A stretch of DNA of 64,000 nucleotides from Marivirga tractuosa DSM 4126 (GTDB taxonomy: Bacteria; Bacteroidota; Bacteroidia; Cytophagales; Cyclobacteriaceae). Location: positions 3,999,001 to 4,063,000 of the forward strand of contig NC_014759.1 in the NCBI RefSeq assembly GCF_000183425.1, written 5' to 3'. Of the stretch, positions 1 to 64,000 are shown one piece after another; position 1 is the stretch's first letter, and the number at the start of each line of letters is the position of its first letter. The position numbers were made by a program, and so were the translations under genes. The notes beneath the pieces were generated by a model. The model worked only from the letters and a program-made list of their open reading frames with translations. It did not search any database and was not told where the DNA came from.

Positions 1-311
1 GTCCAGCTTGGCGCATAAATCAGCATAAAAGGTACAGGTATAGCCAATAGCCATCCAAAGAGTAGGAGAGTTCTTCTGCCAAATTTATTGGCTAATTTAC
101 CTGTATAATAATTAGCTACTGCCTTACTAATACCGAAAGCGGTGATAAATGCTAAAATGGCCGTTTTGGAAGCTACTCCGAATTCTACTTCAGCAAATTG
201 TGGGAATATACTTCTTTCCATCCCCACCATACCGCCAACAAAACCGTTGACGATCACCAATAATGCAAACTGTTTCCAGTTTTCTTTAAGTCCTAGCTTT
301 ACGCTGTCCAT
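1..311 (-). CDS. MFS transporter, N-terminal part (cut by window edge)
   Basis: Reading from an ATG at 309-311 on the minus strand gives about 103 residues before the window edge. A hydrophobic first segment (QFALLVIVNGFVGGMVGMER) is followed by a second helix and the loop YYTGKLANKFGRRTLLLFGW. This loop resembles the conserved MFS motif between helices 2 and 3 (G-x-L-a-D-r-x-G-R-r). Family knowledge: MFS proteins are inner-membrane secondary transporters; the substrate cannot be read here. It lies downstream of the flavodoxin-family gene on the same strand, 214 bases away. The plus-strand reading frame over this region is a shadow. Confidence 0.75.
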   Translation of the reverse strand, partial: MDSVKLGLKENWKQFALLVIVNGFVGGMVGMERSIFPQFAEVEFGVASKTAILAFITAFGISKAVANYYTGKLANKFGRRTLLLFGWLLAIPVPFMLIYAPSW

Positions 312-525
312 TGATATGTCATTTTTCAAGATGCAAATGTCGAAAATTTTCAGGAGTGCTATGTATCAATTGTTATATAGCGGAATATTTATGATCAAAA
401 GCTTTAGTGTATTCCTTCTGTTTTACGTTTTCTTTAATAGCATTGTCTGATTGTCTTCAACTACTTTTCATCGTGATGAACATGTAAAATATAAATAAGT
501 ATCTCTATATGGCTCATTTTTCGAT

Positions 526-1272
526 TTACCGATATTCTGGATTCGGGTTGTCCTTATGATTTGAATTATCCCATTCTGTTCTTTGGTTTCCGTGTGCTGG
601 AATACCATCATTGTCTTTAAGCATTTTTGCCATATGCATTAAATTCCAAGTCATGAAAGTGGTATTTCTATTGGTAAAATCATTCTCAGGGCCACCGCTT
701 CCTTCATCCATATAAGATGCACCAGGACCGGCTTCACCTATCCAGCCAGCATCTGCTTGAGGAGGAATCGTGTATCCTAAATGCTGTAAACTATACAAAA
801 CATTCATTCCTACATGCTTAATACCATCCTCATTTCCGGTAACCAGACAGCCACCCACTCTACCGTAGTAAGCATATTGTCCATGCTCATTAGTTTCTCC
901 TGAAAAGCCATATAATCTTTCTATAACCTGAGTAGCCACTGAGGACTTTTCTCCCAACCAAATTGGCGTTCCAATGACTAAAATGTTGGCATCCATTACT
1001 TTTTTTTGAATGGTCGGCCAGTCATCTTTATCCCAGCCATGCTCGGTCATATCAGGGTAAACCCCAAAAGCAATATTATGATCTACCGCCCTGATGATAT
1101 CCACATGTATGCCATTATCTTCCATGATTTGGGCCGACATGCTAATCAAACCTGAGGTATGCGATTTTTCTGGCGATTTCTTTAAAGTACAATTGATGAA
1201 AACAGCTGTGAGCTGACTGAAATCAGTCTTGTTCTCCTTATTGAGTTTTTCTTGGAAGCTATTTAGTTTCAT
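526..1272 (-). CDS. Flavodoxin-family NAD(P)H-dependent oxidoreductase
   Basis: 248 aa. The fold is suggested by an early beta strand followed by a flavin-phosphate loop (TAVFINCTLKKSPEKSHTSG, about residues 22-41) and by GTPIWLGEKSSVATQVIERL near residues 100-120. This is the pattern of the NADPH-dependent FMN reductase/flavodoxin-like family. Such enzymes bind FMN and reduce quinones, nitro compounds or other small acceptors in the cytosol; the substrate here is unknown. The C-terminal 60 residues are rich in Asn, Asp and Gly and extend past the core. It is transcribed alone, ahead of the MFS gene. Confidence 0.8.
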   Translation of the reverse strand: MKLNSFQEKLNKENKTDFSQLTAVFINCTLKKSPEKSHTSGLISMSAQIMEDNGIHVDIIRAVDHNIAFGVYPDMTEHGWDKDDWPTIQKKVMDANILVIGTPIWLGEKSSVATQVIERLYGFSGETNEHGQYAYYGRVGGCLVTGNEDGIKHVGMNVLYSLQHLGYTIPPQADAGWIGEAGPGASYMDEGSGGPENDFTNRNTTFMTWNLMHMAKMLKDNDGIPAHGNQRTEWDNSNHKDNPNPEYR

Positions 1273-1601
1273 AGGTTATGATTTTAACAGATTTTAATAA
1301 CAAGAAATTGAAGTTGGTATAGAGTGTAGCAACTGTTCATTGCATCAATATACTATCGACTTAATTTTTAAGTAAGAGTAGGTTTTATTTAGCTAACTTC
1401 TGATTGATAATTGAAGTATACGACCTATCCTTAAGACTGTTTTTTTAGAATTTATTTTTCAAAATAAAAATAGGTATTAGCATTTTTAAATTCGCTCAAG
1501 GTGTGGCCTTTTTATATTTAAAACTTTGTCATCAATAATGACACAATAATTTTTACAATCTGATGGTTTAATTTACATTCGTTTTGCTGTAAACTAAATT
1601 C
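1273..1601. other. Divergent intergenic region
   Basis: 329 bases between two divergently transcribed genes. It is AT-rich and holds no coding frame I can support. The only element I would point to is TACATTCG at 1572-1579, which fits the Bacteroidota -7 box and lies about 22 bases before the start at 1602. Confidence 0.35.
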
Positions 1602-2243
1602 ATGAAATCATTTATATTCATTGTCTTTTATTTATGTTCAGTAGGTTTTGTGTACTCCCAAAAGAATAGCGAGGAAAACAAAAGCTATAACCTAAGTGCC
1701 AAATTTGGAATAGGTATAACCAAATTTGCTGTAGTAGGATTTGAAACAGAAGATTACCCTGCAATGGCTACTCGCTTAGGATTTGCAATTTCAAAAACGG
1801 TTATTGGTAATAGGATTCTAGTTGAGTCTGGATTGAATTTCTATTATAGGGCAAAAAGTAAATCCCCACTTGTAGATGAAATATATTGGTATGGAAAAGG
1901 AGCACTATTCCCAACTTTAGATGACACAGCAACGCAAAGGCATTTTGCCTTTGAAGTTCCTATTATAATTAAGTATTTATTAACTGGAAACAAGTCTATA
2001 AATACTGGCATAATAGTTAGAAAATGGCAACCAAAAGACCAAGACCCAGTATCGTTACTGGCCTCTCAAACTGAATTGGGTTGTGTTTTAGGAATAAGCC
2101 AGCAAATAATAAAAGATTTAAGTATTGTTTGTGATATTTTTATTGGTTTTAAAGATTTTTACCCAGGCCTTGTTATTGGCTCTTCAGGAGGTATTATGGT
2201 AAAAAATAGATCTGCTCTTTTTTCAATAGCTTACTCCTTTTAA
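1602..2243 (+). CDS. Predicted outer-membrane beta-barrel protein, unknown function
   Basis: 213 aa. A signal peptide is visible (MKSFIFIVFYLCSVGFVYSQ, cleavage expected after the SQ). It is followed by alternating hydrophobic strands (LSAKFGIGITKFAVVGF, TRLGFAISKTVIG, RILVESGLNFYYRA, LGCVLGISQQI) and a final strand ending in Phe (ALFSIAYSF), as is usual for outer-membrane proteins. The length suits a small 8-10 strand barrel. I do not recognise a specific family. It is monocistronic, and a pair of 12-bp palindromes follows it. Confidence 0.6.
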   Translation: MKSFIFIVFYLCSVGFVYSQKNSEENKSYNLSAKFGIGITKFAVVGFETEDYPAMATRLGFAISKTVIGNRILVESGLNFYYRAKSKSPLVDEIYWYGKGALFPTLDDTATQRHFAFEVPIIIKYLLTGNKSINTGIIVRKWQPKDQDPVSLLASQTELGCVLGISQQIIKDLSIVCDIFIGFKDFYPGLVIGSSGGIMVKNRSALFSIAYSF

Positions 2244-2291
2244 CAGCTTGTCTAATTTCAATTAGAATGAACTTAATGCAGGTTAAGTCTT

Positions 2292-2324
2292 GATTCTAGA
2301 ATCTAACATCTTGAATCTAGATTC
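2292..2324. terminator. Paired 12-bp palindromes between convergent genes
   Basis: GATTCTAGAATC (2292-2303) and GAATCTAGATTC (2313-2324) are each perfect palindromes and can also pair with each other partly. They sit exactly between the convergent genes ending at 2243 and 2324. A bidirectional terminator is the simplest reading, but there is no clear T-run. Confidence 0.35.
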
Positions 2325-2644
2325 TACTCCTCAAACTGAAAATTAGTATAAGCATTCTGTAATTCCCTTAGCGCATGATGTTCGCCATTTTTTTGAGCAA
2401 GGGCTATTCCTTTTTGGTAAATTTCATCTGCTATATCTCTTTCGAAAAATTCAGCATACAGTGCGGCTGCGTGATAGTAGGTTCCAATGTAGTTTTCATG
2501 CTTTTCCAGCAGTTCATCGAAAAGTTCTTTTGCTTTTTGGGGTGTCTCTTCTTTATATTCTGTAGCCAAAGCATAGAGTATAAAGGGATCATCGGGAGAT
2601 TCTTCTCGAAATTTTTGAAGTTGTGCTATTCTATCTTCATTCAT
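2324..2644 (-). CDS. Small TPR-repeat protein
   Basis: 106 aa with no signal peptide. Helical TPR-like motifs are visible: DPFILYALATEYKEETPQKAKELFDELLEKH, then YIGTYYHAAALYAEFFERDIADEIYQKGIALAQ, then a capping helix. The Ala/Tyr/Leu spacing matches about two and a half 34-residue repeats. TPR proteins are protein-protein adaptors; the partner is unknown. It is transcribed divergently from the electron-transfer flavoprotein genes. The antisense frame over the same bases is not credible. Confidence 0.7.
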   Translation of the reverse strand: MNEDRIAQLQKFREESPDDPFILYALATEYKEETPQKAKELFDELLEKHENYIGTYYHAAALYAEFFERDIADEIYQKGIALAQKNGEHHALRELQNAYTNFQFEE

Positions 2645-2675
2645 TAGTCGGATTCAATTTTTATTTTTTTCAATT

Positions 2676-2692
2676 ATACTTAACTTCGGGCT
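2676..2692 (+). promoter_or_regulatory. Candidate -7 box for etfB
   Basis: TAACTTCG within this stretch matches the TAnnTTYG -7 element used by the primary sigma factor of Bacteroidota. It lies about 90 bases upstream of the etfB start, in the divergent region. No convincing -33 TTG is seen, so this is a weak call. Confidence 0.3.
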
Positions 2693-2777
2693 TTAATATC
2701 AGTTATACTTTATAAATCTTCAAATTGTCTTCAACAAAAAGTGTTTTAGGCAATGAACCATAAACTCAAAATATTTT

Positions 2778-3515
2778 ATGAAAATATTAGTTTGCATAAC
2801 GCATGTGCCGGATACAACGGCAAAGATTTCCTTTACGGACGACAATACAAAATTTAATTCAGACGGAGTGCAATATATCATCGGCCCTTATGATGATTAC
2901 GCACTGGCAAGAGCGGTTGAATTGAAAGAAGCTTCGGGCGGGACGGTTACAGTATTAAATGTTGGAGGTGCCGAAACAGAACCAACTATCAGAAAAGCAT
3001 TGGCAATTGGAGCTGATGATGCTATCAGAATTGATGCTGAGCCAACAGATTCATTTTTTGTAGCGGAGCAAATTGCTAACCATGCTAAAGATGCTGGATA
3101 TGATTTAATCATGATGGGTAGAGAATCTATTGATTTCAATGGTGGTATGGTGCACGGAATGGTAGGTGAATTATTAGGCTTACCGGCTATTTCTCCAGTT
3201 ATGAAATTGGATATCGAAGGACAAACAGCTAAGTTGGCTCGTGAGATTGAAGGTGGTAAAGAATATTTAGAATTGGAATTACCTTTCATCGCAGGATGCC
3301 AGGAGCCGATTGCTGAATGGAAAATTCCAAATATGAGAGGAATTATGTCAGCAAGAAGCAAGAAGTTGGATGTAGTAGCACCTTCAGAGGCTTCGGAGGC
3401 AGTAAAACTGCAGAAATATGAAATGCCGCCAGAAAAAGGTGATGTAAAAATGATTGATGCCGACAATGTAGAAGAGTTGGTGAAATTGTTGAAAAACGAG
3501 GCGAAAGTTATTTGA
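2778..3515 (+). CDS. etfB: Electron transfer flavoprotein subunit beta
   Basis: 245 aa, the normal length for EtfB. The N-terminus MKILVCITHVPDTTAKISF and the segment NAVELKEA-like (ALARAVELKEASGGTVTVLNVG) are typical, as is the AMP-binding region around GRESIDFNGGMVHGMVGELLGLP. EtfB pairs with EtfA to carry electrons from acyl-CoA dehydrogenases to the membrane quinone pool. The partner gene follows 48 bases downstream, which makes an operon. The long antisense frame here is a shadow of this gene. Confidence 0.95.
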   Translation: MKILVCITHVPDTTAKISFTDDNTKFNSDGVQYIIGPYDDYALARAVELKEASGGTVTVLNVGGAETEPTIRKALAIGADDAIRIDAEPTDSFFVAEQIANHAKDAGYDLIMMGRESIDFNGGMVHGMVGELLGLPAISPVMKLDIEGQTAKLAREIEGGKEYLELELPFIAGCQEPIAEWKIPNMRGIMSARSKKLDVVAPSEASEAVKLQKYEMPPEKGDVKMIDADNVEELVKLLKNEAKVI

Positions 3516-3563
3516 TAACTGAAAAGTCGATTAATCATTGTTGAACGAAATTATTAGAAAGAA

Positions 3564-4520
3564 ATGTCAATATTAGTATTTATAGAACACGCAGAAGGCG
3601 AAATCAAAAAATCATCTCTTGAGGCAGTATCTTATGCTGCGGCAATGGGAGAGGATGTTACAGCAATTGCTATTGGTCCAGTAGATGAATCAATTTTGAA
3701 GGCAGCTGGAAAAGCAGGTGCTTCAAAAGTTTTGCATGCTGCGGATGAAAAATTAGAGAAAGGTTTAATTCAGCCTTATGCAAAAGTAATTGCTCAAGCA
3801 ATGGAAAAGGAAGGTGCAAAAACTTTAGTGCTTGCTAAATCTTCATTAGGTGATCCTGTAGCAGCGCGAATTGCAGCTAAATTAAAAGCAGGATTTGTAT
3901 CCAATGTTGCAGATTTACCAGATACCTCAAGTGGGTTTTCAGTAAAAAGAAGTATTTATACTGGTAAAGCTTTTGCTAATGTGGAAATGACCACTGAAAC
4001 AAAAATTATCGGGATCAAGAAAAATGCTGTTGAATTAAAAGAAGATGGTGGTGATGCTTCAGTAGAAGCCTTTGAGCCAACATTGGAAGATGCTGATTTT
4101 GCAGTTAAAATTACTTCACAAGATAAGCAAACTGGTGAAATTTTATTACCGGAAGCAGAAATTGTAGTCTCTGGTGGAAGAGGAATGAAAGGACCTGAAA
4201 ACTGGGGAATGATTGAAGACTTAGCTAAAACTTTAGGTGCGGCTACAGGATGTTCAAAGCCTGTTTCTGATATTGGATGGAGACCTCACCATGAGCACGT
4301 AGGACAGACAGGAGTTAAAGTTTCTCCTCAGTTGTATGTAGCAATTGGTATATCTGGTGCTATCCAACATTTAGCAGGTGTGAATTCTTCCAAATATATA
4401 TTAGTGATTAACAAAGATGAAGAAGCACCGTTCTTCTCAGCAGCGGATTACGGTATTGTAGGAGATGCTTTTGAAGTAGTTCCAAAATTAACTGAAGCAC
4501 TAAAAGCAGCACAAAATTAA
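3564..4520 (+). CDS. etfA: Electron transfer flavoprotein subunit alpha
   Basis: 318 aa. The N-terminal domain starts MSILVFIEHAEGEIKKSSLEAVSYAA. The C-terminal FAD-binding domain contains VSGGRGMKGPENWGMIEDLAKTLGAATGCSKPV, then GQTGVKVSPQLYVAIGISGAIQHLAGV and KYILVINKDEEAPFF, the standard EtfA signature. It binds FAD and forms the soluble heterodimer with EtfB. It lies between etfB (48 bases upstream) and the nuclease gene (9 bases downstream), so the three genes are probably cotranscribed. Confidence 0.96.
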   Translation: MSILVFIEHAEGEIKKSSLEAVSYAAAMGEDVTAIAIGPVDESILKAAGKAGASKVLHAADEKLEKGLIQPYAKVIAQAMEKEGAKTLVLAKSSLGDPVAARIAAKLKAGFVSNVADLPDTSSGFSVKRSIYTGKAFANVEMTTETKIIGIKKNAVELKEDGGDASVEAFEPTLEDADFAVKITSQDKQTGEILLPEAEIVVSGGRGMKGPENWGMIEDLAKTLGAATGCSKPVSDIGWRPHHEHVGQTGVKVSPQLYVAIGISGAIQHLAGVNSSKYILVINKDEEAPFFSAADYGIVGDAFEVVPKLTEALKAAQN

Positions 4521-4529
4521 AATTCACTT

Positions 4530-5153
4530 GTGGATAAAATCAAATTAGAAATATTAGGTTTATCGTCTAGTCAGTCGCAATCAGGTTCTTTCGCCTTAGT
4601 TTTGGGTGAAACACCGGGTAGCAGAAGATTGCCGATCATCATTGGTATGTTTGAAGCGCAAGCTATTGCTATTGAAATTGAAAAGATTGTGCCCAACAGA
4701 CCCATGACACATGATTTATTCAAATCTTTTGCGCACAGTTTTAATTATTCAGTAAAAGAAATTGTGATATCAGATTTGAAAGAAGGCGTGTTTTTTGCCA
4801 AAATTGTTTGTGATAATGGAATGGAAACTGTTGAAATAGACAGCAGACCTTCTGATGCCATTGCAATAGGAATTCGTTTTGACGCTCCTATTTACACATA
4901 TGAAAAAATCATGTCCGAGGCAGGTATAGTTCTATCTGACGAGAAGGAAGACGAAGATATTTCTGAGTTGAAAAAGCCAGTTGAAAAATCATCTTCTCCA
5001 GGATCTTCATCAACTCCAACTTCAAAATCCGATTTCGACAAATTGAAAAATATGCCGATGGATAAATTGAATGAGTTGTTGGATAAAATGATTCAAAGTG
5101 AGGACTATGAAAAAGCGGCTAAAATCCGAGATGAAATTAATAGAAGGAATTGA
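4530..5153 (+). CDS. Bifunctional nuclease family (DUF151) protein with C-terminal UVR-like motif
   Basis: 207 aa, starting at a GTG 9 bases after etfA. Residues 1-130 are the bifunctional nuclease (DUF151) domain: KIKLEILGLSSSQSQSGSFA, LPIIIGMFEAQAIAIEIE, RPMTHDLF and DSRPSDAIAIGIRFDAPIY are its hallmark segments. A Ser/Pro-rich linker follows. The last 45 residues (LNELLDKMIQSEDYEKAAKIRDEINRRN) form a UVR-type helical hairpin as in UvrB/UvrC. The domain is linked to RNase/DNase activity in plants and to a heat-stable fold in Thermotoga. Its bacterial role is unsettled. Confidence 0.85.
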   Translation: MDKIKLEILGLSSSQSQSGSFALVLGETPGSRRLPIIIGMFEAQAIAIEIEKIVPNRPMTHDLFKSFAHSFNYSVKEIVISDLKEGVFFAKIVCDNGMETVEIDSRPSDAIAIGIRFDAPIYTYEKIMSEAGIVLSDEKEDEDISELKKPVEKSSSPGSSSTPTSKSDFDKLKNMPMDKLNELLDKMIQSEDYEKAAKIRDEINRRN

Positions 5154-5178
5154 AAAAAATATTCTTTAATTGTATTAC

Positions 5179-5214
5179 AAATAGCTTTGCCCTTAATGGT
5201 GAAGCTATTTTGTT
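5179..5214 (+). terminator. Rho-independent terminator after the etf operon
   Basis: A perfect 9-bp stem, AAATAGCTT (5179-5187) with AAGCTATTT (5202-5210), is followed by TTGTTT. It lies 25 bases after the nuclease stop codon, where the etfBA operon should end. Confidence 0.65.
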
Positions 5215-5266
5215 TATTAAAACGAAATTTCAATAGGGCAAGATTCCTGACAAGTCAGTAATCTAT

Positions 5267-5407
5267 TCATTTTAATCTTTGATTAAAATATAAAGATGGC
5301 TTATCCTTCCCAAGTTCAAGTTTAACACCTACCGCCAAACTCTTCCACATCAAATAATCTCTAAAAAAGTATATTCCAAGCTTAAAATACTTATCAATTT
5401 CATACTC
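5267..5407 (-). pseudogene. Remnant of an outer-membrane protein C-terminus
   Basis: The minus strand reads 46 codons and a stop without interruption but also without a start. It contains YFKLGIYFFRDYLMWKS and LAVGVKLELGKDKPSLYFNQ. Alternating aromatic/hydrophobic residues, Gly-rich turns and a closing barrel-like strand look like the tail of a beta-barrel protein. A stop lies immediately upstream in frame, so the rest of the gene is gone. This is inferred from composition only; a chance frame cannot be excluded. Confidence 0.4.
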
Positions 5408-5510
5408 TTATCATCAAATTATACTAAATTTACAATCACTTAATACGAAGCTATTTTTTGCTCATTTGAGTTGTCAATACTTGGTAAAAATATCATCCTA
5501 AGTAGTAATA

Positions 5511-6926
5511 ATGAATTTCTCTGCACTTCTAGCACAGCACCCTGTTTTTGAGTTAGTTAAAAAAAGTGCCCATTCCCTGGGTATTGAAGCCTATGTAGTA
5601 GGTGGGTATGTGCGTGATTTAATCCTAAAACGACCTTCTAAAGATATTGATTTCGTTTGCGTGGGAAGCGGAATTGATTTAGCGAAAGAAGTAGCTGCAA
5701 ACATCGGGTCTAAAAAGAAATTTCAAGTTTTTAAGAATTTTGGTACTGCCAGTATTCACCATGGCGATTGGGAACTGGAGTTTGTAGGCGCAAGAAAAGA
5801 ATCTTATCAGCGTGACAGTCGCAAGCCAATAGTGGAAGAAGGAACCCTTGAAGACGACCAAAACAGAAGGGATTTCACGATCAATGCTTTAGCTATCAGT
5901 TTAAATGAAGAAAATTACGGAGCCTTAATTGATCCTTTTGGTGGAGTGAAGGACTTAAAGAAAAAAATAATTAAAACTCCTTTGGAGCCTGATGTTACTT
6001 TTTCCGATGATCCTTTGAGAATGATACGAGCAATTCGTTTTGCATCTCAATTGAATTTTGACATAGCACCCAATACATTTGATAGCATCATTAAAAATGC
6101 AGAGCGATTAAAGATAATTTCTGCTGAACGTATCACTGATGAATTGAATAAGATCATCTTGACTGAAAAACCTTCATATGGTTTTAAGTTGCTTTATCAT
6201 GCTCAATTACTGGATAAATTCTTCCCGGAGATTGTGGAATTACAAGGAGTGGATGAAAAGAATGGCTTTAAGCACAAAGATAATTTTTATCATACCTTGC
6301 AAGTATTGGATAATACTGCTGAATATGGGGGCGATTTGTGGTTAAGATGGGCAGCTATTTTACATGATATTGCTAAGCCGGCTACGAAAAGATTTAATCC
6401 GAAACAAGGCTGGACATTTCACGGCCATGAAGATAAAGGAGCACGTATGGTTCCAAAGATTTTCAAGAGAATGAAGCTGCCATTAAATGAAAAGATGAAG
6501 TACGTGCAGAAGTTAGTTTTGCTTCATTTGAGACCAATTCCTTTAGTGAGAGACAATATTACCGATAATGCAGTACGAAGGCTTCTTTTTGAGGCAGGCG
6601 ATGATATCGAAGACCTAATGACTTTGTGCCGAGCGGATGTCACCTCTAAAAACATGAATAAGGTGAAGCAGTTTCGAGCTAATTTTGATAAAGTAGAGCA
6701 GAAAATGAAAGAGGTGGAGGAAAATGACCAAGTTAGAAATTTTCAACCACCTGTAAGTGGGGAAGATATCATGAAAGCATTTGATTTATCACCTTGTAAA
6801 GAAATTGGTATTATTAAAAGTGAAATAAAAGAAGCGATTTTGGATGGCGAAATTCAGAATAATAGAGAAGAAGCTTATGAGTATATGCTCGAAGTTGGTC
6901 GAAAACTTAAGCTAAAAGCTCAATAA
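5511..6926 (+). CDS. CCA tRNA nucleotidyltransferase / poly(A) polymerase family, with HD domain
   Basis: 471 aa. The class II nucleotidyltransferase head shows [22 protein letters not shown] (G-G-x-V-R-D and the D-x-D metal site), then [10 protein letters not shown] and DPFGGVKDL, then the [14 protein letters not shown] segment. The second half holds an HD-type phosphohydrolase domain ([13 protein letters not shown], then HGHEDKGA). Enzymes with this layout add or repair the tRNA 3' CCA end, and the HD part can act as a phosphatase. It stands alone after a 357-base gap that contains a terminator and a gene remnant. Confidence 0.92.
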
Positions 6927-6945
6927 ATATTTTATAAACCAATAA

Positions 6946-6961
6946 TTGGCACAGTATTAGT
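6946..6961 (+). promoter_or_regulatory. Possible sigma-54 type promoter before the TPR gene
   Basis: TTGGCACAGTATTAGT has the -24 TGGCAC block and a G at the correct -12 spacing (11 bases after the second G). The -12 element is TTAGT rather than TTGC. It is 24 bases upstream of the start at 6984. No upstream palindrome like those near 29.1, 45.0 and 47.9 kb is present, so it is a weak candidate. Confidence 0.3.
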
Positions 6962-6983
6962 AAACTATTTAAAATAATTAAAA

Positions 6984-7691
6984 ATGAATATGCGAAATTC
7001 TACTCAAAAAGTATTCTTATCTGGCTTTGCCATACTACTGGCATTTAGTTTCAACATACAAGCACAAGATAAAACTCCAAACGAGGCTGAAATCCAAAGA
7101 GCTAAGCAAAAATACAATAGATCTATTAAGTATAATGATTTTGCTGTTGCAAAAGATGCTATATATGATTTGATTGTTTTGGAGCCCAATAACAGTTCTT
7201 ATTTGGATTCTTTAGCATATATGTATTTTGAATTTAACCAATATGCTTCAGCTGCATTGGTTAGTAGAGATGCTTTAAGCAGAAATCCTAATAATCAAAT
7301 GATTTTACAAATTAGTGCTAAGAGCTTAGATCAGCTTGGCGCCCTTGATCAGGCTCTCAAGATGTATCAAAAGCTTTATAATATTTCTGATGATGGATTT
7401 GTATTGTTTGAGGTTATTCAAAAGCAATATGATCTGAAAAAGTATGATGATGCCATGATAAATTCAGAATTACTGCTTGGCAAAAGAATAGTAGATGGCA
7501 GTAAAGTTTATGCGAAAGATGAAGCAGGAAATGAAATTGAGGTTCCTTTTAAAGCAGTCATTAACAATTTACAAGGTATGATTGCAAGAGCACAAGGAAA
7601 TGAGGAATCTGCAAAAAAATACTTTAATAGTGCATTATCATTAGCGCCAAATTACGCTTTACCCAAAGAAAATTTGAATCCTAAAGACTAA
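6984..7691 (+). CDS. Exported TPR-repeat protein
   Basis: 235 aa. An N-terminal signal sequence (MRNSTQKVFLSGFAILLAFSFNIQAQ) points to the periplasm. The mature part contains consecutive TPR units: NDFAVAKDAIYDLIVLEPNNSSYLDSLAYMYFEFNQYASAALVSRDALSRNPNNQMILQISAKSLDQLG, and a C-terminal unit AQGNEESAKKYFNSALSLAPNYA. The initiator could be Met1 or Met3. It is followed 53 bases later by the solute-binding protein, so the two may be cotranscribed. The partner is unknown. Confidence 0.8.
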   Translation: MNMRNSTQKVFLSGFAILLAFSFNIQAQDKTPNEAEIQRAKQKYNRSIKYNDFAVAKDAIYDLIVLEPNNSSYLDSLAYMYFEFNQYASAALVSRDALSRNPNNQMILQISAKSLDQLGALDQALKMYQKLYNISDDGFVLFEVIQKQYDLKKYDDAMINSELLLGKRIVDGSKVYAKDEAGNEIEVPFKAVINNLQGMIARAQGNEESAKKYFNSALSLAPNYALPKENLNPKD

Positions 7692-7744
7692 TGTTTTTAT
7701 TTACTAATTGATTTAAGTGGAATAGACACCCTAAACTGAAAATT

Positions 7745-8608
7745 ATGAAACAATTCAAAATTGTATTGACGGCTACTTTATTTTTTATAAGTAGTGTTGT
7801 ATTATCTCAAAATTTAACTGGAGATAACTATGCAACTGCAAAAGCAGCTGGAAAAGGAACGGTTACTTTCACTTATGTGGAGACACCAGGATTTGTGTAT
7901 AAAGATCAAAGTGGAAAATTAACCGGAGTTTGCGTTGATATCATGAATGATTTCTTGCAATATGTAAGGCAAAATCACGGGATTAGTCTGAATGCTAGAT
8001 TCTTAGGAAATGGAAGCAGTTTTAGCGCCATGTACAATGGAGTTAAAAATGGTAAAAACGGAGTTTTCGGTTTAGGAAACATCACTGTGACGGAAGCCAG
8101 AAAAAGTGAAATTTTGTTTAGCCCTTCATTTATTACCAATTTTGCAATTTTGGTAACACATAGTAGCGTGCCTACTTTGGAATCTATGAGTGAGATACCA
8201 CAAAAATTTAGTGGCTTCACAGCTTATACTGCTAAAGGTACTTTAAATGAAAAACGAATAAATAAACTTAAATCCGACTATTATCCCGGTCTTGAAATCA
8301 GTTATGTTAGTTCAAGTCCTGATGTTTTGGATAAAATTTTAACTGATAAGAAGTCATTATCTTATTTAGATTTAGCTTTCTATTTGTCAGCTGTTAAAGA
8401 AAGAAAACCATTGCAAAGGCACAAAGTAGGAGACGAAGGCTCTGAAGAATTTGCTTTTGTGATGCCTAAATCAAGCGACTGGCAGCCGATAATAGAGGAG
8501 TTTTTCAACGCAAATGGTGGTTATAAAAACACTACAGAGTATAAAAAAATCCTAGTGGATCACTTAGGCTTATCAGCAGTTAAATTATTGGATTCAGCTT
8601 CTGAATAA
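7745..8608 (+). CDS. Orphan periplasmic solute-binding protein, SBP family 3-like
   Basis: 287 aa with a clear signal peptide (MKQFKIVLTATLFFISSVVLSQ). The mature protein follows the type-3 extracellular solute-binding layout: VDIMNDFLQYV near the start, GNITVTEARKSEILFSPSFITN, GFTAYTAKGTLNE and a late PKSSDWQPIIEEFF. Such proteins usually deliver amino acids to an ABC importer or sense ligands for a receptor. No importer permease or ATPase is nearby. The next gene, 9 bases away, is a small membrane protein, so its role may be sensing or an unconventional partnership. Confidence 0.72.
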   Translation: MKQFKIVLTATLFFISSVVLSQNLTGDNYATAKAAGKGTVTFTYVETPGFVYKDQSGKLTGVCVDIMNDFLQYVRQNHGISLNARFLGNGSSFSAMYNGVKNGKNGVFGLGNITVTEARKSEILFSPSFITNFAILVTHSSVPTLESMSEIPQKFSGFTAYTAKGTLNEKRINKLKSDYYPGLEISYVSSSPDVLDKILTDKKSLSYLDLAFYLSAVKERKPLQRHKVGDEGSEEFAFVMPKSSDWQPIIEEFFNANGGYKNTTEYKKILVDHLGLSAVKLLDSASE

Positions 8609-8617
8609 TAAGCTTTT

Positions 8618-9127
8618 ATGAGTCAAAAGGAAGATTTTAAATATTGGGAATCTTTTTTCCAATCTTTGCAAATGACCTATTATGGTTTGTTGGCAGCGCC
8701 TTTATTTCTGTTTGCCGTGGCATTTTTAAGAGCTGAAAACGGGAATGCAAAATTACTCGCTATTCCTGCGGATATAGAGGATACCATAGTAGGGATAACG
8801 GTGATTTTAGCCATTATTGAGACAGTTTTCCTTCATTTTTTAGCAAAACGTCAGTATAAATTAGCTGCACAAGATGATGTGCTAGTTTCTAAAATGAAGA
8901 AGTATAAAAGTGCTACTCTGATTAAGTATATTGGTTTAGCCATTTATCAAATCATTACTGTAGCTGTTTTTGCAATGACCTATCACAATGGATTGATGGG
9001 CTTGTTTACAGGTCTGCTACTTTATAGTTCGTTTTTCAGACCAGAAATTCAGAATGCGAGAAGGGATTTGAAGCTAAGTAAAGAAGAATATCAAAAAATA
9101 GATTATAAAACAGGTTTGGTGACCTGA
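8618..9127 (+). CDS. Small four-helix membrane protein of unknown function
   Basis: 169 aa. Four hydrophobic stretches are visible: TYYGLLAAPLFLFAVAFL, IVGITVILAIIETVFLHFLA, LIKYIGLAIYQIITVAVFAM and LMGLFTGLLLYSSFF. There is no signal peptide cleavage site and no recognised catalytic motif. It starts 9 bases after the solute-binding protein and ends at a strong terminator, so it is the last gene of a TPR / binding protein / membrane protein operon. I do not assign a function. Confidence 0.7.
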   Translation: MSQKEDFKYWESFFQSLQMTYYGLLAAPLFLFAVAFLRAENGNAKLLAIPADIEDTIVGITVILAIIETVFLHFLAKRQYKLAAQDDVLVSKMKKYKSATLIKYIGLAIYQIITVAVFAMTYHNGLMGLFTGLLLYSSFFRPEIQNARRDLKLSKEEYQKIDYKTGLVT

Positions 9128-9130
9128 TAC

Positions 9131-9165
9131 AAAAAAGGGCTTTCTTCTCAGAAAGCCCTTTTTTT
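9131..9165. terminator. Strong bidirectional rho-independent terminator
   Basis: AAAAAAGGGCTTTC (9131-9144) pairs with GAAAGCCCTTTTTT (9151-9164) around a 6-base loop. It has an A-run on one side and a T-run on the other. It ends the plus-strand operon and also the convergent osmC-like gene, whose stop codon overlaps it. Confidence 0.85.
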
Positions 9166-9568
9166 ATATCTCTTTAATCACCACTTCATAAGTTGCCTTC
9201 ACATTTAAAGTACCAGAAACAGAGCAATATTTACCTGCAGCCAACTCAACCAATTTCATAAATTCATCCTCCTTTAAATTGTCTGATGTGGCAGTAAAAA
9301 TCATATGGATACTTTCATAGGCTCTTGGATGTTCTTCCCTTCTTTTTCCTTTAGTCTCAACTTGAAGATCAAATAGGTTCTTTCTTCTTTTTTTGATCAT
9401 TTCAACCAAATCTACACATGCGCAAGATGCTAAAGAAGCCAAAAGAGTTTCCATAGGTGAAAAATAATCTTTGTCCTTAGTATCGTACATATCGATGTTA
9501 AGAATATTGCCATATTCATTCTTGCTTTCGTATTCTTTAGGCGCAAGCATATTCGTAATTACTCTCAT
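9164..9568 (-). CDS. OsmC/Ohr family protein
   Basis: 134 aa, the usual size. OsmC features are present: PMETLLASLASCACVDLVEMIKKRR contains the motif around the first reactive Cys (SCACVD), and the late SVSGTLNVKATYEVVI carries the strand after KYCSVSGT with the second Cys. OsmC/Ohr proteins are dimeric thiol peroxidases that remove organic hydroperoxides, although many relatives have unknown substrates. The gene is divergent from glgB and convergent with the membrane-protein operon. Confidence 0.85.
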   Translation of the reverse strand: MRVITNMLAPKEYESKNEYGNILNIDMYDTKDKDYFSPMETLLASLASCACVDLVEMIKKRRKNLFDLQVETKGKRREEHPRAYESIHMIFTATSDNLKEDEFMKLVELAAGKYCSVSGTLNVKATYEVVIKEI

Positions 9569-9790
9569 TCTCTATGTTTTAAAATGGATTTTAAAGTTCT
9601 ATTTCAGAAAATTTATTTCTACTGAAGTTAAAATAATTTCATTAAAAATAATGTAGAAACATGATTTACATTTTACAGAGCGCAAAGCTACAATCTTCTC
9701 AATAAATTAGTAAGCTTATAACTTATATTTTCAAAGGCTGTAAGATTCATTAATCTTTTCTTATTTTTAGAAAAGCCTAAAAGCATAAAA

Positions 9791-11782
9791 ATGTTACAAA
9801 TTATTAAAGACGATCCTTGGTTAGCCCCTTACGAACCTGATATCCAAACTCGTGTTGATTATTTTAAATCAGAATTGGATAGAATTCAATCTGATTATGG
9901 TAGTTTATTAAAATATTCAAATCGACATCAGGAGCTCGGATTTCAAAAAAATAAAACGGGCTTTACTTATAAAGAATGGGCTCCGGAAGCACAAGCCTTA
10001 TCATTAGTTGGTGATTTTAATAATTGGGATGAAAGTGCTCATCCCATGCAGAAAGATGAAAAAGGGATCTGGGAAGTTGAAGTAAAGAATGAGGATGGAT
10101 TAGAACATCTATCTGCTGTTAAAGTAAGAGTGACTGCTGCTAATGGAAAACATGACAGAATTCCTGCTTATGTAAAATATGCAGTGCAAAATATTGATAA
10201 CCATGATTTTACAGGGAGGCTCTGGGTACCGGGAAAATCATTTCAATGGACAGATGATCAATTCAAATTAAGTGACATTAAAAACCCTGTGATTTATGAA
10301 TGTCATCCTGGAATGGCTCAGGAAAAAGAAGGGGTTGGCACCTTTAAGGAATTTGAAGAGAATATTTTACCCAGAATACAGTCATTAGGCTATAATTGTA
10401 TTCAGTTAATGGCAGTAGCCGAACATCCTTATTATGGTTCTTTTGGTTATCATGTAGCCAATTTTTATGCACCCTCTTCTCGTTTTGGAACGCCAGAAGA
10501 TTTAAAATCCTTAGTTAATGCTGCCCATAAAATGGGAATTGCAGTAATTATGGATGTAGTGCATTCTCATGCAGTCAAGAATTTTTCAGAAGGCCTAAAT
10601 GATTTTGATGGCAGCGGAAATCAGTATTTCCATCATGGTGGTCGAGGATATCACACTGGCTGGGATTCAAAGTTATTTAATTACGGAAAAGAAGAAGTTT
10701 CTCGTTTCTTGCTATCAAATTTAAAATATTGGTTGGAAGAATTCCACTTTGATGGTTTCCGTTTTGATGGGGTAACTTCTATGCTTTACCATCATCATGG
10801 CGAAGGAGTCAGTTTTGATCATTATGATAAATATTTCAAAGAAGGAGTTGATTGGGATGCCGTTCGTTACTTGCAATTAGCCAATACCTTAATTCATGAA
10901 ATTAAGCCCGATGCTATCACCATAGCTGAAGACATGAGTGGAATGCCAGGCACTTGCCAGTCCATTGATGAAGGCGGTTTGGGCTTTGATTATCGCTTGG
11001 GAATGGGAATCCCCGATAATTGGATAAAATGGCTGAAGCATAAGCAAGATGAAGAATGGAGCATGCAAGAAATCTGGAATGTGCTAAGCAACAGGAGATA
11101 TGGAGAAAAAACAGTAGCCTATGCCGAATCTCACGATCAGGCAATGGTAGGGGATAAAACCTTGGCTTTCTGGCTGATGGATAAAGAAATGTATTGGCAC
11201 ATGAAAAAAGGTGATGATAATTTGATAATCGATCGAGGTATTGCCTTACATAAAATGATTCGCCTGGTTACAGCCTCAGCTGGTGGTGAAGCTTATTTGA
11301 ATTTTATTGGTAATGAATTCGGTCATCCCGAGTGGATGGATTTCCCTCGAGAAGGGAACAATTGGAGTTATAAATATGCCAGAAGACAATGGTCATTGGT
11401 GGATAATAATGAATTGAAATACCATCACCTCAATGATTTTGAGGAGGCAATGCTTGAGCTGTTAAAATCAGAAAATGTATTGCGAGCTGCTCCAGCTAAC
11501 CTGCTCAATGTTGATGAAACTAATAAGGTGCTGATTTTTGAAAGAGCCAATTTGATCTTTGTATTCAATTTTCATCCTAGCAATTCTGTTCCTGATTACG
11601 AATTTTGGGTTCCTAAAGGAGGAAAGTTCAATTATCTTTTAAATAGTGATGATACAAAATTTGGAGGTCATGAAAGGATAGATCAATCAACAATTCATGA
11701 AAGCTTTAAAAAGGAGGGAGGAGATTTTATTAAGATTTATTGTGTTAATCGAACAGCTTTGGTTTTGAAAAGAAACTTGTGA
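9791..11782 (+). CDS. glgB: 1,4-alpha-glucan branching enzyme, eukaryote-like type
   Basis: 663 aa. An N-terminal CBM48 domain (YKEWAPEAQALSLVGDFNNW, about residues 60-80) precedes a GH13 barrel. Region I is MDVVHSHAVKN, region II GFRFDGVTSM (nucleophile Asp326), region III ITIAEDMSGMPG (acid/base Glu380) and region IV YAESHDQAMVGDKT (Asp449). The EDMSGMPG and FHFDGFRFDGVTSMLYHHHG segments resemble the eukaryotic GBE1-like branch more than E. coli GlgB. It makes alpha-1,6 branches in glycogen. No other glycogen gene is next to it. Confidence 0.9.
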   Translation: MLQIIKDDPWLAPYEPDIQTRVDYFKSELDRIQSDYGSLLKYSNRHQELGFQKNKTGFTYKEWAPEAQALSLVGDFNNWDESAHPMQKDEKGIWEVEVKNEDGLEHLSAVKVRVTAANGKHDRIPAYVKYAVQNIDNHDFTGRLWVPGKSFQWTDDQFKLSDIKNPVIYECHPGMAQEKEGVGTFKEFEENILPRIQSLGYNCIQLMAVAEHPYYGSFGYHVANFYAPSSRFGTPEDLKSLVNAAHKMGIAVIMDVVHSHAVKNFSEGLNDFDGSGNQYFHHGGRGYHTGWDSKLFNYGKEEVSRFLLSNLKYWLEEFHFDGFRFDGVTSMLYHHHGEGVSFDHYDKYFKEGVDWDAVRYLQLANTLIHEIKPDAITIAEDMSGMPGTCQSIDEGGLGFDYRLGMGIPDNWIKWLKHKQDEEWSMQEIWNVLSNRRYGEKTVAYAESHDQAMVGDKTLAFWLMDKEMYWHMKKGDDNLIIDRGIALHKMIRLVTASAGGEAYLNFIGNEFGHPEWMDFPREGNNWSYKYARRQWSLVDNNELKYHHLNDFEEAMLELLKSENVLRAAPANLLNVDETNKVLIFERANLIFVFNFHPSNSVPDYEFWVPKGGKFNYLLNSDDTKFGGHERIDQSTIHESFKKEGGDFIKIYCVNRTALVLKRNL

Positions 11783-11812
11783 CCGCTCCGATTTGAGTCC
11801 TTACTAACAACT

Positions 11813-11916
11813 CGCCAGAGGCGTCAGTAATTTCCACTAGCGAGACGCTAGCCGGAAGCACCTTTGTTTTTCTATCGCTAGCGTCTCGCTAGTGATGGAT
11901 ACTCGCGCCTCTGGCG
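11813..11916. repeat. REP-like nested inverted repeat R1
   Basis: The outer arms CGCCAGAGGCG (11813-11823) and CGCCTCTGGCG (11906-11916) enclose a perfect 18-bp inner stem, CACTAGCGAGACGCTAGC (11835-11852) with GCTAGCGTCTCGCTAGTG (11877-11894). The loop begins CGGAAGCAC. The same outer arms occur at 44460-44562 with a different inner stem. It may also end transcription of glgB. Confidence 0.8.
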
Positions 11917-12033
11917 CTAATAAATTATACTGTCGAAGAGGAAATAAATCTGCGAAAGTACTCTAAAGACAAATGAAAATTAAATAAATAAGACTCAATA
12001 AATTTTACATTTATCATATTCAACCTTTTCTAT

Positions 12034-12041
12034 TAACTTCG
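12034..12041 (+). promoter_or_regulatory. Candidate -7 box for the FecR lipoprotein gene
   Basis: TAACTTCG here fits the Bacteroidota -7 consensus TAnnTTYG and is about 25 bases before the start at 12066. The same octamer occurs upstream of etfB. No clear -33 element is visible. Confidence 0.35.
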
Positions 12042-12065
12042 CATTTTTCAGTAACTCAAACAATC

Positions 12066-12695
12066 ATGCAATTTAAATACGTTTTCAGTTTACTTATATT
12101 TTTAGTTCTAGTAACAGCCTGTTCTAAAGAAAAAATCACTACTCAGGATAATTATGAAGTGGTGGTATTGCCCGATGGCAGCATTGTATTTCTAAATCAT
12201 TATTCGGAATTAGAATATATTGAAGCATTCAATCAACGCAAAGTGGCTATTTCAGGAGAGTGCTATTTTTCCGTTGAGCCTTCCGATAAATCTTTTACGG
12301 TAACAGGTAAACTAGGTGAAGTAGAAGTTTTAGGCACCGAGTTTAGCGTGAAATCCAATACTGAAGATATGGAAGTGGAAGTAGAAGAAGGTCAGGTTAA
12401 ATTTAATGTAGAAGATATGTCAAAAGAGATATCCGGAGGACTTAAAGCTTCCTATCAAAAAGGTGAAAGCGCTATTGAAACCGGAAAAGCCTCAAATGAT
12501 TTTAAAAAATGGATGGCTAAATTGAGGATTGAATTTAAGCGACTGGATAAAAAATTGAATGATGAGGCAAAAGGCATAGAAGAAGAACTCAATAAGAAAG
12601 CTAAAGAAATTGAAAAAGAAGCCGACAAAATTGGAAAGGAATTGGAAGAGGTAGGTGACCAGATTGGCAAGAGTCTCAAGAAAATTGCGGATTAA
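12066..12695 (+). CDS. FecR-domain lipoprotein with C-terminal coiled coil (orphan)
   Basis: 209 aa. A lipoprotein signal with lipobox LVTAC puts Cys at residue 19. Residues 35-120 match the FecR periplasmic domain: VVLPDGSIVFLNHYSELEYI, ISGECYFSVEPSDKSFTVTG, VEVLGTEFSV and VEVEEGQVKF. Classic FecR proteins are anti-sigma factors with a cytoplasmic N-terminus, next to an ECF sigma gene and a TonB receptor. This one lacks that part and has no such neighbours. The last 60 residues are a charged Lys/Glu heptad coiled coil. The function is unknown, perhaps structural or sensing. Confidence 0.75.
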   Translation: MQFKYVFSLLIFLVLVTACSKEKITTQDNYEVVVLPDGSIVFLNHYSELEYIEAFNQRKVAISGECYFSVEPSDKSFTVTGKLGEVEVLGTEFSVKSNTEDMEVEVEEGQVKFNVEDMSKEISGGLKASYQKGESAIETGKASNDFKKWMAKLRIEFKRLDKKLNDEAKGIEEELNKKAKEIEKEADKIGKELEEVGDQIGKSLKKIAD

Positions 12696-12696
12696 A

Positions 12697-12740
12697 AATA
12701 TCCTTCTTAAGCAGGATAAATCCTGCTTAAGAAGGATATT
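12697..12740. terminator. Perfect 20-bp stem terminator between convergent genes
   Basis: Bases 12697-12716 pair perfectly with 12721-12740 around a TAAA loop; the core is TCCTTCTTAAGCAGGA. It starts 2 bases after the FecR lipoprotein stop and ends 17 bases before the convergent peptidase stop, so it serves both strands. Confidence 0.85.
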
Positions 12741-12756
12741 TATTTATGAGCTTGGA

Positions 12757-14655
12757 TTATTTCAAATACTCATCCAAAAACACTTTTATCTTCCCATAGC
12801 CTTCAATCTCATTTTCTTTTTTACGGAAACCGTGCCCTTCATCTTCAAATAATACATATTCTACTGGAACCCCATTGTCTTTTACATTTTGTACCATTTC
12901 ATCCGACTCAACTTGTAATACTCTTGGATCATTACTTCCCTGCAGTACCATCACAGGTTTAGTGATTTTATCGGCATGGAATAAAGGAGATATTTCATAC
13001 AATCTTACTGAATCTTCGGTATTAGGATTACCTAACTCTTCATACAATGCTGTTTTCTGTGCTTCCCACCAGCTCGGGATTGATCTCAACGTTCTGATCC
13101 AGTTGGTAACTCCAAAAATATTTACGCCCACATCAAATGCGTCCGGTTGAAATGCAAGAGCTGCCATTACCATATAGCCTCCATAAGAACCGCCAATTAT
13201 ACCAACTCTGGAAGTATCCGCCCAATCTAAGTTAGCCAGATAATCTTTTGCATATACGCAATCCATCAAGTCATCTTCTCCATGTTTCTGATCATCTAAG
13301 CGATTGAATGTTTTACCGTAACCACTGCTTCCGCGATTATTCACACCTATAATAGCATAGCCATGATTGACTAAATATTGAATTAATGGAGAATAATTTA
13401 AGCGAGTTTGACCTCCCGGGCCACCGTGTACCCAAACTAAAACAGGTACTTTATTATCCGCTGATGCTTGATGTGGTTTATACAAAACTGAAGGGATTTC
13501 TAAGTCATCGAATGAAGGATAACGCACCACTTCTCCCTCCACCAAATCTTCTTTATCCATATTCGGATTTAAAGATTCAGTAAGTTTTTTGAGCTCATTA
13601 CTTTCAAAATCATAAACATAAATATTACCAGGAGATTTAGAGCTTCCAACCGATAATCTCATTTTATTTTCGCTTCTCGATATTCCTACTCCGTTGATAT
13701 TTCCACCCTTTATAGTGGGCATTTCCACTTCCTCATTTTCTTTTGTATTGGTAATTTTTACTGAAGTTTTAGCATCCTCATTTATCCCCATCACTCTATA
13801 GGTATCATCCCAAGAGTAATTGGCATACCAAATGTCCCAATCCGTTTCATAAACTTTTTCAGATTCACCGCTTTCTAAATCGTATTTGCTTAAATAGGTG
13901 AATTCGCTGCCATCATTTGTGGTATAGTAAAGGTATTTGCTATCAGCACTAAACTCTTGAGCACTATAACTGGCTGTTGGGTTTTCTGGAGAAATTTTAG
14001 TTTGTTCTCCCGATTCTACTTCAACTATGATTAATTCATTGATGGAAGTGGTAATAGGCTTGCTGATGGCTACATATTTTTTATCATCTGATATCCCGGA
14101 AGGATTTCCTCCTGTATTATTCTCAAAAATCATTTCACTCTCAAAATTCTCGATATCCATTTCATAGATGTCAAAAAACTTAGGGTCACGTTTGTTGGAA
14201 ATGTATTCAAAACTTTTTAAGTCTTTGCTCCAACCAGCAAAGGATGCTTTTTCATTTTCTTCTGGAGTAAGATCAATAACATTGCCATCTTCATCTAATA
14301 AATAAATATGACTGATTTCATTTCCGCCTTTATCTGCTGAGAAAAGGATGCGATCATCCTTTGGAAAGTAAGAATTGGCAAACCAGGATTCTTCGGTATT
14401 GTTTGAAAGTGTATCTACAAGGGTGCCATCAGTATGCAAAGCATATAAATTATAAATCCCTGTGGCATTACTGGATACCAAAAGTTTCGACTCATCATGG
14501 GAAAAATATCCGCCTGAGTAATTGATGTTGTTATAAAATTCCTCAATGGTATATTGAGTGATTTTATCCTCTTCCTTTTCTTTTGTCTTTTGAGTATCGC
14601 AACTACTCAGAATAATACTCAGCATAAAAATGCTCGAAATTGTTAATGATTTCAT
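12757..14655 (-). CDS. S9 family prolyl oligopeptidase-type peptidase, lipoprotein
   Basis: 632 aa. Lipobox LSSC places the acylated Cys at residue 19. Residues 40-370 form a WD-like beta propeller (repeats such as SYFPKDDRILFSADKGGNEI). The C-terminal alpha/beta hydrolase holds VLVWVHGGPGGQTR (oxyanion region), GGSYGGYMVM with nucleophile Ser490, GSNDPRV with Asp576, and DEGHGF with His608, a complete triad. Family members are dipeptidyl/acylaminoacyl peptidases that cut short peptides. It is predicted to be membrane-anchored in the periplasm. Monocistronic, convergent with the FecR gene. Confidence 0.9.
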   Translation of the reverse strand: MKSLTISSIFMLSIILSSCDTQKTKEKEEDKITQYTIEEFYNNINYSGGYFSHDESKLLVSSNATGIYNLYALHTDGTLVDTLSNNTEESWFANSYFPKDDRILFSADKGGNEISHIYLLDEDGNVIDLTPEENEKASFAGWSKDLKSFEYISNKRDPKFFDIYEMDIENFESEMIFENNTGGNPSGISDDKKYVAISKPITTSINELIIVEVESGEQTKISPENPTASYSAQEFSADSKYLYYTTNDGSEFTYLSKYDLESGESEKVYETDWDIWYANYSWDDTYRVMGINEDAKTSVKITNTKENEEVEMPTIKGGNINGVGISRSENKMRLSVGSSKSPGNIYVYDFESNELKKLTESLNPNMDKEDLVEGEVVRYPSFDDLEIPSVLYKPHQASADNKVPVLVWVHGGPGGQTRLNYSPLIQYLVNHGYAIIGVNNRGSSGYGKTFNRLDDQKHGEDDLMDCVYAKDYLANLDWADTSRVGIIGGSYGGYMVMAALAFQPDAFDVGVNIFGVTNWIRTLRSIPSWWEAQKTALYEELGNPNTEDSVRLYEISPLFHADKITKPVMVLQGSNDPRVLQVESDEMVQNVKDNGVPVEYVLFEDEGHGFRKKENEIEGYGKIKVFLDEYLK

Positions 14656-15044
14656 AGTCAGTAGGTTTAGTGTATTTCAATTTATGAATTTTTGACTTAA
14701 TATGTTATCGCTATTGTGCTTAAATTTCTTGTGTCACATTTCTTAAGTGCCTATGTGCTAGCTTGTATGTTTTGTCCACTTCCGATCAAGAATGTTCATA
14801 AATGAACATTTTTTGAATCAAAAGTAGGCTTTATTGCTGTTTTTACTCTGTTTTCTTGAATGGTTTAATTATTGGTATGATTAAATAAAAAATACTAATT
14901 GCAACTATTTAAAGTTCTTATACATCATTAAATAAATCTACTTGCTCAATATAAAGAGAAATGAGTACCCAGTAAGCTTCTTTTTATGCTGTAAAATGTA
15001 GGATTGCAATTATTATGAGCTAACTAATTAATTGAATAATCAGC
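14656..15044. other. Divergent intergenic region with palindrome
   Basis: 389 bases between the peptidase and the DUF5916 gene. The only structure noted is AATGTTCAT-AA-ATGAACATT (14791-14810), a 20-bp near-perfect palindrome followed by T residues. It could be a regulator's operator or a terminator. No coding frame is supported. Confidence 0.45.
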
Positions 15045-17507
15045 ATGTTAAAGTATTACTTATTTAGTTTATTTTTTCTCTGGGGATTTTACTGTCTATC
15101 ACAAGAAACCGATAGCATTTTTCGTAAAACCATAGATATTCCAAGGATAACTGAAGCTCCTAAAATAGATGGTGTATTGGATGATGTCGCTTGGCAAAAT
15201 GCTCCTGTCGCAAAAGATTTTGTGGAAAGAAATCCTAAAAATGGCCGACCTATACCTGATAGTTTGTCTACTGAGGTGAAAATTATTTACGATGATTTAG
15301 GTATTTATTTTGGGGCTTATATGAAAGATCCCGATCCCGATAAAATTGGTACTGAATTAACGGAAAGAGACGATATAGGTGCCGATGATTTCTTTTTTAT
15401 TCTATTAAATGGTTATAACGACCGTCAACAAAGTATGCAGTTTATTGTAACAGCTGCAGGAGTTCAATATGATGCTAAAATGACCAATGGTAATGAAGAT
15501 AACTCTTGGGATGCCGTTTGGTATAGCGAAGTGAAAATAAACGATGATGGATGGGTAGCAGAAGTCTTCATTCCCTATTTTATTTTAAGATTTCCCAATA
15601 AGCCAGTGCAAGAATGGGGGCTTAATATGGAAAGAGAAGTTTTTAGAGTACGTACCCGATACAGCTGGAATCATATAGATAATCAAAAAGGGGCTTTTTC
15701 ACTGTATGATGGGGAAATTCACGGAATTAAGAATATTAAAACCCCTACTAGATTATCCTTTCAACCTTATGTTTCGGCTTATGCAAATAATTATGATGGG
15801 GAAACCAGCTTTAATTTCAATGGCGGACTGGATCTGAAATACGGTATTTCGGATGCTTTTACACTTGATATGGTACTGATTCCCGATTTTGGACAAGCTC
15901 GATTCGATAATAATGTACTAAATCTATCTGCATTCGAGGTTCAATTTGCAGAGCAAAGACCCTTTTTTAATGAAGGGACAGAATTGTTTTCCAAAGGGGA
16001 TATGTTTTATTCCAGACGTATCGGAGGAAGGCCCTCTTCAAGCCCTACAGTAAATGAGGGAGAGGAAGTAGCATTTCAGCCTAATGCAGTGGAATTAATC
16101 AACGCAACAAAGGTTTCGGGCAGAACCGAGGGTGGATTAGGAATAGGACTGTTCAACGCAGTCACAAATGAAGCCTTTGCTCAAATTCGAAATGAGGAAA
16201 GCGGGGAGACAAGGACAGAAATGGTAGAACCTTTTACCAATTATAATGTAGCCGTTTTGGATCAGAGGTTTAGCGATAATAGCTCAGTCTCATTTGTCAA
16301 TACGAATGTGACCAGACTTGGACGCTTTAGAGACGCAAACGCAACCGGATTATATATAAATCATACCAATAAAGCCAATACATGGAATTATAGCGCAAGC
16401 ACGGAAGGTAGTTGGGTTTTTCAGGAAGAAGAGACTGTCTTTGGAACTGAAATTCAGGCTTCAGCAGGCAAAATAAGTGGAGAACATCGTGTACAAGCTA
16501 GAATGGATTTACGGACTTTAGATTATAATATCAATGATTTAGGGTTTTCTACCAATACTAATTATGTTCGCTACATGGGCTATTATGGGTATCGATATTT
16601 ACAGCCTAAAGGAAACTTAAACAATATGTTTTTGAATTTTAATCTCAACCATTTTAGAAGACTAGACCCTGATTTATTTAGCAATTTTACCTTTAATTTT
16701 AATTCTAGTTTTACCACTAAAGAGTTTTTTGGTTTTGGAGGAGGTATTGAAACAACTCCTTTTGGAACTAATGATATTTATGAGCCAAGAATAAATGGAA
16801 GGCATGTACAGTTTCCGGGCTATCATGATCAGTGGATTTGGATGAATACAGATTTCAGAAAAAAGCTGGCCTTCGAAGGATTCATCGATTGGTACAATTA
16901 CTTTGAAGAGGGTAGAAGTAGCATATTCTTGAGCTTAAATCCGCGCTATCGATTTTCCAATAAATTCAATTTGAGATATGGTCTGTTTTATAATCCTTCT
17001 TACAAAGAACAAGGCTTTGTTGATATGGATGGAGATGACATCATTTTTGGTCAGCGTGATAGAATAACAGTTGAAAACTCAATTGGAGGTAATTATATTT
17101 TTAACAATAAGATTTCCTTAAATCTGATATTCAGACACTATTATTCTGGCGCATTGTATTCAAAGCTTTACAGTCTTGAGCAAAATGGTGAATTAACTGA
17201 AGAGCCCGAAAGAGAAAATATTTATGATGTAACCTTCAATACTTGGAACTTGGACTTGAATTTTTCCTGGTGGTTTGCTCCAGGTAGTCAAATTACGATT
17301 CTTTACAGAAATGCACTTGACAGCTACTTACAGCAAAGCGGTCAGAGTTTTGATGAGAATTTCGATTATTTATTTAGCCATCCGCAGTTAAATAGTATTT
17401 CAATTAGGCTAAGCTATTTCTTGGATTACAATCGAATTCGAAATGCATTTTCGAATATGAATAATTCGAACCGCGTAAAGCCTGAAAAAATGACGGAGGG
17501 TTCTTAA
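15045..17507 (+). CDS. DUF5916 protein: CBM9-like domain plus outer-membrane barrel
   Basis: 820 aa with a signal peptide (MLKYYLFSLFFLWGFYCLSQ). The N-terminal 190 residues match a CBM9-like domain (ITEAPKIDGVLDDVAWQNAP, VKIIYDDLGIYFGAYMKDP, WDAVWYSEVKINDDGWVAEV). The remainder is DUF5916, with many amphipathic strands and LIPDFGQARFDNNVLNLSAFEVQFAEQRPFFNEG, which is characteristic of the family. These are large Bacteroidota outer-membrane proteins whose substrate is not established; a link to carbohydrate or peptide handling is inferred. Its stop is 1 base from the convergent kinase stop. Confidence 0.85.
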   Translation: MLKYYLFSLFFLWGFYCLSQETDSIFRKTIDIPRITEAPKIDGVLDDVAWQNAPVAKDFVERNPKNGRPIPDSLSTEVKIIYDDLGIYFGAYMKDPDPDKIGTELTERDDIGADDFFFILLNGYNDRQQSMQFIVTAAGVQYDAKMTNGNEDNSWDAVWYSEVKINDDGWVAEVFIPYFILRFPNKPVQEWGLNMEREVFRVRTRYSWNHIDNQKGAFSLYDGEIHGIKNIKTPTRLSFQPYVSAYANNYDGETSFNFNGGLDLKYGISDAFTLDMVLIPDFGQARFDNNVLNLSAFEVQFAEQRPFFNEGTELFSKGDMFYSRRIGGRPSSSPTVNEGEEVAFQPNAVELINATKVSGRTEGGLGIGLFNAVTNEAFAQIRNEESGETRTEMVEPFTNYNVAVLDQRFSDNSSVSFVNTNVTRLGRFRDANATGLYINHTNKANTWNYSASTEGSWVFQEEETVFGTEIQASAGKISGEHRVQARMDLRTLDYNINDLGFSTNTNYVRYMGYYGYRYLQPKGNLNNMFLNFNLNHFRRLDPDLFSNFTFNFNSSFTTKEFFGFGGGIETTPFGTNDIYEPRINGRHVQFPGYHDQWIWMNTDFRKKLAFEGFIDWYNYFEEGRSSIFLSLNPRYRFSNKFNLRYGLFYNPSYKEQGFVDMDGDDIIFGQRDRITVENSIGGNYIFNNKISLNLIFRHYYSGALYSKLYSLEQNGELTEEPERENIYDVTFNTWNLDLNFSWWFAPGSQITILYRNALDSYLQQSGQSFDENFDYLFSHPQLNSISIRLSYFLDYNRIRNAFSNMNNSNRVKPEKMTEGS

Positions 17508-17508
17508 A

Positions 17509-18867
17509 TCATGATACCTTCGGAAATTGCAAAGTAAAAGTAGTATTTACCCCTGGAGTTGAACTTACGCTTAACTTCCCTTTATGCAGCTGCATGATTT
17601 GCCTTGAAAGCGCCAGTCCAATACCGGAGCCTTGTTTTTTGGTGGTGAAAAACGGAATGAAAATGCGGTCTAATGCCTCGGGCACTATACCTTCTCCATT
17701 ATCTTCAATATTGATATAATAGAAATTTTGGGTAGTAATAATGGTGATGCTAATCAAAGGTTTTTCCGTCTCTGAGAGTGCTTCCATGGCATTTTTCAGT
17801 AGGTTAATGAATATCAACTGCAGTTGTTCTTCATCTGCCCATAAGCTAATGTCATTTTCGGGAAGGTTTAATTTCAATTCTATTTTATAGTGATTCAAAT
17901 CCTCTTGAAGCAATTTTTGGACATATAAAAGCAGCTGCCTGGCCGATATTTTTTCAAATTTTGGTGCTGGAATATTGGTATAATCTCGGTAGGCATTTAT
18001 AAAATTAATCAAACCTCTACTCCTATTTTCTATGGTTTTCAAGCCGAGTTGTAAATCTTCATGAGCCTCAAAAGGCATAGTGTATGAATCTGAATGTTTA
18101 GTTAAGTCTTCCTCCATGATATCATTCATAGAGTTTACCAAAGAGGCAATAGGCGTTATGGAATTCATGATTTCATGCCTTAGTACTTTGGTCAGGTTTT
18201 GCCATGCATAAAGCTCATTTTGTTGCAATTCAGAATAAATATTATGCATAGTCACAATTTTCCAATCCTTAGTGCCGAGGCGAAGAATAGTGCTATTCAG
18301 GGAAAGTTTAATATCGGCATTGACATTAATTAAATCACTTTTCCCGGGTTTTAAGTTGATCAGTTTATCGTATATAGCGGGCTGACTTCTTTTTATATCA
18401 GATAAGTTCTTGATTTGGGGAGTCAACAAAAGCTTTTTAGACATACTATTGAGGATACCTATTTCACCGGATGCATCAAAGCTGATGATTCCAGTCTGAA
18501 TGTTTTGCAAAATAGTGGAGAGCATGATGAGATTTTGCTCTTTTTCAGCTCGGGTATTACGGAAAACTTCCAGTACCTCATTAAATGATTTATTAAGTTC
18601 TTTGAATGATTTCCCCATCTTGTTGTCTGTAGAAAAACCGGAAGAGAAATCCGAATATTTTACAGATTCTAAAAAGCGAACCACTTTTTTGTTGATACTG
18701 GTCACATAATGATAGAGCTCTATAAATTGAAAAAACAGTAAAATGCTAAGGATAGCAGAGCCCAAATAATTAGCGTTAGTCTGAATTAAATAGGCAATAA
18801 AGGCCATCACTACAAATACGAGTAGCAGCCTTATAATTACACCAAAACTGAATTTTCTAAATATCAA
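17509..18867 (-). CDS. NtrY-like sensor histidine kinase
   Basis: 452 aa. Two membrane helices (IIRLLLVFVVMAFIAYLI and LGSAILSILLFFQFIEL, residues 11-51) are followed by a short linker helix region and a PAS-like domain (residues 112-210). The H-box is VLRHEIMNSITPI with phospho-acceptor His231. The ATPase boxes are NAMEAL, DNGEGI and GSGIGLALS. HEIMNSITPI and this layout are typical of NtrY/sigma-54-linked kinases. It lies downstream of the response regulator on the same strand, 418 bases apart, and is the likely cognate kinase. A repeat element occupies the gap. Confidence 0.9.
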   Translation of the reverse strand: MIFRKFSFGVIIRLLLVFVVMAFIAYLIQTNANYLGSAILSILLFFQFIELYHYVTSINKKVVRFLESVKYSDFSSGFSTDNKMGKSFKELNKSFNEVLEVFRNTRAEKEQNLIMLSTILQNIQTGIISFDASGEIGILNSMSKKLLLTPQIKNLSDIKRSQPAIYDKLINLKPGKSDLINVNADIKLSLNSTILRLGTKDWKIVTMHNIYSELQQNELYAWQNLTKVLRHEIMNSITPIASLVNSMNDIMEEDLTKHSDSYTMPFEAHEDLQLGLKTIENRSRGLINFINAYRDYTNIPAPKFEKISARQLLLYVQKLLQEDLNHYKIELKLNLPENDISLWADEEQLQLIFINLLKNAMEALSETEKPLISITIITTQNFYYINIEDNGEGIVPEALDRIFIPFFTTKKQGSGIGLALSRQIMQLHKGKLSVSSTPGVNTTFTLQFPKVS

Positions 18868-18934
18868 TTATTTATATGTTAGTTTAAATATCTTTTGAAT
18901 TCTAAATCAAAAGATTTCTGTATTTCCCTCCAAT

Positions 18935-19118
18935 AACACCCCTATAATCCCCTCAAGGGGATAGTCCTCATGGATTTTAATTTGTAGATGTTGAAAATAT
19001 TATACTATATTTTTAACATCATAAAAAAAATGATCAATTGTTATTAAGTCAATTTTAAAGGATAAAGAAAATCTGTGCGACTCCTCCGCCAGCTGGCGGA
19101 GGCGAAGGGGGGTGTCTC
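18935..19118. repeat. About 180-bp MITE-like repeat, copy M1
   Basis: The ends are inverted copies. The left end holds ACACCCCTATAATCCCC and CCCCTCAAGGGG. The right end has the palindrome CTCCGCCAGCTGGCGGAG and then GCGAAGGGGGGTGTCTC. The orientation is opposite to the related copies near 30.7, 44.8 and 47.6 kb. It has no coding capacity and lies between the regulator and kinase genes. Confidence 0.65.
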
Positions 19119-19251
19119 AATAGTTGAATATAATTACTAGTCATTTCTTGTATCCTTTTACTTTACGTTGCGAGGTCTTAGCGTCTTTGCGTGACACACC
19201 TCAAGCCTTTGGCTTGTATTAGTTTTAGGTTAAGTACAAAGCTAATGTATA

Positions 19252-19285
19252 GCACTCCCTCTTCCCCCTTTGGGGGCTAGGGGGC
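19252..19285. repeat. Solo end of the CCCCT-AGGGG repeat family
   Basis: CCCCCTTTGGGGGCTAGGGGG resembles one end of the MITE-like repeat family but has no partner end nearby. It abuts the stop codon of the response regulator and might form its terminator. Confidence 0.4.
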
Positions 19286-20674
19286 TTACAACCCATATTT
19301 CTCCAATCTTCTATACAATGAAGAACGTGTCAATCCCAAATCCTGTGCTGCCTGCGTTATATTTCCAAAGTTTTTATCCAAGGCTTTTCTGATCAATATC
19401 TTTTCAACATCCTCAATATTCAAGTGATCCAAATTCACCTTATCTGATCTTTTACTTTCCTGATCTGCAGATTGAAAAAAGAAATCTTCTGGCTGTAAAA
19501 CCGACTGATTACTTAAAATCACTGCTCTTTCAATGCTGTGCTGCAGTTCACGGACGTTGCCCGGCCAATCGTATTTGCACATTCTGGAATACGCAGCATC
19601 ACTTACTTTATAAATCTCTTTGTTATACTTTTTGCTATAGAATTTAATATAATGCTCCGTTAAAAGCGGAATATCTTCCACTCTTTCCCTTAAAGCCGGT
19701 AATTTTATTTCTATGGTATTGATTCTGTAAAGTAAATCCTGACGGAATTTGCCTGATTGAATCATATCCTGAATCGGCATGTTAGTGGCACTAATCAATC
19801 GGATATCAATATCAATTTCTTTATTGCTTCCTACTCTGGTGATTTTTCTATTTTGCAAAGCCGTAAGCAGTTTAGCTTGCTGTGGAAGGCTAATATTGCC
19901 AATCTCATCTAAAAAAAGCGTTCCATTTTGGGCCACTTCAAATCGACCTGCTCTATCATCTTTTGCGTCTGTAAAAGCGCCTTTTTTATGACCAAATAGC
20001 TCACTTTCGAATAAGCTGTCAGTAACAGCTCCTAAATCGACTGTTACAAAAACCTTATCATCTCTTAATGAATTTCTGTGGATGGCTCTGGCGATTAATT
20101 CTTTTCCCGTTCCATTTTCTCCTGTGATCAGCACATTGGCATCAGTGCGAGATACCCTTTTGATGGTTTCAAAAACCTGCTGCATGGCAGGCCCTTCCCC
20201 AATAATATCTCTGAATCTTCTGTCGATGTCCGCAGATAATTGCCTTTGCGTGGATTCCAGTTGGCTGACTTTATTGCCGGCATTTTTCAGTTTTAAGGCG
20301 GCATGTAAAGTGGCTAATAACTTTTCGTTGTCCCAAGGTTTGAGTACAAAATCAGTAGCGCCTTGCTTGATGACTTTCACGGCTGTATTGACATCTCCAT
20401 AAGCTGTGATGAGCACCACAACAGCAGAAGGATCAATTTCCAGAATTTTATTGAGCCAATGATAGCCTTCCTGTCCGGTGCTAACGTCTCTAGTGAAATT
20501 CATATCGAGCAAAATGATATCGTAACTTTCGTTTTGAAGGAGTGTGGGAATTAGATTCGGATTGCTTTCTATGTCGACCCTTTTGAAATGCCTTTTGAGA
20601 AAAATCTTAGCAGCATTCAGAAGATCCTGATTGTCATCAATAATTAGTAGCGTACCTGCTTTTTGCTCATTCAT
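19286..20674 (-). CDS. NtrC-family sigma-54-dependent response regulator
   Basis: 462 aa. The receiver domain has IIDD and LLDMNF with phospho-acceptor Asp57. The AAA+ domain (residues about 157-385) shows Walker A GENGTGKE (185-192), the sigma-54-contact loop as GAFTDA (232-237), GTLFLDEIGN and the arginine-finger region LLYRINTIEIKLPALRER. The C-terminal Fis-type helix-turn-helix is NITQAAQDLGLTRSSLYRRL. It activates sigma-54 RNA polymerase from upstream sites. Palindromes at 20840, 29147, 45033 and 47876 are candidate binding sites, which makes the exporter locus its probable regulon (inference). Confidence 0.93.
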   Translation of the reverse strand: MNEQKAGTLLIIDDNQDLLNAAKIFLKRHFKRVDIESNPNLIPTLLQNESYDIILLDMNFTRDVSTGQEGYHWLNKILEIDPSAVVVLITAYGDVNTAVKVIKQGATDFVLKPWDNEKLLATLHAALKLKNAGNKVSQLESTQRQLSADIDRRFRDIIGEGPAMQQVFETIKRVSRTDANVLITGENGTGKELIARAIHRNSLRDDKVFVTVDLGAVTDSLFESELFGHKKGAFTDAKDDRAGRFEVAQNGTLFLDEIGNISLPQQAKLLTALQNRKITRVGSNKEIDIDIRLISATNMPIQDMIQSGKFRQDLLYRINTIEIKLPALRERVEDIPLLTEHYIKFYSKKYNKEIYKVSDAAYSRMCKYDWPGNVRELQHSIERAVILSNQSVLQPEDFFFQSADQESKRSDKVNLDHLNIEDVEKILIRKALDKNFGNITQAAQDLGLTRSSLYRRLEKYGL

Positions 20675-20839
20675 TCTGTAAAAGTATTATTCGGTTGCAG
20701 TAATATGGTGCATTTGTCAAAAGCTATACCGTTTTGATAAATTTAATGGATTTAAAGTTGAAAAATATAAAGAATGGCTTATTAATTAATTTAAGAGGTG
20801 GTTTTGATGGAAGTAACAGATTTAGGACTTAAGTCGAGG

Positions 20840-20855
20840 TGTCCGATATCGGACG
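20840..20855. promoter_or_regulatory. Palindromic activator site upstream of the regulator gene
   Basis: TGTCCGATATCGGACG is nearly identical to the palindromes before the exporter promoters at 29147 and 47876. It lies 166 bases upstream of the regulator start. I see no -24/-12 element on the minus strand at the expected distance. It could mediate autoregulation, or be a site left behind when the island was inserted. Confidence 0.55.
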
Positions 20856-21038
20856 TTTCCGGTCATCAGTGGACGCCTTTTTTAACCATGGAGATACAAA
20901 AGGACAGCCAAAGGCTGTTTTCTTTTAACCACTGAGTTGCGCTAAGTTTTACACTAAGGACACGGAGGACAACCAAAGGCTGTATTGAACCGCAAAGACT
21001 ACTTTATGGGGAAAGGAAGGAAAACCCTAAGCATTCCT

Positions 21039-21436
21039 GCAGGAAGCCCAGAATTTCCCGCAGGAAGGGTCAATAGTGATGCAGGAAGCATCCTAAGTCA
21101 TGCAGGAGAGGGTTGAAGTGATGCAGGAAGGGCCAATAATCATGCAGGAAAGGGTTGAAGTGATGCAGGAAGCCCCCTAAATGATGCAGGAAGCATCCTA
21201 ACCCTTGCAGGAAACCCTCTAACTGATGCAGGAAAGGGGTAATATTCACGCAGGACGCTCCAAATTCCCGCAGGAAGCGGAAAAATTCCGACAGGAAGCC
21301 TTAATAGTCTCGCAGGAAAGGTTGATAGTCTGACAGGAAGGGGTATAAACGCGACAGGAAGGGTCCTCATTCTGACAGGAAAGGGTTGAAGTGTAACAGG
21401 ACGGGTAAAATCCTGACAGGAGACCCTTTAACACTT
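21039..21436. repeat. 21-bp minisatellite, about 19 units, core RCAGGAAR
   Basis: Units of 20-22 bases (mostly 21) each start with GCAGGA or ACAGGA followed by AR and 12-13 variable bases. The first ten or so begin with G and the last several with A. Some variable parts recur (GGGTTGAAGTG in three units, CATCCTAA in two). The core is far too short for CRISPR and there is no cas gene. Minus-strand frames through it give heptad artefacts and are not called as genes. Confidence 0.85.
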
Positions 21437-21441
21437 CAGTT

Positions 21442-21546
21442 CCCTCCATCAAAAACCCCTTCATCAAACCTAAAAATCCACTTACTTTTCGATTGAATTC
21501 TGTCTTTTGAGCACAGATTTAGTAACTAATCTGCTATATTTAATAC
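21442..21546. repeat. Accessory-island intergenic module, copy 1
   Basis: This carries AAAAACCCCTTCATCAAACC followed by TAAAAATCCA, then TTTTCGATTGAATTC and a TATATTTA box. Related copies lie at 22375, 22709, 24127 and 25430. Except for the copy at 22375, each precedes an accessory gene or gene cluster, and the terminal TATATTTA/TACATTTA could be its -7 box (inference). Confidence 0.6.
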
Positions 21547-21593
21547 AGAATGTAGATCAAAGGTGTCAATATTCAAACTTTAATTTAATTTCG

Positions 21594-21947
21594 ATGAAAA
21601 AATCTGAAAATGAAGGAGTTCAAAATTTTTTGGAGGAAATAAAATTGGTGGATGCTGACAAATCAAATATGCTCATTGAAATACGTGACATCATTTTAAA
21701 TACTTTCCCAAAAACCAAAGAAAAGGTCATGTATGGAGGACTTGTATTCTTTCTTAATGACGAAATGTTTAGCGGATTATTCTTAAACAAGAAGCATGTC
21801 ACCCTTGAATTTTCAACAGGATATTTAATGGAAGATCCTAAGAAAGCTCTTGAAGGAAAAGGCAAATACCGAAGACATCTTAAAATATTGACTACAGAGG
21901 ACATTTTAAACAAAGAAGTTTCCTTTTTTGTGAGACAAGCAGTATAA
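21594..21947 (+). CDS. DUF1801 (YdhG-like) domain protein
   Basis: 117 aa from the ATG at 21594. An upstream in-frame start exists, but it would run through the repeat module. The sequence VQNFLEEIKLVDADKSNMLIEIRDIILNTFPKTKEKVMYGGLVFFLNDEMFSGLFLNKKHVTLEF matches the DUF1801 pattern (folded like the YdhG/IscX-type small domain, with the MYGGLVF segment). The biochemical function is unknown. It is followed 24 bases later by a VOC-domain gene, and the pair is probably one unit. Confidence 0.7.
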   Translation: MKKSENEGVQNFLEEIKLVDADKSNMLIEIRDIILNTFPKTKEKVMYGGLVFFLNDEMFSGLFLNKKHVTLEFSTGYLMEDPKKALEGKGKYRRHLKILTTEDILNKEVSFFVRQAV

Positions 21948-21971
21948 ATTGATTGACTAACTTTAAAAATT

Positions 21972-22349
21972 ATGGACTCACTAGCACCTAATATTTTTGT
22001 TCAAGACATAGATGAAACCATTCAATTTTATAAAGCCATCGGATTTAAAGTTGGGATGTCCGTACCGGAAGAGGGCGACTTTGTTTGGGTTATGATGACT
22101 TGCGGAAAGGTGAGTTTTATGTTTCAAACCCTCGATAGTTTGGGTTCAGAATTGCCAGAAATATCAAGGCAAAATGGCGGTTCATTATTACTGTACATCC
22201 AAATAAAAGAAATCAGACAATTTTACGAGAAAATCAAAGACAAAGTGAAGGTAATAAAAGGGCTGGAAAGTACTTTTTACGGAGCCACTGAATTCTCTAT
22301 TTTGGACAATAATAACTATGTATTGACTTTTGCCGAAAATGAAGAATAA
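21972..22349 (+). CDS. VOC (glyoxalase/bleomycin-resistance fold) protein
   Basis: 125 aa. It starts with LAPNIFVQDIDETIQFYKAIGFKVGMSVPEEGDFVWVMMTCGKVSFMFQ and ends with GATEFSILDNNNYVLTFAE, the two-module VOC layout. Members bind a metal and act as isomerases, dioxygenases or antibiotic-binding proteins. The first metal ligand position and the final Glu of the family are not clearly kept, so a specific activity is not claimed. It lies just downstream of the DUF1801 gene. Confidence 0.75.
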   Translation: MDSLAPNIFVQDIDETIQFYKAIGFKVGMSVPEEGDFVWVMMTCGKVSFMFQTLDSLGSELPEISRQNGGSLLLYIQIKEIRQFYEKIKDKVKVIKGLESTFYGATEFSILDNNNYVLTFAENEE

Positions 22350-22374
22350 GAAATAAAGGAAACCCTTAACATTT

Positions 22375-22480
22375 CCCATCCCACCAAAACCCCCTTCATA
22401 AAATCTAAAAATCCACCTCCGTTCCAGTCATTCCCTGCATGTTCTTGAGATAATCTATAAATTTAATTATATAGCTTGAA
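22375..22480. repeat. Accessory-island intergenic module, copy 2
   Basis: CCCACCAAAACCCCCTTCAT followed by AAAATCTAAAAATCCAC is a diverged copy of the module described at 21442. It directly precedes the structured repeat at 22483 instead of a gene. Confidence 0.55.
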
Positions 22481-22482
22481 TA

Positions 22483-22680
22483 GAACTAACACGCCCAACT
22501 TCCGAGGAACTCGGAAAAGCGGGAGGGAGGACAAAATAGCGGGCAGGCGTAGGGATGCGGGATGAAGCATTATTTTGTCTTGATTTTTTCTATCTTTTTT
22601 ATCAAGAAAAAAGATTAAAGAAGAACCTGAAAATTTCAGACATTTAGCAGTAAAGATTCAAAAAAGCTCAAAAGCCAAAA
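22483..22680. repeat. Structured repeat with compensating stems, copy A
   Basis: Hairpin 1 is TTCCGAG (22500-22506) with CTCGGAA (22510-22516). Stem 2 is GACAAAATA (22530-22538) with TATTTTGTC (22571-22579). Stem 3 is ATCTTTTTT (22592-22600) with AAAAAAGAT (22607-22615). Copy B at 23899 keeps the flanks but has different, still perfectly pairing, stems 2 and 3. No coding frame. Confidence 0.75.
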
Positions 22681-22708
22681 TCCTTTAAAAATTTTTAATA
22701 TTCCCCTT

Positions 22709-22800
22709 TCCCACCAAAAACCCCTTCATCAAATCTAAAAATTTCCATACTTTTCAATTAACTCCCACATCTTGAGAAAATGAATAGCCTTTAGGTTGTT
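22709..22800. repeat. Accessory-island intergenic module, copy 3
   Basis: CCCACCAAAAACCCCTTCAT and TCAAATCTAAAAATTTCC, then TTTTCAATTAACTCCCACAT, match the module described at 21442. It precedes the toxin-antitoxin cluster that begins at 22929. Confidence 0.6.
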
Positions 22801-22928
22801 CTTTTAATAGATGCAATCCAATTCAACTCATGAAAATAGGAGATCTTCTGATATCCTAACAAATTGAAAGGAATGAATTCATCTAATTAAATTTGTGTTA
22901 ATTCAAATAAGAATTATTATTTTTAAAC

Positions 22929-23162
22929 ATGGTAGATTTAAAGCAACAACTGATAGATAAAATCCAGCTAACTACTGATAAGGTTAAATTGGAGGAGATA
23001 TATAGGTTATTGGAGATAGAATTTGATGAACAGGAAGTTTATATACTGTCAGCCGAACAAAAATCTGCAGTTAAAGAAGCACAAAAGCAGATAAAAAATG
23101 GAGAGTTTTTATCTGACGAACAAGCAAACAAGGAAGTAGAAGAATGGCTAAAAAGAAAATAG
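22929..23162 (+). CDS. Addiction-module antitoxin-like small protein
   Basis: 77 aa, acidic and helical: IQLTTDKVKLEEIYRLLEIE, then SAEQKSAVKEAQKQIKNGEFLSDEQANKEVEEWLKRK. The C-terminal part resembles the small 'addiction module component' antitoxins of ParE/RelE pairs, in which a conserved helix wraps the toxin. It overlaps the next gene by 19 bases, which is typical of toxin-antitoxin operons. The family call rests on size, position and the tail motif only. Confidence 0.65.
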   Translation: MVDLKQQLIDKIQLTTDKVKLEEIYRLLEIEFDEQEVYILSAEQKSAVKEAQKQIKNGEFLSDEQANKEVEEWLKRK

Positions 23163-23458
23163 TTTGGTCTGTTCGAGCCCAACAAGATAGACTCGAAATA
23201 CTAGAATATTGGATTAATAGAAACAAATCGACTGACTATTCAGAAAAGCTTTTCAAATTATTTAAAGAATCTGCAGCACTCATATCAGAACATCCAGAAA
23301 TTGGAAAACCAACCGATATTGCGGGGATAAGAATCAAAATTGTACGCGATTACTTGATGATATATCAAGAACAAGCAAGCCAAATAGATATTCTTTTAAT
23401 TTGGGATAGTAGAAAAAATCCTGAAGAATTAGGTGAAACCATAAAAGAAGAAATTTGA
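23144..23458 (+). CDS. RelE/ParE-family toxin
   Basis: 104 aa. The fold is recognisable: IVWSVRAQQDRLEILEYWINRN at the start, then a helix pair SEKLFKLFKESAALISEHPEIGKPTDIAGIRIKIVRDYLMIYQ and a final strand IDILLIWDSRKNPEEL. ParE-type members poison gyrase and RelE-type members cut mRNA on the ribosome; the R-D-Y and W-D-S-R-x-N-P tail fits the ParE-like side. It overlaps the upstream antitoxin by 19 bases and is 1 base from the next gene. Confidence 0.8.
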   Translation: MAKKKIVWSVRAQQDRLEILEYWINRNKSTDYSEKLFKLFKESAALISEHPEIGKPTDIAGIRIKIVRDYLMIYQEQASQIDILLIWDSRKNPEELGETIKEEI

Positions 23459-23459
23459 A

Positions 23460-23816
23460 ATGGAAATAAGACCAATAAGAAACGAAGCGGACTACAAAAA
23501 GGCTTTGGAGCGTTTAGAAATAATTTTTGATGCTAAAAGAGGAACCAAAGAGGGGGATGAACTTGAAATTTTATCTATTTTAATTGATAAATATGAAAGC
23601 GAAAATTTCCCTATTGGAATGCCAGACCCAATTTCAGCAATAAATTTCAGAATGGAGCAAATGGGATTGAAACAGAAAGACTTGGTGGAAATGATTGGAT
23701 TCAAAAGCAGAGTAAGCGAAATAATGAATAAAAAACGAAAACTGACGTTAGATATGATCCGAAAATTAAGCGCCAGTTTAAAAATCCCAACAGAAGTTTT
23801 AATTCAAGATTATTAA
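23460..23816 (+). CDS. HigA-like XRE helix-turn-helix antitoxin/regulator
   Basis: 118 aa. The N-terminal part (ADYKKALERLEIIFDAKRGTKEGDELEILSILIDKYE) is typical of Bacteroidota HigA proteins. The C-terminal XRE domain is AINFRMEQMGLKQKDLVEMIGFKSRVSEIMNKKRKLTLDMIRKLSASLKIP. HigA normally pairs with HigB, which is absent. Here it lies 1 base after a ParE/RelE-type toxin that already has its own antitoxin. It may be the transcriptional regulator of a three-part module (inference). Confidence 0.82.
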   Translation: MEIRPIRNEADYKKALERLEIIFDAKRGTKEGDELEILSILIDKYESENFPIGMPDPISAINFRMEQMGLKQKDLVEMIGFKSRVSEIMNKKRKLTLDMIRKLSASLKIPTEVLIQDY

Positions 23817-23898
23817 TAAAATCTGTCAAGAGCCCTAGAATACTACATATTCCCCATTTTGAGCAAGAAATCCTGAAAGTTCATTCCTAATTAGCAAA

Positions 23899-24120
23899 GA
23901 ACTAACACGCCCAACTTCCGAGGAACTCGGAAAAGCGGGAGGGAGGAAAGTTTAGCGGGCCAGCGTTGGCATCGCGCGTGGAAGCATTAAACTTTCTAGA
24001 ATTTTTGTTTCTTTTTGTTCATGCAAAAAGAAAAGTAAAAAGCCTCAAAATTTAGACATTTAGCAGTAAAGATTCAAAAAAGCTCAAAAGCCAGAACCAT
24101 TTAAAAACCATCAACATTTT
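23899..24120. repeat. Structured repeat with compensating stems, copy B
   Basis: Hairpin 1 is identical to copy A (TTCCGAG/CTCGGAA). Stem 2 is GAAAGTTTA (23946-23954) with TAAACTTTC (23988-23996). Stem 3 is TTTCTTTTTG (24008-24017) with CAAAAAGAAA (24024-24033). The flanks AGCGGGC, GAAGCAT and CATTTAGCAGTAAAGATTCA are shared with copy A. The gap that contains it is 579 bases, the same length as that of copy A. Confidence 0.75.
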
Positions 24121-24126
24121 CCTTCC

Positions 24127-24300
24127 CCCACCAAAAACCCCTTCATCAAACCTAAAAACCCCTTTACTTTTCGATTAACTCCTGTATTTTTAGGATGTAT
24201 TTTATAATTAATCCCCTACATTTATCCTTCAAGTTCATCTGCAACCAAAACCTGTAAATATTCAATCTTTCTTTTTTTGGTTAATGGGGACTGGATAGCT
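24127..24300. repeat. Accessory-island intergenic module, copy 4
   Basis: It has the CCACCAAAAACCCCTTCATC core, then TTTTCGATTAACTCCTGTAT, GGATGTATTTTATAATTAAT and CATCTGCAACCAAAACCTG. Copy 5 (25430-25590) is nearly identical over the last 130 bases. It precedes the gene at 24396. Confidence 0.65.
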
Positions 24301-24395
24301 GGTATATCGGCAATTGAATTGTCATTATAACTTTTGTTTAGGATAGTGACAAGTTTTGTTTTACTATCTAATTTTAGCTGTATTATACTTTCAAA

Positions 24396-25349
24396 ATGAA
24401 CATATTCAGATTATTCAAATCAAAAGACAAAAAAACTGTAGAAAAGCCTATTGAAAAACTTAAAATAAAAGAAGGTCAAGAATTGATTTGTCTTGATAAG
24501 GAGAATTACTCCAAGCTATTAGGTAGAGATATTCCAAAAACTGATCAATTTCAGCTAGATGAAATTATGGTTAATGAGACAGAGTATTTTAAAGCAAACC
24601 AAACCTTATTTACTTTAAGCTCAAGAATTCATGGCAGTGGAATTTTATATATAAACCTTCCTTACGGAGGAAGAATAGATAAATTCTTAATTAGTAAAGG
24701 AACTAGAATTAACTTGAAAGACGAACTCCTTTTTGTGCGCAAAATAGAGGAAGAAAAAATATTAAACGCGAAGCTTCTTGAACAAAATAGACCGAGGCTT
24801 GATCAAACTGAAGTTAGTTATTTGGAAGATGAATTTACAGATGATAAAACGATAAAAGTTACGAAATTAGCTTCGGAGGAATCTGAATACTTCAAACTCT
24901 ATCTTGATGAGGCAACCTTAGCATACGAATATTTAGGATTATCATTGGTGAATCATAATGGCTATGTCTATGCATCATTTAATTCAAGGATCGAAGATAT
25001 GACTTTATCAAAAGGCGATTCTTTAATCATGCTTTTTGAAGATAAATCAAAACTGAATTTCAACTTTTCAAATGCTGGAGAGGGAACTAAAGGTTTTAGA
25101 TTCAATCACTCTCCAATAGGATTTGAGGAACTTGACATGCTACTCAATAAAAGGTTGGTCAAAGTCAAGTTAATTAGTGCCAGAAAAAAGCTTTATTCAA
25201 TTTATCACATGAATCATAAAATAAATGAGAATCAAACCATATCAATTAATCAGGCTACTCAATACCAAACAGAATTGGAGGGTCAATATTTGCTACAACT
25301 TATAACAGCAAGATTTATTGAAATGAATAAGCAATTTAAAATCAAGTAA
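24396..25349 (+). CDS. Unknown protein with two lipoyl-like (barrel-sandwich) repeats
   Basis: 317 aa, no signal peptide. Two similar segments are visible. Residues about 62-116 (EYFKANQTLF ... GSGILYINLPYGGRIDKFLISKGTRINLKDELLFV) and 162-216 (EYFKLYLDEATLAYEYLGLS ... GYVYASFNSRIEDMTLSKGDSLIMLF) share an E-Y-F-K start and a G-x-I-x5-K-G-x4-xD-x-L-hhhh pattern, like half of a biotinyl/lipoyl domain. No lipoyl-Lys hairpin is evident. The C-terminus is helical. The family is not recognised; it is flanked by modules 4 and 5. Confidence 0.6.
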   Translation: MNIFRLFKSKDKKTVEKPIEKLKIKEGQELICLDKENYSKLLGRDIPKTDQFQLDEIMVNETEYFKANQTLFTLSSRIHGSGILYINLPYGGRIDKFLISKGTRINLKDELLFVRKIEEEKILNAKLLEQNRPRLDQTEVSYLEDEFTDDKTIKVTKLASEESEYFKLYLDEATLAYEYLGLSLVNHNGYVYASFNSRIEDMTLSKGDSLIMLFEDKSKLNFNFSNAGEGTKGFRFNHSPIGFEELDMLLNKRLVKVKLISARKKLYSIYHMNHKINENQTISINQATQYQTELEGQYLLQLITARFIEMNKQFKIK

Positions 25350-25367
25350 TACCGCTTTCATCCAGTC

Positions 25368-25394
25368 TTCTCGCTATGCACTGCATGGTGGTAG
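25368..25394. repeat. Short repeat flanking the next island segment, left copy
   Basis: It reads TTCTCGCTATGCACTGCATG followed by GTGGTAG. A close match, TTCTCGCCATGCTCCGCATG followed by GTGGTTAG, occurs at 29048-29075. The two copies bracket the genes at 25675-28945 in direct orientation. Confidence 0.6.
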
Positions 25395-25429
25395 CATAAA
25401 TCATCAAATTTATATTATTTTAATTCTAA

Positions 25430-25590
25430 TCTAAAACCTCATTTATTTTTCGATTAACTCCTATATTTTTAGGATGTATTTTATAATTAATCGGCTATAT
25501 TTATCCATTAAGTTCATCGGCAACCAAAACCTGTAAATACTTAATCTTTCCTTTTTTTCAGATAGATTCAGGTCAAGTTGGTTAATGAGA
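25430..25590. repeat. Accessory-island intergenic module, copy 5
   Basis: TTTTTCGATTAACTCCTATA, GGATGTATTTTATAATTAAT, CGGCTATATTTATCC and CGGCAACCAAAACCTGTAAA repeat copy 4 almost exactly; the CCACCAAAAACCCC start is lost. It precedes the gene at 25675 and may carry its promoter. Confidence 0.65.
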
Positions 25591-25674
25591 ACAGCATGCC
25601 TGATCTAGTGTTAAATATTGTGCCAGGTGTATTATGAAAGTGCCCGCTTTAATTGTTAGCGTAAATTAAAGAAT

Positions 25675-26694
25675 ATGAACGAAAAGTATTTTGAGTACAT
25701 AGAAGAACAAAGAATGAATGAGTCTGAAAGAAATGAATTCTTGATGAGGAGAGCCGAATATGAATATCTTAAAAATAGAAAATTCGCTCTTTACGGGATT
25801 ACTTTGTCTGTAATTGGTTTAGTTTTCATACTTACCAGAGAAGTTGCTTATGAGTACTTTGATAGACAGTTTTCTTTCATTTTTATAATCATTGGAGCCG
25901 TTAGTTTAGCATTTGGCGTAGGGTTTATATTATATCGTTATCTTCAAAATGGGTCGTTTAGCAAATATTCAAATTCTGATATATCAAATCAGAATTTGCG
26001 TTCTGAAATTCAAGATTTAAAATTTGAACTTTTAAAACTTAGAAAGAAGAGCGGTGAAACCACTGATTCGGAAAATATAAGCAAAACAATAAATAAAGCT
26101 ATTGATAGCACTCTAACTGAAGGTTTTATTAGGACTAAAATTGATTCTTTTTACAGTGAAAAGGCAATAGCTGAGGCAAAGCGTAAAGATATTATTGATG
26201 AGTTTGAAGACTTAGGATATAGAATCGGTGGCGAGTTAATAAGACTACGTAAAAGTGCAAATATAAATTTGGTAATTGGTACTGTAGTAACTATCTGTGC
26301 AATTGTAGCTTTGGGATATGAGGTTTTTTATAATGAACTTGATTTTGAAAATACTACCAAAGTTATTTCACATTACATACCAAGATTGTCAATAATAGTG
26401 TTTGTTGAGATTTTTGCCTTTTTCTTTTTAAAACTATACAAAGCTACTCTCTCAGATATAAAATACTTTAATAATGAAAAGACAAACATCGATTTTAAAA
26501 TTATCTCATTAAAAGCTGCCTTAAATACAAGTAATGATCAAATTATCCAATTAATGTTACAAGAATTAATTAAGACTGAGAGAAACTTTAAATTGGGAAA
26601 AGGTGAGTCTACCGTAGAATTAGAAAAATCCAAAAATGAAGTTGCTAACAATGAAATTTTAACTAGTATTTTTGAAAAACTGAATAAAAAATGA
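25675..26694 (+). CDS. Four-helix membrane protein with central coiled coil, unknown
   Basis: 339 aa. Two helices near the N-terminus (FALYGITLSVIGLVFIL and FSFIFIIIGAVSLAFGVGFIL) and two later ones (INLVIGTVVTICAIVALGYEV and RLSIIVFVEIFAFFFLKL) flank a cytoplasmic helical region of about 110 residues, with a coiled coil at SEIQDLKFELLKLRKKSGE. The C-terminal 80 residues are helical and charged. No family is recognised. Membrane proteins with coiled coils are frequent in phage-defence islands, but that role is only inferred from context. Confidence 0.65.
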   Translation: MNEKYFEYIEEQRMNESERNEFLMRRAEYEYLKNRKFALYGITLSVIGLVFILTREVAYEYFDRQFSFIFIIIGAVSLAFGVGFILYRYLQNGSFSKYSNSDISNQNLRSEIQDLKFELLKLRKKSGETTDSENISKTINKAIDSTLTEGFIRTKIDSFYSEKAIAEAKRKDIIDEFEDLGYRIGGELIRLRKSANINLVIGTVVTICAIVALGYEVFYNELDFENTTKVISHYIPRLSIIVFVEIFAFFFLKLYKATLSDIKYFNNEKTNIDFKIISLKAALNTSNDQIIQLMLQELIKTERNFKLGKGESTVELEKSKNEVANNEILTSIFEKLNKK

Positions 26695-26753
26695 CTGAAG
26701 TCATCAACTAAGGATTATTGAGGTCATTGACAAAGAGCATTAGCCTTTAGGTA

Positions 26754-26784
26754 CTACCACTAAGAAAAAGTGGTACTACATAGA
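26754..26784. other. Small hairpin upstream of the three-gene operon
   Basis: TACCACT and AGTGGTA pair around an A-rich loop within GTACTACCACTAAGAAAAAG and the bases after it. It lies about 40-65 bases before the operon start, so it could be an operator, a leader hairpin, or a terminator for the gene upstream. Confidence 0.4.
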
Positions 26785-26821
26785 TCAAGAACAAAATATA
26801 TACTAAGTAATATACATTAGA

Positions 26822-27916
26822 ATGGATATTAAAGAATTAAAACACTTACTAACAAGCTTTGAGAAAAGAGTACCTTATACTGTTTATTCAAATCTGAATA
26901 AGAAATTTGACATTGCTAAGAAGTTTTCGAAACATAAAATCAAAGGTGGTAGAAATTCATACGTTGATAAATTACTACAATTATACTCAACAAACGAGAA
27001 AGATAACGATTTGATTTTTGGAGAAATTCACGATATATATCGTGATAATATTGAATATGGATCTAAATACATTCAATTTTTTAGTTTTTCTTCTAGTAAG
27101 TTTATGGGGCTTTACAACTTAGCCTCTCAATTGTCAATTGAGGAAAATAAGTTTAGAGAATCATTCCCATACTTGCTGAAGAGAAATGAGTTTTTACAGG
27201 ATGATGTTAACAAAATACACTTAGTTGATAAAAGAGAAGATGATAAAAAAATGATTCTTATTTTTACTAGAGTCGTTGAATTCATGGAGAGAGTGGATAT
27301 TGATATAGAACTAATAATAAGTGATCGATTAAAAGATGATTACACTCAATTTTATGGTGTGAGAAAATATCCCATGCAATTTGTAGATGTGGTGTATTTT
27401 GATAAAGTGAATAATAGTATTGAAATTCGAATAGATTATTTTAAAGGTACAAGTGACAGACAGGTTGAAAGTCATTTTTCAAATTTTTTTGGGGCTTTCA
27501 AACGTTTATTAGGGGGATCTTTAGAGACCGGAGTATTTGAACGAAACAAATTCAATATTCACTCGGTAATAAAGAAGTTTAATTGTGACAATACTGGGAG
27601 AGTTGTAGAGTTGTGTTTTTCTACTAAAGAGGGTTCAAATATTAAAATTAAAAAAAGAAGAGCTAATCATGATATTAGAGAAGAGGCATACCATAAGGCA
27701 GGCAGTAAAGCTGTTCTAAATGAATTAGATATTTATCGTATCGGTATTGTATGGGAAAATGAAAGTGAAATGGAATTAGAACTATTAGTACCAGGATCAT
27801 CTAAATTAGTTCATTCAGTAAAAAAAGAGATAAATGAAATAATTATCACAAATTGCACTGGAGTTAAAGATTTCAGTTATCTAAAAAATAAAATCTCTAA
27901 TGCGTTATCAGACTAA
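26822..27916 (+). CDS. Unknown protein, first gene of a coupled three-gene operon
   Basis: 364 aa, no signal or membrane helix. The N-terminal 110 residues are helical (LLTSFEKRVPYTVYSNLNKKFDIAKKFSKH). The middle and C-terminus look like mixed alpha/beta with several strand pairs (MQFVDVVYFDKVNNSIEIRIDYFKG, GRVVELCFSTKEGSNIKI). I recognise no family or catalytic motif. The stop codon overlaps the next start by 1 base (TAATG), so translation is coupled. It could be the sensor or recognition part of a nuclease system (inference). Confidence 0.7.
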   Translation: MDIKELKHLLTSFEKRVPYTVYSNLNKKFDIAKKFSKHKIKGGRNSYVDKLLQLYSTNEKDNDLIFGEIHDIYRDNIEYGSKYIQFFSFSSSKFMGLYNLASQLSIEENKFRESFPYLLKRNEFLQDDVNKIHLVDKREDDKKMILIFTRVVEFMERVDIDIELIISDRLKDDYTQFYGVRKYPMQFVDVVYFDKVNNSIEIRIDYFKGTSDRQVESHFSNFFGAFKRLLGGSLETGVFERNKFNIHSVIKKFNCDNTGRVVELCFSTKEGSNIKIKKRRANHDIREEAYHKAGSKAVLNELDIYRIGIVWENESEMELELLVPGSSKLVHSVKKEINEIIITNCTGVKDFSYLKNKISNALSD

Positions 27917-28311
27917 TGGCTTTAATTAAGAGGGACATAATTTTAGATCTAAGCAAGCTTCCAGAAAGTCTGCATAGGGATATTATGTACAAAGTTGTTG
28001 ATTATGTATTTAGTTATCTCCATGTAAAAGAAATTGGGATCGGTGATGTTAAAAAGTTAGTTTCAAAAGATATATCGGATGTAGACATACTTTTAAGTTT
28101 ACAAAAACTTTGCTTATTGCATCCCCCATTGTTGAGTTTAAATTATGAATTTTTTGAAAATGAAGACACATATTATCCACTTTCAAATTCAGATGTAAAA
28201 GCAGCGGAAGAAACTGGATTTTTAACGCATCCGTATACAGGTGAATTATTGCCAGAGGATATTTATAGCAAACGGATCTTTATGTTTTATAAAGTAAATG
28301 TCAGAAGTTAA
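27916..28311 (+). CDS. Small unknown protein, second gene of the operon
   Basis: 131 aa. The N-terminal 75 residues (SLHRDIMYKVVDYVFSYLHVKEIGIGDVKKLVSKDISDVDILLSLQKLC) have the helix pattern of a winged-helix-like domain. Then comes YYPLSNSDVKAAEETGFLTHPYTGELLPEDIYSKRIFMFYKV, a compact motif with conserved-looking Pro, Gly and His. No match is recognised. It overlaps the upstream gene by 1 base and the downstream gene by 14 bases. An adaptor between the first protein and the nuclease is a reasonable guess. Confidence 0.65.
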   Translation: MALIKRDIILDLSKLPESLHRDIMYKVVDYVFSYLHVKEIGIGDVKKLVSKDISDVDILLSLQKLCLLHPPLLSLNYEFFENEDTYYPLSNSDVKAAEETGFLTHPYTGELLPEDIYSKRIFMFYKVNVRS

Positions 28312-28945
28312 GGTTATGAGCTCAATTACACTGAAGGAATTTAATTCACTCGCCTCCACCGACTATAGATTAAGGCTCCAGCATGAACGAATGACTGTTG
28401 AAAATTATGATGATTTTGTTTCAGCTCTTTATAATGATTTAGATTGGTGTATAAATGAAGTCCAAAAAAAAGCAGAGTATCTTCAACCAGATGTAAATGG
28501 TGAAGATCGTGTTTCTAGCTATTTGCAAGTGGCTCTAAATGCAATGTTTTATTCTGCTGAGGCCAAGTTTGTAAAGGGTGGAAACACAGATTTAACTATC
28601 AGTTCATTAAATAATCAATATAAATGGATTGGTGAAGCTAAACTCGTCCAAGGAGTTAATAATAGACATGTTTGGGGAGGTTTTTTACAATTAGTAGAGA
28701 GATATACAAGTGGAGAGGATCCTAATGGTGGTATATTACTATACATATATTGTCCAGATGCTAAATCAATTATGGAAAGTTATAGAGAGTATACTATGAC
28801 TAAAAATGAGTATCATTTTCTTTATGAGAATTGCAAGAAGAAAAAAATAGGCACTTTTTATACCATCCATAAGCATACATCGTCAGGTGAAAATTTTAAA
28901 ACTCGTTATATCCCGGTGATTCTTCATAACTCACCCAAAAAATAA
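28298..28945 (+). CDS. Putative PD-(D/E)XK nuclease-like protein, third gene of the operon
   Basis: 215 aa. The stretch GNTDLTI with Asp98, then after 14 residues GEAKL with Glu113 and Lys115, matches the D...E-x-K core of restriction-endonuclease-like folds. An acidic helix lies upstream (GEDRVSSYLQVALN, Glu69), and GGFLQLVERY gives Gln131 and Tyr136 where Mrr/RecB-like members often have a Q-x(3,4)-Y motif. So a DNA or RNA nuclease is likely, but this is a motif-level call. It overlaps the upstream gene by 14 bases. Start could be Met1 or Met7. Confidence 0.65.
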   Translation: MSEVKVMSSITLKEFNSLASTDYRLRLQHERMTVENYDDFVSALYNDLDWCINEVQKKAEYLQPDVNGEDRVSSYLQVALNAMFYSAEAKFVKGGNTDLTISSLNNQYKWIGEAKLVQGVNNRHVWGGFLQLVERYTSGEDPNGGILLYIYCPDAKSIMESYREYTMTKNEYHFLYENCKKKKIGTFYTIHKHTSSGENFKTRYIPVILHNSPKK

Positions 28946-29047
28946 GAAGTAGGTAAAACGGTAAATGAAAATAAAAGATCCCATTCCCGCCAAGCTCCGC
29001 ATAATAGTTTTTCAATTTGGACTAATCCTCACCACCCCCAAACATCG

Positions 29048-29075
29048 TTCTCGCCATGCTCCGCATGGTGGTTAG
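29048..29075. repeat. Short repeat flanking the island segment, right copy
   Basis: This contains the hairpin CCATGC-TCC-GCATGG (29054-29068) and matches the copy at 25368-25394. A weaker relative, CCGCCAAGCTCCGCATAA, lies at 28987. Together they mark the end of the accessory island next to the exporter promoter. Confidence 0.55.
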
Positions 29076-29146
29076 AAGCTTCTTACCACTTCAATCAACC
29101 TCACCAGTATCCTCAATTTCCCCTATCTTATATTAATAATTCAAGC

Positions 29147-29162
29147 CGTCCGCTATCGGACG
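29147..29162. promoter_or_regulatory. Palindromic activator site a
   Basis: CGTCCGCTATCGGACG has perfect 6-bp half-sites. Its centre is about 85 bases upstream of the GG of the -24 element at 29239. Close copies stand at the same distance before the promoters at 45.1 and 47.9 kb. A probable binding site for the NtrC-family regulator at 19286-20674. Confidence 0.7.
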
Positions 29163-29236
29163 TTTGCGTGCTTTTATGAACGCATAGCAATAGTGAATTA
29201 TCCCTCTAAATGCTAATGAAGCCACTTTTACTATAC

Positions 29237-29252
29237 TTGGCACAGAGTTGGT
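29237..29252 (+). promoter_or_regulatory. Sigma-54 promoter for the HlyD-type adaptor gene
   Basis: TTGGCACAGAGTTGGT contains a perfect -24 block (TTGGCAC) and a G at the right -12 spacing, with TTGGT instead of TTGC. It lies 31 bases before the start codon at 29283 and downstream of palindrome a. The -12 half is weaker than at the other two promoters. Confidence 0.55.
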
Positions 29253-29282
29253 AAAAGTGAATTTGCATTATTATAAATTTCA

Positions 29283-30536
29283 ATGGATAAGAAAATAGTA
29301 CAAAAAAAGTGGACGGGCAAAAGGTTGCTATTAATAGGTTTGGGAATTCTCATTTTAAGCCTGATTGTTTACCAATTACTTTTTGCAGATAATCGCTCTA
29401 CACTCAATGTAAATAAAGATAGACTCAGCATTGGCACGGTGAAAATGGGCGAATTCAAAGATTTTATTCCGGTTACCGGCAATGTGGAGCCTGGAGAAAC
29501 TTTCTATTTGGATGCCATTGAAGGCGGTATTATAGCCGAAATTGTGCGGGAGTCTGGAGCCATAGTGGAAAAAGGCGATACCATTCTAACCTTAACCAAT
29601 TCCAATTTGCAGTTGGAGGTGATGCAAAGGGAAACGCAACTTTATGAGCAAATCAATAATCTTAGACAAACCCGCTTATTGCTCGACCAAAATGATTTAA
29701 GTCAGCAAGCACAGTTAGCCGAAATTGATTACCAATTGAATTTATTAAAGCCACAATATATCCGCTTCAAAAGTCTGTTTGAGCAAAAACTGATTTCCGA
29801 AAGAGAATTTGAGGAGGTAAGAGAGAATTATGAATATAATGTGAAGCGCAAACAGTTGACCTACAGGAGCTATAAGAATGATTCCGTTGCTCGTGTTTTT
29901 CAATTGCGACAGTTGAGCAATTCTGAAGCTAGAATGCAGAGAAGTTTGGATGCAGTCGGCAAGATTTTAAATAACCTGACTTTGAAAGCTTCCAGAGACG
30001 GACAATTGGCTACTCCACAATTGGAAGTGGGTCAATCCGTAGTTTCCGGTCAGCGCTTAGGGCAAATTGATGTGATGAACAATTACAAAATCAGGGTTGG
30101 CATAGATGAGCTGTACTTACCAAGAGTAGATGTCGGACAAAAAGGAAGCTTTACCTTTTCCGGAGGAGAGTATAATCTCGTCATCAATAAAATTTACCCG
30201 ACTATCAGTAATGGTAGATTTGAAGTAGATATGGTCTTTGAAGGTGAAAGTCCGGAAGGCATCAGAAGAGGGCAGACCGTAAGAATCAAACTAGAATTAG
30301 GCGCCACAGAAGAGACTTTATTATTGCCGGTAGGAGGTTTTTATAAAGATACGGGCGGCAACTGGGCTTATGTGATAAACCCTGCCAATAAAGATGAAGC
30401 CGTAAAGCAGCCAATCAGATTGGGTAGAAAAAATATAGATTATTATGAAGTACTGGAAGGCTTAGCAGCCGGTGATCAGGTGATTGTTTCTGGTTATGAG
30501 AATTATGGGGATAATGAGAAGCTGAGTTTGGAGTAG
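29283..30536 (+). CDS. HlyD/MacA-type periplasmic adaptor subunit
   Basis: 417 aa. One N-terminal membrane helix (LLLIGLGILILSLIVYQLLF) precedes a biotinyl-lipoyl-like segment (GNVEPGETFYLDAIEGGIIAEIVRESGAIVEKGDTILTL), then a long coiled-coil hairpin (residues 115-225), the second lipoyl half (LKASRDGQLATPQLEVGQSVVSGQRLG) and beta-barrel domains. It is expected to link the inner-membrane ABC permeases to the TolC-family channel encoded at 48688. It is the first gene of the exporter locus and is preceded by a sigma-54 promoter and palindrome. Confidence 0.88.
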   Translation: MDKKIVQKKWTGKRLLLIGLGILILSLIVYQLLFADNRSTLNVNKDRLSIGTVKMGEFKDFIPVTGNVEPGETFYLDAIEGGIIAEIVRESGAIVEKGDTILTLTNSNLQLEVMQRETQLYEQINNLRQTRLLLDQNDLSQQAQLAEIDYQLNLLKPQYIRFKSLFEQKLISEREFEEVRENYEYNVKRKQLTYRSYKNDSVARVFQLRQLSNSEARMQRSLDAVGKILNNLTLKASRDGQLATPQLEVGQSVVSGQRLGQIDVMNNYKIRVGIDELYLPRVDVGQKGSFTFSGGEYNLVINKIYPTISNGRFEVDMVFEGESPEGIRRGQTVRIKLELGATEETLLLPVGGFYKDTGGNWAYVINPANKDEAVKQPIRLGRKNIDYYEVLEGLAAGDQVIVSGYENYGDNEKLSLE

Positions 30537-30707
30537 GAAGTAGGAAGCTCGAAGTTCAGTGATAGCATTTAGGTCAGTACCGAAGGTCAGACTGGAGATA
30601 GCTTGAAGTTGGAAGTTGCAAGATGGAAATGTGATTGAGATAAATAGAAATTAAATTGAAATAAGGTTGAAATAAAGGGGAATAGGGGTTGAGGTTTAGG
30701 TTAACTA

Positions 30708-30880
30708 AACACCCCCCAACCCCCCTCAAGGGGGGAGCCCGCAACGATTTGGATAACTGCTTATAATTGCACTTTGTCATGTTTTAATTCCAAAGAGTAA
30801 GAAAATGGGGATAAAGATTGCTGTTTTATGCTTATTTTAATCGAAGAGACTATCCCCTTGAGGGGATCATAGGGGTGTTA
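30708..30880. repeat. MITE-like repeat, copy M2
   Basis: The left end holds ACACCCCCCAACCCCCCTC and AAGGGGGG. The right end holds GAGACTATCCCCTTGAGGGG and then ATAGGGGTGTT, its inverted counterpart. About 172 bases, no coding frame. It lies in the 513-base gap between the adaptor and the first ATPase gene, which also has short direct repeats. Confidence 0.65.
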
Positions 30881-30957
30881 TTTTTGGCAGGACTAGTGAA
30901 AAACAAATTGAAATTAGAAAATAGATTATATAACTAAATTAGATAAAAGACATGGCA

Positions 30958-31040
30958 ACTTCAGAACACGGCAACTTGCAAACATGAAAACCTGCAAACC
31001 TGCCAACATGATAACTTGCCAACCTGATAACTTGTAAACT
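30958..31040. repeat. Short degenerate direct repeats before the ATPase gene
   Basis: Words of about 9 bases, such as AACTTGC, AACCTGC, AACATGAT and AACTTGT, recur in tandem; for example AACATGATAACTTGCCAAC is followed by AACCTGATAACTTGTAAAC. This is an AT-rich minisatellite-like run ending 10 bases before the start codon. No function is visible. Confidence 0.55.
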
Positions 31041-31049
31041 TAAAAAAAT

Positions 31050-31748
31050 ATGGATCATGTAATTAAAACGGTTGATTTAACGAAGCTTTATACTACTGAG
31101 GAGGTGGAGACTACGGCTTTGAATAATATCAATATTGAAATCAAAAAGGGCGAATTTGTCGCTATAATGGGACCCTCGGGTTGTGGGAAATCTACTTTGC
31201 TCAATATTTTGGGCTTGTTGGATAATCCTAACTCGGGTGAATACCATTTTGTAGATCATGAAGTGGCTAAATATTCAGAACGCCAACGAGCACAACTGAG
31301 AAAAGGCTCTATCGGATTCGTTTTTCAAAGCTTTAACCTGATTGACGAGCTGACGGTATTTGAAAATGTAGAGTTGCCATTGCTTTATATGAAAGTGCCT
31401 TCTTCGGAAAGAAAAACCAAAGTAGAAGAAGTGCTGACCCGCATGAACATTATGCACAGGCGAAATCACTTTCCGCAGCAATTGTCCGGTGGACAGCAGC
31501 AAAGGGTGGCCATTTCCAGAGCCATTGTAGCCAAGCCAGATGTAATCCTTGCCGATGAGCCGACCGGTAACTTGGATTCAGCCAATGGCGAGGAAGTAAT
31601 GAAATTATTGGAGCAATTGAATAATGAAGGCACCACCATCGTGATGGTAACGCACTCCCCACATGATTCCAATTATGCGCACAGAGTCATCAATTTATTC
31701 GATGGCCAAGTGGTTACAGAAAATATCAGAGAGCAATTTCATGTGTGA
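31050..31748 (+). CDS. ABC transporter ATPase, LolD/MacB type (first copy)
   Basis: 232 aa. Walker A GPSGCGKST, Q-loop FVFQSFNL, signature LSGGQQQRVAI, Walker [13 protein letters not shown] with a normal D-loop, and the switch His in VMVTHSP are all intact. This type energises mechanotransmission permeases of the MacB/FtsX/LolCDE class and does not carry substrate itself. It is followed by five permease genes, the first after 489 bases. A hairpin terminator-like structure lies 77 bases downstream. Confidence 0.93.
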   Translation: MDHVIKTVDLTKLYTTEEVETTALNNINIEIKKGEFVAIMGPSGCGKSTLLNILGLLDNPNSGEYHFVDHEVAKYSERQRAQLRKGSIGFVFQSFNLIDELTVFENVELPLLYMKVPSSERKTKVEEVLTRMNIMHRRNHFPQQLSGGQQQRVAISRAIVAKPDVILADEPTGNLDSANGEEVMKLLEQLNNEGTTIVMVTHSPHDSNYAHRVINLFDGQVVTENIREQFHV

Positions 31749-31824
31749 TAAGGGTTCAATTTCTCGTAGACTTTCCAGCCAGCTGGTACTTCAATGTAAT
31801 TAGGTTAAGGAAATACCCTTAACT

Positions 31825-31854
31825 AGTTTTTCGCTTAAGCGAAAAAACTTTTGT
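31825..31854. terminator. Hairpin after the first ATPase gene
   Basis: AGTTTTTCGC-TTAA-GCGAAAAAACT is a near-perfect stem followed by TTTTGTTTTC. It may end or attenuate transcription before the permease genes, although no other promoter is recognised between it and 32238. Confidence 0.6.
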
Positions 31855-32013
31855 TTTCTTTTGAATCTTTTGTGGTTAAAAAAAAATGTTTGTGAGTAAA
31901 TACCACCGGTAGGAAATTTCCACCACAAAAGAGACAAGAGAACACAAAGAAAATAACCAAGGTTATTTTTCAGGTTTATATCAAAAGATGAGGCTTCAAA
32001 GCTTAACTTAATA

Positions 32014-32040
32014 GCATTGAGGGGACTTTAGGGGTGTTGT
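32014..32040. repeat. Solo end of the MITE-like family
   Basis: CATTGAGGGGACTTTAGGGG and TGTTGT match the right end of the elements at 30708, 44744 and 47587, but no left end is present nearby. Confidence 0.5.
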
Positions 32041-32086
32041 TAGGGTGGATTAAAGTGATTTAGTCAGCAATGAAGAAATCTGATTC

Positions 32087-32160
32087 CATGGTCGGTGGCA
32101 CACCGACCATCAAGATAATTAGTCACCTTGAGTGCTTCCGGTCGGTGTGTCACCGACCGG
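32087..32160. repeat. REP-like double hairpin R3
   Basis: Two hairpins, GGTCGGTGGCACACCGACC and CCGGTCGGTGTGTCACCGAC followed by CGG, flank a 30-base spacer. Read on the minus strand, the spacer begins CCGGAAGCAC, the motif also found in the loop of R1. This suggests one family with interchangeable stems. Confidence 0.6.
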
Positions 32161-32237
32161 GGGTAAGCAGTTAAGTAATTGGTTAACAGGATAGTTAAAT
32201 AGTAGAAAAAAGTACTTCAAAATTTAAAATTACGGCC

Positions 32238-34637
32238 ATGCTGAAAAATTATATACTAGTTGCTGTTCGGAACATTCTTCGAAATAAAACCATCTCATTT
32301 ATCAATATCTTCGGATTGGCAGTGAGCATGACGGTTTGTTTGCTCTTGATCATCATCGTAGCCGATCAATATTCTTATGATGATTTTCATAGCGATTCTG
32401 ACAAAATCTATCGAGTCATTACAGACCGTGAAAAGCAAAATGACGGCATCTGGAGTACGGCAACCGCCCCTTTTCCTTTGGCGGCTAATTTAAGAGTACA
32501 GCAGGGAGTAGAAGAATTAGCGTTGGTGAAAAACAATTTTGAAGGTACTGCCAAATGGCAACAAGCTGAAATTCCATTTCAAGGACTGTTTGGTAGTAAT
32601 GAAGTCTTTAGCATTTTTAATTTCCCGATGAAATCAGGAAGTGCAAGTGAGGTCCTTTCGCTTCCCAATGCCGTGGTTTTAAGTAATGAAATGGCGGTTA
32701 AATTATTTGGCGAAGCTGATCCCATCGGGCAAACCATAGAAGTAGAAGAAGTAGGGGAATATGTAGTGACAGGCGTACTAGCGGAATTCCCGGGTAAAAC
32801 GCATTTTGATTTTGATATGATGGCTTCCGCTAACGGGCTGCCTTTGCTAGAAAAGGAAGGGAAATTATTAGCCCCTTTAACAGACTGGAATAATGTTTAT
32901 GATAATTATATCTACATCAAAACCACAGAAAATTTTCAGGAAGGTGATTTAGCACCAATTCTGAACAAAGCTTCTATCGATAATTATGATGCAGAAGGTG
33001 ATTATAGCTTTCACTTTAAAATGCAACCGCTTTCAGAAATTACCATGGGTCCACTGCTAAGCAATACCATGGGCTTTGGTTTACCTGCCATTTTTATTTA
33101 TGTCCTTTTGGGATTAGCGCTGGTCGTTATGCTTTCGGCTTGTTTTAACTATGCCAATTTAACCACAGCCAGGGCCATGAACCGAGCCAAGGAAATAGGG
33201 GTGAGGAAAGTGATTGGAGCTGGTAAAAAGCATATCATGGCGCAATTCCTAATGGAGGCCATTATCATTTCCCTCTTTGCTTTTGCCATAGCCGCTCTTT
33301 TAGTAGAGTATCTCCATCCATCGCTTAATTCTATGTTTACTTCGCTGGGAGCGCCAATTCGCTTTGATAAAACCAATTATCTCTATCTATTTTATGTAGG
33401 ATTTGCGGCTTTAACCGGCATTATAGCAGGCATAGTTCCGGCAGTCTTTTTCTCTTCCACTAATGCACTGACAGCGCTTAAGAAATCCATTAACCTAGAA
33501 AACCTGGGTAAGAAAATGGGCATTGCCCGCTTCAGTATCCGAAAAATTTTGGTAGTCATGCAGTTTGCCTTTTCCATTTTCTTTGTAGTGACCATTATTA
33601 CCATTTATCAGCAGATGAATATGGTGTTGACAGCGGATCACGGTTTTAAAAAGGAAAATATTCTGAATGTGAAATTAGATGGTATGCCTTATGAAACCAT
33701 CAAAAATGAATTTAATTCCATATCCAACGTACAAGCCATTTCGGCCACTACGCACATGCCGGCATTGGGCACCAATAATGGCTTTCAAGTAGATTTACCT
33801 AATGAAGAGGATCCCTTATTCATGAGCTATATGGGAGTAGATAATCACTATGTAAATTCCATGGAAATTGAATTAGTAGCCGGAAGGAATTATCCTGAAA
33901 ATATGCCAAATGAAGAGCGCTACATTTTAATTAACGAAAGAGCTGTGGAACGCATCGGCTGGGAGAGTCCGGAAGAGGCCATTGGACAGCTTTTAACAAT
34001 TGAAGATAAGCAGGTGGAGGTCATTGGCGTCTTGAAAGATTTCCATTATGAAAGAATGGATGAAGAAATCGGACCTATGGCATTAAGGTACAAACCAACT
34101 GAAGTGCAAACTATGATTTTGACCATCAATGCTGAGCAGGCCAAAGAAACCCTTTCGCAATTAGAAGCTGCATGGAAAAAGCATACCAACAGGCCGTTTA
34201 ACTACAGCTATTTTGAAGATGATATGAAATTAAGTTATGGCTACTATGCAGCTTTACTTGCTATTCTAGGATATGTAACGATTATCGTGGTTTCATTGGC
34301 TTGCCTTGGACTTTTGGGGATGGTCATTTTCCATATACAAAACAAAACCAAGGAAATCGGGATCAGAAAAACCCTCGGAGCAGAAGCCTGGAACATCACC
34401 ATGACGGTAAGCAAGAGCTTTATTATCCTCATAGGAATTTCCTATTTGATAGCGGGTCCGCTAGCCTACTTTGTGAATGTCAGTTGGCTAAAAATGAATG
34501 CTTACAAAATAGATTTTGGAATCGGGACAATAGCCATTGGCTTTCTAATGGTGTTGGCTGTAGTAGCAATGACTATTGGTAGTCAGGTTTACAAAGCCTT
34601 AAAAATCAATCCTGTGGAGTCATTGAAGAATGAATAA
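32238..34637 (+). CDS. FtsX/MacB-type ABC permease 1
   Basis: 799 aa. Layout: an N-terminal helix (FINIFGLAVSMTVCLLLIII), a periplasmic MacB-like domain (residues 45-285), an FtsX helix triplet starting AIFIYVLLGLALVVMLSACFN with the coupling segment KEIGVRKVIGAGKKHIMAQF, then a second helix, a second periplasmic domain and a second triplet with KEIGIRKTLGA. It is thus an internally duplicated permease able to act as a pseudo-dimer. It ends in NPVESLKNE, as do its five paralogues in variant form. It probably works with the ATPase at 31050. Substrate unknown. Confidence 0.9.
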   Translation: MLKNYILVAVRNILRNKTISFINIFGLAVSMTVCLLLIIIVADQYSYDDFHSDSDKIYRVITDREKQNDGIWSTATAPFPLAANLRVQQGVEELALVKNNFEGTAKWQQAEIPFQGLFGSNEVFSIFNFPMKSGSASEVLSLPNAVVLSNEMAVKLFGEADPIGQTIEVEEVGEYVVTGVLAEFPGKTHFDFDMMASANGLPLLEKEGKLLAPLTDWNNVYDNYIYIKTTENFQEGDLAPILNKASIDNYDAEGDYSFHFKMQPLSEITMGPLLSNTMGFGLPAIFIYVLLGLALVVMLSACFNYANLTTARAMNRAKEIGVRKVIGAGKKHIMAQFLMEAIIISLFAFAIAALLVEYLHPSLNSMFTSLGAPIRFDKTNYLYLFYVGFAALTGIIAGIVPAVFFSSTNALTALKKSINLENLGKKMGIARFSIRKILVVMQFAFSIFFVVTIITIYQQMNMVLTADHGFKKENILNVKLDGMPYETIKNEFNSISNVQAISATTHMPALGTNNGFQVDLPNEEDPLFMSYMGVDNHYVNSMEIELVAGRNYPENMPNEERYILINERAVERIGWESPEEAIGQLLTIEDKQVEVIGVLKDFHYERMDEEIGPMALRYKPTEVQTMILTINAEQAKETLSQLEAAWKKHTNRPFNYSYFEDDMKLSYGYYAALLAILGYVTIIVVSLACLGLLGMVIFHIQNKTKEIGIRKTLGAEAWNITMTVSKSFIILIGISYLIAGPLAYFVNVSWLKMNAYKIDFGIGTIAIGFLMVLAVVAMTIGSQVYKALKINPVESLKNE

Positions 34638-34654
34638 ACAAAATATTTGAACTC

Positions 34655-37048
34655 ATGCTAAAAAACTATATAAAAATCGCCTTTCGAAACTTGTGGAAGA
34701 ATAAGACCTATTCTGTCATCAATATTGTGGGACTGACGCTGGGTATTACTTGCAGCAGTATGCTATTCATGCTGGTGATTGATGAGTTTTCTTATGACAG
34801 TATGTACGATCAAAAGGACAGACTTTACAGACTGATTGAGATTAATACGAGTCCTGAAGGAGAACGAGAATTCGGTATGGTGCCAGGGCCAACTGGTAAA
34901 GCCTTGAGTGATGATTACGAGGAAATTGAGGATTATACGCAATTATATAAGTTTGGAGGTCAAATAGTGTTTCAACACAATGAGGAAGCCTACGAAGAGC
35001 GCGATTACTACTTTGCAGAGCCGAATTTCTTTGAACTGTTTAATTTAGAATGGATAGCCGGAGATCCCGCTACGGCTCTCGAGAAACCTTTTGCGGTAGT
35101 TATAAATGAGGAATGGGCTATGAAGTTGTTTGGCACTACTGATGCATTGGGTAAAACTTTGCAGTCTGGCGGAGAAACGGATTTTTTGGTGACTGGTGTC
35201 ATTAAAGACTTACCGCAAAACTCGCATATTCAATATAAAATATTGGTGGGGATCCCCACTGGCATGGAGTTTTATAAGCAAATATCCACCAGTTGGGACC
35301 GATACGGTGCATATACCTATCTGCTGCTGAATGAAAATGCACAGCCGGAAAGTATTCACCAAAAAATGGAGGGTTTCGTAGCCAGTCATTTTGAAAAACC
35401 GGAGGAACATGATTTCTATTTACAAGCGCTTCCTGATATTCATTTTAATTCGGCCTCAATTGAATATGGTGTTGATACCAATAAAGGAGAAATCACTTAC
35501 GTCTATATTTTCATGGCAATCGGGATTTTTATGCTCCTAATTGCTTGCATTAATTATATGAATCTGGCAACAGCCAAAGCCCTGGATAGAGGCAAAGAAG
35601 TTGGCATTCGAAAAGTTTCCGGTGCTTTCCAACACCAGTTGGTCACACAATTCCTTTCCGAGTCAACCTTAATGGCATTTATCGCTTTCATTCTGTCCTT
35701 TTTTCTAGTAGATCTGCTATTACCTATTTTCAATTCTTTCACCGACAAAAATTTCGTTTTTAATCTAGACACTGTCGGCACTATTTTCTTACTCATATTA
35801 GGTGTTACTGTGGTGGTTGGCCTTCTATCAGGAAGCTATCCTGCTATTCTGATGTCACGCCTAAAAACTACCTACATCTTAAAAGGAGCCATGCAAACCG
35901 GCAAGGGAAGCGTTGCGCTTCGAAAAGTATTGGTCAGCACTCAGTTTACATTATCCATAGTGATGATCATTGCCACATTGGTAGCTTATCGACAGTTGCA
36001 ATATATCCAAGATGTTCCCTTAGGTTTTGAGAATGAACAAATGCTGATTGTTGATATCAATAATGGCGAAGTAAGACAACGTTTTGAAACCATTAAAGCC
36101 GAGTATGCTAATTCTCCTTATGTGGAAGGGGTTGCCGTTTCCTCAAGGGTACCGGGTGAGTGGAAATCCATACAAGAAATCTATACCAAGAACTTTGGAA
36201 GTGCGGATTCTATGAAAATGAATTATATCGGATTTGATGAAGATATGATTGATTTATACAAAATGGAATTGACTGCAGGAGCAAATTTCACAGGAAATAA
36301 ATCGGTTGATTCATTGCATATCATTATTAACGAAACAGCTGTTCAAACCTTAGGACTGGAAGATCCCATTGGTAAATATTTGGAGCTAAGTGATGATGGA
36401 ACCCGTCAGCAATTACAAATAGCAGGCGTGGTGAAAGATTTCAACTTTCAATCTTTGCACAACGAAGTGGGGCCAATGATTTTGGGATTTAGATCCAATC
36501 CATTTCAAAGTATCGATTACTTTTCATTAAAATTTAATTCTGAACATACAGAGGAAGTCCTTGCGCATGCGGATAAAGTACATAAGATGTTCGATACTTT
36601 CTCTTCCATGGAATACCATTTTCTCGATGAGCAATGGGCAGCATTTTATAAAGAAGATAGGAGAGTAAGCAATGTATTTGCTATTGGTGGAGGAGTCACC
36701 ATTTTCATCGCCTGTCTAGGATTATTTGGCCTGGCCTCATTCATCATTCAGCAACGTACCAAAGAAATTGGTATTCGCAAGGTGTTGGGAGCAAATGTAA
36801 CCAACATAGTGGGTTTACTTTCGAAAGATTTCTTAAAACTCATCTTGATTTCCATTTTGATTGCTGTTCCAATTGCATGGTATGCCATGGAAAGCTGGTT
36901 ACAAGATTTCGCTTACAGAATTGATGTAAGCTGGTGGATATTTGCGCTTTCAGGTTTTGTGGTCCTGGCTATTGCATTTTTCACCATCAGCATTCAATCC
37001 TTAAAGGTTGCTTTTACTAATCCTGTGGATTCATTGAAGAGAGAATGA
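34655..37048 (+). CDS. FtsX/MacB-type ABC permease 2
   Basis: 797 aa, 17 bases after permease 1 and certainly cotranscribed with it. It has the same duplicated layout: NLWKNKTYSVINIVGLTLGI at the start, first triplet from TYVYIFMAIGIFMLLIACINYMNLATAKA with KEVGIRKVSGA, second triplet from VFAIGGGVTIFIACLGLFGLASFII with KEIGIRKVLGA, and the C-terminal NPVDSLKRE. The periplasmic domains differ widely from those of permease 1, which suggests different substrates or partners rather than a recent duplication. Confidence 0.9.
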   Translation: MLKNYIKIAFRNLWKNKTYSVINIVGLTLGITCSSMLFMLVIDEFSYDSMYDQKDRLYRLIEINTSPEGEREFGMVPGPTGKALSDDYEEIEDYTQLYKFGGQIVFQHNEEAYEERDYYFAEPNFFELFNLEWIAGDPATALEKPFAVVINEEWAMKLFGTTDALGKTLQSGGETDFLVTGVIKDLPQNSHIQYKILVGIPTGMEFYKQISTSWDRYGAYTYLLLNENAQPESIHQKMEGFVASHFEKPEEHDFYLQALPDIHFNSASIEYGVDTNKGEITYVYIFMAIGIFMLLIACINYMNLATAKALDRGKEVGIRKVSGAFQHQLVTQFLSESTLMAFIAFILSFFLVDLLLPIFNSFTDKNFVFNLDTVGTIFLLILGVTVVVGLLSGSYPAILMSRLKTTYILKGAMQTGKGSVALRKVLVSTQFTLSIVMIIATLVAYRQLQYIQDVPLGFENEQMLIVDINNGEVRQRFETIKAEYANSPYVEGVAVSSRVPGEWKSIQEIYTKNFGSADSMKMNYIGFDEDMIDLYKMELTAGANFTGNKSVDSLHIIINETAVQTLGLEDPIGKYLELSDDGTRQQLQIAGVVKDFNFQSLHNEVGPMILGFRSNPFQSIDYFSLKFNSEHTEEVLAHADKVHKMFDTFSSMEYHFLDEQWAAFYKEDRRVSNVFAIGGGVTIFIACLGLFGLASFIIQQRTKEIGIRKVLGANVTNIVGLLSKDFLKLILISILIAVPIAWYAMESWLQDFAYRIDVSWWIFALSGFVVLAIAFFTISIQSLKVAFTNPVDSLKRE

Positions 37049-37084
37049 TGTAGTTAACTGTTTCACAGGCTAAACACAAACACT

Positions 37085-39463
37085 ATGATAGCTAATTATT
37101 TAAAACACGCGCTAAGGTACATATTGAAGTATAAGGTATTCTCGCTGATCAATATTGGCGGGTTAATTATATCCTTACTAAGCTGTGCTATCATACTAAA
37201 CTTTGTGTTGTATGAATATTCATACGATAAAATGGAAAGCAGAGAAGGGGAGATCTATAGGGTAAATCTCTTACGCAAAAAGACAGATCAACGGCATGCC
37301 GCTATTGGACCTCCCATGGGGCCAGCACTACAAAGAGACTTTGCAGAAGTGGAAAAGGCAGTAAGGCTTAGACATGCTGATAATATTTTAGTAAGCCTCG
37401 AAAATGATGAATTTTATGAAACCAAAGTGTTTTATGCCGATTCCGGATTTTTTGAGTTCTTTCCTTATCAATTTGTTGAATTAGCTCATCCTAATCCAAT
37501 AGACGAAATTAATACAGTGGTTTTGTCGGAGACATTAGCCCATAAATATTTTGGTGAGGAGTCTGCTTTAGGGAAAACCATTCGAATTGATAATGAGAAG
37601 GATTTCAAGATAACTGGAGTGGTGGAGAAGCCCAAAACTCCACAGCATTTGCAGTTTGATATGATTCTTTCTTTCTCATCTTTTGAAGTCCCTTATGGCT
37701 ATCCTGTTACCCTGGCTACCTGGGGATGGACGTCCTTTCCTACTTATGTGCGCTTAGTAGAGCAAACCAATCCAAGCACATTCAATGAAAAATTGAACAG
37801 TTTTATAGCAAGACATATGGGAGAGGATGTTAGTGAAAATATCAGCCTTGAAGCACAAGCCATTCAGGACATTCATTTAAATTCTGAAAATATATCAGAG
37901 CGAGATGGCACGGCTCCTAAAGGGAGTAAAAGTCAGATCAGGATTTTGATTGTTGTGGCATTGGCAATTCTGGGCTTATCCATTTTTAATTTTGTCAATC
38001 TTTCTACTGCCTTGTCCATCAAAAGAATTAAGGAAGTCGGAATCAGGAAAGTATTGGGAGCTAATAAGTTTAGTATTTTCAGACAGTTTGTGTTTGAATC
38101 CATAGTGCTTGTTTTTATTGCTACTTTGGTGGCAGTCGCATTGTTATTATTGTTTGGGGAAAAATTTAATCAGATTTTCGAAGCGCCATTATATATCAAT
38201 CAGTACCTATTTGAATATTGGTATTGGGTGATCCTTTTTAGCGTGGCACTCGGATTATTGGCAGGTTCTTATCCCGCTAAAATCATTGCTCGCTTTTCAG
38301 CTTCAGAAACCTTAAGCAGTGCTTCGGTGAAAGTGAGCAGCCCTTCAGGGGTGAAGTCTGTTTTGGTAGGGCTACAATATTTTATCACTATCGGGTTGAT
38401 TATTGGCAGCATAACCGTTGGCCGACAGATGCATTATTTAACCCAAAAAGATCTGGGGTATGAAAATGAAAATATCATAGTGCTGAAGGTAGACGGCCCT
38501 TCATTAACTCAGAATTACGAGACGATCAGACAAAAATTATTGCAGAATGCATCTGTCATAAATGTGACTTCCACAGGAAATATGTTTGATGGACTGAATG
38601 GCAGTGTGCCGGTTTATCTTAAGGAGAATAGTGAAGAGTCCTTTCGAATTAGCCTTCTTTCTGCCAATTATAATTTCCTGGAAACAATGGAGATTCCCCT
38701 TTTAGCTGGTCGTGATTTTTCCTCTCTATATGCTAACGATTCTACTTCCTTTATCATTAATAAGGCTGCAGCTGATATGCTGCAAATTGGCAATGATGAG
38801 CTAGGGAAAGAGATCGTGCTCAATGATGTTTGGGAAGGCGAGCTAATCGGCATTACAGAAAACTTTCACTTTGCCAGTTTGCATGAGAATATACAGCCTA
38901 TCATCTTATTTTTTCCAAGATCATTTGATGACAGAATTTTTGTAAGGCTGAATACGGATGATTATCAATCCGCTATCAGTGCCATTAACGCGGATTTCAG
39001 TGAGGTTTTTCCTAATCTACCATTTGATTATAAGTTTCTGCAAGAGCATGTCAACGGACTTTATAAAAGTGACAAGCTATTTGCCAACTCCATTTACTTC
39101 TTTTCAGCCATTGCACTAATACTGGCTTGTTTAGGCTTGTACGCTATCATTTCATTTCAAATTGAAACCAGACAAAAGGAGTTAAGCATCAGGAAAATAT
39201 TAGGCGCATCCGACTGGAAAATAGCCTACTCTTTAATTAAGCAGTTTGTTCTGTTTATTACAGTTGCGGGTGTTTTGGCTATTCCGCTGTCCATAGTTTC
39301 AGTCCAAAAATGGTTGGAAGGATTTGCATATCGCATCAATGTTAATGCTTTCGATGTGATTATAGCCATCATCATTATTATTTCAATAACGCTATTGTCG
39401 CTAAGCCACAAGCTTTTTAAAGCGATCAATACGAGTCCATTAAAATATATAAAGGATAATTAA
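37085..39463 (+). CDS. FtsX/MacB-type ABC permease 3
   Basis: 792 aa, 36 bases after permease 2. It is the most divergent of the first five: the first triplet reads QIRILIVVALAILGLSIFNFVNLSTALS with KEVGIRKVLGANKFSIFRQF, and the second has KELSIRKILGASDWKIAYSL. The tail is SPLKYIKDN instead of NPxxSLKxE. The periplasmic parts contain the typical VFYADSGFFEFFPYQF and GVVEKPKTPQHLQFD segments of this class. Function as for its neighbours; substrate unknown. Confidence 0.88.
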   Translation: MIANYLKHALRYILKYKVFSLINIGGLIISLLSCAIILNFVLYEYSYDKMESREGEIYRVNLLRKKTDQRHAAIGPPMGPALQRDFAEVEKAVRLRHADNILVSLENDEFYETKVFYADSGFFEFFPYQFVELAHPNPIDEINTVVLSETLAHKYFGEESALGKTIRIDNEKDFKITGVVEKPKTPQHLQFDMILSFSSFEVPYGYPVTLATWGWTSFPTYVRLVEQTNPSTFNEKLNSFIARHMGEDVSENISLEAQAIQDIHLNSENISERDGTAPKGSKSQIRILIVVALAILGLSIFNFVNLSTALSIKRIKEVGIRKVLGANKFSIFRQFVFESIVLVFIATLVAVALLLLFGEKFNQIFEAPLYINQYLFEYWYWVILFSVALGLLAGSYPAKIIARFSASETLSSASVKVSSPSGVKSVLVGLQYFITIGLIIGSITVGRQMHYLTQKDLGYENENIIVLKVDGPSLTQNYETIRQKLLQNASVINVTSTGNMFDGLNGSVPVYLKENSEESFRISLLSANYNFLETMEIPLLAGRDFSSLYANDSTSFIINKAAADMLQIGNDELGKEIVLNDVWEGELIGITENFHFASLHENIQPIILFFPRSFDDRIFVRLNTDDYQSAISAINADFSEVFPNLPFDYKFLQEHVNGLYKSDKLFANSIYFFSAIALILACLGLYAIISFQIETRQKELSIRKILGASDWKIAYSLIKQFVLFITVAGVLAIPLSIVSVQKWLEGFAYRINVNAFDVIIAIIIIISITLLSLSHKLFKAINTSPLKYIKDN

Positions 39464-39511
39464 TAAAAAGGGTAGAATCAATAGAAGGGAATCATCCAAA
39501 AAATAGAACTC

Positions 39512-41965
39512 ATGATAAAGAATTACTTTAAAATCGCCATTCGAAATTTAATCAAGCACAAATTATATACAGCCATTAATCTCTTTGGTCTGTCTTTGGG
39601 CTTAGGTGTTAGTATTTTGTTGTTTTTATTCATTCAAAATGAATTTTCTTTTGATGACTTTCATAATAATGGAGATCGAATAGGACGTGTATTATGGGAG
39701 GAAGAAGTGCAGCCGGGAGAAGTTTCTATTTCTGCATCAGGTCCAATGGCAGCTCCCAATGCAATAAAAGCGAGTTTTGAAGAGGTGGCAGGTACTACCC
39801 ATCTGATTCAAACGTCTAATTTATCAAAAAGAAAAGAGCAGAATGCTATTTTACAAGAGACTACTATAGTGGGGTCGGATTTCCTCAAAATGTTTTCTTT
39901 TCCGGTCCTAAAAGGCGATAAAAATCCCTTAAATGAAAAGTATTCTATTGCCATCACTGAAAGCACAGCCAGGAAATTTTTTGGAGCTGAGGATCCGATC
40001 GGGACAACTTTAATGATTCAATTAGGGAAAGATTTTGAAACTTATGAGGTAAAAACAGTTCTCAAGGATCTACCCAATAACTCGAGTCTCAATTTTGGAC
40101 TTTTAATGTCAGACTTAAATCTTTCTACTTATATAGGTCCAAATGGACTGGACAGTTGGTTCAATACCTATGGAGAAAGTTATGTTTGGCTTAAGGAGGG
40201 GCATGATTTAAAAGAGTTGGAGGAAAAACTTCCTAGTATGATTGTTAACGCCATCGGACAGGAGCAGCACGATGAAAGTAGCTATGCTTTGTATTTGCAA
40301 CCGATCCAAGAGGCTCACTTAAATGCTGACATAAGTGGTGGCAGTATGGCTGTTACCGATCCTCAATTATTATGGATTTTATTTAGTGTTGCCGTGATGA
40401 TTATGCTGATTGCTTGTATAAATTTCACAACACTAGCCATTGGCAGATCTGCAACGCGAGCTAAAGAAGTAGGCGTAAGAAAGACCATGGGGGCTGTGTA
40501 TAAGCAGTTATTCGGTCAGTTTATGACGGAATCTATGATTATCTCTTTTCTTTCTACCGTTTTAGGAATATTTATAGCTCATTTACTACTGCCTGTTTTT
40601 AACGATTTATTTGCTAAGTCCTTGGTGATCAGTTATTCCATCAATCAAATTTTGATTATAGTCGGTTTAATGTTAGTGATCACGTTGATAGCCGGCTCTT
40701 ATCCCGCACTGTTTCTTTCCAAGCTACAACCTGTAAATGTATTAAAGGGGAGATTGAGCATTAGTTTTGGAAAAAATAACTTACGGAGGACACTGGTAGG
40801 GGTTCAGTTTTTCATCTCATTATTTTTAGTGGCTTGCACGATTGTCATGTATCAGCAAATGAATACCATTAATAACTACGATTTAGGGTTCTCTCCCAAT
40901 AACATTATAGAAGTAAAAGTGCCTTTAGTTTCTTCCGGCGGTGGATTTGGATCGGGTATCAAGATGTCGTTTGAAAAGGCAGATCGTTACAAACAGGCTA
41001 TTAAAAGCAGAGCAGGGATTGAAAATGCAGGAATAGCTATGAGCACCTATGGTAATAATAGCTGGTGGAATGCCGGATTTCCTAAAGAGGATGGTAGTAC
41101 TTTTTACTATCGTTTTAATATTGTAGATGCTGATTATGCTGATGTAGTAGGCTATAAAATTAAGGAAGGAAGAAACTTATCAACTGAATTTCCTTCGGAC
41201 AGCTCTGCTTTTCTGATTAATGAAACTTTTGCCAAGGTCGCTAATATGGAAAATCCTTTACAGGCACAGGTAGGAAGCCCTGGAAGTTATGATAATCATA
41301 GGATTGTAGGGGTTGTGGAGGATTTTCATCATGCTGCTTTGTATTCTGAGATAGAGCCAGTCATGATGGCCATGAGCCCCGATGTAGGTCTTTCTGGTAT
41401 CAATACCTTGAATATTCCAGGAGGAATGAGCCCTACCGTCTTTGTAAAAATATCATCTAATAATTATCAAGCTATTATAGAGAACCTCAATACCGAATGG
41501 AAGAAGTTATTTCCGGATGAGCCTTTTGATTACCAATTTTTTGATGAATCTATTCAACAACAATATGAAGCAGATCAAAGGTTAAGTAAAATGATAGCGA
41601 CTGCCTCGATTATTGCAATCTTAATTGCTTCTATGGGACTTTTTGCGCTGGCCTCACTTGCGATTACTGGACGCATGAAAGAAATAGGTATTCGAAAAGT
41701 GATGGGAGCTTCGGCTTTCAATATCTCCTTTATGTTTAATAAGGAATTTTTAAAAATTACCCTAATAGGAATTGTGTTGGCCATGCCTTTTAGCTATTGG
41801 CTGATGAATAAATGGTTGGAACAGTTTGAGGTGAAATCAACACCTGGTGCGGATATTTTCATTGCAACGGTTATGATCGGAGTGATCTTCACCATTATAA
41901 TCGTGTCTTTCCAAACCATGCGGGCAAGTTTCATGAACCCAGTGAAGAGTTTGAAAGAAGAATAA
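39512..41965 (+). CDS. FtsX/MacB-type ABC permease 4
   Basis: 817 aa, the longest of the six, 48 bases after permease 3. Start IKNYFKIAIRNLIKHKLYTA, first triplet from LLWILFSVAVMIMLIACINFTTLAIGRS with KEVGVRKTMGAVYKQLFGQF, second from MIATASIIAILIASMGLFALASLAI with KEIGIRKVMGASAFNISFMF, tail NPVKSLKEE. A Gly-rich insertion (SSGGGFGSGIK) opens the second periplasmic domain and is absent from the paralogues. Confidence 0.9.
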   Translation: MIKNYFKIAIRNLIKHKLYTAINLFGLSLGLGVSILLFLFIQNEFSFDDFHNNGDRIGRVLWEEEVQPGEVSISASGPMAAPNAIKASFEEVAGTTHLIQTSNLSKRKEQNAILQETTIVGSDFLKMFSFPVLKGDKNPLNEKYSIAITESTARKFFGAEDPIGTTLMIQLGKDFETYEVKTVLKDLPNNSSLNFGLLMSDLNLSTYIGPNGLDSWFNTYGESYVWLKEGHDLKELEEKLPSMIVNAIGQEQHDESSYALYLQPIQEAHLNADISGGSMAVTDPQLLWILFSVAVMIMLIACINFTTLAIGRSATRAKEVGVRKTMGAVYKQLFGQFMTESMIISFLSTVLGIFIAHLLLPVFNDLFAKSLVISYSINQILIIVGLMLVITLIAGSYPALFLSKLQPVNVLKGRLSISFGKNNLRRTLVGVQFFISLFLVACTIVMYQQMNTINNYDLGFSPNNIIEVKVPLVSSGGGFGSGIKMSFEKADRYKQAIKSRAGIENAGIAMSTYGNNSWWNAGFPKEDGSTFYYRFNIVDADYADVVGYKIKEGRNLSTEFPSDSSAFLINETFAKVANMENPLQAQVGSPGSYDNHRIVGVVEDFHHAALYSEIEPVMMAMSPDVGLSGINTLNIPGGMSPTVFVKISSNNYQAIIENLNTEWKKLFPDEPFDYQFFDESIQQQYEADQRLSKMIATASIIAILIASMGLFALASLAITGRMKEIGIRKVMGASAFNISFMFNKEFLKITLIGIVLAMPFSYWLMNKWLEQFEVKSTPGADIFIATVMIGVIFTIIIVSFQTMRASFMNPVKSLKEE

Positions 41966-41990
41966 TAAAACGCATCTAAAGCAAAAGAAA

Positions 41991-44393
41991 ATGTTAAAAA
42001 ACTATCTTAAAATCGCCCTGCGAAATATCAAGCGTCACAGCTTGCGCTCTTTTATTCATGTAATAGGTCTATCCATAGGAATAGCTGCTTGCTTTGTTGT
42101 TTATAACTTGGTGAGTTATGAATATAGCTTTGATACCCATCAAAAGGATCGAGATCGAATTTACAGAATTACTTCTGTCACAAGTAATGGAGAGGAAGAG
42201 TGGCCTAATCCGGGTTCTCCCATTCCTTTGGTTGAAGCGGTTCGAAATGAAATGTCGGCTGCTCAAGAAGTTGCTCCCATCTTCAGTGCCTATCGATTTT
42301 TGGTTGAGTCAGCTGATGAGTCAGAGAATTTTGGTATCAGTACTAAGGTGGTATTTGCTGATGAGAAGTACTTTTCTCTATTTGAGTATGAATGGTTGGC
42401 AGGATCTGCAATAAATTCATTAGATCAACCAAATTCGGTTGTGCTCACCAAATCTTCGGCTAGAAGGTATTTTGGTGATGAAGCCCTAAATACAATTCTC
42501 GGTAAGGAATTAGTTTATACTGATACCTTGCGTGTGATGGTGACGGGAGTGGTGGAAGACGTACAAAAAAATACGGACCTCATTTTTACGGATTTCATTT
42601 CTTATGAGACGCTATTGAGTAATAGAGAAATCCGAGCCAAGAGGAATGTGGATGACTGGGGATCTGTTAGTTCAAATGCGCAACTTTTTGTCAAGTTGGC
42701 CCCTGGTCAGAAGGAAAAAGCTGACAATGAATTGATAGCAATCAAAAATAAATATGTGGAACCCGATGGTAATTGGACAACCCAATTTGAATTTGAGCCT
42801 TTTAGCAATTTACATTTTTCAGATACTTTTAGTGGAAATACAGCCGATAGGAAAACCTTGAATGGATTGATAATTATTGGTTTCTTTATTCTATTTATTG
42901 CATGTATCAATTTCATAAACCTGGAAACTGCTCAAGCTAGATTGAGATCGAAGGAAGTTGGGATTAGAAAAACAATGGGTAGTACTAGAAGGCAATTGAT
43001 TAGTCAATTTTTGATAGAGACCTATGTCATTATACTTTTAGCCATGGTCGGAGCTACCTTATTAAGTCAGTTGGTGACATCCTATTTTCAAGAGGTTCTT
43101 CCTGCAGGTTTTGAGTTTGATTATTGGAATTTCGATAACGCATTATTTTTGCTGGGGCTTTCATTAATAGTGTTGCTTTTATCTGGTTTTTATCCTTCCA
43201 TGATTCTTTCAGGCTATAGTCCAATAAAAGCAATAAAGGATAAAGGAATGACACATAGCAAGTCCAATTTTCAATATTTTTTGAGAAAGAATTTGATTGT
43301 ATTCCAGTTTGGATCTTCCATTGCATTTATCATTATCGTTTTGGCTATAAATTCTCAGATTGATTTCCTTTTGAATAAAAATATTGGTTTTAATAAAGAG
43401 GCAGTCTTACATATTTCCACACCTTTTCAAGGTACTTTAGACAAAACCAAATTACTTAAAAGTGAATTGGAATCAATTGCCGGTGTTGATAAGGTTAGTT
43501 TAAGTAATGATATGCTAATTTCTGGCTCAATGTGGACGAGCACAGTAACCCATGATCTTAATGGTGTGGAAGAAGAAGTAAGCATACAGGTTAAAACTGC
43601 CGACACCAGCTACCTTTCACTTTACGAAGTTCCCTTTTTAGCAGGAAGAAATTTCAGTTTTGATGAATCTGAGATTGTGATTAACGAGGCTGCTCTGGAA
43701 AAGCTCGGGATAGAAAGTGCTCATGCTGCCCTTGGGAAGCAAGTGGAATATGATAGTACATATCTTTCGGTTGTAGGAGTAATCCCAAATATTCACACCC
43801 AGTCTATGCATGCAGCTATAAGACCTATGATGATGGGCTATGATGAAAGAAATCTATTTACAGTAAACACTAAGCTGGCTCCAAACGTGGATTTAAGAGC
43901 CTGCGTAGATGCCATGCAGGATGCTTTCAAAAATATCTACCCAAATGAAACAAGAGAGTTTACGTTTTTGGATGAGACGGTTGCGAACTTTTATACAAGT
44001 GAAGTTCGATTAAGAAAAGTACTGATTTTCTCAACTGTGATTGCAATTCTGATTAGTTGTTTAGGGCTTTTTGGCTTGTCTTCTTTTACTATAGCACAAA
44101 GAACCAAAGAGATCAGCATTCGAAAAGTGTTGGGAGCTTCATTATCAAATATTTTAGTATTGATTACCAAAGAATACGCCTTACTGATATCGGTTGCCTT
44201 TGTATTGTCCATTTACCCAGCCTGGTATTTTTTGAATAATTGGTTAAGCAATTTTCAATACCGCATGGAATTATCTGCATTGACTTTTATAGTTGCAGGC
44301 GTTATAGCCCTTGTTTTAAGCTTATTAATAGTAGGGTTACACTCGCTTAAAGCAGCTAATAGTAATCCAGCTGAAGTATTGAAAGATGAGTGA
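41991..44393 (+). CDS. FtsX/MacB-type ABC permease 5
   Basis: 800 aa, 25 bases after permease 4 and the last of the uninterrupted series. First triplet from LNGLIIIGFFILFIACINFINLETAQA with KEVGIRKTMGSTRRQLISQF, second from VLIFSTVIAILISCLGLFGLSSFTI with KEISIRKVLGASLSNILVLI, tail NPAEVLKDE. A REP-like element and a 785-base non-coding gap follow, so transcription likely ends here. Confidence 0.9.
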   Translation: MLKNYLKIALRNIKRHSLRSFIHVIGLSIGIAACFVVYNLVSYEYSFDTHQKDRDRIYRITSVTSNGEEEWPNPGSPIPLVEAVRNEMSAAQEVAPIFSAYRFLVESADESENFGISTKVVFADEKYFSLFEYEWLAGSAINSLDQPNSVVLTKSSARRYFGDEALNTILGKELVYTDTLRVMVTGVVEDVQKNTDLIFTDFISYETLLSNREIRAKRNVDDWGSVSSNAQLFVKLAPGQKEKADNELIAIKNKYVEPDGNWTTQFEFEPFSNLHFSDTFSGNTADRKTLNGLIIIGFFILFIACINFINLETAQARLRSKEVGIRKTMGSTRRQLISQFLIETYVIILLAMVGATLLSQLVTSYFQEVLPAGFEFDYWNFDNALFLLGLSLIVLLLSGFYPSMILSGYSPIKAIKDKGMTHSKSNFQYFLRKNLIVFQFGSSIAFIIIVLAINSQIDFLLNKNIGFNKEAVLHISTPFQGTLDKTKLLKSELESIAGVDKVSLSNDMLISGSMWTSTVTHDLNGVEEEVSIQVKTADTSYLSLYEVPFLAGRNFSFDESEIVINEAALEKLGIESAHAALGKQVEYDSTYLSVVGVIPNIHTQSMHAAIRPMMMGYDERNLFTVNTKLAPNVDLRACVDAMQDAFKNIYPNETREFTFLDETVANFYTSEVRLRKVLIFSTVIAILISCLGLFGLSSFTIAQRTKEISIRKVLGASLSNILVLITKEYALLISVAFVLSIYPAWYFLNNWLSNFQYRMELSALTFIVAGVIALVLSLLIVGLHSLKAANSNPAEVLKDE

Positions 44394-44459
44394 TTTGGTT
44401 TAGCTACTTTTCCATAGTTTAGCTTTGGAAATTTGTTAAAGGCATAGAAAGCTAAAATT

Positions 44460-44562
44460 CGCCAGAGGCGTAAGTAATCATCACTAGCCAGAGGCTAGCG
44501 GAAGAGGATCATTTTCCCTATCGCCATCCTCTGGATGGTGATGATTACTGGCGCCTCTGGCG
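44460..44562. repeat. REP-like nested inverted repeat R2
   Basis: The outer arms CGCCAGAGGCG (44460-44470) and CGCCTCTGGCG (44552-44562) are identical to R1. The inner stem differs: AGTAATCATCAC pairs with GTGATGATTACT, and CCAGAGG with CCTCTGG. The loop has GCGGAAGAGGATC and TTTTCCCTATCG. It lies 67 bases after permease 5 and may act as a terminator or mRNA stabiliser. Confidence 0.8.
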
Positions 44563-44743
44563 CTAAATAGTAAGATGAGATATAATGTCCTTTCGTTTAA
44601 ATTTTCTCTAAGGTTTAGTACCTCAGTCTTTGAAATTCAAAAAGTTAACACATATTTCTCTTTGCGAGATCTTTTTTGAGCGTCAAGGAATCCAAGGAAG
44701 TTTATAAATTACCTTCATAGAAGGTAATTCAAAGCTTAAATCC

Positions 44744-44927
44744 ACACCCCCCTTCGCCCCCCCTCAAGGGGGGAGTCTCACGGAAATTACTTTCGATATT
44801 TTAATTTGAAAAGGTTGTTTTCTAAAGTAGACTTTTAATTAAAAAGAAATAAATAGTGATGAGTTTTTATTTTTTCTGCTGAATTAAATCTGTGAGACTG
44901 TCCCCTTGAGGGGACTATAGGGGTGTT
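44744..44927. repeat. MITE-like repeat, copy M3
   Basis: Left end ACACCCCCCTTCGCCCCC with CCCTCAAGGGG and GGAGTCTCACGGA. Right end TCTGTGAGACTGTCCCCTTG and GGGGACTATAGGGGTGTT, the inverted counterpart. 184 bases, AT-rich centre without coding potential. It lies upstream of the permease 6 promoter. Confidence 0.7.
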
Positions 44928-45032
44928 GCTTGAGAGATGTAAAGGTGTTAGCTGTAACTGAGGAAATCTAGTTATATAGTAGCAAAAAGAAAGTGAGAAA
45001 GAAAGATAGTGTCGAAAACGAATTCAATCAAC

Positions 45033-45048
45033 CGACCGCTTACGGACA
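45033..45048. promoter_or_regulatory. Palindromic activator site b
   Basis: CGACCGCTTACGGACA is a weaker version of the CGTCCG-N4-CGGACG palindrome. Its centre is about 83 bases upstream of the GG of the promoter at 45122. Downstream, GAACATAGCAAT repeats a second motif found after site a (GAACGCATAGCAAT). Confidence 0.55.
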
Positions 45049-45121
45049 AACCCACAACATTTACGAACATAGCAATTCCAAAAACCTTCCTAATAGCAAT
45101 ATGAGGCTATATTTCATACTA

Positions 45122-45137
45122 TGGCACCGCAATTGAA
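45122..45137 (+). promoter_or_regulatory. Sigma-54 promoter for permease 6
   Basis: TGGCACCGCAATTGAA matches the -24 block TGGCAC and -12 TTG at the exact required spacing (11 bases between the reference G residues). It is 41 bases before the start codon at 45179 and downstream of palindrome b. Confidence 0.75.
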
Positions 45138-45178
45138 TAAGTAGTGCAAGACTATTTTTCAATTTAAACAAACAGAGC

Positions 45179-47554
45179 ATGTTTAAACATAACCTCCTTA
45201 TAATCTACCGCAATTTCAAGCGATTTAAAAGTACTTTCTTTATCAATCTTTTGGGGCTTTCCACCGGCATGGCTTGTGCACTTCTTATTTTCCTGTGGGT
45301 CAATGATGAGCTTTCGATCGATAAATTCCATGAAAATGATGAGCAGCTTTATCAGGTTTATTTACATCATGATGAGAAGGGAGAAATCCGTTCTGCACCG
45401 CCAGTTCCGGCACTTTTGGCGGATGTATTGGAAGTAGAAAGGCCGGAGGTGCTCAGAGCAGTGGAGGATACAGATACCAATGAATTTGGCGACAGTTTTT
45501 CTTTGGCTATTGGGGAGGATAAAATGAAAGCAAGAGGAAAGTTTTCTGGTCAGGAATATTTTCAGTTGTTCTCTTTTCCATTTTTAAAAGGTAATGCCGA
45601 AACAGCATTGGCTGATAAAAGTGGTATAGTTTTAACCGAATCTTTAGCGCAAAAACTTTTTGGAACTACTGATGTGATAGGCAAAAGCTTGGAATGGCAG
45701 ATCTTGAAATTTAAGGGACAAGCTCAGGTTTCGGCTGTTATTCATGATTTGCCCAGTAATAGTACTGAGTCTTTCGAGTTTATACTTCCTTTTTCGGTTT
45801 TTATAGATGATTTAATGGGCAAAGAGCGTAATCATTGGGGCAATTATATAGCACTTACTTATGTGCAATTGGCAGAAGGAACAGATGTGCCCCAACTGAA
45901 TGAAGAAATAGCTCCACTGATAAAAAATAAAGTAGAATGGAGTAATGTTGAACCTTTTGTAAAGCAGTATTCTAGCAGGTATTTGCATGGTAAATTTGAA
46001 AATGGAAAGGAGGCAGGAGGGCGGATAACATATGTGCGCCTGTTCGGTATAATAGCATTATTTGTTTTATCGATTGCTTGTATCAATTTCATGAATTTAA
46101 GCACGGCCCGAGCAGCTGGAAGATTAAAGGAAATTGGTGTAAAAAAGACTTTAGGAGCTAATCGTAAGCAATTAATTATTCAACATCTGGGAGAATCTGT
46201 AGCAATGACAATTATTTCCTTAATTGTGGCTTATTTACTTGTGTTATTGCTTTTACCTCAATTTAATGCCATCACGGATAAAAGCTTGAGCTTGCAATTA
46301 TCTCCTAATTTATTGATAGCTACTGCAGGAATTACGCTTTTCACAGGACTGCTAGCTGGGAGCTATCCTGCCCTCTATCTTTCTGGTTTTAAACTTGTTA
46401 GCATTTTAAAAGGAAAATTAACCACTTCAACGGGAGAATTGTGGACCAGAAAAGGCTTGGTCGTATTTCAATTTGTTATTTCCATTGTGCTTTTAGTGTC
46501 CGTTTGGGTAGTTTACAAACAAATTGAATATGTTCAGAATAAAAATCTGGGTTATGAAAGACAGCAAGTAGTCAAAATCCCAATTGAAGGGGAAGTAGCC
46601 AATCGTTTAGAGCTTTTTATTGATCGCTTAAAAGCCGTTCCTGGAGTGGTGAATGCTTCGGCAACTACGCACTCTATAGTGAAAAGTGGTGCATCTACAA
46701 CTGGTGTTACTTGGCAGGGAAAAGATCCCGATAGTAATATTTTATTTGAGCAAGCCAGGGCATATTACGGCTTGATTGAAACTTTAGGAATTGAAATGAA
46801 AGAGGGAAGAAGCTTTTCTAATGAATATGGAGCAGAGGAAGATAAAATTATTTTTAATGAAGCGGCCATTAAGGTAATGGGTTTAGAAGATCCAATCGGA
46901 AAAACGGTGACCATGTGGGGCAAAGAAAAGCAGATTATTGGTGTAGTGAAAGATTTTCATTTTTCTTCCTTACACGAGGAAGTTTCACCTATGCTTTTTC
47001 ATTTCGATATCAGTTTTATGCTGAGCATTTTTGCTAAAATTCAAGCCAATAGTACAGAGGAAACGCTTGCAGGAATTCAGGCACTTTATAAAGACTTTAA
47101 TCCGGGCTTCACTTTAAATTACGAGTTTTTAGATGTTAATTATCAGGCTCAATATCAGGCAGAGCAAAAAGTGTCTTTGCTTTCTCGCTACTTTGCCGGA
47201 ATAGCCATCATTATCTCTTGTTTAGGCTTGTTCGGGTTGGCAGCTTTTACGGCTGAGCGAAGGCAAAAGGAGATAGGTATTAGAAAAATACTAGGCGCTG
47301 GAGGTTTGCAGATTATGAAATTACTCTCTGCTGATTTCACTAAAATGGTATTTATAGCTATTATTATTGCCTTGCCTATAAGCTTTTGGGCTACTCAAAA
47401 CTGGCTTCAAGGTTTTGCTTACAGTATTGAACCCGAATGGTGGTATTTTGCAGGTGCCGGACTCATTGCAATAGTGATTGCTTGGATTACCATTAGCTTC
47501 CAAACCATTAAGGCCATGCGCTTAAATCCCGCAGAAACTTTAAAGGATGAATGA
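45179..47554 (+). CDS. FtsX/MacB-type ABC permease 6
   Basis: 791 aa. It has its own sigma-54 promoter and is separated from permease 5 by 785 bases. First triplet from VRLFGIIALFVLSIACINFMNLSTARA with KEIGVKKTLGANRKQLIIQH, second from FAGIAIIISCLGLFGLAAFTA with KEIGIRKILGAGGLQIMKLL, tail NPAETLKDE. The start FKHNLLIIYRNFKRFKSTFF differs from the YKIAxRN start of the others. It may pair with the second ATPase at 48003, the next gene. Confidence 0.9.
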   Translation: MFKHNLLIIYRNFKRFKSTFFINLLGLSTGMACALLIFLWVNDELSIDKFHENDEQLYQVYLHHDEKGEIRSAPPVPALLADVLEVERPEVLRAVEDTDTNEFGDSFSLAIGEDKMKARGKFSGQEYFQLFSFPFLKGNAETALADKSGIVLTESLAQKLFGTTDVIGKSLEWQILKFKGQAQVSAVIHDLPSNSTESFEFILPFSVFIDDLMGKERNHWGNYIALTYVQLAEGTDVPQLNEEIAPLIKNKVEWSNVEPFVKQYSSRYLHGKFENGKEAGGRITYVRLFGIIALFVLSIACINFMNLSTARAAGRLKEIGVKKTLGANRKQLIIQHLGESVAMTIISLIVAYLLVLLLLPQFNAITDKSLSLQLSPNLLIATAGITLFTGLLAGSYPALYLSGFKLVSILKGKLTTSTGELWTRKGLVVFQFVISIVLLVSVWVVYKQIEYVQNKNLGYERQQVVKIPIEGEVANRLELFIDRLKAVPGVVNASATTHSIVKSGASTTGVTWQGKDPDSNILFEQARAYYGLIETLGIEMKEGRSFSNEYGAEEDKIIFNEAAIKVMGLEDPIGKTVTMWGKEKQIIGVVKDFHFSSLHEEVSPMLFHFDISFMLSIFAKIQANSTEETLAGIQALYKDFNPGFTLNYEFLDVNYQAQYQAEQKVSLLSRYFAGIAIIISCLGLFGLAAFTAERRQKEIGIRKILGAGGLQIMKLLSADFTKMVFIAIIIALPISFWATQNWLQGFAYSIEPEWWYFAGAGLIAIVIAWITISFQTIKAMRLNPAETLKDE

Positions 47555-47586
47555 TTTTAAACGAAGATAATTCACAGCTTAAATCT

Positions 47587-47764
47587 ACACCCCCCTTCGC
47601 CCCCCTCAAGGGGGGAGTCGCACGGAACACTCGATTCTATATTTGGGTATACCTTATTCCAATCTTTTGCTTAGTAATTTTTTTAAAAAAAAGTTATAAA
47701 ACATATTATTTCCTTCAAAAATAAATCTGTGAGAACTATCCCCTTGAGGGGATTATAGGGGTGT
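47587..47764. repeat. MITE-like repeat, copy M4
   Basis: Left end ACACCCCCCTTCGCCCCCC with TCAAGGGGGGAGTCGCACGG. Right end TCTGTGAGAACTATCCCC and GAGGGGATTATAGGGGTGT. The ends of copy M3 are almost identical. Both are preceded by AGCTTAAATC, and both sit just upstream of a palindrome and sigma-54 promoter. Confidence 0.7.
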
Positions 47765-47875
47765 CGGCTGGAAAAATGAAATCTTATCATATAGTAGAAA
47801 AAAGAAAGGAGAAGAAAATTGGAAAAGGAAAGTCTAAAAATTAAATAGGACTTTAATTGACAATCAACAAAACAC

Positions 47876-47891
47876 CGTCCGATTTCGGACG
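47876..47891. promoter_or_regulatory. Palindromic activator site c
   Basis: CGTCCGATTTCGGACG has perfect 6-bp half-sites. Its centre is about 82 bases upstream of the GG at 47965-47966. It is a close match to the sites at 20840 and 29147. Confidence 0.7.
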
Positions 47892-47963
47892 TATTCTCCC
47901 GCTTTTGAACAACGGCTTAAAGAAAAGACGCCTTAATGAGCCTTTGAAGCCATATTTTTGAAG

Positions 47964-47979
47964 TGGCATACAAATTGAA
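47964..47979 (+). promoter_or_regulatory. Sigma-54 promoter for the second ATPase-tolC unit
   Basis: TGGCATACAAATTGAA carries the -24 TGGCA and -12 TTG at exact spacing, 23 bases upstream of the start codon at 48003. It follows palindrome c. Confidence 0.72.
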
Positions 47980-48002
47980 AAACCACATTAAAAAACTAGA
48001 AC

Positions 48003-48698
48003 ATGATCACATTAACAGATTTAGACAAATACATTAGCAATAAATTTCAAAGACAGTTTATCCTGAAAGGATTAAACCTGCAGATTGAAGAAGGAGAATT
48101 CGTGACCATTATGGGGCCTAGTGGTGCAGGGAAGTCTTCTTTACTTAATATCATCGGCTTATTGGATGATCATTCCGCAGGAAGTTACCAACTATTGGAG
48201 GAGAAAATCGACTCGCTTAGTGAGAAAAGAAAATCCGCATTGCACAAACTGCATTTTGGATTCGTTTTTCAAGCCTATCACCTGATTGATGAACTGACGG
48301 TTTATGAAAATATAGAAACACCACTGCTTTACAGAGGAGTGAAATCTTCAGAACGAAAAAGCCTGGTGGCGGAAATGCTGGATAAATTTGGCATAGTAGC
48401 TAAAAAGGATTTGTTCCCAGCCCAGCTTTCCGGTGGACAGCAGCAAGTAGTGGGAGTAGCCAGAGCTATTATTGGTAAACCGTCTATTTTGTTGGCAGAT
48501 GAACCTACAGGAAATCTTCATTCAACCCAATCCAAAGAAATCATGGAGCTTTTTCAGGAGCTCAACCGACAAGGAACCACTATTATTCAAGTGACCCATT
48601 CAGAAGAAAATGCACAATATGGTTCGAGAATAATTGAATTAGAAGATGGAGCCATTCTTAAAGATATTTCGCTTAAAAATGAATTACATGTTTCGTAA
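48003..48698 (+). CDS. ABC transporter ATPase, LolD/MacB type (second copy, altered D-loop)
   Basis: 231 aa. Walker [10 protein letters not shown], signature [11 protein letters not shown], Walker [15 protein letters not shown] and switch His in IIQVTHSE. Compared with the copy at 31050, the D-loop Asp is His (GNLH for GNLD) and the signature is followed by VVGV instead of RVAI. ATP binding looks possible, but the D-loop change may slow or alter dimer hydrolysis. The 3' end overlaps the TolC-family gene. It has its own palindrome and sigma-54 promoter. Confidence 0.9.
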
Positions 48699-50025
48699 AA
48701 ATATACTATTTGCCTTTCTGTTTTCCCTTTTATCTTATTCTGGTTTAACCCAAAATCAGCAAGAAAAAGTCATAAGCTTACAAGAGGCAATCGCCATAGG
48801 ATTAGATAGGAATGTTGGCCTAAGACAAGCTGAGAATCAATTGATGAGCTTATCGATGGATCAGACTCAAGCCAAAATGGCTTATTTGCCGAATGTTTCC
48901 CTAAATGTTAGGGCAACCAGACAAGTTGGGCAGCAATTTCAGTTGGTTGAAGATGGTTTTGAAATCAGCAATGTTCAAGCAGATAGATTATCGGGAGGAC
49001 TCAGTGCCAGTTTATCTATTTTTGAAGGCTTTAATAGGCAGAATCAAATGCGAATTTCTGATCTAGAGTATAAGGCTCAATCAGAAGGAATAGAAAGAGA
49101 AAAGCAGAATGTTATTTTCCTAGTTGCACAGCAGTATCTTCAAATTTTATTGGACCAGCAGTTGTTGGAAATTGCCAGGAAGAATGTTGAAAACCAAAAT
49201 AAACAGTTAGATCGAATTGAAGGATTTACCAAGACTGGACTCAGACCACAAGCTGATTTCTTTACCCAAAATGCTAGTGTTAAACAACTGGAAATGGAGT
49301 ACATTGAAGCTGAAAACACCCTTTTACTTGATAAAGCCCAACTTACACAGATTTTGCAGCTAGATCCATTAGAAGAATATGTGATTTCTTCAGACGGACT
49401 AATGGATACTCCTCAAGATGAAAAGTTGGAGTTAGCAGAATTATTTAATTTGGCTATAGAAAATAGAGCAGATTTAAAACAACTAAAATTCAGAACTCAA
49501 TCAGCAAATCAAAATATAGAAAGTATGAAGTCTGGATATTTACCTAATCTGAGAGCATTTTATGAATATGGCACACAATATAGCTCACTTAATACTTTAA
49601 ATTATAGAGATCAACTGCTAGATTTGTATCCCACCAATATTGTAGGCTTGAATTTAAACATTCCGATCTTTAATAATTACATCAACAAAGCAAATGTAGA
49701 AAGAGCAAAGGTTAATTTGCATAACACCCAACTTGATTTCGAAAATACAGAGAGAATCATTTTTCAAGATGTGCAAAATGCCTATTTGAATTATAATGCT
49801 GCTATAAAGCGATTTGAGGTAAGCAATGCTGCCTTTGAGGCAGCTGAGGAAGCCTTCAAAGTACAAGAAGAACGCTATAATGAAGGCATTGCTAATCTGG
49901 CAGATTTATCTTTAGCTAATCAGGAATATGTAACGGCTTCAGCAAATAAGGAACAAGCTCGTTTTACGCTGATATTTCAAGAAATGATTTTGGAATATCA
50001 GGTTGGGACTTTGGAAATAGAGTAA
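48688..50025 (+). CDS. TolC-family outer-membrane efflux protein
   Basis: 445 aa from the ATG at 48688, chosen because it gives a clean signal peptide ([22 protein letters not shown]); the ATG at 48679 is also possible. Two repeated halves of long helices are visible (LQEAIAIGLDRNVGLRQAENQL, and ELFNLAIENRADLKQLKFRTQ in the second), as in OEP/TolC proteins. It forms the trimeric outer-membrane channel for tripartite export with the HlyD-type adaptor. It overlaps the ATPase gene by 11 bases, so the two are translationally coupled. Confidence 0.9.
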   Translation: MFRKNILFAFLFSLLSYSGLTQNQQEKVISLQEAIAIGLDRNVGLRQAENQLMSLSMDQTQAKMAYLPNVSLNVRATRQVGQQFQLVEDGFEISNVQADRLSGGLSASLSIFEGFNRQNQMRISDLEYKAQSEGIEREKQNVIFLVAQQYLQILLDQQLLEIARKNVENQNKQLDRIEGFTKTGLRPQADFFTQNASVKQLEMEYIEAENTLLLDKAQLTQILQLDPLEEYVISSDGLMDTPQDEKLELAELFNLAIENRADLKQLKFRTQSANQNIESMKSGYLPNLRAFYEYGTQYSSLNTLNYRDQLLDLYPTNIVGLNLNIPIFNNYINKANVERAKVNLHNTQLDFENTERIIFQDVQNAYLNYNAAIKRFEVSNAAFEAAEEAFKVQEERYNEGIANLADLSLANQEYVTASANKEQARFTLIFQEMILEYQVGTLEIE

Positions 50026-50072
50026 AGGACGGTAGAACTGTATTTTATAGTGATTTTTAGTTAGGAAGATCT

Positions 50073-51020
50073 TTAATTCTTCTGACTAATTTCTTCATAT
50101 AAATGATTTATTTCAGACAAATCCGGCTCTTGTTTCATCCATTGTACTCGCGCATCCTGAGTTTCCACATATCGGTACAACCAACTGATTCCCCATTTTT
50201 TGTAATAGGTATCTTTTTGCGAATAAATAGGGTCTGTTAAGGATTCTTCAAAACTGACAATTTCATAATCTTCCTTTTTTAACCGGACGATTATTTCACC
50301 TATATAGTCAGTATTGATAGCATTGTCATGGCAAAGGTAAATATGCTTTATTGAGCGTTTGTAAATACTATTTGCCATGGATTCATAAAAGGACAACAGC
50401 TCTATGGTCTTTTTTACATATTGTTCACCTATTGCTGCAGCTTTGTCGATTTCCCCTGTATTTAGATAATGTAGATAAACATAATTATACATCCAGTCAG
50501 AACTTTCAACAGTAAAGGGGGCAATTACATAATCCTTCGATTTTAAAAAATCTCTAATTTGTTTATGTTGAGTGGAGTCTTCTCCCATATCATTGTATGG
50601 AAACCTAAAATATTTTAAGCCTTTCTTGTAATTGGCAGCGTATTCTTTGGTTAAGATTTCTCCTTTCTCAATTTCCTGAACGAATTTATCGAAACCAACT
50701 GCTGAATATCTAGCGTGACTATATGAATGGTTTCCAACTATTGAATTTCTGTTTTGAATCCACATTTCCAATAGCTCCTTATTTTCATTTTCAAACTCAT
50801 TATTGAAAAGCTTTGCCTCATTTATGAAAATGGTAAATGGGATGTCCATTGAATCCAAAACTTTCAAAAATGTTAGATTGAAATTCTCTTTTTTATATTT
50901 TCTGGTATTGGGTACATCATCTATAGTGATGGATATTGATTTCTTTTGTGAAAAAGCCGAGATACTCAAAAGGAGTATAAGACACAGAAGAAGTATGGAT
51001 TTATAAGGAAATTTATTCAT
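50073..51020 (-). CDS. Polysaccharide deacetylase-family protein, exported
   Basis: 315 aa. Signal peptide MNKFPYKSILLLCLILLLSISAFSQ. The NodB homology core shows SITIDDVPN (metal and catalytic Asp pair), then GNHSYSHARYS with the H-x3-H metal ligands, then FRFPYNDMG. Family 4 esterases remove N- or O-acetyl groups from peptidoglycan, chitin or other glycans. The large insert and C-terminus are typical of Bacteroidota members with unknown substrate. It is cotranscribed with the CPBP protease gene, 17 bases upstream. Confidence 0.83.
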   Translation of the reverse strand: MNKFPYKSILLLCLILLLSISAFSQKKSISITIDDVPNTRKYKKENFNLTFLKVLDSMDIPFTIFINEAKLFNNEFENENKELLEMWIQNRNSIVGNHSYSHARYSAVGFDKFVQEIEKGEILTKEYAANYKKGLKYFRFPYNDMGEDSTQHKQIRDFLKSKDYVIAPFTVESSDWMYNYVYLHYLNTGEIDKAAAIGEQYVKKTIELLSFYESMANSIYKRSIKHIYLCHDNAINTDYIGEIIVRLKKEDYEIVSFEESLTDPIYSQKDTYYKKWGISWLYRYVETQDARVQWMKQEPDLSEINHLYEEISQKN

Positions 51021-51037
51021 TTGTTTAATTCAAAATG

Positions 51038-51760
51038 CTATTCAAAAAAGATGTAGTAAGTCAGAATAATTGCCGTCATATTATAAATTCCATGAGCTAT
51101 AATGGAAGAAGTTAGCCTTTTCGTAGAAATAAAGAGTAATGTGTACATGACGGTAGGCACTAAAATATCAAACCAGTCTAGAGCGCTAGAAGGCATGTGT
51201 CCAAGTGCAAAAAGGCCAATGGATAGAATAGCGGAAAACCATAAACCTGTTTTTGGATTTTTAAAAGTATCTTTCAAAATACTGATAAAATAACCTCTGT
51301 TAAAAAGTTCTTCAGTGATGCCACCACCTATTACTCCTAAGGCTATGAAAGAGAGCAATCCGATTATACTGCCATCATACATAGTCAACATATGACTAAT
51401 ATCTGCTCTACTTGCCCCGCCTGTGTTGGGAATTAGGAACACGAACTGAAGAATAGTCCATAAGGATCCGAACCCCAAACCCAAAAAGATGTCTTTCTTA
51501 AGGTTGACAAACTTTAATCCAATGTCAGTAAAATTTTTCTTAAGGATTTTTAGTGAAAAATAGAGTAGGGCGGTCACACTAACAAATTGAAAGAGTGCTA
51601 TATACAGCAAGTTTATTCCTGTCTTACCTCCGTTTATTTTGGTTACTCCAAAGAAAACATCCGGAATAATGAAGAGGATATATCCTAAAAGAATGGTAGC
51701 AATATAAACAAGTATAGTTTTAGTTTTGCTTACAGATTTTTTGTTTTCAATTTGATGCAT
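51038..51760 (-). CDS. CPBP (CAAX/Abi) family intramembrane glutamic protease
   Basis: 240 aa with about seven hydrophobic helices. The three CPBP motifs are present: EELFNR (E-E-x3-R), FALGH (F-x3-H) and HGIYN (H-x3-N). Eukaryotic relatives (Rce1) process prenylated proteins. Bacterial ones mature small peptides or give bacteriocin self-immunity; the target is unknown. It is divergent from the marR-like gene, with a 225-base region between them. Confidence 0.9.
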   Translation of the reverse strand: MHQIENKKSVSKTKTILVYIATILLGYILFIIPDVFFGVTKINGGKTGINLLYIALFQFVSVTALLYFSLKILKKNFTDIGLKFVNLKKDIFLGLGFGSLWTILQFVFLIPNTGGASRADISHMLTMYDGSIIGLLSFIALGVIGGGITEELFNRGYFISILKDTFKNPKTGLWFSAILSIGLFALGHMPSSALDWFDILVPTVMYTLLFISTKRLTSSIIAHGIYNMTAIILTYYIFFE

Positions 51761-51956
51761 ACTTAAATTTTATGGGCGTATTTTTCAATAATTGATTATC
51801 TTAAGAATATGAATCAATAAATATAGTAAGCCAACTAGTCCAATACAAGTGTAAATACATAGGGTTGCAAAGGTTTAATTTATGCTTTTTTTTGAATTCA
51901 ATTATATAATCTAAAACAACATATTTTAAAAATACGCTAAATCCAGAAAATTGCCT

Positions 51957-51964
51957 TAATTTTG
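51957..51964 (+). promoter_or_regulatory. -7 promoter box for the marR-like gene
   Basis: TAATTTTG is an exact match to the Bacteroidota -7 consensus TAnnTTTG, 21 bases before the start codon at 51986. No TTG is seen at the -33 distance. Confidence 0.45.
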
Positions 51965-51985
51965 TTGCTATACTAATAATTAATA

Positions 51986-52420
51986 ATGCAAGAAGCCGAG
52001 AAATACAGCCGATATTCATTTTTACTGGATAAAACAGCACGTAGGGTAAAGCAATATGCCAAGCAAAGGTTTAGGGAATTGGGATGGACTATTACGATTG
52101 ATCAATGGGCAGTTTTAAAGCAATTATATGATAAGGGCGAGGTGAACCAAAGAGAATTGGCCACCAATACCTTCAAGGATCATCCTACCATGACTCGTAT
52201 TATTGATTTATTAAAAGCCAAGGAATTGATAGAGCGTAAACCTCACCCCGGTGATAGAAGAAGTTTTATTATTGGGTTAACAACTGAAGGGAAATCTATG
52301 GTGGAGGAGTGTTTACCAGAAGTTCAAAAAATCAGGATGAAGGCTTGGGATAACCTTTCAGAAAAGGATTTTCAAGAGTTTAAAAGGATCTTGGAAAGTA
52401 TCCATCAGAACTTATCCTAA
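51986..52420 (+). CDS. MarR-family transcriptional regulator
   Basis: 144 aa. The winged helix is clear: WTITIDQWAVLKQLYDKGEVNQRELATNTFKDHPTMTRIIDLLKAKELIERKPHPGDRRSFIIGLTTEGKSM, with the D-R-R wing. MarR proteins are dimeric repressors released by small ligands or oxidation. It is divergent from the CPBP gene, which may be a target. The sequence does not show the ligand. Confidence 0.92.
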   Translation: MQEAEKYSRYSFLLDKTARRVKQYAKQRFRELGWTITIDQWAVLKQLYDKGEVNQRELATNTFKDHPTMTRIIDLLKAKELIERKPHPGDRRSFIIGLTTEGKSMVEECLPEVQKIRMKAWDNLSEKDFQEFKRILESIHQNLS

Positions 52421-52529
52421 GTGATTGTAGTTAATGTTTTCAGCTTTAATATTTATAATTGATTGTATTTGACATTTTTTTCAGCGGATATTTGTTAATT
52501 TTAGTCAATAAATCTAATACTCAGATTTC

Positions 52530-53606
52530 ATGAGGAAAATACTTTTCATTTTTCTTTTTTTAGTGCTCTCTGTTGAGATAAATGCTCAAATCTCTAAGCC
52601 TAAATATGCCAATGAATTTTTAGCTATTGGGGTAGGAGCAAGGGCTTTTGCGTTGGGTGGGGCTTCCGTGGCTTCGGTTGAAGGAGCTTCTGCAGGATAT
52701 TGGAATCCTGCAAAACTCTCAAGTCTGAAAACCGACCACTCTCTAGATTTAATGCATGCTGAATATTTTGCCGGAATAGCGGCTTACGATTATGTAGGAT
52801 TTGCTACTTCCATTGATGAAGATAGTAAAATGGGTTTTTCTTTAATCAGATTTGGTGTGGATGATATTCCAGATACCCGATTCATTTATGATGCCAATGG
52901 AGCCTTGAATTATGATAATATTCGCTTCTTTTCCGCTGCTGATTATGCTTTTCAGTTTTCTTATGCCCGCGACTTAAAGTTTTTGGATGGCTTATCTTTT
53001 GGGGCAAATGCAAAAGTAATTCACCGAACGGTAGGCGAATTTGCCAAGGCTTGGGGTTTTGGATTTGATTTGGGTACCCACTACAAATGGAAGAATTTGG
53101 ATGTGGGGTTGGTGGCTCGAGATGTCACAGGAACCTTTACCACCTGGTATCACAATATAACTATGATAGAAGATATTTATACCCAAACCAACAATGAAAT
53201 CCCTGAGAACACCACGGAAATGGCAGTTCCTCGATTAGTTTTTGGAACGGCTTACACTCAGGAGTTACCTTTTAAATTTTCCATAATGGGAGAAGTAAAT
53301 TTAGATGCTACTTTTGATGGCCCACGAAATACTTATGTTAGTGAAGATAAATTCTCTATTGATCCTCGAGCTGGTGTGGAAATAGGCTATGATAATATGG
53401 CTTTTGTTCGATTTGGTGGCAATAATCTTCAAAAGATCAAAAACTTTAATGGTACGGAAAGATGGAATGGACAAGCAAGTATTGGGGCTGGTTTTTGCTA
53501 CAAAATATTGCAAATTGATTATGCTTTCACCGATTTAGGAGATTATTCAGAATCACTTTATTCTCATGTTTTCACTTTGATTTTTAATTGGGATGCTAAA
53601 GAATAA
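52530..53606 (+). CDS. PorV/PorQ-family outer-membrane protein
   Basis: 358 aa. Signal peptide MRKILFIFLFLVLSVEINAQ. The mature start FLAIGVGARAFALGGASVASVEGASAGYWNPAKL is the family signature, followed by FadL-like barrel strands. In type IX secretion PorV shuttles cargo from the translocon to the PorU sortase. Because this gene overlaps the PorU gene by 14 bases, PorV is the likeliest role, but PorQ-like members look similar, so no symbol is given. Confidence 0.8.
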   Translation: MRKILFIFLFLVLSVEINAQISKPKYANEFLAIGVGARAFALGGASVASVEGASAGYWNPAKLSSLKTDHSLDLMHAEYFAGIAAYDYVGFATSIDEDSKMGFSLIRFGVDDIPDTRFIYDANGALNYDNIRFFSAADYAFQFSYARDLKFLDGLSFGANAKVIHRTVGEFAKAWGFGFDLGTHYKWKNLDVGLVARDVTGTFTTWYHNITMIEDIYTQTNNEIPENTTEMAVPRLVFGTAYTQELPFKFSIMGEVNLDATFDGPRNTYVSEDKFSIDPRAGVEIGYDNMAFVRFGGNNLQKIKNFNGTERWNGQASIGAGFCYKILQIDYAFTDLGDYSESLYSHVFTLIFNWDAKE

Positions 53607-56600
53607 ACTTTTTAATACCATATTAACCTTTGTTCTTTCCGCTTCTATTCATTTTGTTTCGGCACAGAACCCTCAATCTTGGATTAATTTCAATCAATCT
53701 TATTATAAAATAAGCCTAGAATCTACAGCTGCTTATGAATTGGAATATGATGATTTGCTGGATGCAGGAGTTCCACTTTCCACTATAGACGCTAGATCAT
53801 TACAGATTTTCTACAGAGGACAAGAAATTGCCATTAGAGTAAGCGGTCAAAGTGACGGTAGATTAGATCAGGGAGATGTAATTCAATTTTTAGGTAAAAG
53901 AAATGATGGGGTTTCCGATACTCCTTTGTATAGAAATCCTGAGGATCAGGCACATCAATACTATAATCTTTTTACAGACGAATCAGCTTATTTTTTGACT
54001 TGGAAGAACGATGGTACAAATGGTAAAAGGATTCAAGAGCAGAATATCATTAATAACACCAATAATTTGGCTGCAGAAAATGCAGTTGAAAAGGAAATTA
54101 TAAGGCTATTCACGAACAGTGCAGATCGAGGACAGCGTTATAGTCCGCAGGATGAAGTTTATTATTCTGCTTTCGATTTAGGTGAGGGATGGTCTGGTTC
54201 TGCATTTACTAATCCCACTAATTTTTCCATCACAGGCTTGGAACGGGCTGTTCGAACCGAACTTCCGCCTCGATTAGAAATTCTTATCCAAGGAAGAAAT
54301 ATTAGGCAGCATCAAACTGAGGTTTTGGTGGGACCAAGTGAAAATTCTTTAAGGTCGCTCGGTACTGTAAATTTTGATGAATATGAATATGTGACTTTTT
54401 CAGATGATTTGGAATGGACAGATGTGGCCAACAATGGAAGTATGGTCATAAGATTATTGCCTCAAGCGGAAGGTGCAGACAGGATATCACTGTCGTATAT
54501 CAAAATCAATTTTCAAAAAGAGCCTAATTATGATAATGAAGCGGGAGGGAAATTGACTTTAGAATCAAATCCCCTTGGTAGTTCGTATTTACAACTTTTC
54601 AATACTAATAGTACTGCACGACTTTATAGAACAGAAAATTTCAATGAGCCCATTTTATTGAAAACAAATAGGGTAGGGACTGAAATTAATACTGTTGTTG
54701 AAAATACCTTTGCTGGTGCAGAACTATTTTTGCAGAATCAGAACTTCCTTACTCCAAGCATTAAGAAGGTAAATTTCAGAGATTATGGTAATTTCAATCC
54801 TGATTATGTGATTTTGAGTCATCCAGATTTGGGTAGCCCTAGCGGAGATTACAATAATCCTGTTAAAGCTTATGCAGCTTATCGCAATTCTGAAGAAGGC
54901 GGTGGATATGATACTTTGGTGGTGGACATCAACCGACTCTATGATCAATTTAATTATGGCGAAACCTCGCCTTTAGCAGTTTATCGATTTACTCAATTCT
55001 TAGTAGAAAATACTAAAGCTGAAATGGTTTTCATTATAGGTAAAGGATTGAACTGGTATCATAGCTACTACAGAAGAAATGAAATTCCTAATGAATTATT
55101 CAATGAATATGTTCCCACAGCTGGCTCGCCTGGTTCCGACATTTTATTTGGTTTTGACTGGAAGGAAAATAATAGGGCAGCGATCTCTTTTGGAAGGTTG
55201 AATGCCCACAATAGCCAAAATGTAGCGGATTATCTGGATAAAATAAAAGAAATGGAAGCTAAGCCTTTTGATGATTTGAGGCGTAAACATTTTTTGAATT
55301 TAAGTGGAGGTATTTCATTTTTTGAAGTCAATAGGTTTTCGGGCTATATCAATGATTTTTCAACTTATGCTAAAAGCCCATATATAGGAGGAAATCATTC
55401 TAATTTTACTAAGGAAACTACGCAAGTGGTGGAGTTTATTAATGTGGCAGATCAAGTAAACCAAGGATTAAATTTGATTACTTTTTTTGGACACTCTGGT
55501 CCGAATACTGCGGATATTGATATTGGAAGAGTTTCTGATGAAAATTTAGGTTATAATAATAAAGGTAAATACCCTTTTATTTTGATTAATGGATGTGATG
55601 CTGGAGCTTTTTACCAAATTGCTAAGAATGAAACACCCTTTGGCGAAGATTGGGTAAATACGGCTGAAAAAGGTTCTTCTGGTATTTTAGCACATGCTTA
55701 CCTTGGCTTCCCAAATGAATTAAAGCGATACAGTGATTTGTTTTACGCCAATGCCTATGGAGATTCCGTTCTGATTGATCAACCTATCGGCCTCGTGCTT
55801 CAAAAGACCATAAATGATTATTTAGCTAATTTCGGGACTAATCCTGCCCCATTATACATGTCTCAAGCTCAGCAGATGAATTTATTATGTGATCCTGCTT
55901 ATAAACTTTTCCCTGCTGGAAAGCCTGATTATGCCATTTCGGATGAAGACTTAGAAGTAGTTTCCCTGGACGGACAGCCTATTGACGCCTTGACTTCTGA
56001 ATTTGGTTTAGATGTGATTATTCGAAATTATGGAATCACGAACGCAGATTCAATTGAGATTTTGGTAAAAAGGACTTTGCCCAATAATGAAGTAATTGTG
56101 CAGGACACTCAAAAAGTAGCCGCTATAAATTATCAGGATACTGTTACGCTTAGTATCTATAATGACCGTCCTGAAAGCTTTGGTCAAAATATATTGGAAG
56201 TGATCATCGATCCAAGCGGAAAAATTGAAGAGATTAAAGATGATAACAACACTGCAAGTATCAATTATTTTCTGACCTTAGGAACCACCTTGAATTTATA
56301 CCCTTATGATGAAGGCTTGAGTGATCAACAAAATATCACGCTTACTGCCCAATCAGTGGATTTACTTGCAGACGAAAGGGAATTTCTCTTCGAGTTGGAC
56401 ACTACACGATCATTTGATAGCCCTTATTTAAAGAAACAGAGTATTAGCGCCAAAGTAATTGCCAAGTGGGAAACGGATTTACTCTCCAATGATAATCAAG
56501 CCTATTTCTGGAGGTCGAAATTTGCTAACCCAAGAGAGGGCGAACTGGATGAATGGACTATTTCAAGCTTTACCTATACCAATTCTTCTGTGCAGGGCTG

Positions 56601-58599
56601 GCAACAAAACACTACTGATCAGTTTTTACTCAATACCATTGAGGGGATCACAATTGAAGATTCATGGACTTTTGAGGAAAACACTTTTAATCTAGAAGTA
56701 AGTGCTCCCGGCAATAGTGCTTTAGGAAGCCTAAGTATAAAAATCAATGGTAATGAATATGCCATTACCAATTTAAATGGTGCAGCTTGTCGAATTAATA
56801 GGCTTAATTTGCTTGCATTTGATAAATCCAATGCGGTACCTTACAGTATTTTAACAGATGGCAGTGCATTCGACCTAAATGATAATTTAACCTGTGGAAT
56901 TCGCCCTCAAGTCATCAATCAGATCAGTAATACGCAACTAGCTCAACCTGAAACCTATTTCAAAAAATATTTTGATGAATTACCCACTGGGGATATAGTC
57001 CTTTTATCTTCCTATGATAGTGTGGCTTGGAATATTTTACGCGCCAATAACAGAACCCAATTGCTTGATTTGGGTGCCTCAGCAAGTGTGATAGACAATC
57101 TTCAAAATGGTGATCCTTATATTTTATTGGGCAGAAAAGGATTGGGGGCTGGAAACGGAATTGAAGTTACAGCTACACAAACTCCAAAAAGTGAGCAAAG
57201 CATTTCATTGAATGAAGATGTTGAAGCTCGGTTTGAGTCCGGTACCATTATTTCTAAGACCATAGGGCCAGTGAAAGAATGGATTGAATTGGATGCGGAA
57301 TTTGAAGATATAGAGGCCTCTGACCAGATAAGGCTTGATGTATTTGGAATTGACACGCTTAGTAATCAAAGTTTATTGTTTTCAGATGCAGTCCTCCCAC
57401 TGGATATTTCTACCATAAATGTCAATCACTATCCTCAATTGCGTTTGAGGGTAACTTTTACTGATCCGGATAATTTAAGCCCAGCTAAGCTTGCCAAATG
57501 GAAAGTGAATTATCGAGAAGTACCGGATGCAGTTTTGCTTCCTTCCGAAATGGCCAACAGGGCTAGTACAGAATTAGCTGAAGGAGAAACTTTCAGTAAA
57601 TCATTTAGAGCCATTAATGTCACGCCAAATGATTTTGATGCCCCAATTCCCTATTTACGGCAAGTATTCAATAGAGAAGACCGGGTTTTTCATAATGAGA
57701 CCAATGCTTTAGCCCCTCTAGAAGCGGATGCTGATACTACTTTCTCCATAGAAGTAGATACCAGAGGTAAGGTGGGAGAAAACGACCTGACCCTAAGTCT
57801 CAACCCTAATTCTAATTACAATGAAAATAGATTAACCAATAATGTGATTTCATACCAAAGGCTTTTTGAGGTCAAAAAGGATTCATTACCACCATTTGTG
57901 GAGGTGACTTTCGATGGAATTTCCATATTAGATGGCGATATCGTTTCTCCTCGTCCGTATATCCAAATTAAATTAAAGGATGAAAATACGTTGATCAACA
58001 AATCTGATACCACTGGAATTGACATTCAATTACGAAGGGATTGTGAAGAATGTGTAAGTCAACGAATAAATTTTTCCAATCCTAATATTGAGTGGGTTTC
58101 CGCAACTGAAGAGAAAGCATTCACCGTAAATTACCAGCCGGATGCCTTAGAAGATGGAAACTATCAATTGAGCGTGCAAGCAACAGATGCCAGTAACAAC
58201 ACAGCAGGAGAGGAGCCTTATAAAGTGAGATTTGAAGTAATCAATGCCTCGACCATCACTAATTTCTATCCATATCCGAATCCTTTTTCTACCAGCACCC
58301 GCTTTGTGTTTACGCTAACAGGAACGGATTTACCACAGGAAATTAAAATTCAGATACTAACCGTGACTGGCAGGGTAGTAAGAGAAATTCTGCAAGATGA
58401 AATAGGCCCGATCCACATTGGAAACAACATTACCGATTACGCCTGGGACGGAAAAGATGAATTCGGGGATAGACTAGCCAATGGCGTTTATCTTTACAGA
58501 GTTTTAGTCCGAAAAGATGGAGTATTCATGGAACAGCGCGCCACAGCAGGGGATAAAGCCTTTACCAAAGGCTATGGGAAGTTGTATATTTTGAGGTGA
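53593..58599 (+). CDS. porU: Type IX secretion sortase PorU (peptidase C25 family)
   Basis: 1668 aa. Signal peptide MLKNKLFNTILTFVLSASIHFVSAQ. The gingipain-type C25 domain carries the catalytic pair in TFFGHSGPN (His634) and LINGCDAGAF (Cys668). Long beta-rich segments follow, then a type A sorting-like C-terminus (YPYPNPFSTSTRFVFTL, GKDEFGDRLANGVYLYRVLVRKD). PorU cleaves the sorting signal of secreted proteins at the cell surface. The protein is longer than the well-known P. gingivalis form because of extra beta domains. It overlaps the upstream gene by 14 bases. Confidence 0.92.
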   Translation: MLKNKLFNTILTFVLSASIHFVSAQNPQSWINFNQSYYKISLESTAAYELEYDDLLDAGVPLSTIDARSLQIFYRGQEIAIRVSGQSDGRLDQGDVIQFLGKRNDGVSDTPLYRNPEDQAHQYYNLFTDESAYFLTWKNDGTNGKRIQEQNIINNTNNLAAENAVEKEIIRLFTNSADRGQRYSPQDEVYYSAFDLGEGWSGSAFTNPTNFSITGLERAVRTELPPRLEILIQGRNIRQHQTEVLVGPSENSLRSLGTVNFDEYEYVTFSDDLEWTDVANNGSMVIRLLPQAEGADRISLSYIKINFQKEPNYDNEAGGKLTLESNPLGSSYLQLFNTNSTARLYRTENFNEPILLKTNRVGTEINTVVENTFAGAELFLQNQNFLTPSIKKVNFRDYGNFNPDYVILSHPDLGSPSGDYNNPVKAYAAYRNSEEGGGYDTLVVDINRLYDQFNYGETSPLAVYRFTQFLVENTKAEMVFIIGKGLNWYHSYYRRNEIPNELFNEYVPTAGSPGSDILFGFDWKENNRAAISFGRLNAHNSQNVADYLDKIKEMEAKPFDDLRRKHFLNLSGGISFFEVNRFSGYINDFSTYAKSPYIGGNHSNFTKETTQVVEFINVADQVNQGLNLITFFGHSGPNTADIDIGRVSDENLGYNNKGKYPFILINGCDAGAFYQIAKNETPFGEDWVNTAEKGSSGILAHAYLGFPNELKRYSDLFYANAYGDSVLIDQPIGLVLQKTINDYLANFGTNPAPLYMSQAQQMNLLCDPAYKLFPAGKPDYAISDEDLEVVSLDGQPIDALTSEFGLDVIIRNYGITNADSIEILVKRTLPNNEVIVQDTQKVAAINYQDTVTLSIYNDRPESFGQNILEVIIDPSGKIEEIKDDNNTASINYFLTLGTTLNLYPYDEGLSDQQNITLTAQSVDLLADEREFLFELDTTRSFDSPYLKKQSISAKVIAKWETDLLSNDNQAYFWRSKFANPREGELDEWTISSFTYTNSSVQGWQQNTTDQFLLNTIEGITIEDSWTFEENTFNLEVSAPGNSALGSLSIKINGNEYAITNLNGAACRINRLNLLAFDKSNAVPYSILTDGSAFDLNDNLTCGIRPQVINQISNTQLAQPETYFKKYFDELPTGDIVLLSSYDSVAWNILRANNRTQLLDLGASASVIDNLQNGDPYILLGRKGLGAGNGIEVTATQTPKSEQSISLNEDVEARFESGTIISKTIGPVKEWIELDAEFEDIEASDQIRLDVFGIDTLSNQSLLFSDAVLPLDISTINVNHYPQLRLRVTFTDPDNLSPAKLAKWKVNYREVPDAVLLPSEMANRASTELAEGETFSKSFRAINVTPNDFDAPIPYLRQVFNREDRVFHNETNALAPLEADADTTFSIEVDTRGKVGENDLTLSLNPNSNYNENRLTNNVISYQRLFEVKKDSLPPFVEVTFDGISILDGDIVSPRPYIQIKLKDENTLINKSDTTGIDIQLRRDCEECVSQRINFSNPNIEWVSATEEKAFTVNYQPDALEDGNYQLSVQATDASNNTAGEEPYKVRFEVINASTITNFYPYPNPFSTSTRFVFTLTGTDLPQEIKIQILTVTGRVVREILQDEIGPIHIGNNITDYAWDGKDEFGDRLANGVYLYRVLVRKDGVFMEQRATAGDKAFTKGYGKLYILR

Positions 58600-58775
58600 T
58601 GATGTTTTAATTTTAAGTGTAGAATTAAACGTTTATTATACGTATAATTATACGGTTATAGACTTTATTATTGTTCTTAATCCAATATAAAAGGCTTTTT
58701 TATTAACTATTAATTCAGTAGATTGCAAAGGATATAAAAGAAATAAATGCACCTAGAGGTGTACTTTATTCAATT
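58600..58775. other. Region upstream of the first cassette (possible attI or decayed site)
   Basis: It contains the palindrome ATTATACGTATAAT (58635-58648) and the small hairpin CACCT-AG-AGGTG (58750-58761). It separates porU from the cassette boundary at 58776. No integrase gene and no attC-like fold were seen; a degenerate attI is possible. Confidence 0.35.
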
Positions 58776-58784
58776 GTTGGGGTG
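58776..58784 (+). other. First cassette boundary, GTTGGGGTG
   Basis: This matches the integron core-site pattern GTTRRRY. Its exact reverse complement CACCCCAAC is at 60903-60911, where the attC-like site of this cassette begins. It therefore marks the start of cassette 1. Confidence 0.65.
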
Positions 58785-58799
58785 CATTAAAACGAACAT

Positions 58800-60899
58800 A
58801 TGAATAAGAGAACAAGATTAATATTCCTCGGGCTCTCTCTAATCCTGTTAATTGGAGTTGGGAGATTCGTAACGAATGACTTTAATTTCTTACTCAATGA
58901 TTTTTGGTTCACCTCAGGTTTCTTGCTTCTTATTTTACTCTCATTAATCGACCAACCTCATTTCTCAAAAGATTCTAGCATTTTCATTAATGCTGTAACT
59001 GCAGGAATATCACTTCTGTTAATTCCCGAAGAAAACAGAAATTGGGTTTTTTGGCTATTTCTTGGAATTACTTTGTATTTAGCAATAAGCAGTTATGTTT
59101 TAATGTGGCTGAGAAACAACCCCTTGCCACAAGAAAACAAGTGGATCCAATTCTTTTCAAGAGTCAATAGAGAGATTGGGAAACCTCAGACACTTTTTTC
59201 TGCATTTTTTCTTTGGGGTGCGTTGAATCAATTTGGATTAGGAAGTGAAGGCTTTAACGCTTTGTTATTGTATTGGGTCATTTTTATGATTCTCAACATA
59301 CCTTCGATAGCTCAGGTAATCAATAGATTATTTGAAAAGAACGAAACAAAAAAGCAAGAAAATGCTCTTGGGTCTATATTAGGTGTTCAGTCAAAAAACA
59401 CATTTTTAGTTAAGTTATTCTCAGATAGAAAAGAAACTATCAAGTTATTCGACTTTGTAGAGTTTATCTACTCAATAGATGACTCTCGTCAAATCAGAAA
59501 GGGGATAATCCTAGACACCTATTTACTCAATGAGCAACAGTGGATAAAGGTTCTCACAACCTCAGAAATCAATAAAATATTTGATGGTAAGCCTATATTC
59601 AATGAACATACAGATGATATTATTTACAAGATCTCTGATGTTCCAGAAAATGAGTACTTGGATACATTCGTAGGAATTGTAACTGAAAACTCTTCAATTC
59701 AAAAAATCAAGTTCATTTATAACTCCAAAGCTGCGGTAGAAGATGGACAACTTCTAGAAGTAAGAGTTAAAGAAGCTGTTGTCTATTATCAAATTGTCGA
59801 AGGCATAACTCGAATAGAGCAATTAGAAAATAAAAATGAAACAGGCTTGATAGTTGGAGAAGCAATTCAACTTGGGACTTGGAATCATGACAAAGTTAGG
59901 TTTGAGCAATTTGGTTGGGTTCCTGAAATAAATTCACCAGTCTATATCTCTTCAAAAATCCAAGAAGTAAAAATTTCAGAAACAGAGTTTCAGATTGGTC
60001 ATATACCAAATACAAACTTCCCAGTCATTATAAATAAGGAGTTAGCTTTAACTCACCACACAGCAGTTCTCGGGGTTACGGGGACAGGAAAATCAATTTT
60101 TGCCCGAAATCTTATCAGAGAGCATTTAAAGGACAAAACAATCAAAGTGATTTGTATTGATTTCACAGGTGAGTACAAGGGGAAATTTGCTGACTTGTCT
60201 CCGGTAAAAATCGTTTCAGAAGAAAAAGATAATGAACTCTATAAGACATTTGAATGGGTATCAAATGAGTTAGAGAAATTTGGGAATCAACAGAATAAGG
60301 AAAAGCTAAAGGATGCAGACGAGTTCATTAAAACGACTTTGAATGATGCTCTCCAGGCTTTCTTAAAAGAACCTGAGTCCAGGCTAAGCATTTTTGAACT
60401 TCCAGATGTTTCAAATACAGCCAGTATTTTAGAGTATACCAGACAATTATTCAAAGCCCTTTTTGTACTTGCAAAATCTGAAAGATGTTTTGGGCATAAG
60501 GTCTGCATTGTACTTGAAGAAGCTCACACAGTAATCCCTGAATGGAATTTTGTTGGAATAGCCGATAAGTCCTCTCAGTCTTTGCTTAACAGTATTGCTC
60601 AAATTGCTTTGCAAGGCCGTAAATATGATGTTGGACTATTAGTAATAGCACAGAGAACAGCAAACGTTTCAAAGACTGTTCTAACTCAATGTAATACAAT
60701 AATCTCCTTTCAAGAATTTGATAAAACCAGTAGCGAGTTCTTGGCAAACTATTTTGGACAAGGAATAGCAAGTACCCTTCCTAAACTTAAGTTTAGACAG
60801 GCAATCGCAGCCGGAAAGGCATTAAAATCAAATGTTCCAATGATTTTTGAAGTTCCCGAAATATTAGAACCTGAAGTTGAACAAGAAGAAGAAAAATAA
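58800..60899 (+). CDS. Membrane-anchored HerA/FtsK-like ATPase (cassette 1)
   Basis: 699 aa. The first 180 residues carry five to six hydrophobic helices (LIFLGLSLILLIGVGRFV, FLLLILLSLI, VFWLFLGITLYLAISSYVLMWL). A beta-rich middle follows, and then a HerA-type ATPase: Walker A GVTGTGKS (425-432), IDFTGEYKG, Walker B VCIVLEEAH (Glu573-574) and QGRKYDVGLLVIAQRTANVSKTVLTQCNTII. HerA ATPases drive DNA translocation or resection with NurA, and several serve in phage defence with a nuclease or Sir2 partner. No partner is in the cassette. Function unknown. Confidence 0.82.
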   Translation: MNKRTRLIFLGLSLILLIGVGRFVTNDFNFLLNDFWFTSGFLLLILLSLIDQPHFSKDSSIFINAVTAGISLLLIPEENRNWVFWLFLGITLYLAISSYVLMWLRNNPLPQENKWIQFFSRVNREIGKPQTLFSAFFLWGALNQFGLGSEGFNALLLYWVIFMILNIPSIAQVINRLFEKNETKKQENALGSILGVQSKNTFLVKLFSDRKETIKLFDFVEFIYSIDDSRQIRKGIILDTYLLNEQQWIKVLTTSEINKIFDGKPIFNEHTDDIIYKISDVPENEYLDTFVGIVTENSSIQKIKFIYNSKAAVEDGQLLEVRVKEAVVYYQIVEGITRIEQLENKNETGLIVGEAIQLGTWNHDKVRFEQFGWVPEINSPVYISSKIQEVKISETEFQIGHIPNTNFPVIINKELALTHHTAVLGVTGTGKSIFARNLIREHLKDKTIKVICIDFTGEYKGKFADLSPVKIVSEEKDNELYKTFEWVSNELEKFGNQQNKEKLKDADEFIKTTLNDALQAFLKEPESRLSIFELPDVSNTASILEYTRQLFKALFVLAKSERCFGHKVCIVLEEAHTVIPEWNFVGIADKSSQSLLNSIAQIALQGRKYDVGLLVIAQRTANVSKTVLTQCNTIISFQEFDKTSSEFLANYFGQGIASTLPKLKFRQAIAAGKALKSNVPMIFEVPEILEPEVEQEEEK

Positions 60900-60904
60900 C
60901 GACA

Positions 60905-61035
60905 CCCCAACATTGGCTATACGTAATGCGGGCGAAAGTGCTGCTATGAAAGTAATTACATTAAATAAACTTATCGGTAAACGGACAGTGAGGTGCCTTG
61001 AAATCCCGCACTACGCATAGCCGAGACCGTTATAC
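60905..61035 (+). other. attC-like site 1
   Basis: Starts with CCCCAAC (60905-60911) and ends with GTTATAC (61029-61035). The arms ATTGGCTATACGTAATGCGG (from 60912) and CCCGCACTACGCATAGCC (61005-61022) pair with a few mismatches, as in attC sites. The opening CACCCCAAC is the exact complement of the cassette start at 58776 (9 nt). Confidence 0.75.
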
Positions 61036-61073
61036 TTCATTAGTGCTATCAATTAACATTAGAAAACTATTAT

Positions 61074-62036
61074 ATGAGATATGCTATTATAATTTTATTA
61101 ACTCAGATAATGATTTCTTCATGCACTATGGATATCGAAGATTTTGCAGAGGGCAGAGAGGATATTCCAGAAATTATAAGAGACCGAATTTCAAAATCTG
61201 AACTAATTCAGAAAGATGATAGCATCATAATGATGATTTATGACTATTCGCAACTTATACCCACATTTGAAATCTATGATGAGGCCTTTACAATGCTAAC
61301 CAAAAATCATCTAATCAGATTTTATATGACGGAAGACGGAGAAGAAAACATTCAGAAAATTGATTTGCGAGAGTGCTTAAGTGTAAAAATAAAACCAATT
61401 TTTAAGCAACGTGATCATCTTACCTATCATGTAGAAGGAGAGCAATTGGGATCACACTGGTTCAGCGAAAAGACAAAAAGATATGAATTGGTAACGGAAA
61501 CAAATAGTGTATACTATGGTGGTGCCTCTAAAAATGAAAAGAAGCTTAAGGAAATGAACAATCTAATTATAGAAACATGGAAAAAGCAAGACAAGTACGA
61601 CAGTTTGAGGCAAATTTATCGCAATTTTTTTGATGAAAACGATAATCGAATAGTAACTGATGATGTTAAAATATCCAGAGAAAAACTGCAATCATTAAAA
61701 AAACGAATTAAACCTTATTCTGAAAAGATAGAAGATAAAACTGATTTGCTAATAATCGTTCGTCAAGGAAAAATTTTACAAGTTCAATACGACTACTTTG
61801 AGAAACAATTTAACATTTTGGAAATACAAGTTGAAAATATACCAAGTGATGAATCTGAAATTTCATCAATAGTCTTCTATTATATTGCATTAACAAAGGG
61901 GGGTAGAGAAAAACTAAAAATGCCTTATGAATACAAAACAGAGTTTAAGAAAATAACTTATTTAAATGCAGAAAAAATATATGCAAAAAGTATTGAAGAC
62001 ATTTTAGAAAAATACTATCAACAATCGGAAAAATAA
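61074..62036 (+). CDS. Unknown lipoprotein (cassette 2)
   Basis: 320 aa. The signal MRYAIIILLTQIMISSC gives a lipobox ISSC with Cys17. The mature protein is charged and mixed alpha/beta (DDSIIMMIYDYSQLIPTFEIYDEAFTML, YDSLRQIYRNFFDENDN), with no recognised motif. It starts 39 bases after the attC-like boundary GTTATAC at 61029 and lies alone in its cassette, without a promoter that I can recognise. It may be surface- or periplasm-facing. Function unknown. Confidence 0.7.
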   Translation: MRYAIIILLTQIMISSCTMDIEDFAEGREDIPEIIRDRISKSELIQKDDSIIMMIYDYSQLIPTFEIYDEAFTMLTKNHLIRFYMTEDGEENIQKIDLRECLSVKIKPIFKQRDHLTYHVEGEQLGSHWFSEKTKRYELVTETNSVYYGGASKNEKKLKEMNNLIIETWKKQDKYDSLRQIYRNFFDENDNRIVTDDVKISREKLQSLKKRIKPYSEKIEDKTDLLIIVRQGKILQVQYDYFEKQFNILEIQVENIPSDESEISSIVFYYIALTKGGREKLKMPYEYKTEFKKITYLNAEKIYAKSIEDILEKYYQQSEK

Positions 62037-62040
62037 AGAA

Positions 62041-62237
62041 GTATAACATTCTGTCATAAATCATGGCTGTTAGTAGGTTATTGTTCCTTCAGCTCTTTGT
62101 AGAAAGCCCGGCAATCCGCAGGCTTGCCTTATTGGTGAAAGTTAATTTAATAAGCCAATCCTGCGGATTGCCTCGGTAGTTAACGCAAATTTTTATACTT
62201 TTAATCAGCCACGAATTTATACAGTGGCGTTAGATCC
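62041..62237 (+). other. attC-like site 2
   Basis: Starts GTATAAC (62041-62047) and ends GTTAGAT (62231-62237), a perfect GTTRRRY. The arms ATTCTGTCATAAATCATGGC (from 62048) and CAGCCACGAATTTATACAG (from 62208) pair imperfectly. A nested inverted repeat (GGCAATCCGCAGG with CCTGCGGATTGCC) fills the centre. GAAGTATAAC at 62038-62047 is the exact 10-nt complement of the start of cassette 2. Confidence 0.78.
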
Positions 62238-62243
62238 AATACC

Positions 62244-62813
62244 ATGATTCGATATTTTCTACTAATTATCATAATGTCTGCATGCTCTCCTAGTAACGAG
62301 GATTGTTTGAAAAAACTGAACAATGAGCTTGATTCTAAGTATGCTGAACCTCTTGACGAGTTGACCCTCGAATTTGAACGGATTGTGATGAAATCAGACG
62401 GTTCAAGTTTCCCTGATAAATGTAGAAATTTCCTAAAACCGCTTGCGTCTGGGAAGGATCAAGAATTCTACTCGAAAATTGTCAAGAGAGAGGAGCTTGT
62501 CAATGCTGTTGCAGGATTGGACACTATGATTTTCAAGTATGAATTCCATACAACGGATAGCCTCTCAACTAGGAAACATATTTCGAACAAATGGAATAGT
62601 AATTTTATCAAAGCACTATCAACCTTAAAAGAATGTGACGAATTGATTTCCGGATATGTAGAAACTATAGTGGAAACTGGAGGATTAGGACCTGTTCTAG
62701 TGGCGAATGGAGCAATTATGAATTACAGTGATGAAGATTTCAACAACCCAATTGTCAAGCGAATACTAGCAGTGGAAGTTCTTCTACCCTATCTGACATA
62801 TTCTCCTGAATAA
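62244..62813 (+). CDS. Unknown lipoprotein (cassette 3)
   Basis: 189 aa. The signal MIRYFLLIIIMSAC gives a short lipobox with Cys14. The mature part is helical: EDCLKKLNNELDSKYAEPLDELTLEFERIV, then a middle region and a C-terminal GGLGPVLVANGAIMNYSDEDFNNPIVKRILAVEVLLPYL. No family is recognised. The start codon is 6 bases after the cassette boundary GTTAGAT at 62231, so the gene fills its cassette tightly. Confidence 0.7.
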   Translation: MIRYFLLIIIMSACSPSNEDCLKKLNNELDSKYAEPLDELTLEFERIVMKSDGSSFPDKCRNFLKPLASGKDQEFYSKIVKREELVNAVAGLDTMIFKYEFHTTDSLSTRKHISNKWNSNFIKALSTLKECDELISGYVETIVETGGLGPVLVANGAIMNYSDEDFNNPIVKRILAVEVLLPYLTYSPE

Positions 62814-62819
62814 AAATGT

Positions 62820-63033
62820 CTCTAACATTACCTAAAAATGCATTCGCTAACTGCATTTAGCAAAGTGAGGAATTACTTCGCCACAAAGCCAAACATTTAG
62901 ATGCATTTAAAGAAAAGGCAAACAAAGTGCTTCTCTCCTTTTACTGCTTTGCAATTGTAGTTATGGTTTGGCTTTGCTACTTTAGTACTTCGTCAGCGAA
63001 GTGTGGCAAACGCATTTTAGCATGGCGTTAGCG
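62820..63033 (+). other. attC-like site 3
   Basis: Starts CTCTAAC (62820-62826) and ends GTTAGCG (63027-63033). TCTAAC is the exact 6-nt complement of the start of cassette 3 (GTTAGA at 62231); the next base differs. The long interior folds with several nested arms, including AAGCCAAACAT with ATGGTTTGGCTT and ACTTCGCCAC with GCGAAGTGTGGC. At 214 bases it is among the long attC sites. Confidence 0.72.
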
Positions 63034-63036
63034 AGA

Positions 63037-63477
63037 ATGAAGGTTCTAATTTACATACCAATCTTAATAGCAGTTCTTTCTGGTTGCAGTGAACCTGCCA
63101 CGGAAAATCAGAAGTATCAAGTCTCTGTAGACTACGAATATGATATGTCACGAATCAATAGACCTTCTAACAGACTATCAAAAAACACCTTATATCTGTT
63201 TTTTGAACAAATTTTTGAGCAGGATACGATTGATATCTATTTAAATACTAAGAAAACTTCGGAGCGTAAAATCATAACGACTGAAGATATGCTCGCTCTT
63301 GCTGACGTCTTCGAATTTAAGAATATAGAAGCAATTCATTCTATCAAAATTCGAATGAATTCAGGACCAATATTATCAATAAATACAGAGAACAACGAAA
63401 AGAATATATGGCGGGTAGGCTTTTGGTCGGATACTTTAAGGGCTCTACCTTTAAGAAGTCCTCCTATTTATGACTGA
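63037..63477 (+). CDS. Unknown lipoprotein (cassette 4)
   Basis: 146 aa from the ATG at 63037. A longer frame starts upstream at 63001, but it would run back into the attC-like site. The signal MKVLIYIPILIAVLSGC gives lipobox LSGC with Cys17. The mature protein is short and polar (SEPATENQKYQVSVDYEYDM, KKTSERKIITTEDMLALADVF) with no recognised motif. The start is 3 bases after the cassette boundary GTTAGCG. It is the third lipoprotein cassette in a row. Confidence 0.7.
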   Translation: MKVLIYIPILIAVLSGCSEPATENQKYQVSVDYEYDMSRINRPSNRLSKNTLYLFFEQIFEQDTIDIYLNTKKTSERKIITTEDMLALADVFEFKNIEAIHSIKIRMNSGPILSINTENNEKNIWRVGFWSDTLRALPLRSPPIYD

Positions 63478-63481
63478 CTCT

Positions 63482-63724
63482 CGCTAACATGGCATAAAAC
63501 CCATTTGCTCACCACCCTGTAGAAAAGTGTCTGCTAAATAGCCCGTAATTTATGCTTGCTTTCCATAGCGGGCAACTAAAGATACTGCCTTTGGGCAATT
63601 ATGGCACTTATTTATTCTGAGCTTTTGCAATTAATGAAGTGTATCAGTTTGTGGAGAAAGCATAAATTACTACTTTCAGTATTTCATAGCCTAGTATAAC
63701 AAACGGGTTTTATACAGGTTGGCA
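63482..63724 (+). other. attC-like site 4
   Basis: Starts CGCTAAC (63482-63488) and ends GTTGGCA (63718-63724). CTCGCTAAC (63480-63488) is the exact 9-nt complement of GTTAGCGAG at the start of cassette 4 (63027). The arms ATGGCATAAAACCCATTTG (from 63489) and AAACGGGTTTTATACAG (63701-63717) pair. The last core triplet departs from GTTRRRY. Confidence 0.72.
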
Positions 63725-63784
63725 ACAATAGCGCTCCTTGCAATTGATTCGAATTTGGTGTATATTTACATCAAACTTTAAATT

Positions 63785-64000
63785 ATGGCACGTCAAAGTA
63801 TTTCATTTACCGAACCGAATGACGAGTGGTTAAAATCCCAAGTCGACAGTCAGGAATATTCAAGCAAAAGCGAATTAGTGAACGATTTAATCCGACAAGC
63901 AAGAAGCCAACAAAAGCAAATTGATTGGATTAAAGCAAAACTTGAAAAATCGGAGAAAAGTGGTTTTACAGATGCAACTAAAGAACAGATTTTAGCAGAA
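63785..64000 (+). CDS. ParD-like ribbon-helix-helix antitoxin (cassette 5, cut by window end)
   Basis: 72 codons up to the window edge. MARQSISFTEPNDEWLKSQV followed by EYSSKSELVNDLIRQARSQQKQIDWIKAKLEK is the ribbon-helix-helix start of CopG/ParD-type antitoxins, which bind DNA as dimers and neutralise a ParE-type toxin. The usual length is about 80 residues, so only the end is missing. A toxin gene should follow just outside the window. Toxin-antitoxin cassettes are common in chromosomal integrons, where they stabilise the array. Confidence 0.8.
   Translation, partial: MARQSISFTEPNDEWLKSQVDSQEYSSKSELVNDLIRQARSQQKQIDWIKAKLEKSEKSGFTDATKEQILAE

Follow-up and report, generated by a model that had tools for sequence, protein, structure and literature searches.

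An integrase-less gene-cassette array on the Marivirga tractuosa chromosome, probably served in trans by a non-IntI recombinase of the Bacteroidia

The window examined here, meaning the whole 64,000-nt stretch of the Marivirga tractuosa DSM 4126 chromosome that was analysed (NC_014759.1, positions 3,999,001 to 4,063,000, forward strand), had been described in an earlier note as ending in an array of four integron-like gene cassettes with no integrase in sight. The question raised by such a locus is what kind of array it is, and which enzyme, if any, moves its cassettes. The four cassettes proved to be real: an integron-type array opens in the last 5 kb of the window, recognizable by the pairing of each cassette's own start and end and by stems inside the sites. 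We regard it as likely that a chromosomal Marivirga integron system includes this array as its third, integrase-less member, and that a Bacteroidia recombinase other than IntI acts on it in trans. The features of the locus are as follows, all on the plus strand.

53593..58599, plus strand: porU-like gene, the left flank.
58719..58726, plus strand: TAGATTGC, 8 nt that match several integrase genes at their 3' end.
58745..58775, plus strand: attI-like site, consisting of the imperfect palindrome AAATGCACCT-AG-AGGTGTACTTT, then ATTCAATT, then the GTT of the first cassette.
58776..61028, plus strand: cassette 1, with a gene at 58800-60899 (HerA/DUF87-type ATPase) and an attC-like site at 60903-61028.
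61029..62228, plus strand: cassette 2, with a gene at 61074-62036 (no Pfam match; lipoprotein by eye) and an attC-like site at 62038-62228.
62229..63026, plus strand: cassette 3, with a gene at 62244-62813 (no Pfam match; lipoprotein by eye) and an attC-like site at 62821-63026.
63027..63717, plus strand: cassette 4, with a gene ending at 63477 (no Pfam match; lipoprotein by eye) and an attC-like site at 63479-63717.
63718..64000, plus strand: initial part of cassette 5, with a ParD/ParE toxin-antitoxin pair, continuing beyond the window.

The ends of each cassette are complementary to one another (R pairing). In cassette 1, GTTGGGGTG at 58776 pairs with CACCCCAAC at 60903 over 9 nt; in cassette 2, GTTATACTTC at 61029 pairs with GAAGTATAAC at 62038 over 10 nt; in cassette 3, GTTAGA at 62229 pairs with TCTAAC at 62821 over 6 nt only; and in cassette 4, GTTAGCGAGA at 63027 pairs with TCTCGCTAAC at 63479 over 10 nt. 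The lengths first noted for cassettes 1 to 3 were correct, as was the position 62821; the pairing of cassette 4 had been given as 9 nt, and the start of cassette 3 as 62231. For an estimate of the chance level, 19,231 GTT/AAC pairs lying 400-2200 nt apart were taken from window positions 1-58000. Complementarity of at least 9 nt was reached by just 0.088% of these and of at least 6 nt by 2.4%, so that cassettes 1, 2 and 4 lie far beyond chance and cassette 3 is weak taken alone. The site family of cassette 3 recurs in nine of nine congeners.

The attC-like anatomy claimed for the window sites was also borne out, comprising an R stem, an unpaired spacer, an inner L stem and GTT/AAC boundaries. 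The inner stems of sites 1 and 2 were located independently and agree with the cassette boundaries: that of site 1 stops exactly where cassette 2 begins, and that of site 2 at 62229, where cassette 3 begins. Measured from the first base of R'' up to the following GTT, sites 1, 2 and 4 are 126, 191 and 239 nt long, respectively. A search of the window against Rfam gave no matches. Beyond the window the array extends to about window position 67,500 (L001 10515), and its later cassettes are partly degenerate: the R pair of cassette 5 spans 9 nt with one mismatch, none was found for cassette 6 when searched for, and that of cassette 8 spans merely 6 nt with one mismatch. As cassettes 6-8 look degenerate, the window array may be in decay and no longer active.

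The window has no tyrosine recombinase, all 10 Phage_integrase places found in the genome lying outside it, and the genome gave no TIGR02249 match over cut-off. The absence of an integrase therefore holds for the window locus but not for the chromosome, where two paralogous arrays adjoin a non-IntI tyrosine recombinase.

C2:2331695-2332810, same strand as its array: recombinase 1, with eight cassettes in a row from 48 nt past the last codon.
C2:133142-134263, same strand as its array: recombinase 2, with two linked cassettes downstream.

An attI-like palindrome lies between recombinase 1 and its first cassette, and in the array that follows, all seven internal site ends, as placed by the inner stem, coincide with the next cassette starts, as placed by R pairing. 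The surroundings of this recombinase clade were then compared over 28 loci, drawn from Marivirga and its relatives, Flavobacteriaceae, other Flavobacteriales, one Saprospiraceae bacterium and one Persicobacter plasmid. Where at least 3 kb of downstream DNA was available, a chain of at least two linked cassettes followed the recombinase in 15 of 18 loci, no downstream chain being detected in G014, G016 and the Persicobacter plasmid (L103). Upstream stretches, which were of unequal length (1.1-15 kb), held linked cassettes in 0 of 28 loci, and 12 control strand-stretches outside arrays yielded 0-1 linked pairs. In 12 of the 15 loci with arrays, the first linked cassette lies 40-92 nt past the last codon of the recombinase; in the remaining three the distance is 688, 949 and 2417 nt. 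A divergent Zn-finger-like gene (about 125 aa, no Pfam match) stands upstream of the recombinase in 27 of 28 loci. This constant layout was seen in Marivirga, in one further genus of its family and in five Flavobacteriaceae. The orientation of an array was taken from its genes and integrase, since the detector gives the same reading for an array and for its reverse complement. In the L-stem alignment, gaps fell on both arms (92 left, 100 right), and no claim on strand choice is therefore made.

Between integrase and first cassette, a palindrome score of at least 8 was obtained in 17 of 27 loci, compared with 5.1% of random 95-nt pieces; the score was below 8 in the other 10 (G005, G008, G016, G017, G024, L103, L106, L109, L110 and L113). 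The palindrome arms are similar among related integrases and different between clades. On this sequence pattern, the attI-like palindrome is a candidate binding site, and it could in part be a transcription terminator.

The identity of the recombinase was examined by alignment, profile scores and phylogeny. The spacing from the beta-hairpin to the HxxR motif was 58 residues in 22 and 59 residues in 1 of 23 clade sequences, as against 100-105 residues in 14 of 14 IntI references (9 picked by match length, all over the TIGR02249 cut-off at 458-506 bits; 4 others over that cut-off; and 1 annotated IntI1, L104). Archaeal XerA-like proteins have 56-59 residues here, and XerC and XerD of the genome 64-66. 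The IntI-specific insert, which occupies this interval, is absent from all 23 clade recombinases and present in all 14 IntI; the match to IntI4 (2a3v) breaks exactly at the insert position, whereas XerA aligns throughout. The two Marivirga recombinases score 187.5 and 206.4 bits with TIGR02249, for which the cut-off is 265, and 220.8 and 230.5 with NF040815, for which it is 220. The NCBI name of some members, "site-specific tyrosine recombinase/integron integrase," probably stems from NF040815, a broad model of that name. A passage of the paper on archaeal integrons treats the IntI-specific domain as a defining trait (PMC9668308); the array recombinase lacks this feature and is not an IntI.

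In a tree of 65 recombinases, IntI formed one clade (100/100) that excluded the Bacteroidia recombinase family, itself one clade (88/74), and the housekeeping XerD of the genome was separate from the array recombinases. A single clade of IntI plus the Bacteroidia family was not rejected by the AU test (p 0.062), so a shared origin with IntI followed by loss of the insert is compatible with the data. Arrays also stand after recombinases of other branches. A clade uniting this recombinase clade with array-linked long-N integrases (L117, L121, L128 and L134) was rejected (AU p 2.55e-70), and therefore either arrays accompany more than one recombinase branch or the association has other causes. 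At an E value of 1e-80 or better, 97 of 395 genomes held a match, a figure that includes relatives of about 300 aa that may have other roles and so is not an integron count.

Of the other explanations, the one that survives best is that of an ordinary CALIN, whereby the cassettes originate from a canonical IntI integron and continue to be moved by it, the integrase having been lost here and the recombinase at the sister arrays being incidental. The label CALIN-like holds insofar as, by our own site criteria, at least two attC-like sites are present with no integrase nearby. Anatomy does not separate the two readings: examined by the same method, IntI arrays have equal attC-like anatomy, R pairing of 8-11 nt included. 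Thirteen loci with IntI or related recombinases served as positive controls, 7 of them with at least 1.5 kb on the upstream side of the gene. Among these 7, upstream linked cassettes with R pairing over 8-11 nt were seen in L152, L159 and L180, only 6-nt pairs, judged to be chance, in L165, and none in L158, L161 and L162; on the downstream side, L157, L176 and L180 gave linked pairs over 6-9 nt, which were likewise judged to be chance. R pairing over 9-10 nt, considered as a distinctive trait of the Bacteroidia arrays, was dropped on these grounds. Canonical IntI is, moreover, frequent elsewhere in the GTDB phylum, the TIGR02249 cut-off being exceeded in 105 of 395 sampled genomes. The rarity of integrons in Bacteroidota, as first stated, agrees with part of the literature (PMC9024848), but canonical IntI is common in this phylum outside the class to which the window belongs. 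Several findings count against an IntI origin: of 107 TIGR02249-matching genomes, 106 share only the phylum and one (G075) the class; the Marivirga genome itself has no such match over cut-off; and in 15 of 18 testable loci the array has a non-IntI recombinase at its attI end. We consider the ordinary CALIN improbable, and the locus is better read as an attI-bearing array of a non-IntI integron system.

The recombinase might instead be a passenger, inserted beside arrays that something else moves. Related recombinases do occur with no detectable array (e.g. L127, L129, L139, L140, G014, G016 and L103), but strand and distance are constant, with the first cassette 40-92 nt away in 12 of 15 loci and the same divergent partner in 27 of 28; we give this explanation even less credence than the previous one.

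The preferred reading, that of a non-IntI integron system, also accounts for a locus that differs between close relatives, and the window locus was compared across the genus, in which the window genome is placed by a protein identity of 98% to a Marivirga sp. protein. The left-flank porU-like gene was found by its C-terminal part in 10 of 10 genomes, the window's own included, and the right flank, a TPR/thioredoxin-like gene (flank names were assigned by eye), in 8 of 10. In G001 the contig ends early, and in G002 and G008 the flanks are on different contigs. In G005 and G009 the gap between the porU-like and TPR-like genes measures about 120 bp. In G003 it is 5 kb and was cassette-free on scanning, with only one long gene on the opposite strand, for which reason this locus is counted as unfilled. 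Intervals with cassettes measure about 9 kb in the window genome (G000), 11 kb in G004 and 15 kb in G006, and the 8 detected cassettes of G004 and the 6 of G006 have no start sequence in common. Equal gene order and spacers in all relatives, which the earlier note had named as an outcome that would speak against its reading, were thus not found, and the window locus gains and loses cassettes.

The start of the array is more constant. In G000, G001, G004 and G006, TAGATTGC, the palindrome and the first GTT follow one another at the porU locus; in G007 the palindrome is present without TAGATTGC, and porU is followed by at least one detected cassette. From its sequence, TAGATTGC could be either an integrase remnant or an attI accessory motif. 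The porU-locus arrays of G004 and G006 open with the attI type that adjoins the integrase in G006.

Traces of cassette movement were also seen as duplications. In G005, one 853-nt cassette is present three times (853/853 identical), with unlike left neighbours and three different next cassettes, and in G009 two cassettes are duplicated exactly (643/643 and 758/758); the boundaries of the duplicated units in both genomes are at GTT. Altogether, 157 linked cassettes with R pairing of at least 8 nt were collected from 24 locus entries, of which a few may be chance. The longest ORF lies on the array strand in 131 of 135 linked cassettes (17 locus entries), and the median length is 885 nt. That the sites are inherited palindromic intergenic repeats between ordinary, immobile genes is very unlikely: some site families are indeed alike at many places, but complementarity links the start and end of the same cassette rather than adjacent ends, units duplicated exactly are found next to different neighbours, three congeners have the locus unfilled, and the 12 control strand-stretches yield at most one linked pair each.

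That the system works like an integron is strongly supported by its anatomy and by the traces left in duplicated cassettes and unfilled sites. Cassettes, each a gene or small operon with its attC-like site, would be excised as circles and inserted beside the attI-like palindrome by the Bacteroidia tyrosine recombinase that is encoded next to the two sister arrays elsewhere on the chromosome, and this enzyme probably serves the window array in trans. The sites would be used as folded single strands. The recombinase carries an extra N-terminal domain of about 80-100 residues, which may take the place of the IntI insert in binding the folded or forked cassette site. Its predicted fold gave a modest match to XPB-DRD/HARP-like domains, nearly tied with unrelated folds, and the assignment is accordingly tentative; a Foldseek search with the whole protein re-found the recombinase core only. 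In Arundinibacter, three such N-domain repeats (by eye) occur with a neighbouring SSB gene. More broadly, we lean towards the view that integrons need not depend on IntI, that a separate lineage of tyrosine recombinases in the Bacteroidia, lacking the IntI insert that is regarded as necessary, captures and shuffles cassettes with folded attC-type sites by means of an N-terminal fork- or ssDNA-binding-like domain in place of the insert, and that the system is widespread and has been missed because searches key on IntI.

Parts of the literature bear on how such a system would be placed. According to a passage in PMC9024848, only In0 elements had earlier been recorded in Bacteroidetes, and Salinibacter then supplied a complete integron; intI is listed in the Bacteroidetes/Chlorobi group in a 2008 survey (PMC2426708, in the part seen here). 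Among the matches listed from open-licence PMC literature, none was recognized as describing integrons run by an integrase other than IntI in Bacteroidota, the Bacteroidia included. IntI, with its additional domain, is what defines an integron, and a second recombinase lineage running such a cassette platform, if true, would widen the class and provide a natural experiment on what is required to recombine folded sites. It would also reveal a cassette pool in Bacteroidia, where complete integrons have scarcely been reported, with restriction-modification, PD-Lambda-2, HerA and toxin-antitoxin genes. Besides the HerA-type ATPase of the window array, the cargo of the integrase-linked array includes a methylase cassette, in which an HNH-like gene was recognized by eye, and, in the far part of the array, a PD-Lambda-2-like pair. 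Some annotations as "CALIN" or "XerD" would then need a second look, and a gene-capturing system of the Bacteroidia may have been overlooked.

Compared with the sedentary chromosomal integrons of the IntI type, as in Vibrio and Xanthomonas, the system has in common one-strand cassettes, attC-like sites, GTT/AAC boundaries, an attI by the integrase, duplicated cassettes, and defence and toxin-antitoxin cargo. It differs in that the Bacteroidia integrase has no IntI-specific insert and an extra N-terminal domain, and in that its gene is co-oriented with the cassettes, with attI past its 3' end, whereas canonical intI is usually divergent from the cassettes; the attI is often palindromic, and a divergent Zn-finger-like gene is nearly constant. 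With a CALIN the window array shares several attC-like sites and the lack of a nearby integrase; it differs in opening with an attI-like site of its own, and in that array-associated non-IntI integrases are encoded elsewhere on the chromosome. The catalytic core is closest to archaeal XerA (NF040815) by sequence, and XerA is among the best matches by fold. XerA resolves chromosome dimers at dif, whereas the array recombinase adjoins cassette arrays, carries an additional N-terminal domain and occurs in a genome that has its own XerD.

The integrase, a tyrosine recombinase of a non-IntI clade, was accompanied in 27 of the 28 loci by a divergent gene for a Zn-finger-like protein of ~125 aa, for which a Pfam search returned no match. 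This gene is possibly a directionality or regulatory partner of the integrase.

5206-5595 of examined stretch L003, minus strand: Zn-finger-like gene, ~125 aa; also at 26 further recombinase loci

Other genes accompanying the integrases and their arrays were as follows, the reverse transcriptase being recognized by eye.

9164-11221 of stretch L117: Arundinibacter integrase, 558 aa
5-631 of stretch L002, plus strand: group II intron-type reverse transcriptase
10362-11037 of stretch L035: PD-Lambda-2 A/B-like defence pair

By eye, three HARP-like repeats could be seen in the Arundinibacter integrase; an SSB gene comes after the gene for this integrase, and a cassette chain begins beyond the SSB gene. 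The reverse transcriptase lies past the short array of the second M. tractuosa integrase, on the opposite strand. The defence pair is located in the far part of an integrase-linked array region, and no cassette ends belonging to it were found.

One element of the site family of window cassette 3 stood alone elsewhere on the chromosome, and no array was detected around it within the 16 kb examined.

C2:1320304-1320507 (8304-8507 of stretch L036): lone attC-like element, cassette-3 site family

In one relative's genome (G001) and two stretches (L106 and L109), draft contigs stop 47-195 nt past the integrase. These ends lie at the attI-like site or close to it, which looks like breakage of the assemblies by repeats there; array counts from draft genomes may be too low.

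At the porU locus, attI-like sites are preceded by a short motif.

Window 58719-58726: 8-nt motif TAGATTGC

By sequence comparison, this motif matches the 3' end of several integrase genes, but the sequence 3' of it differs between species.
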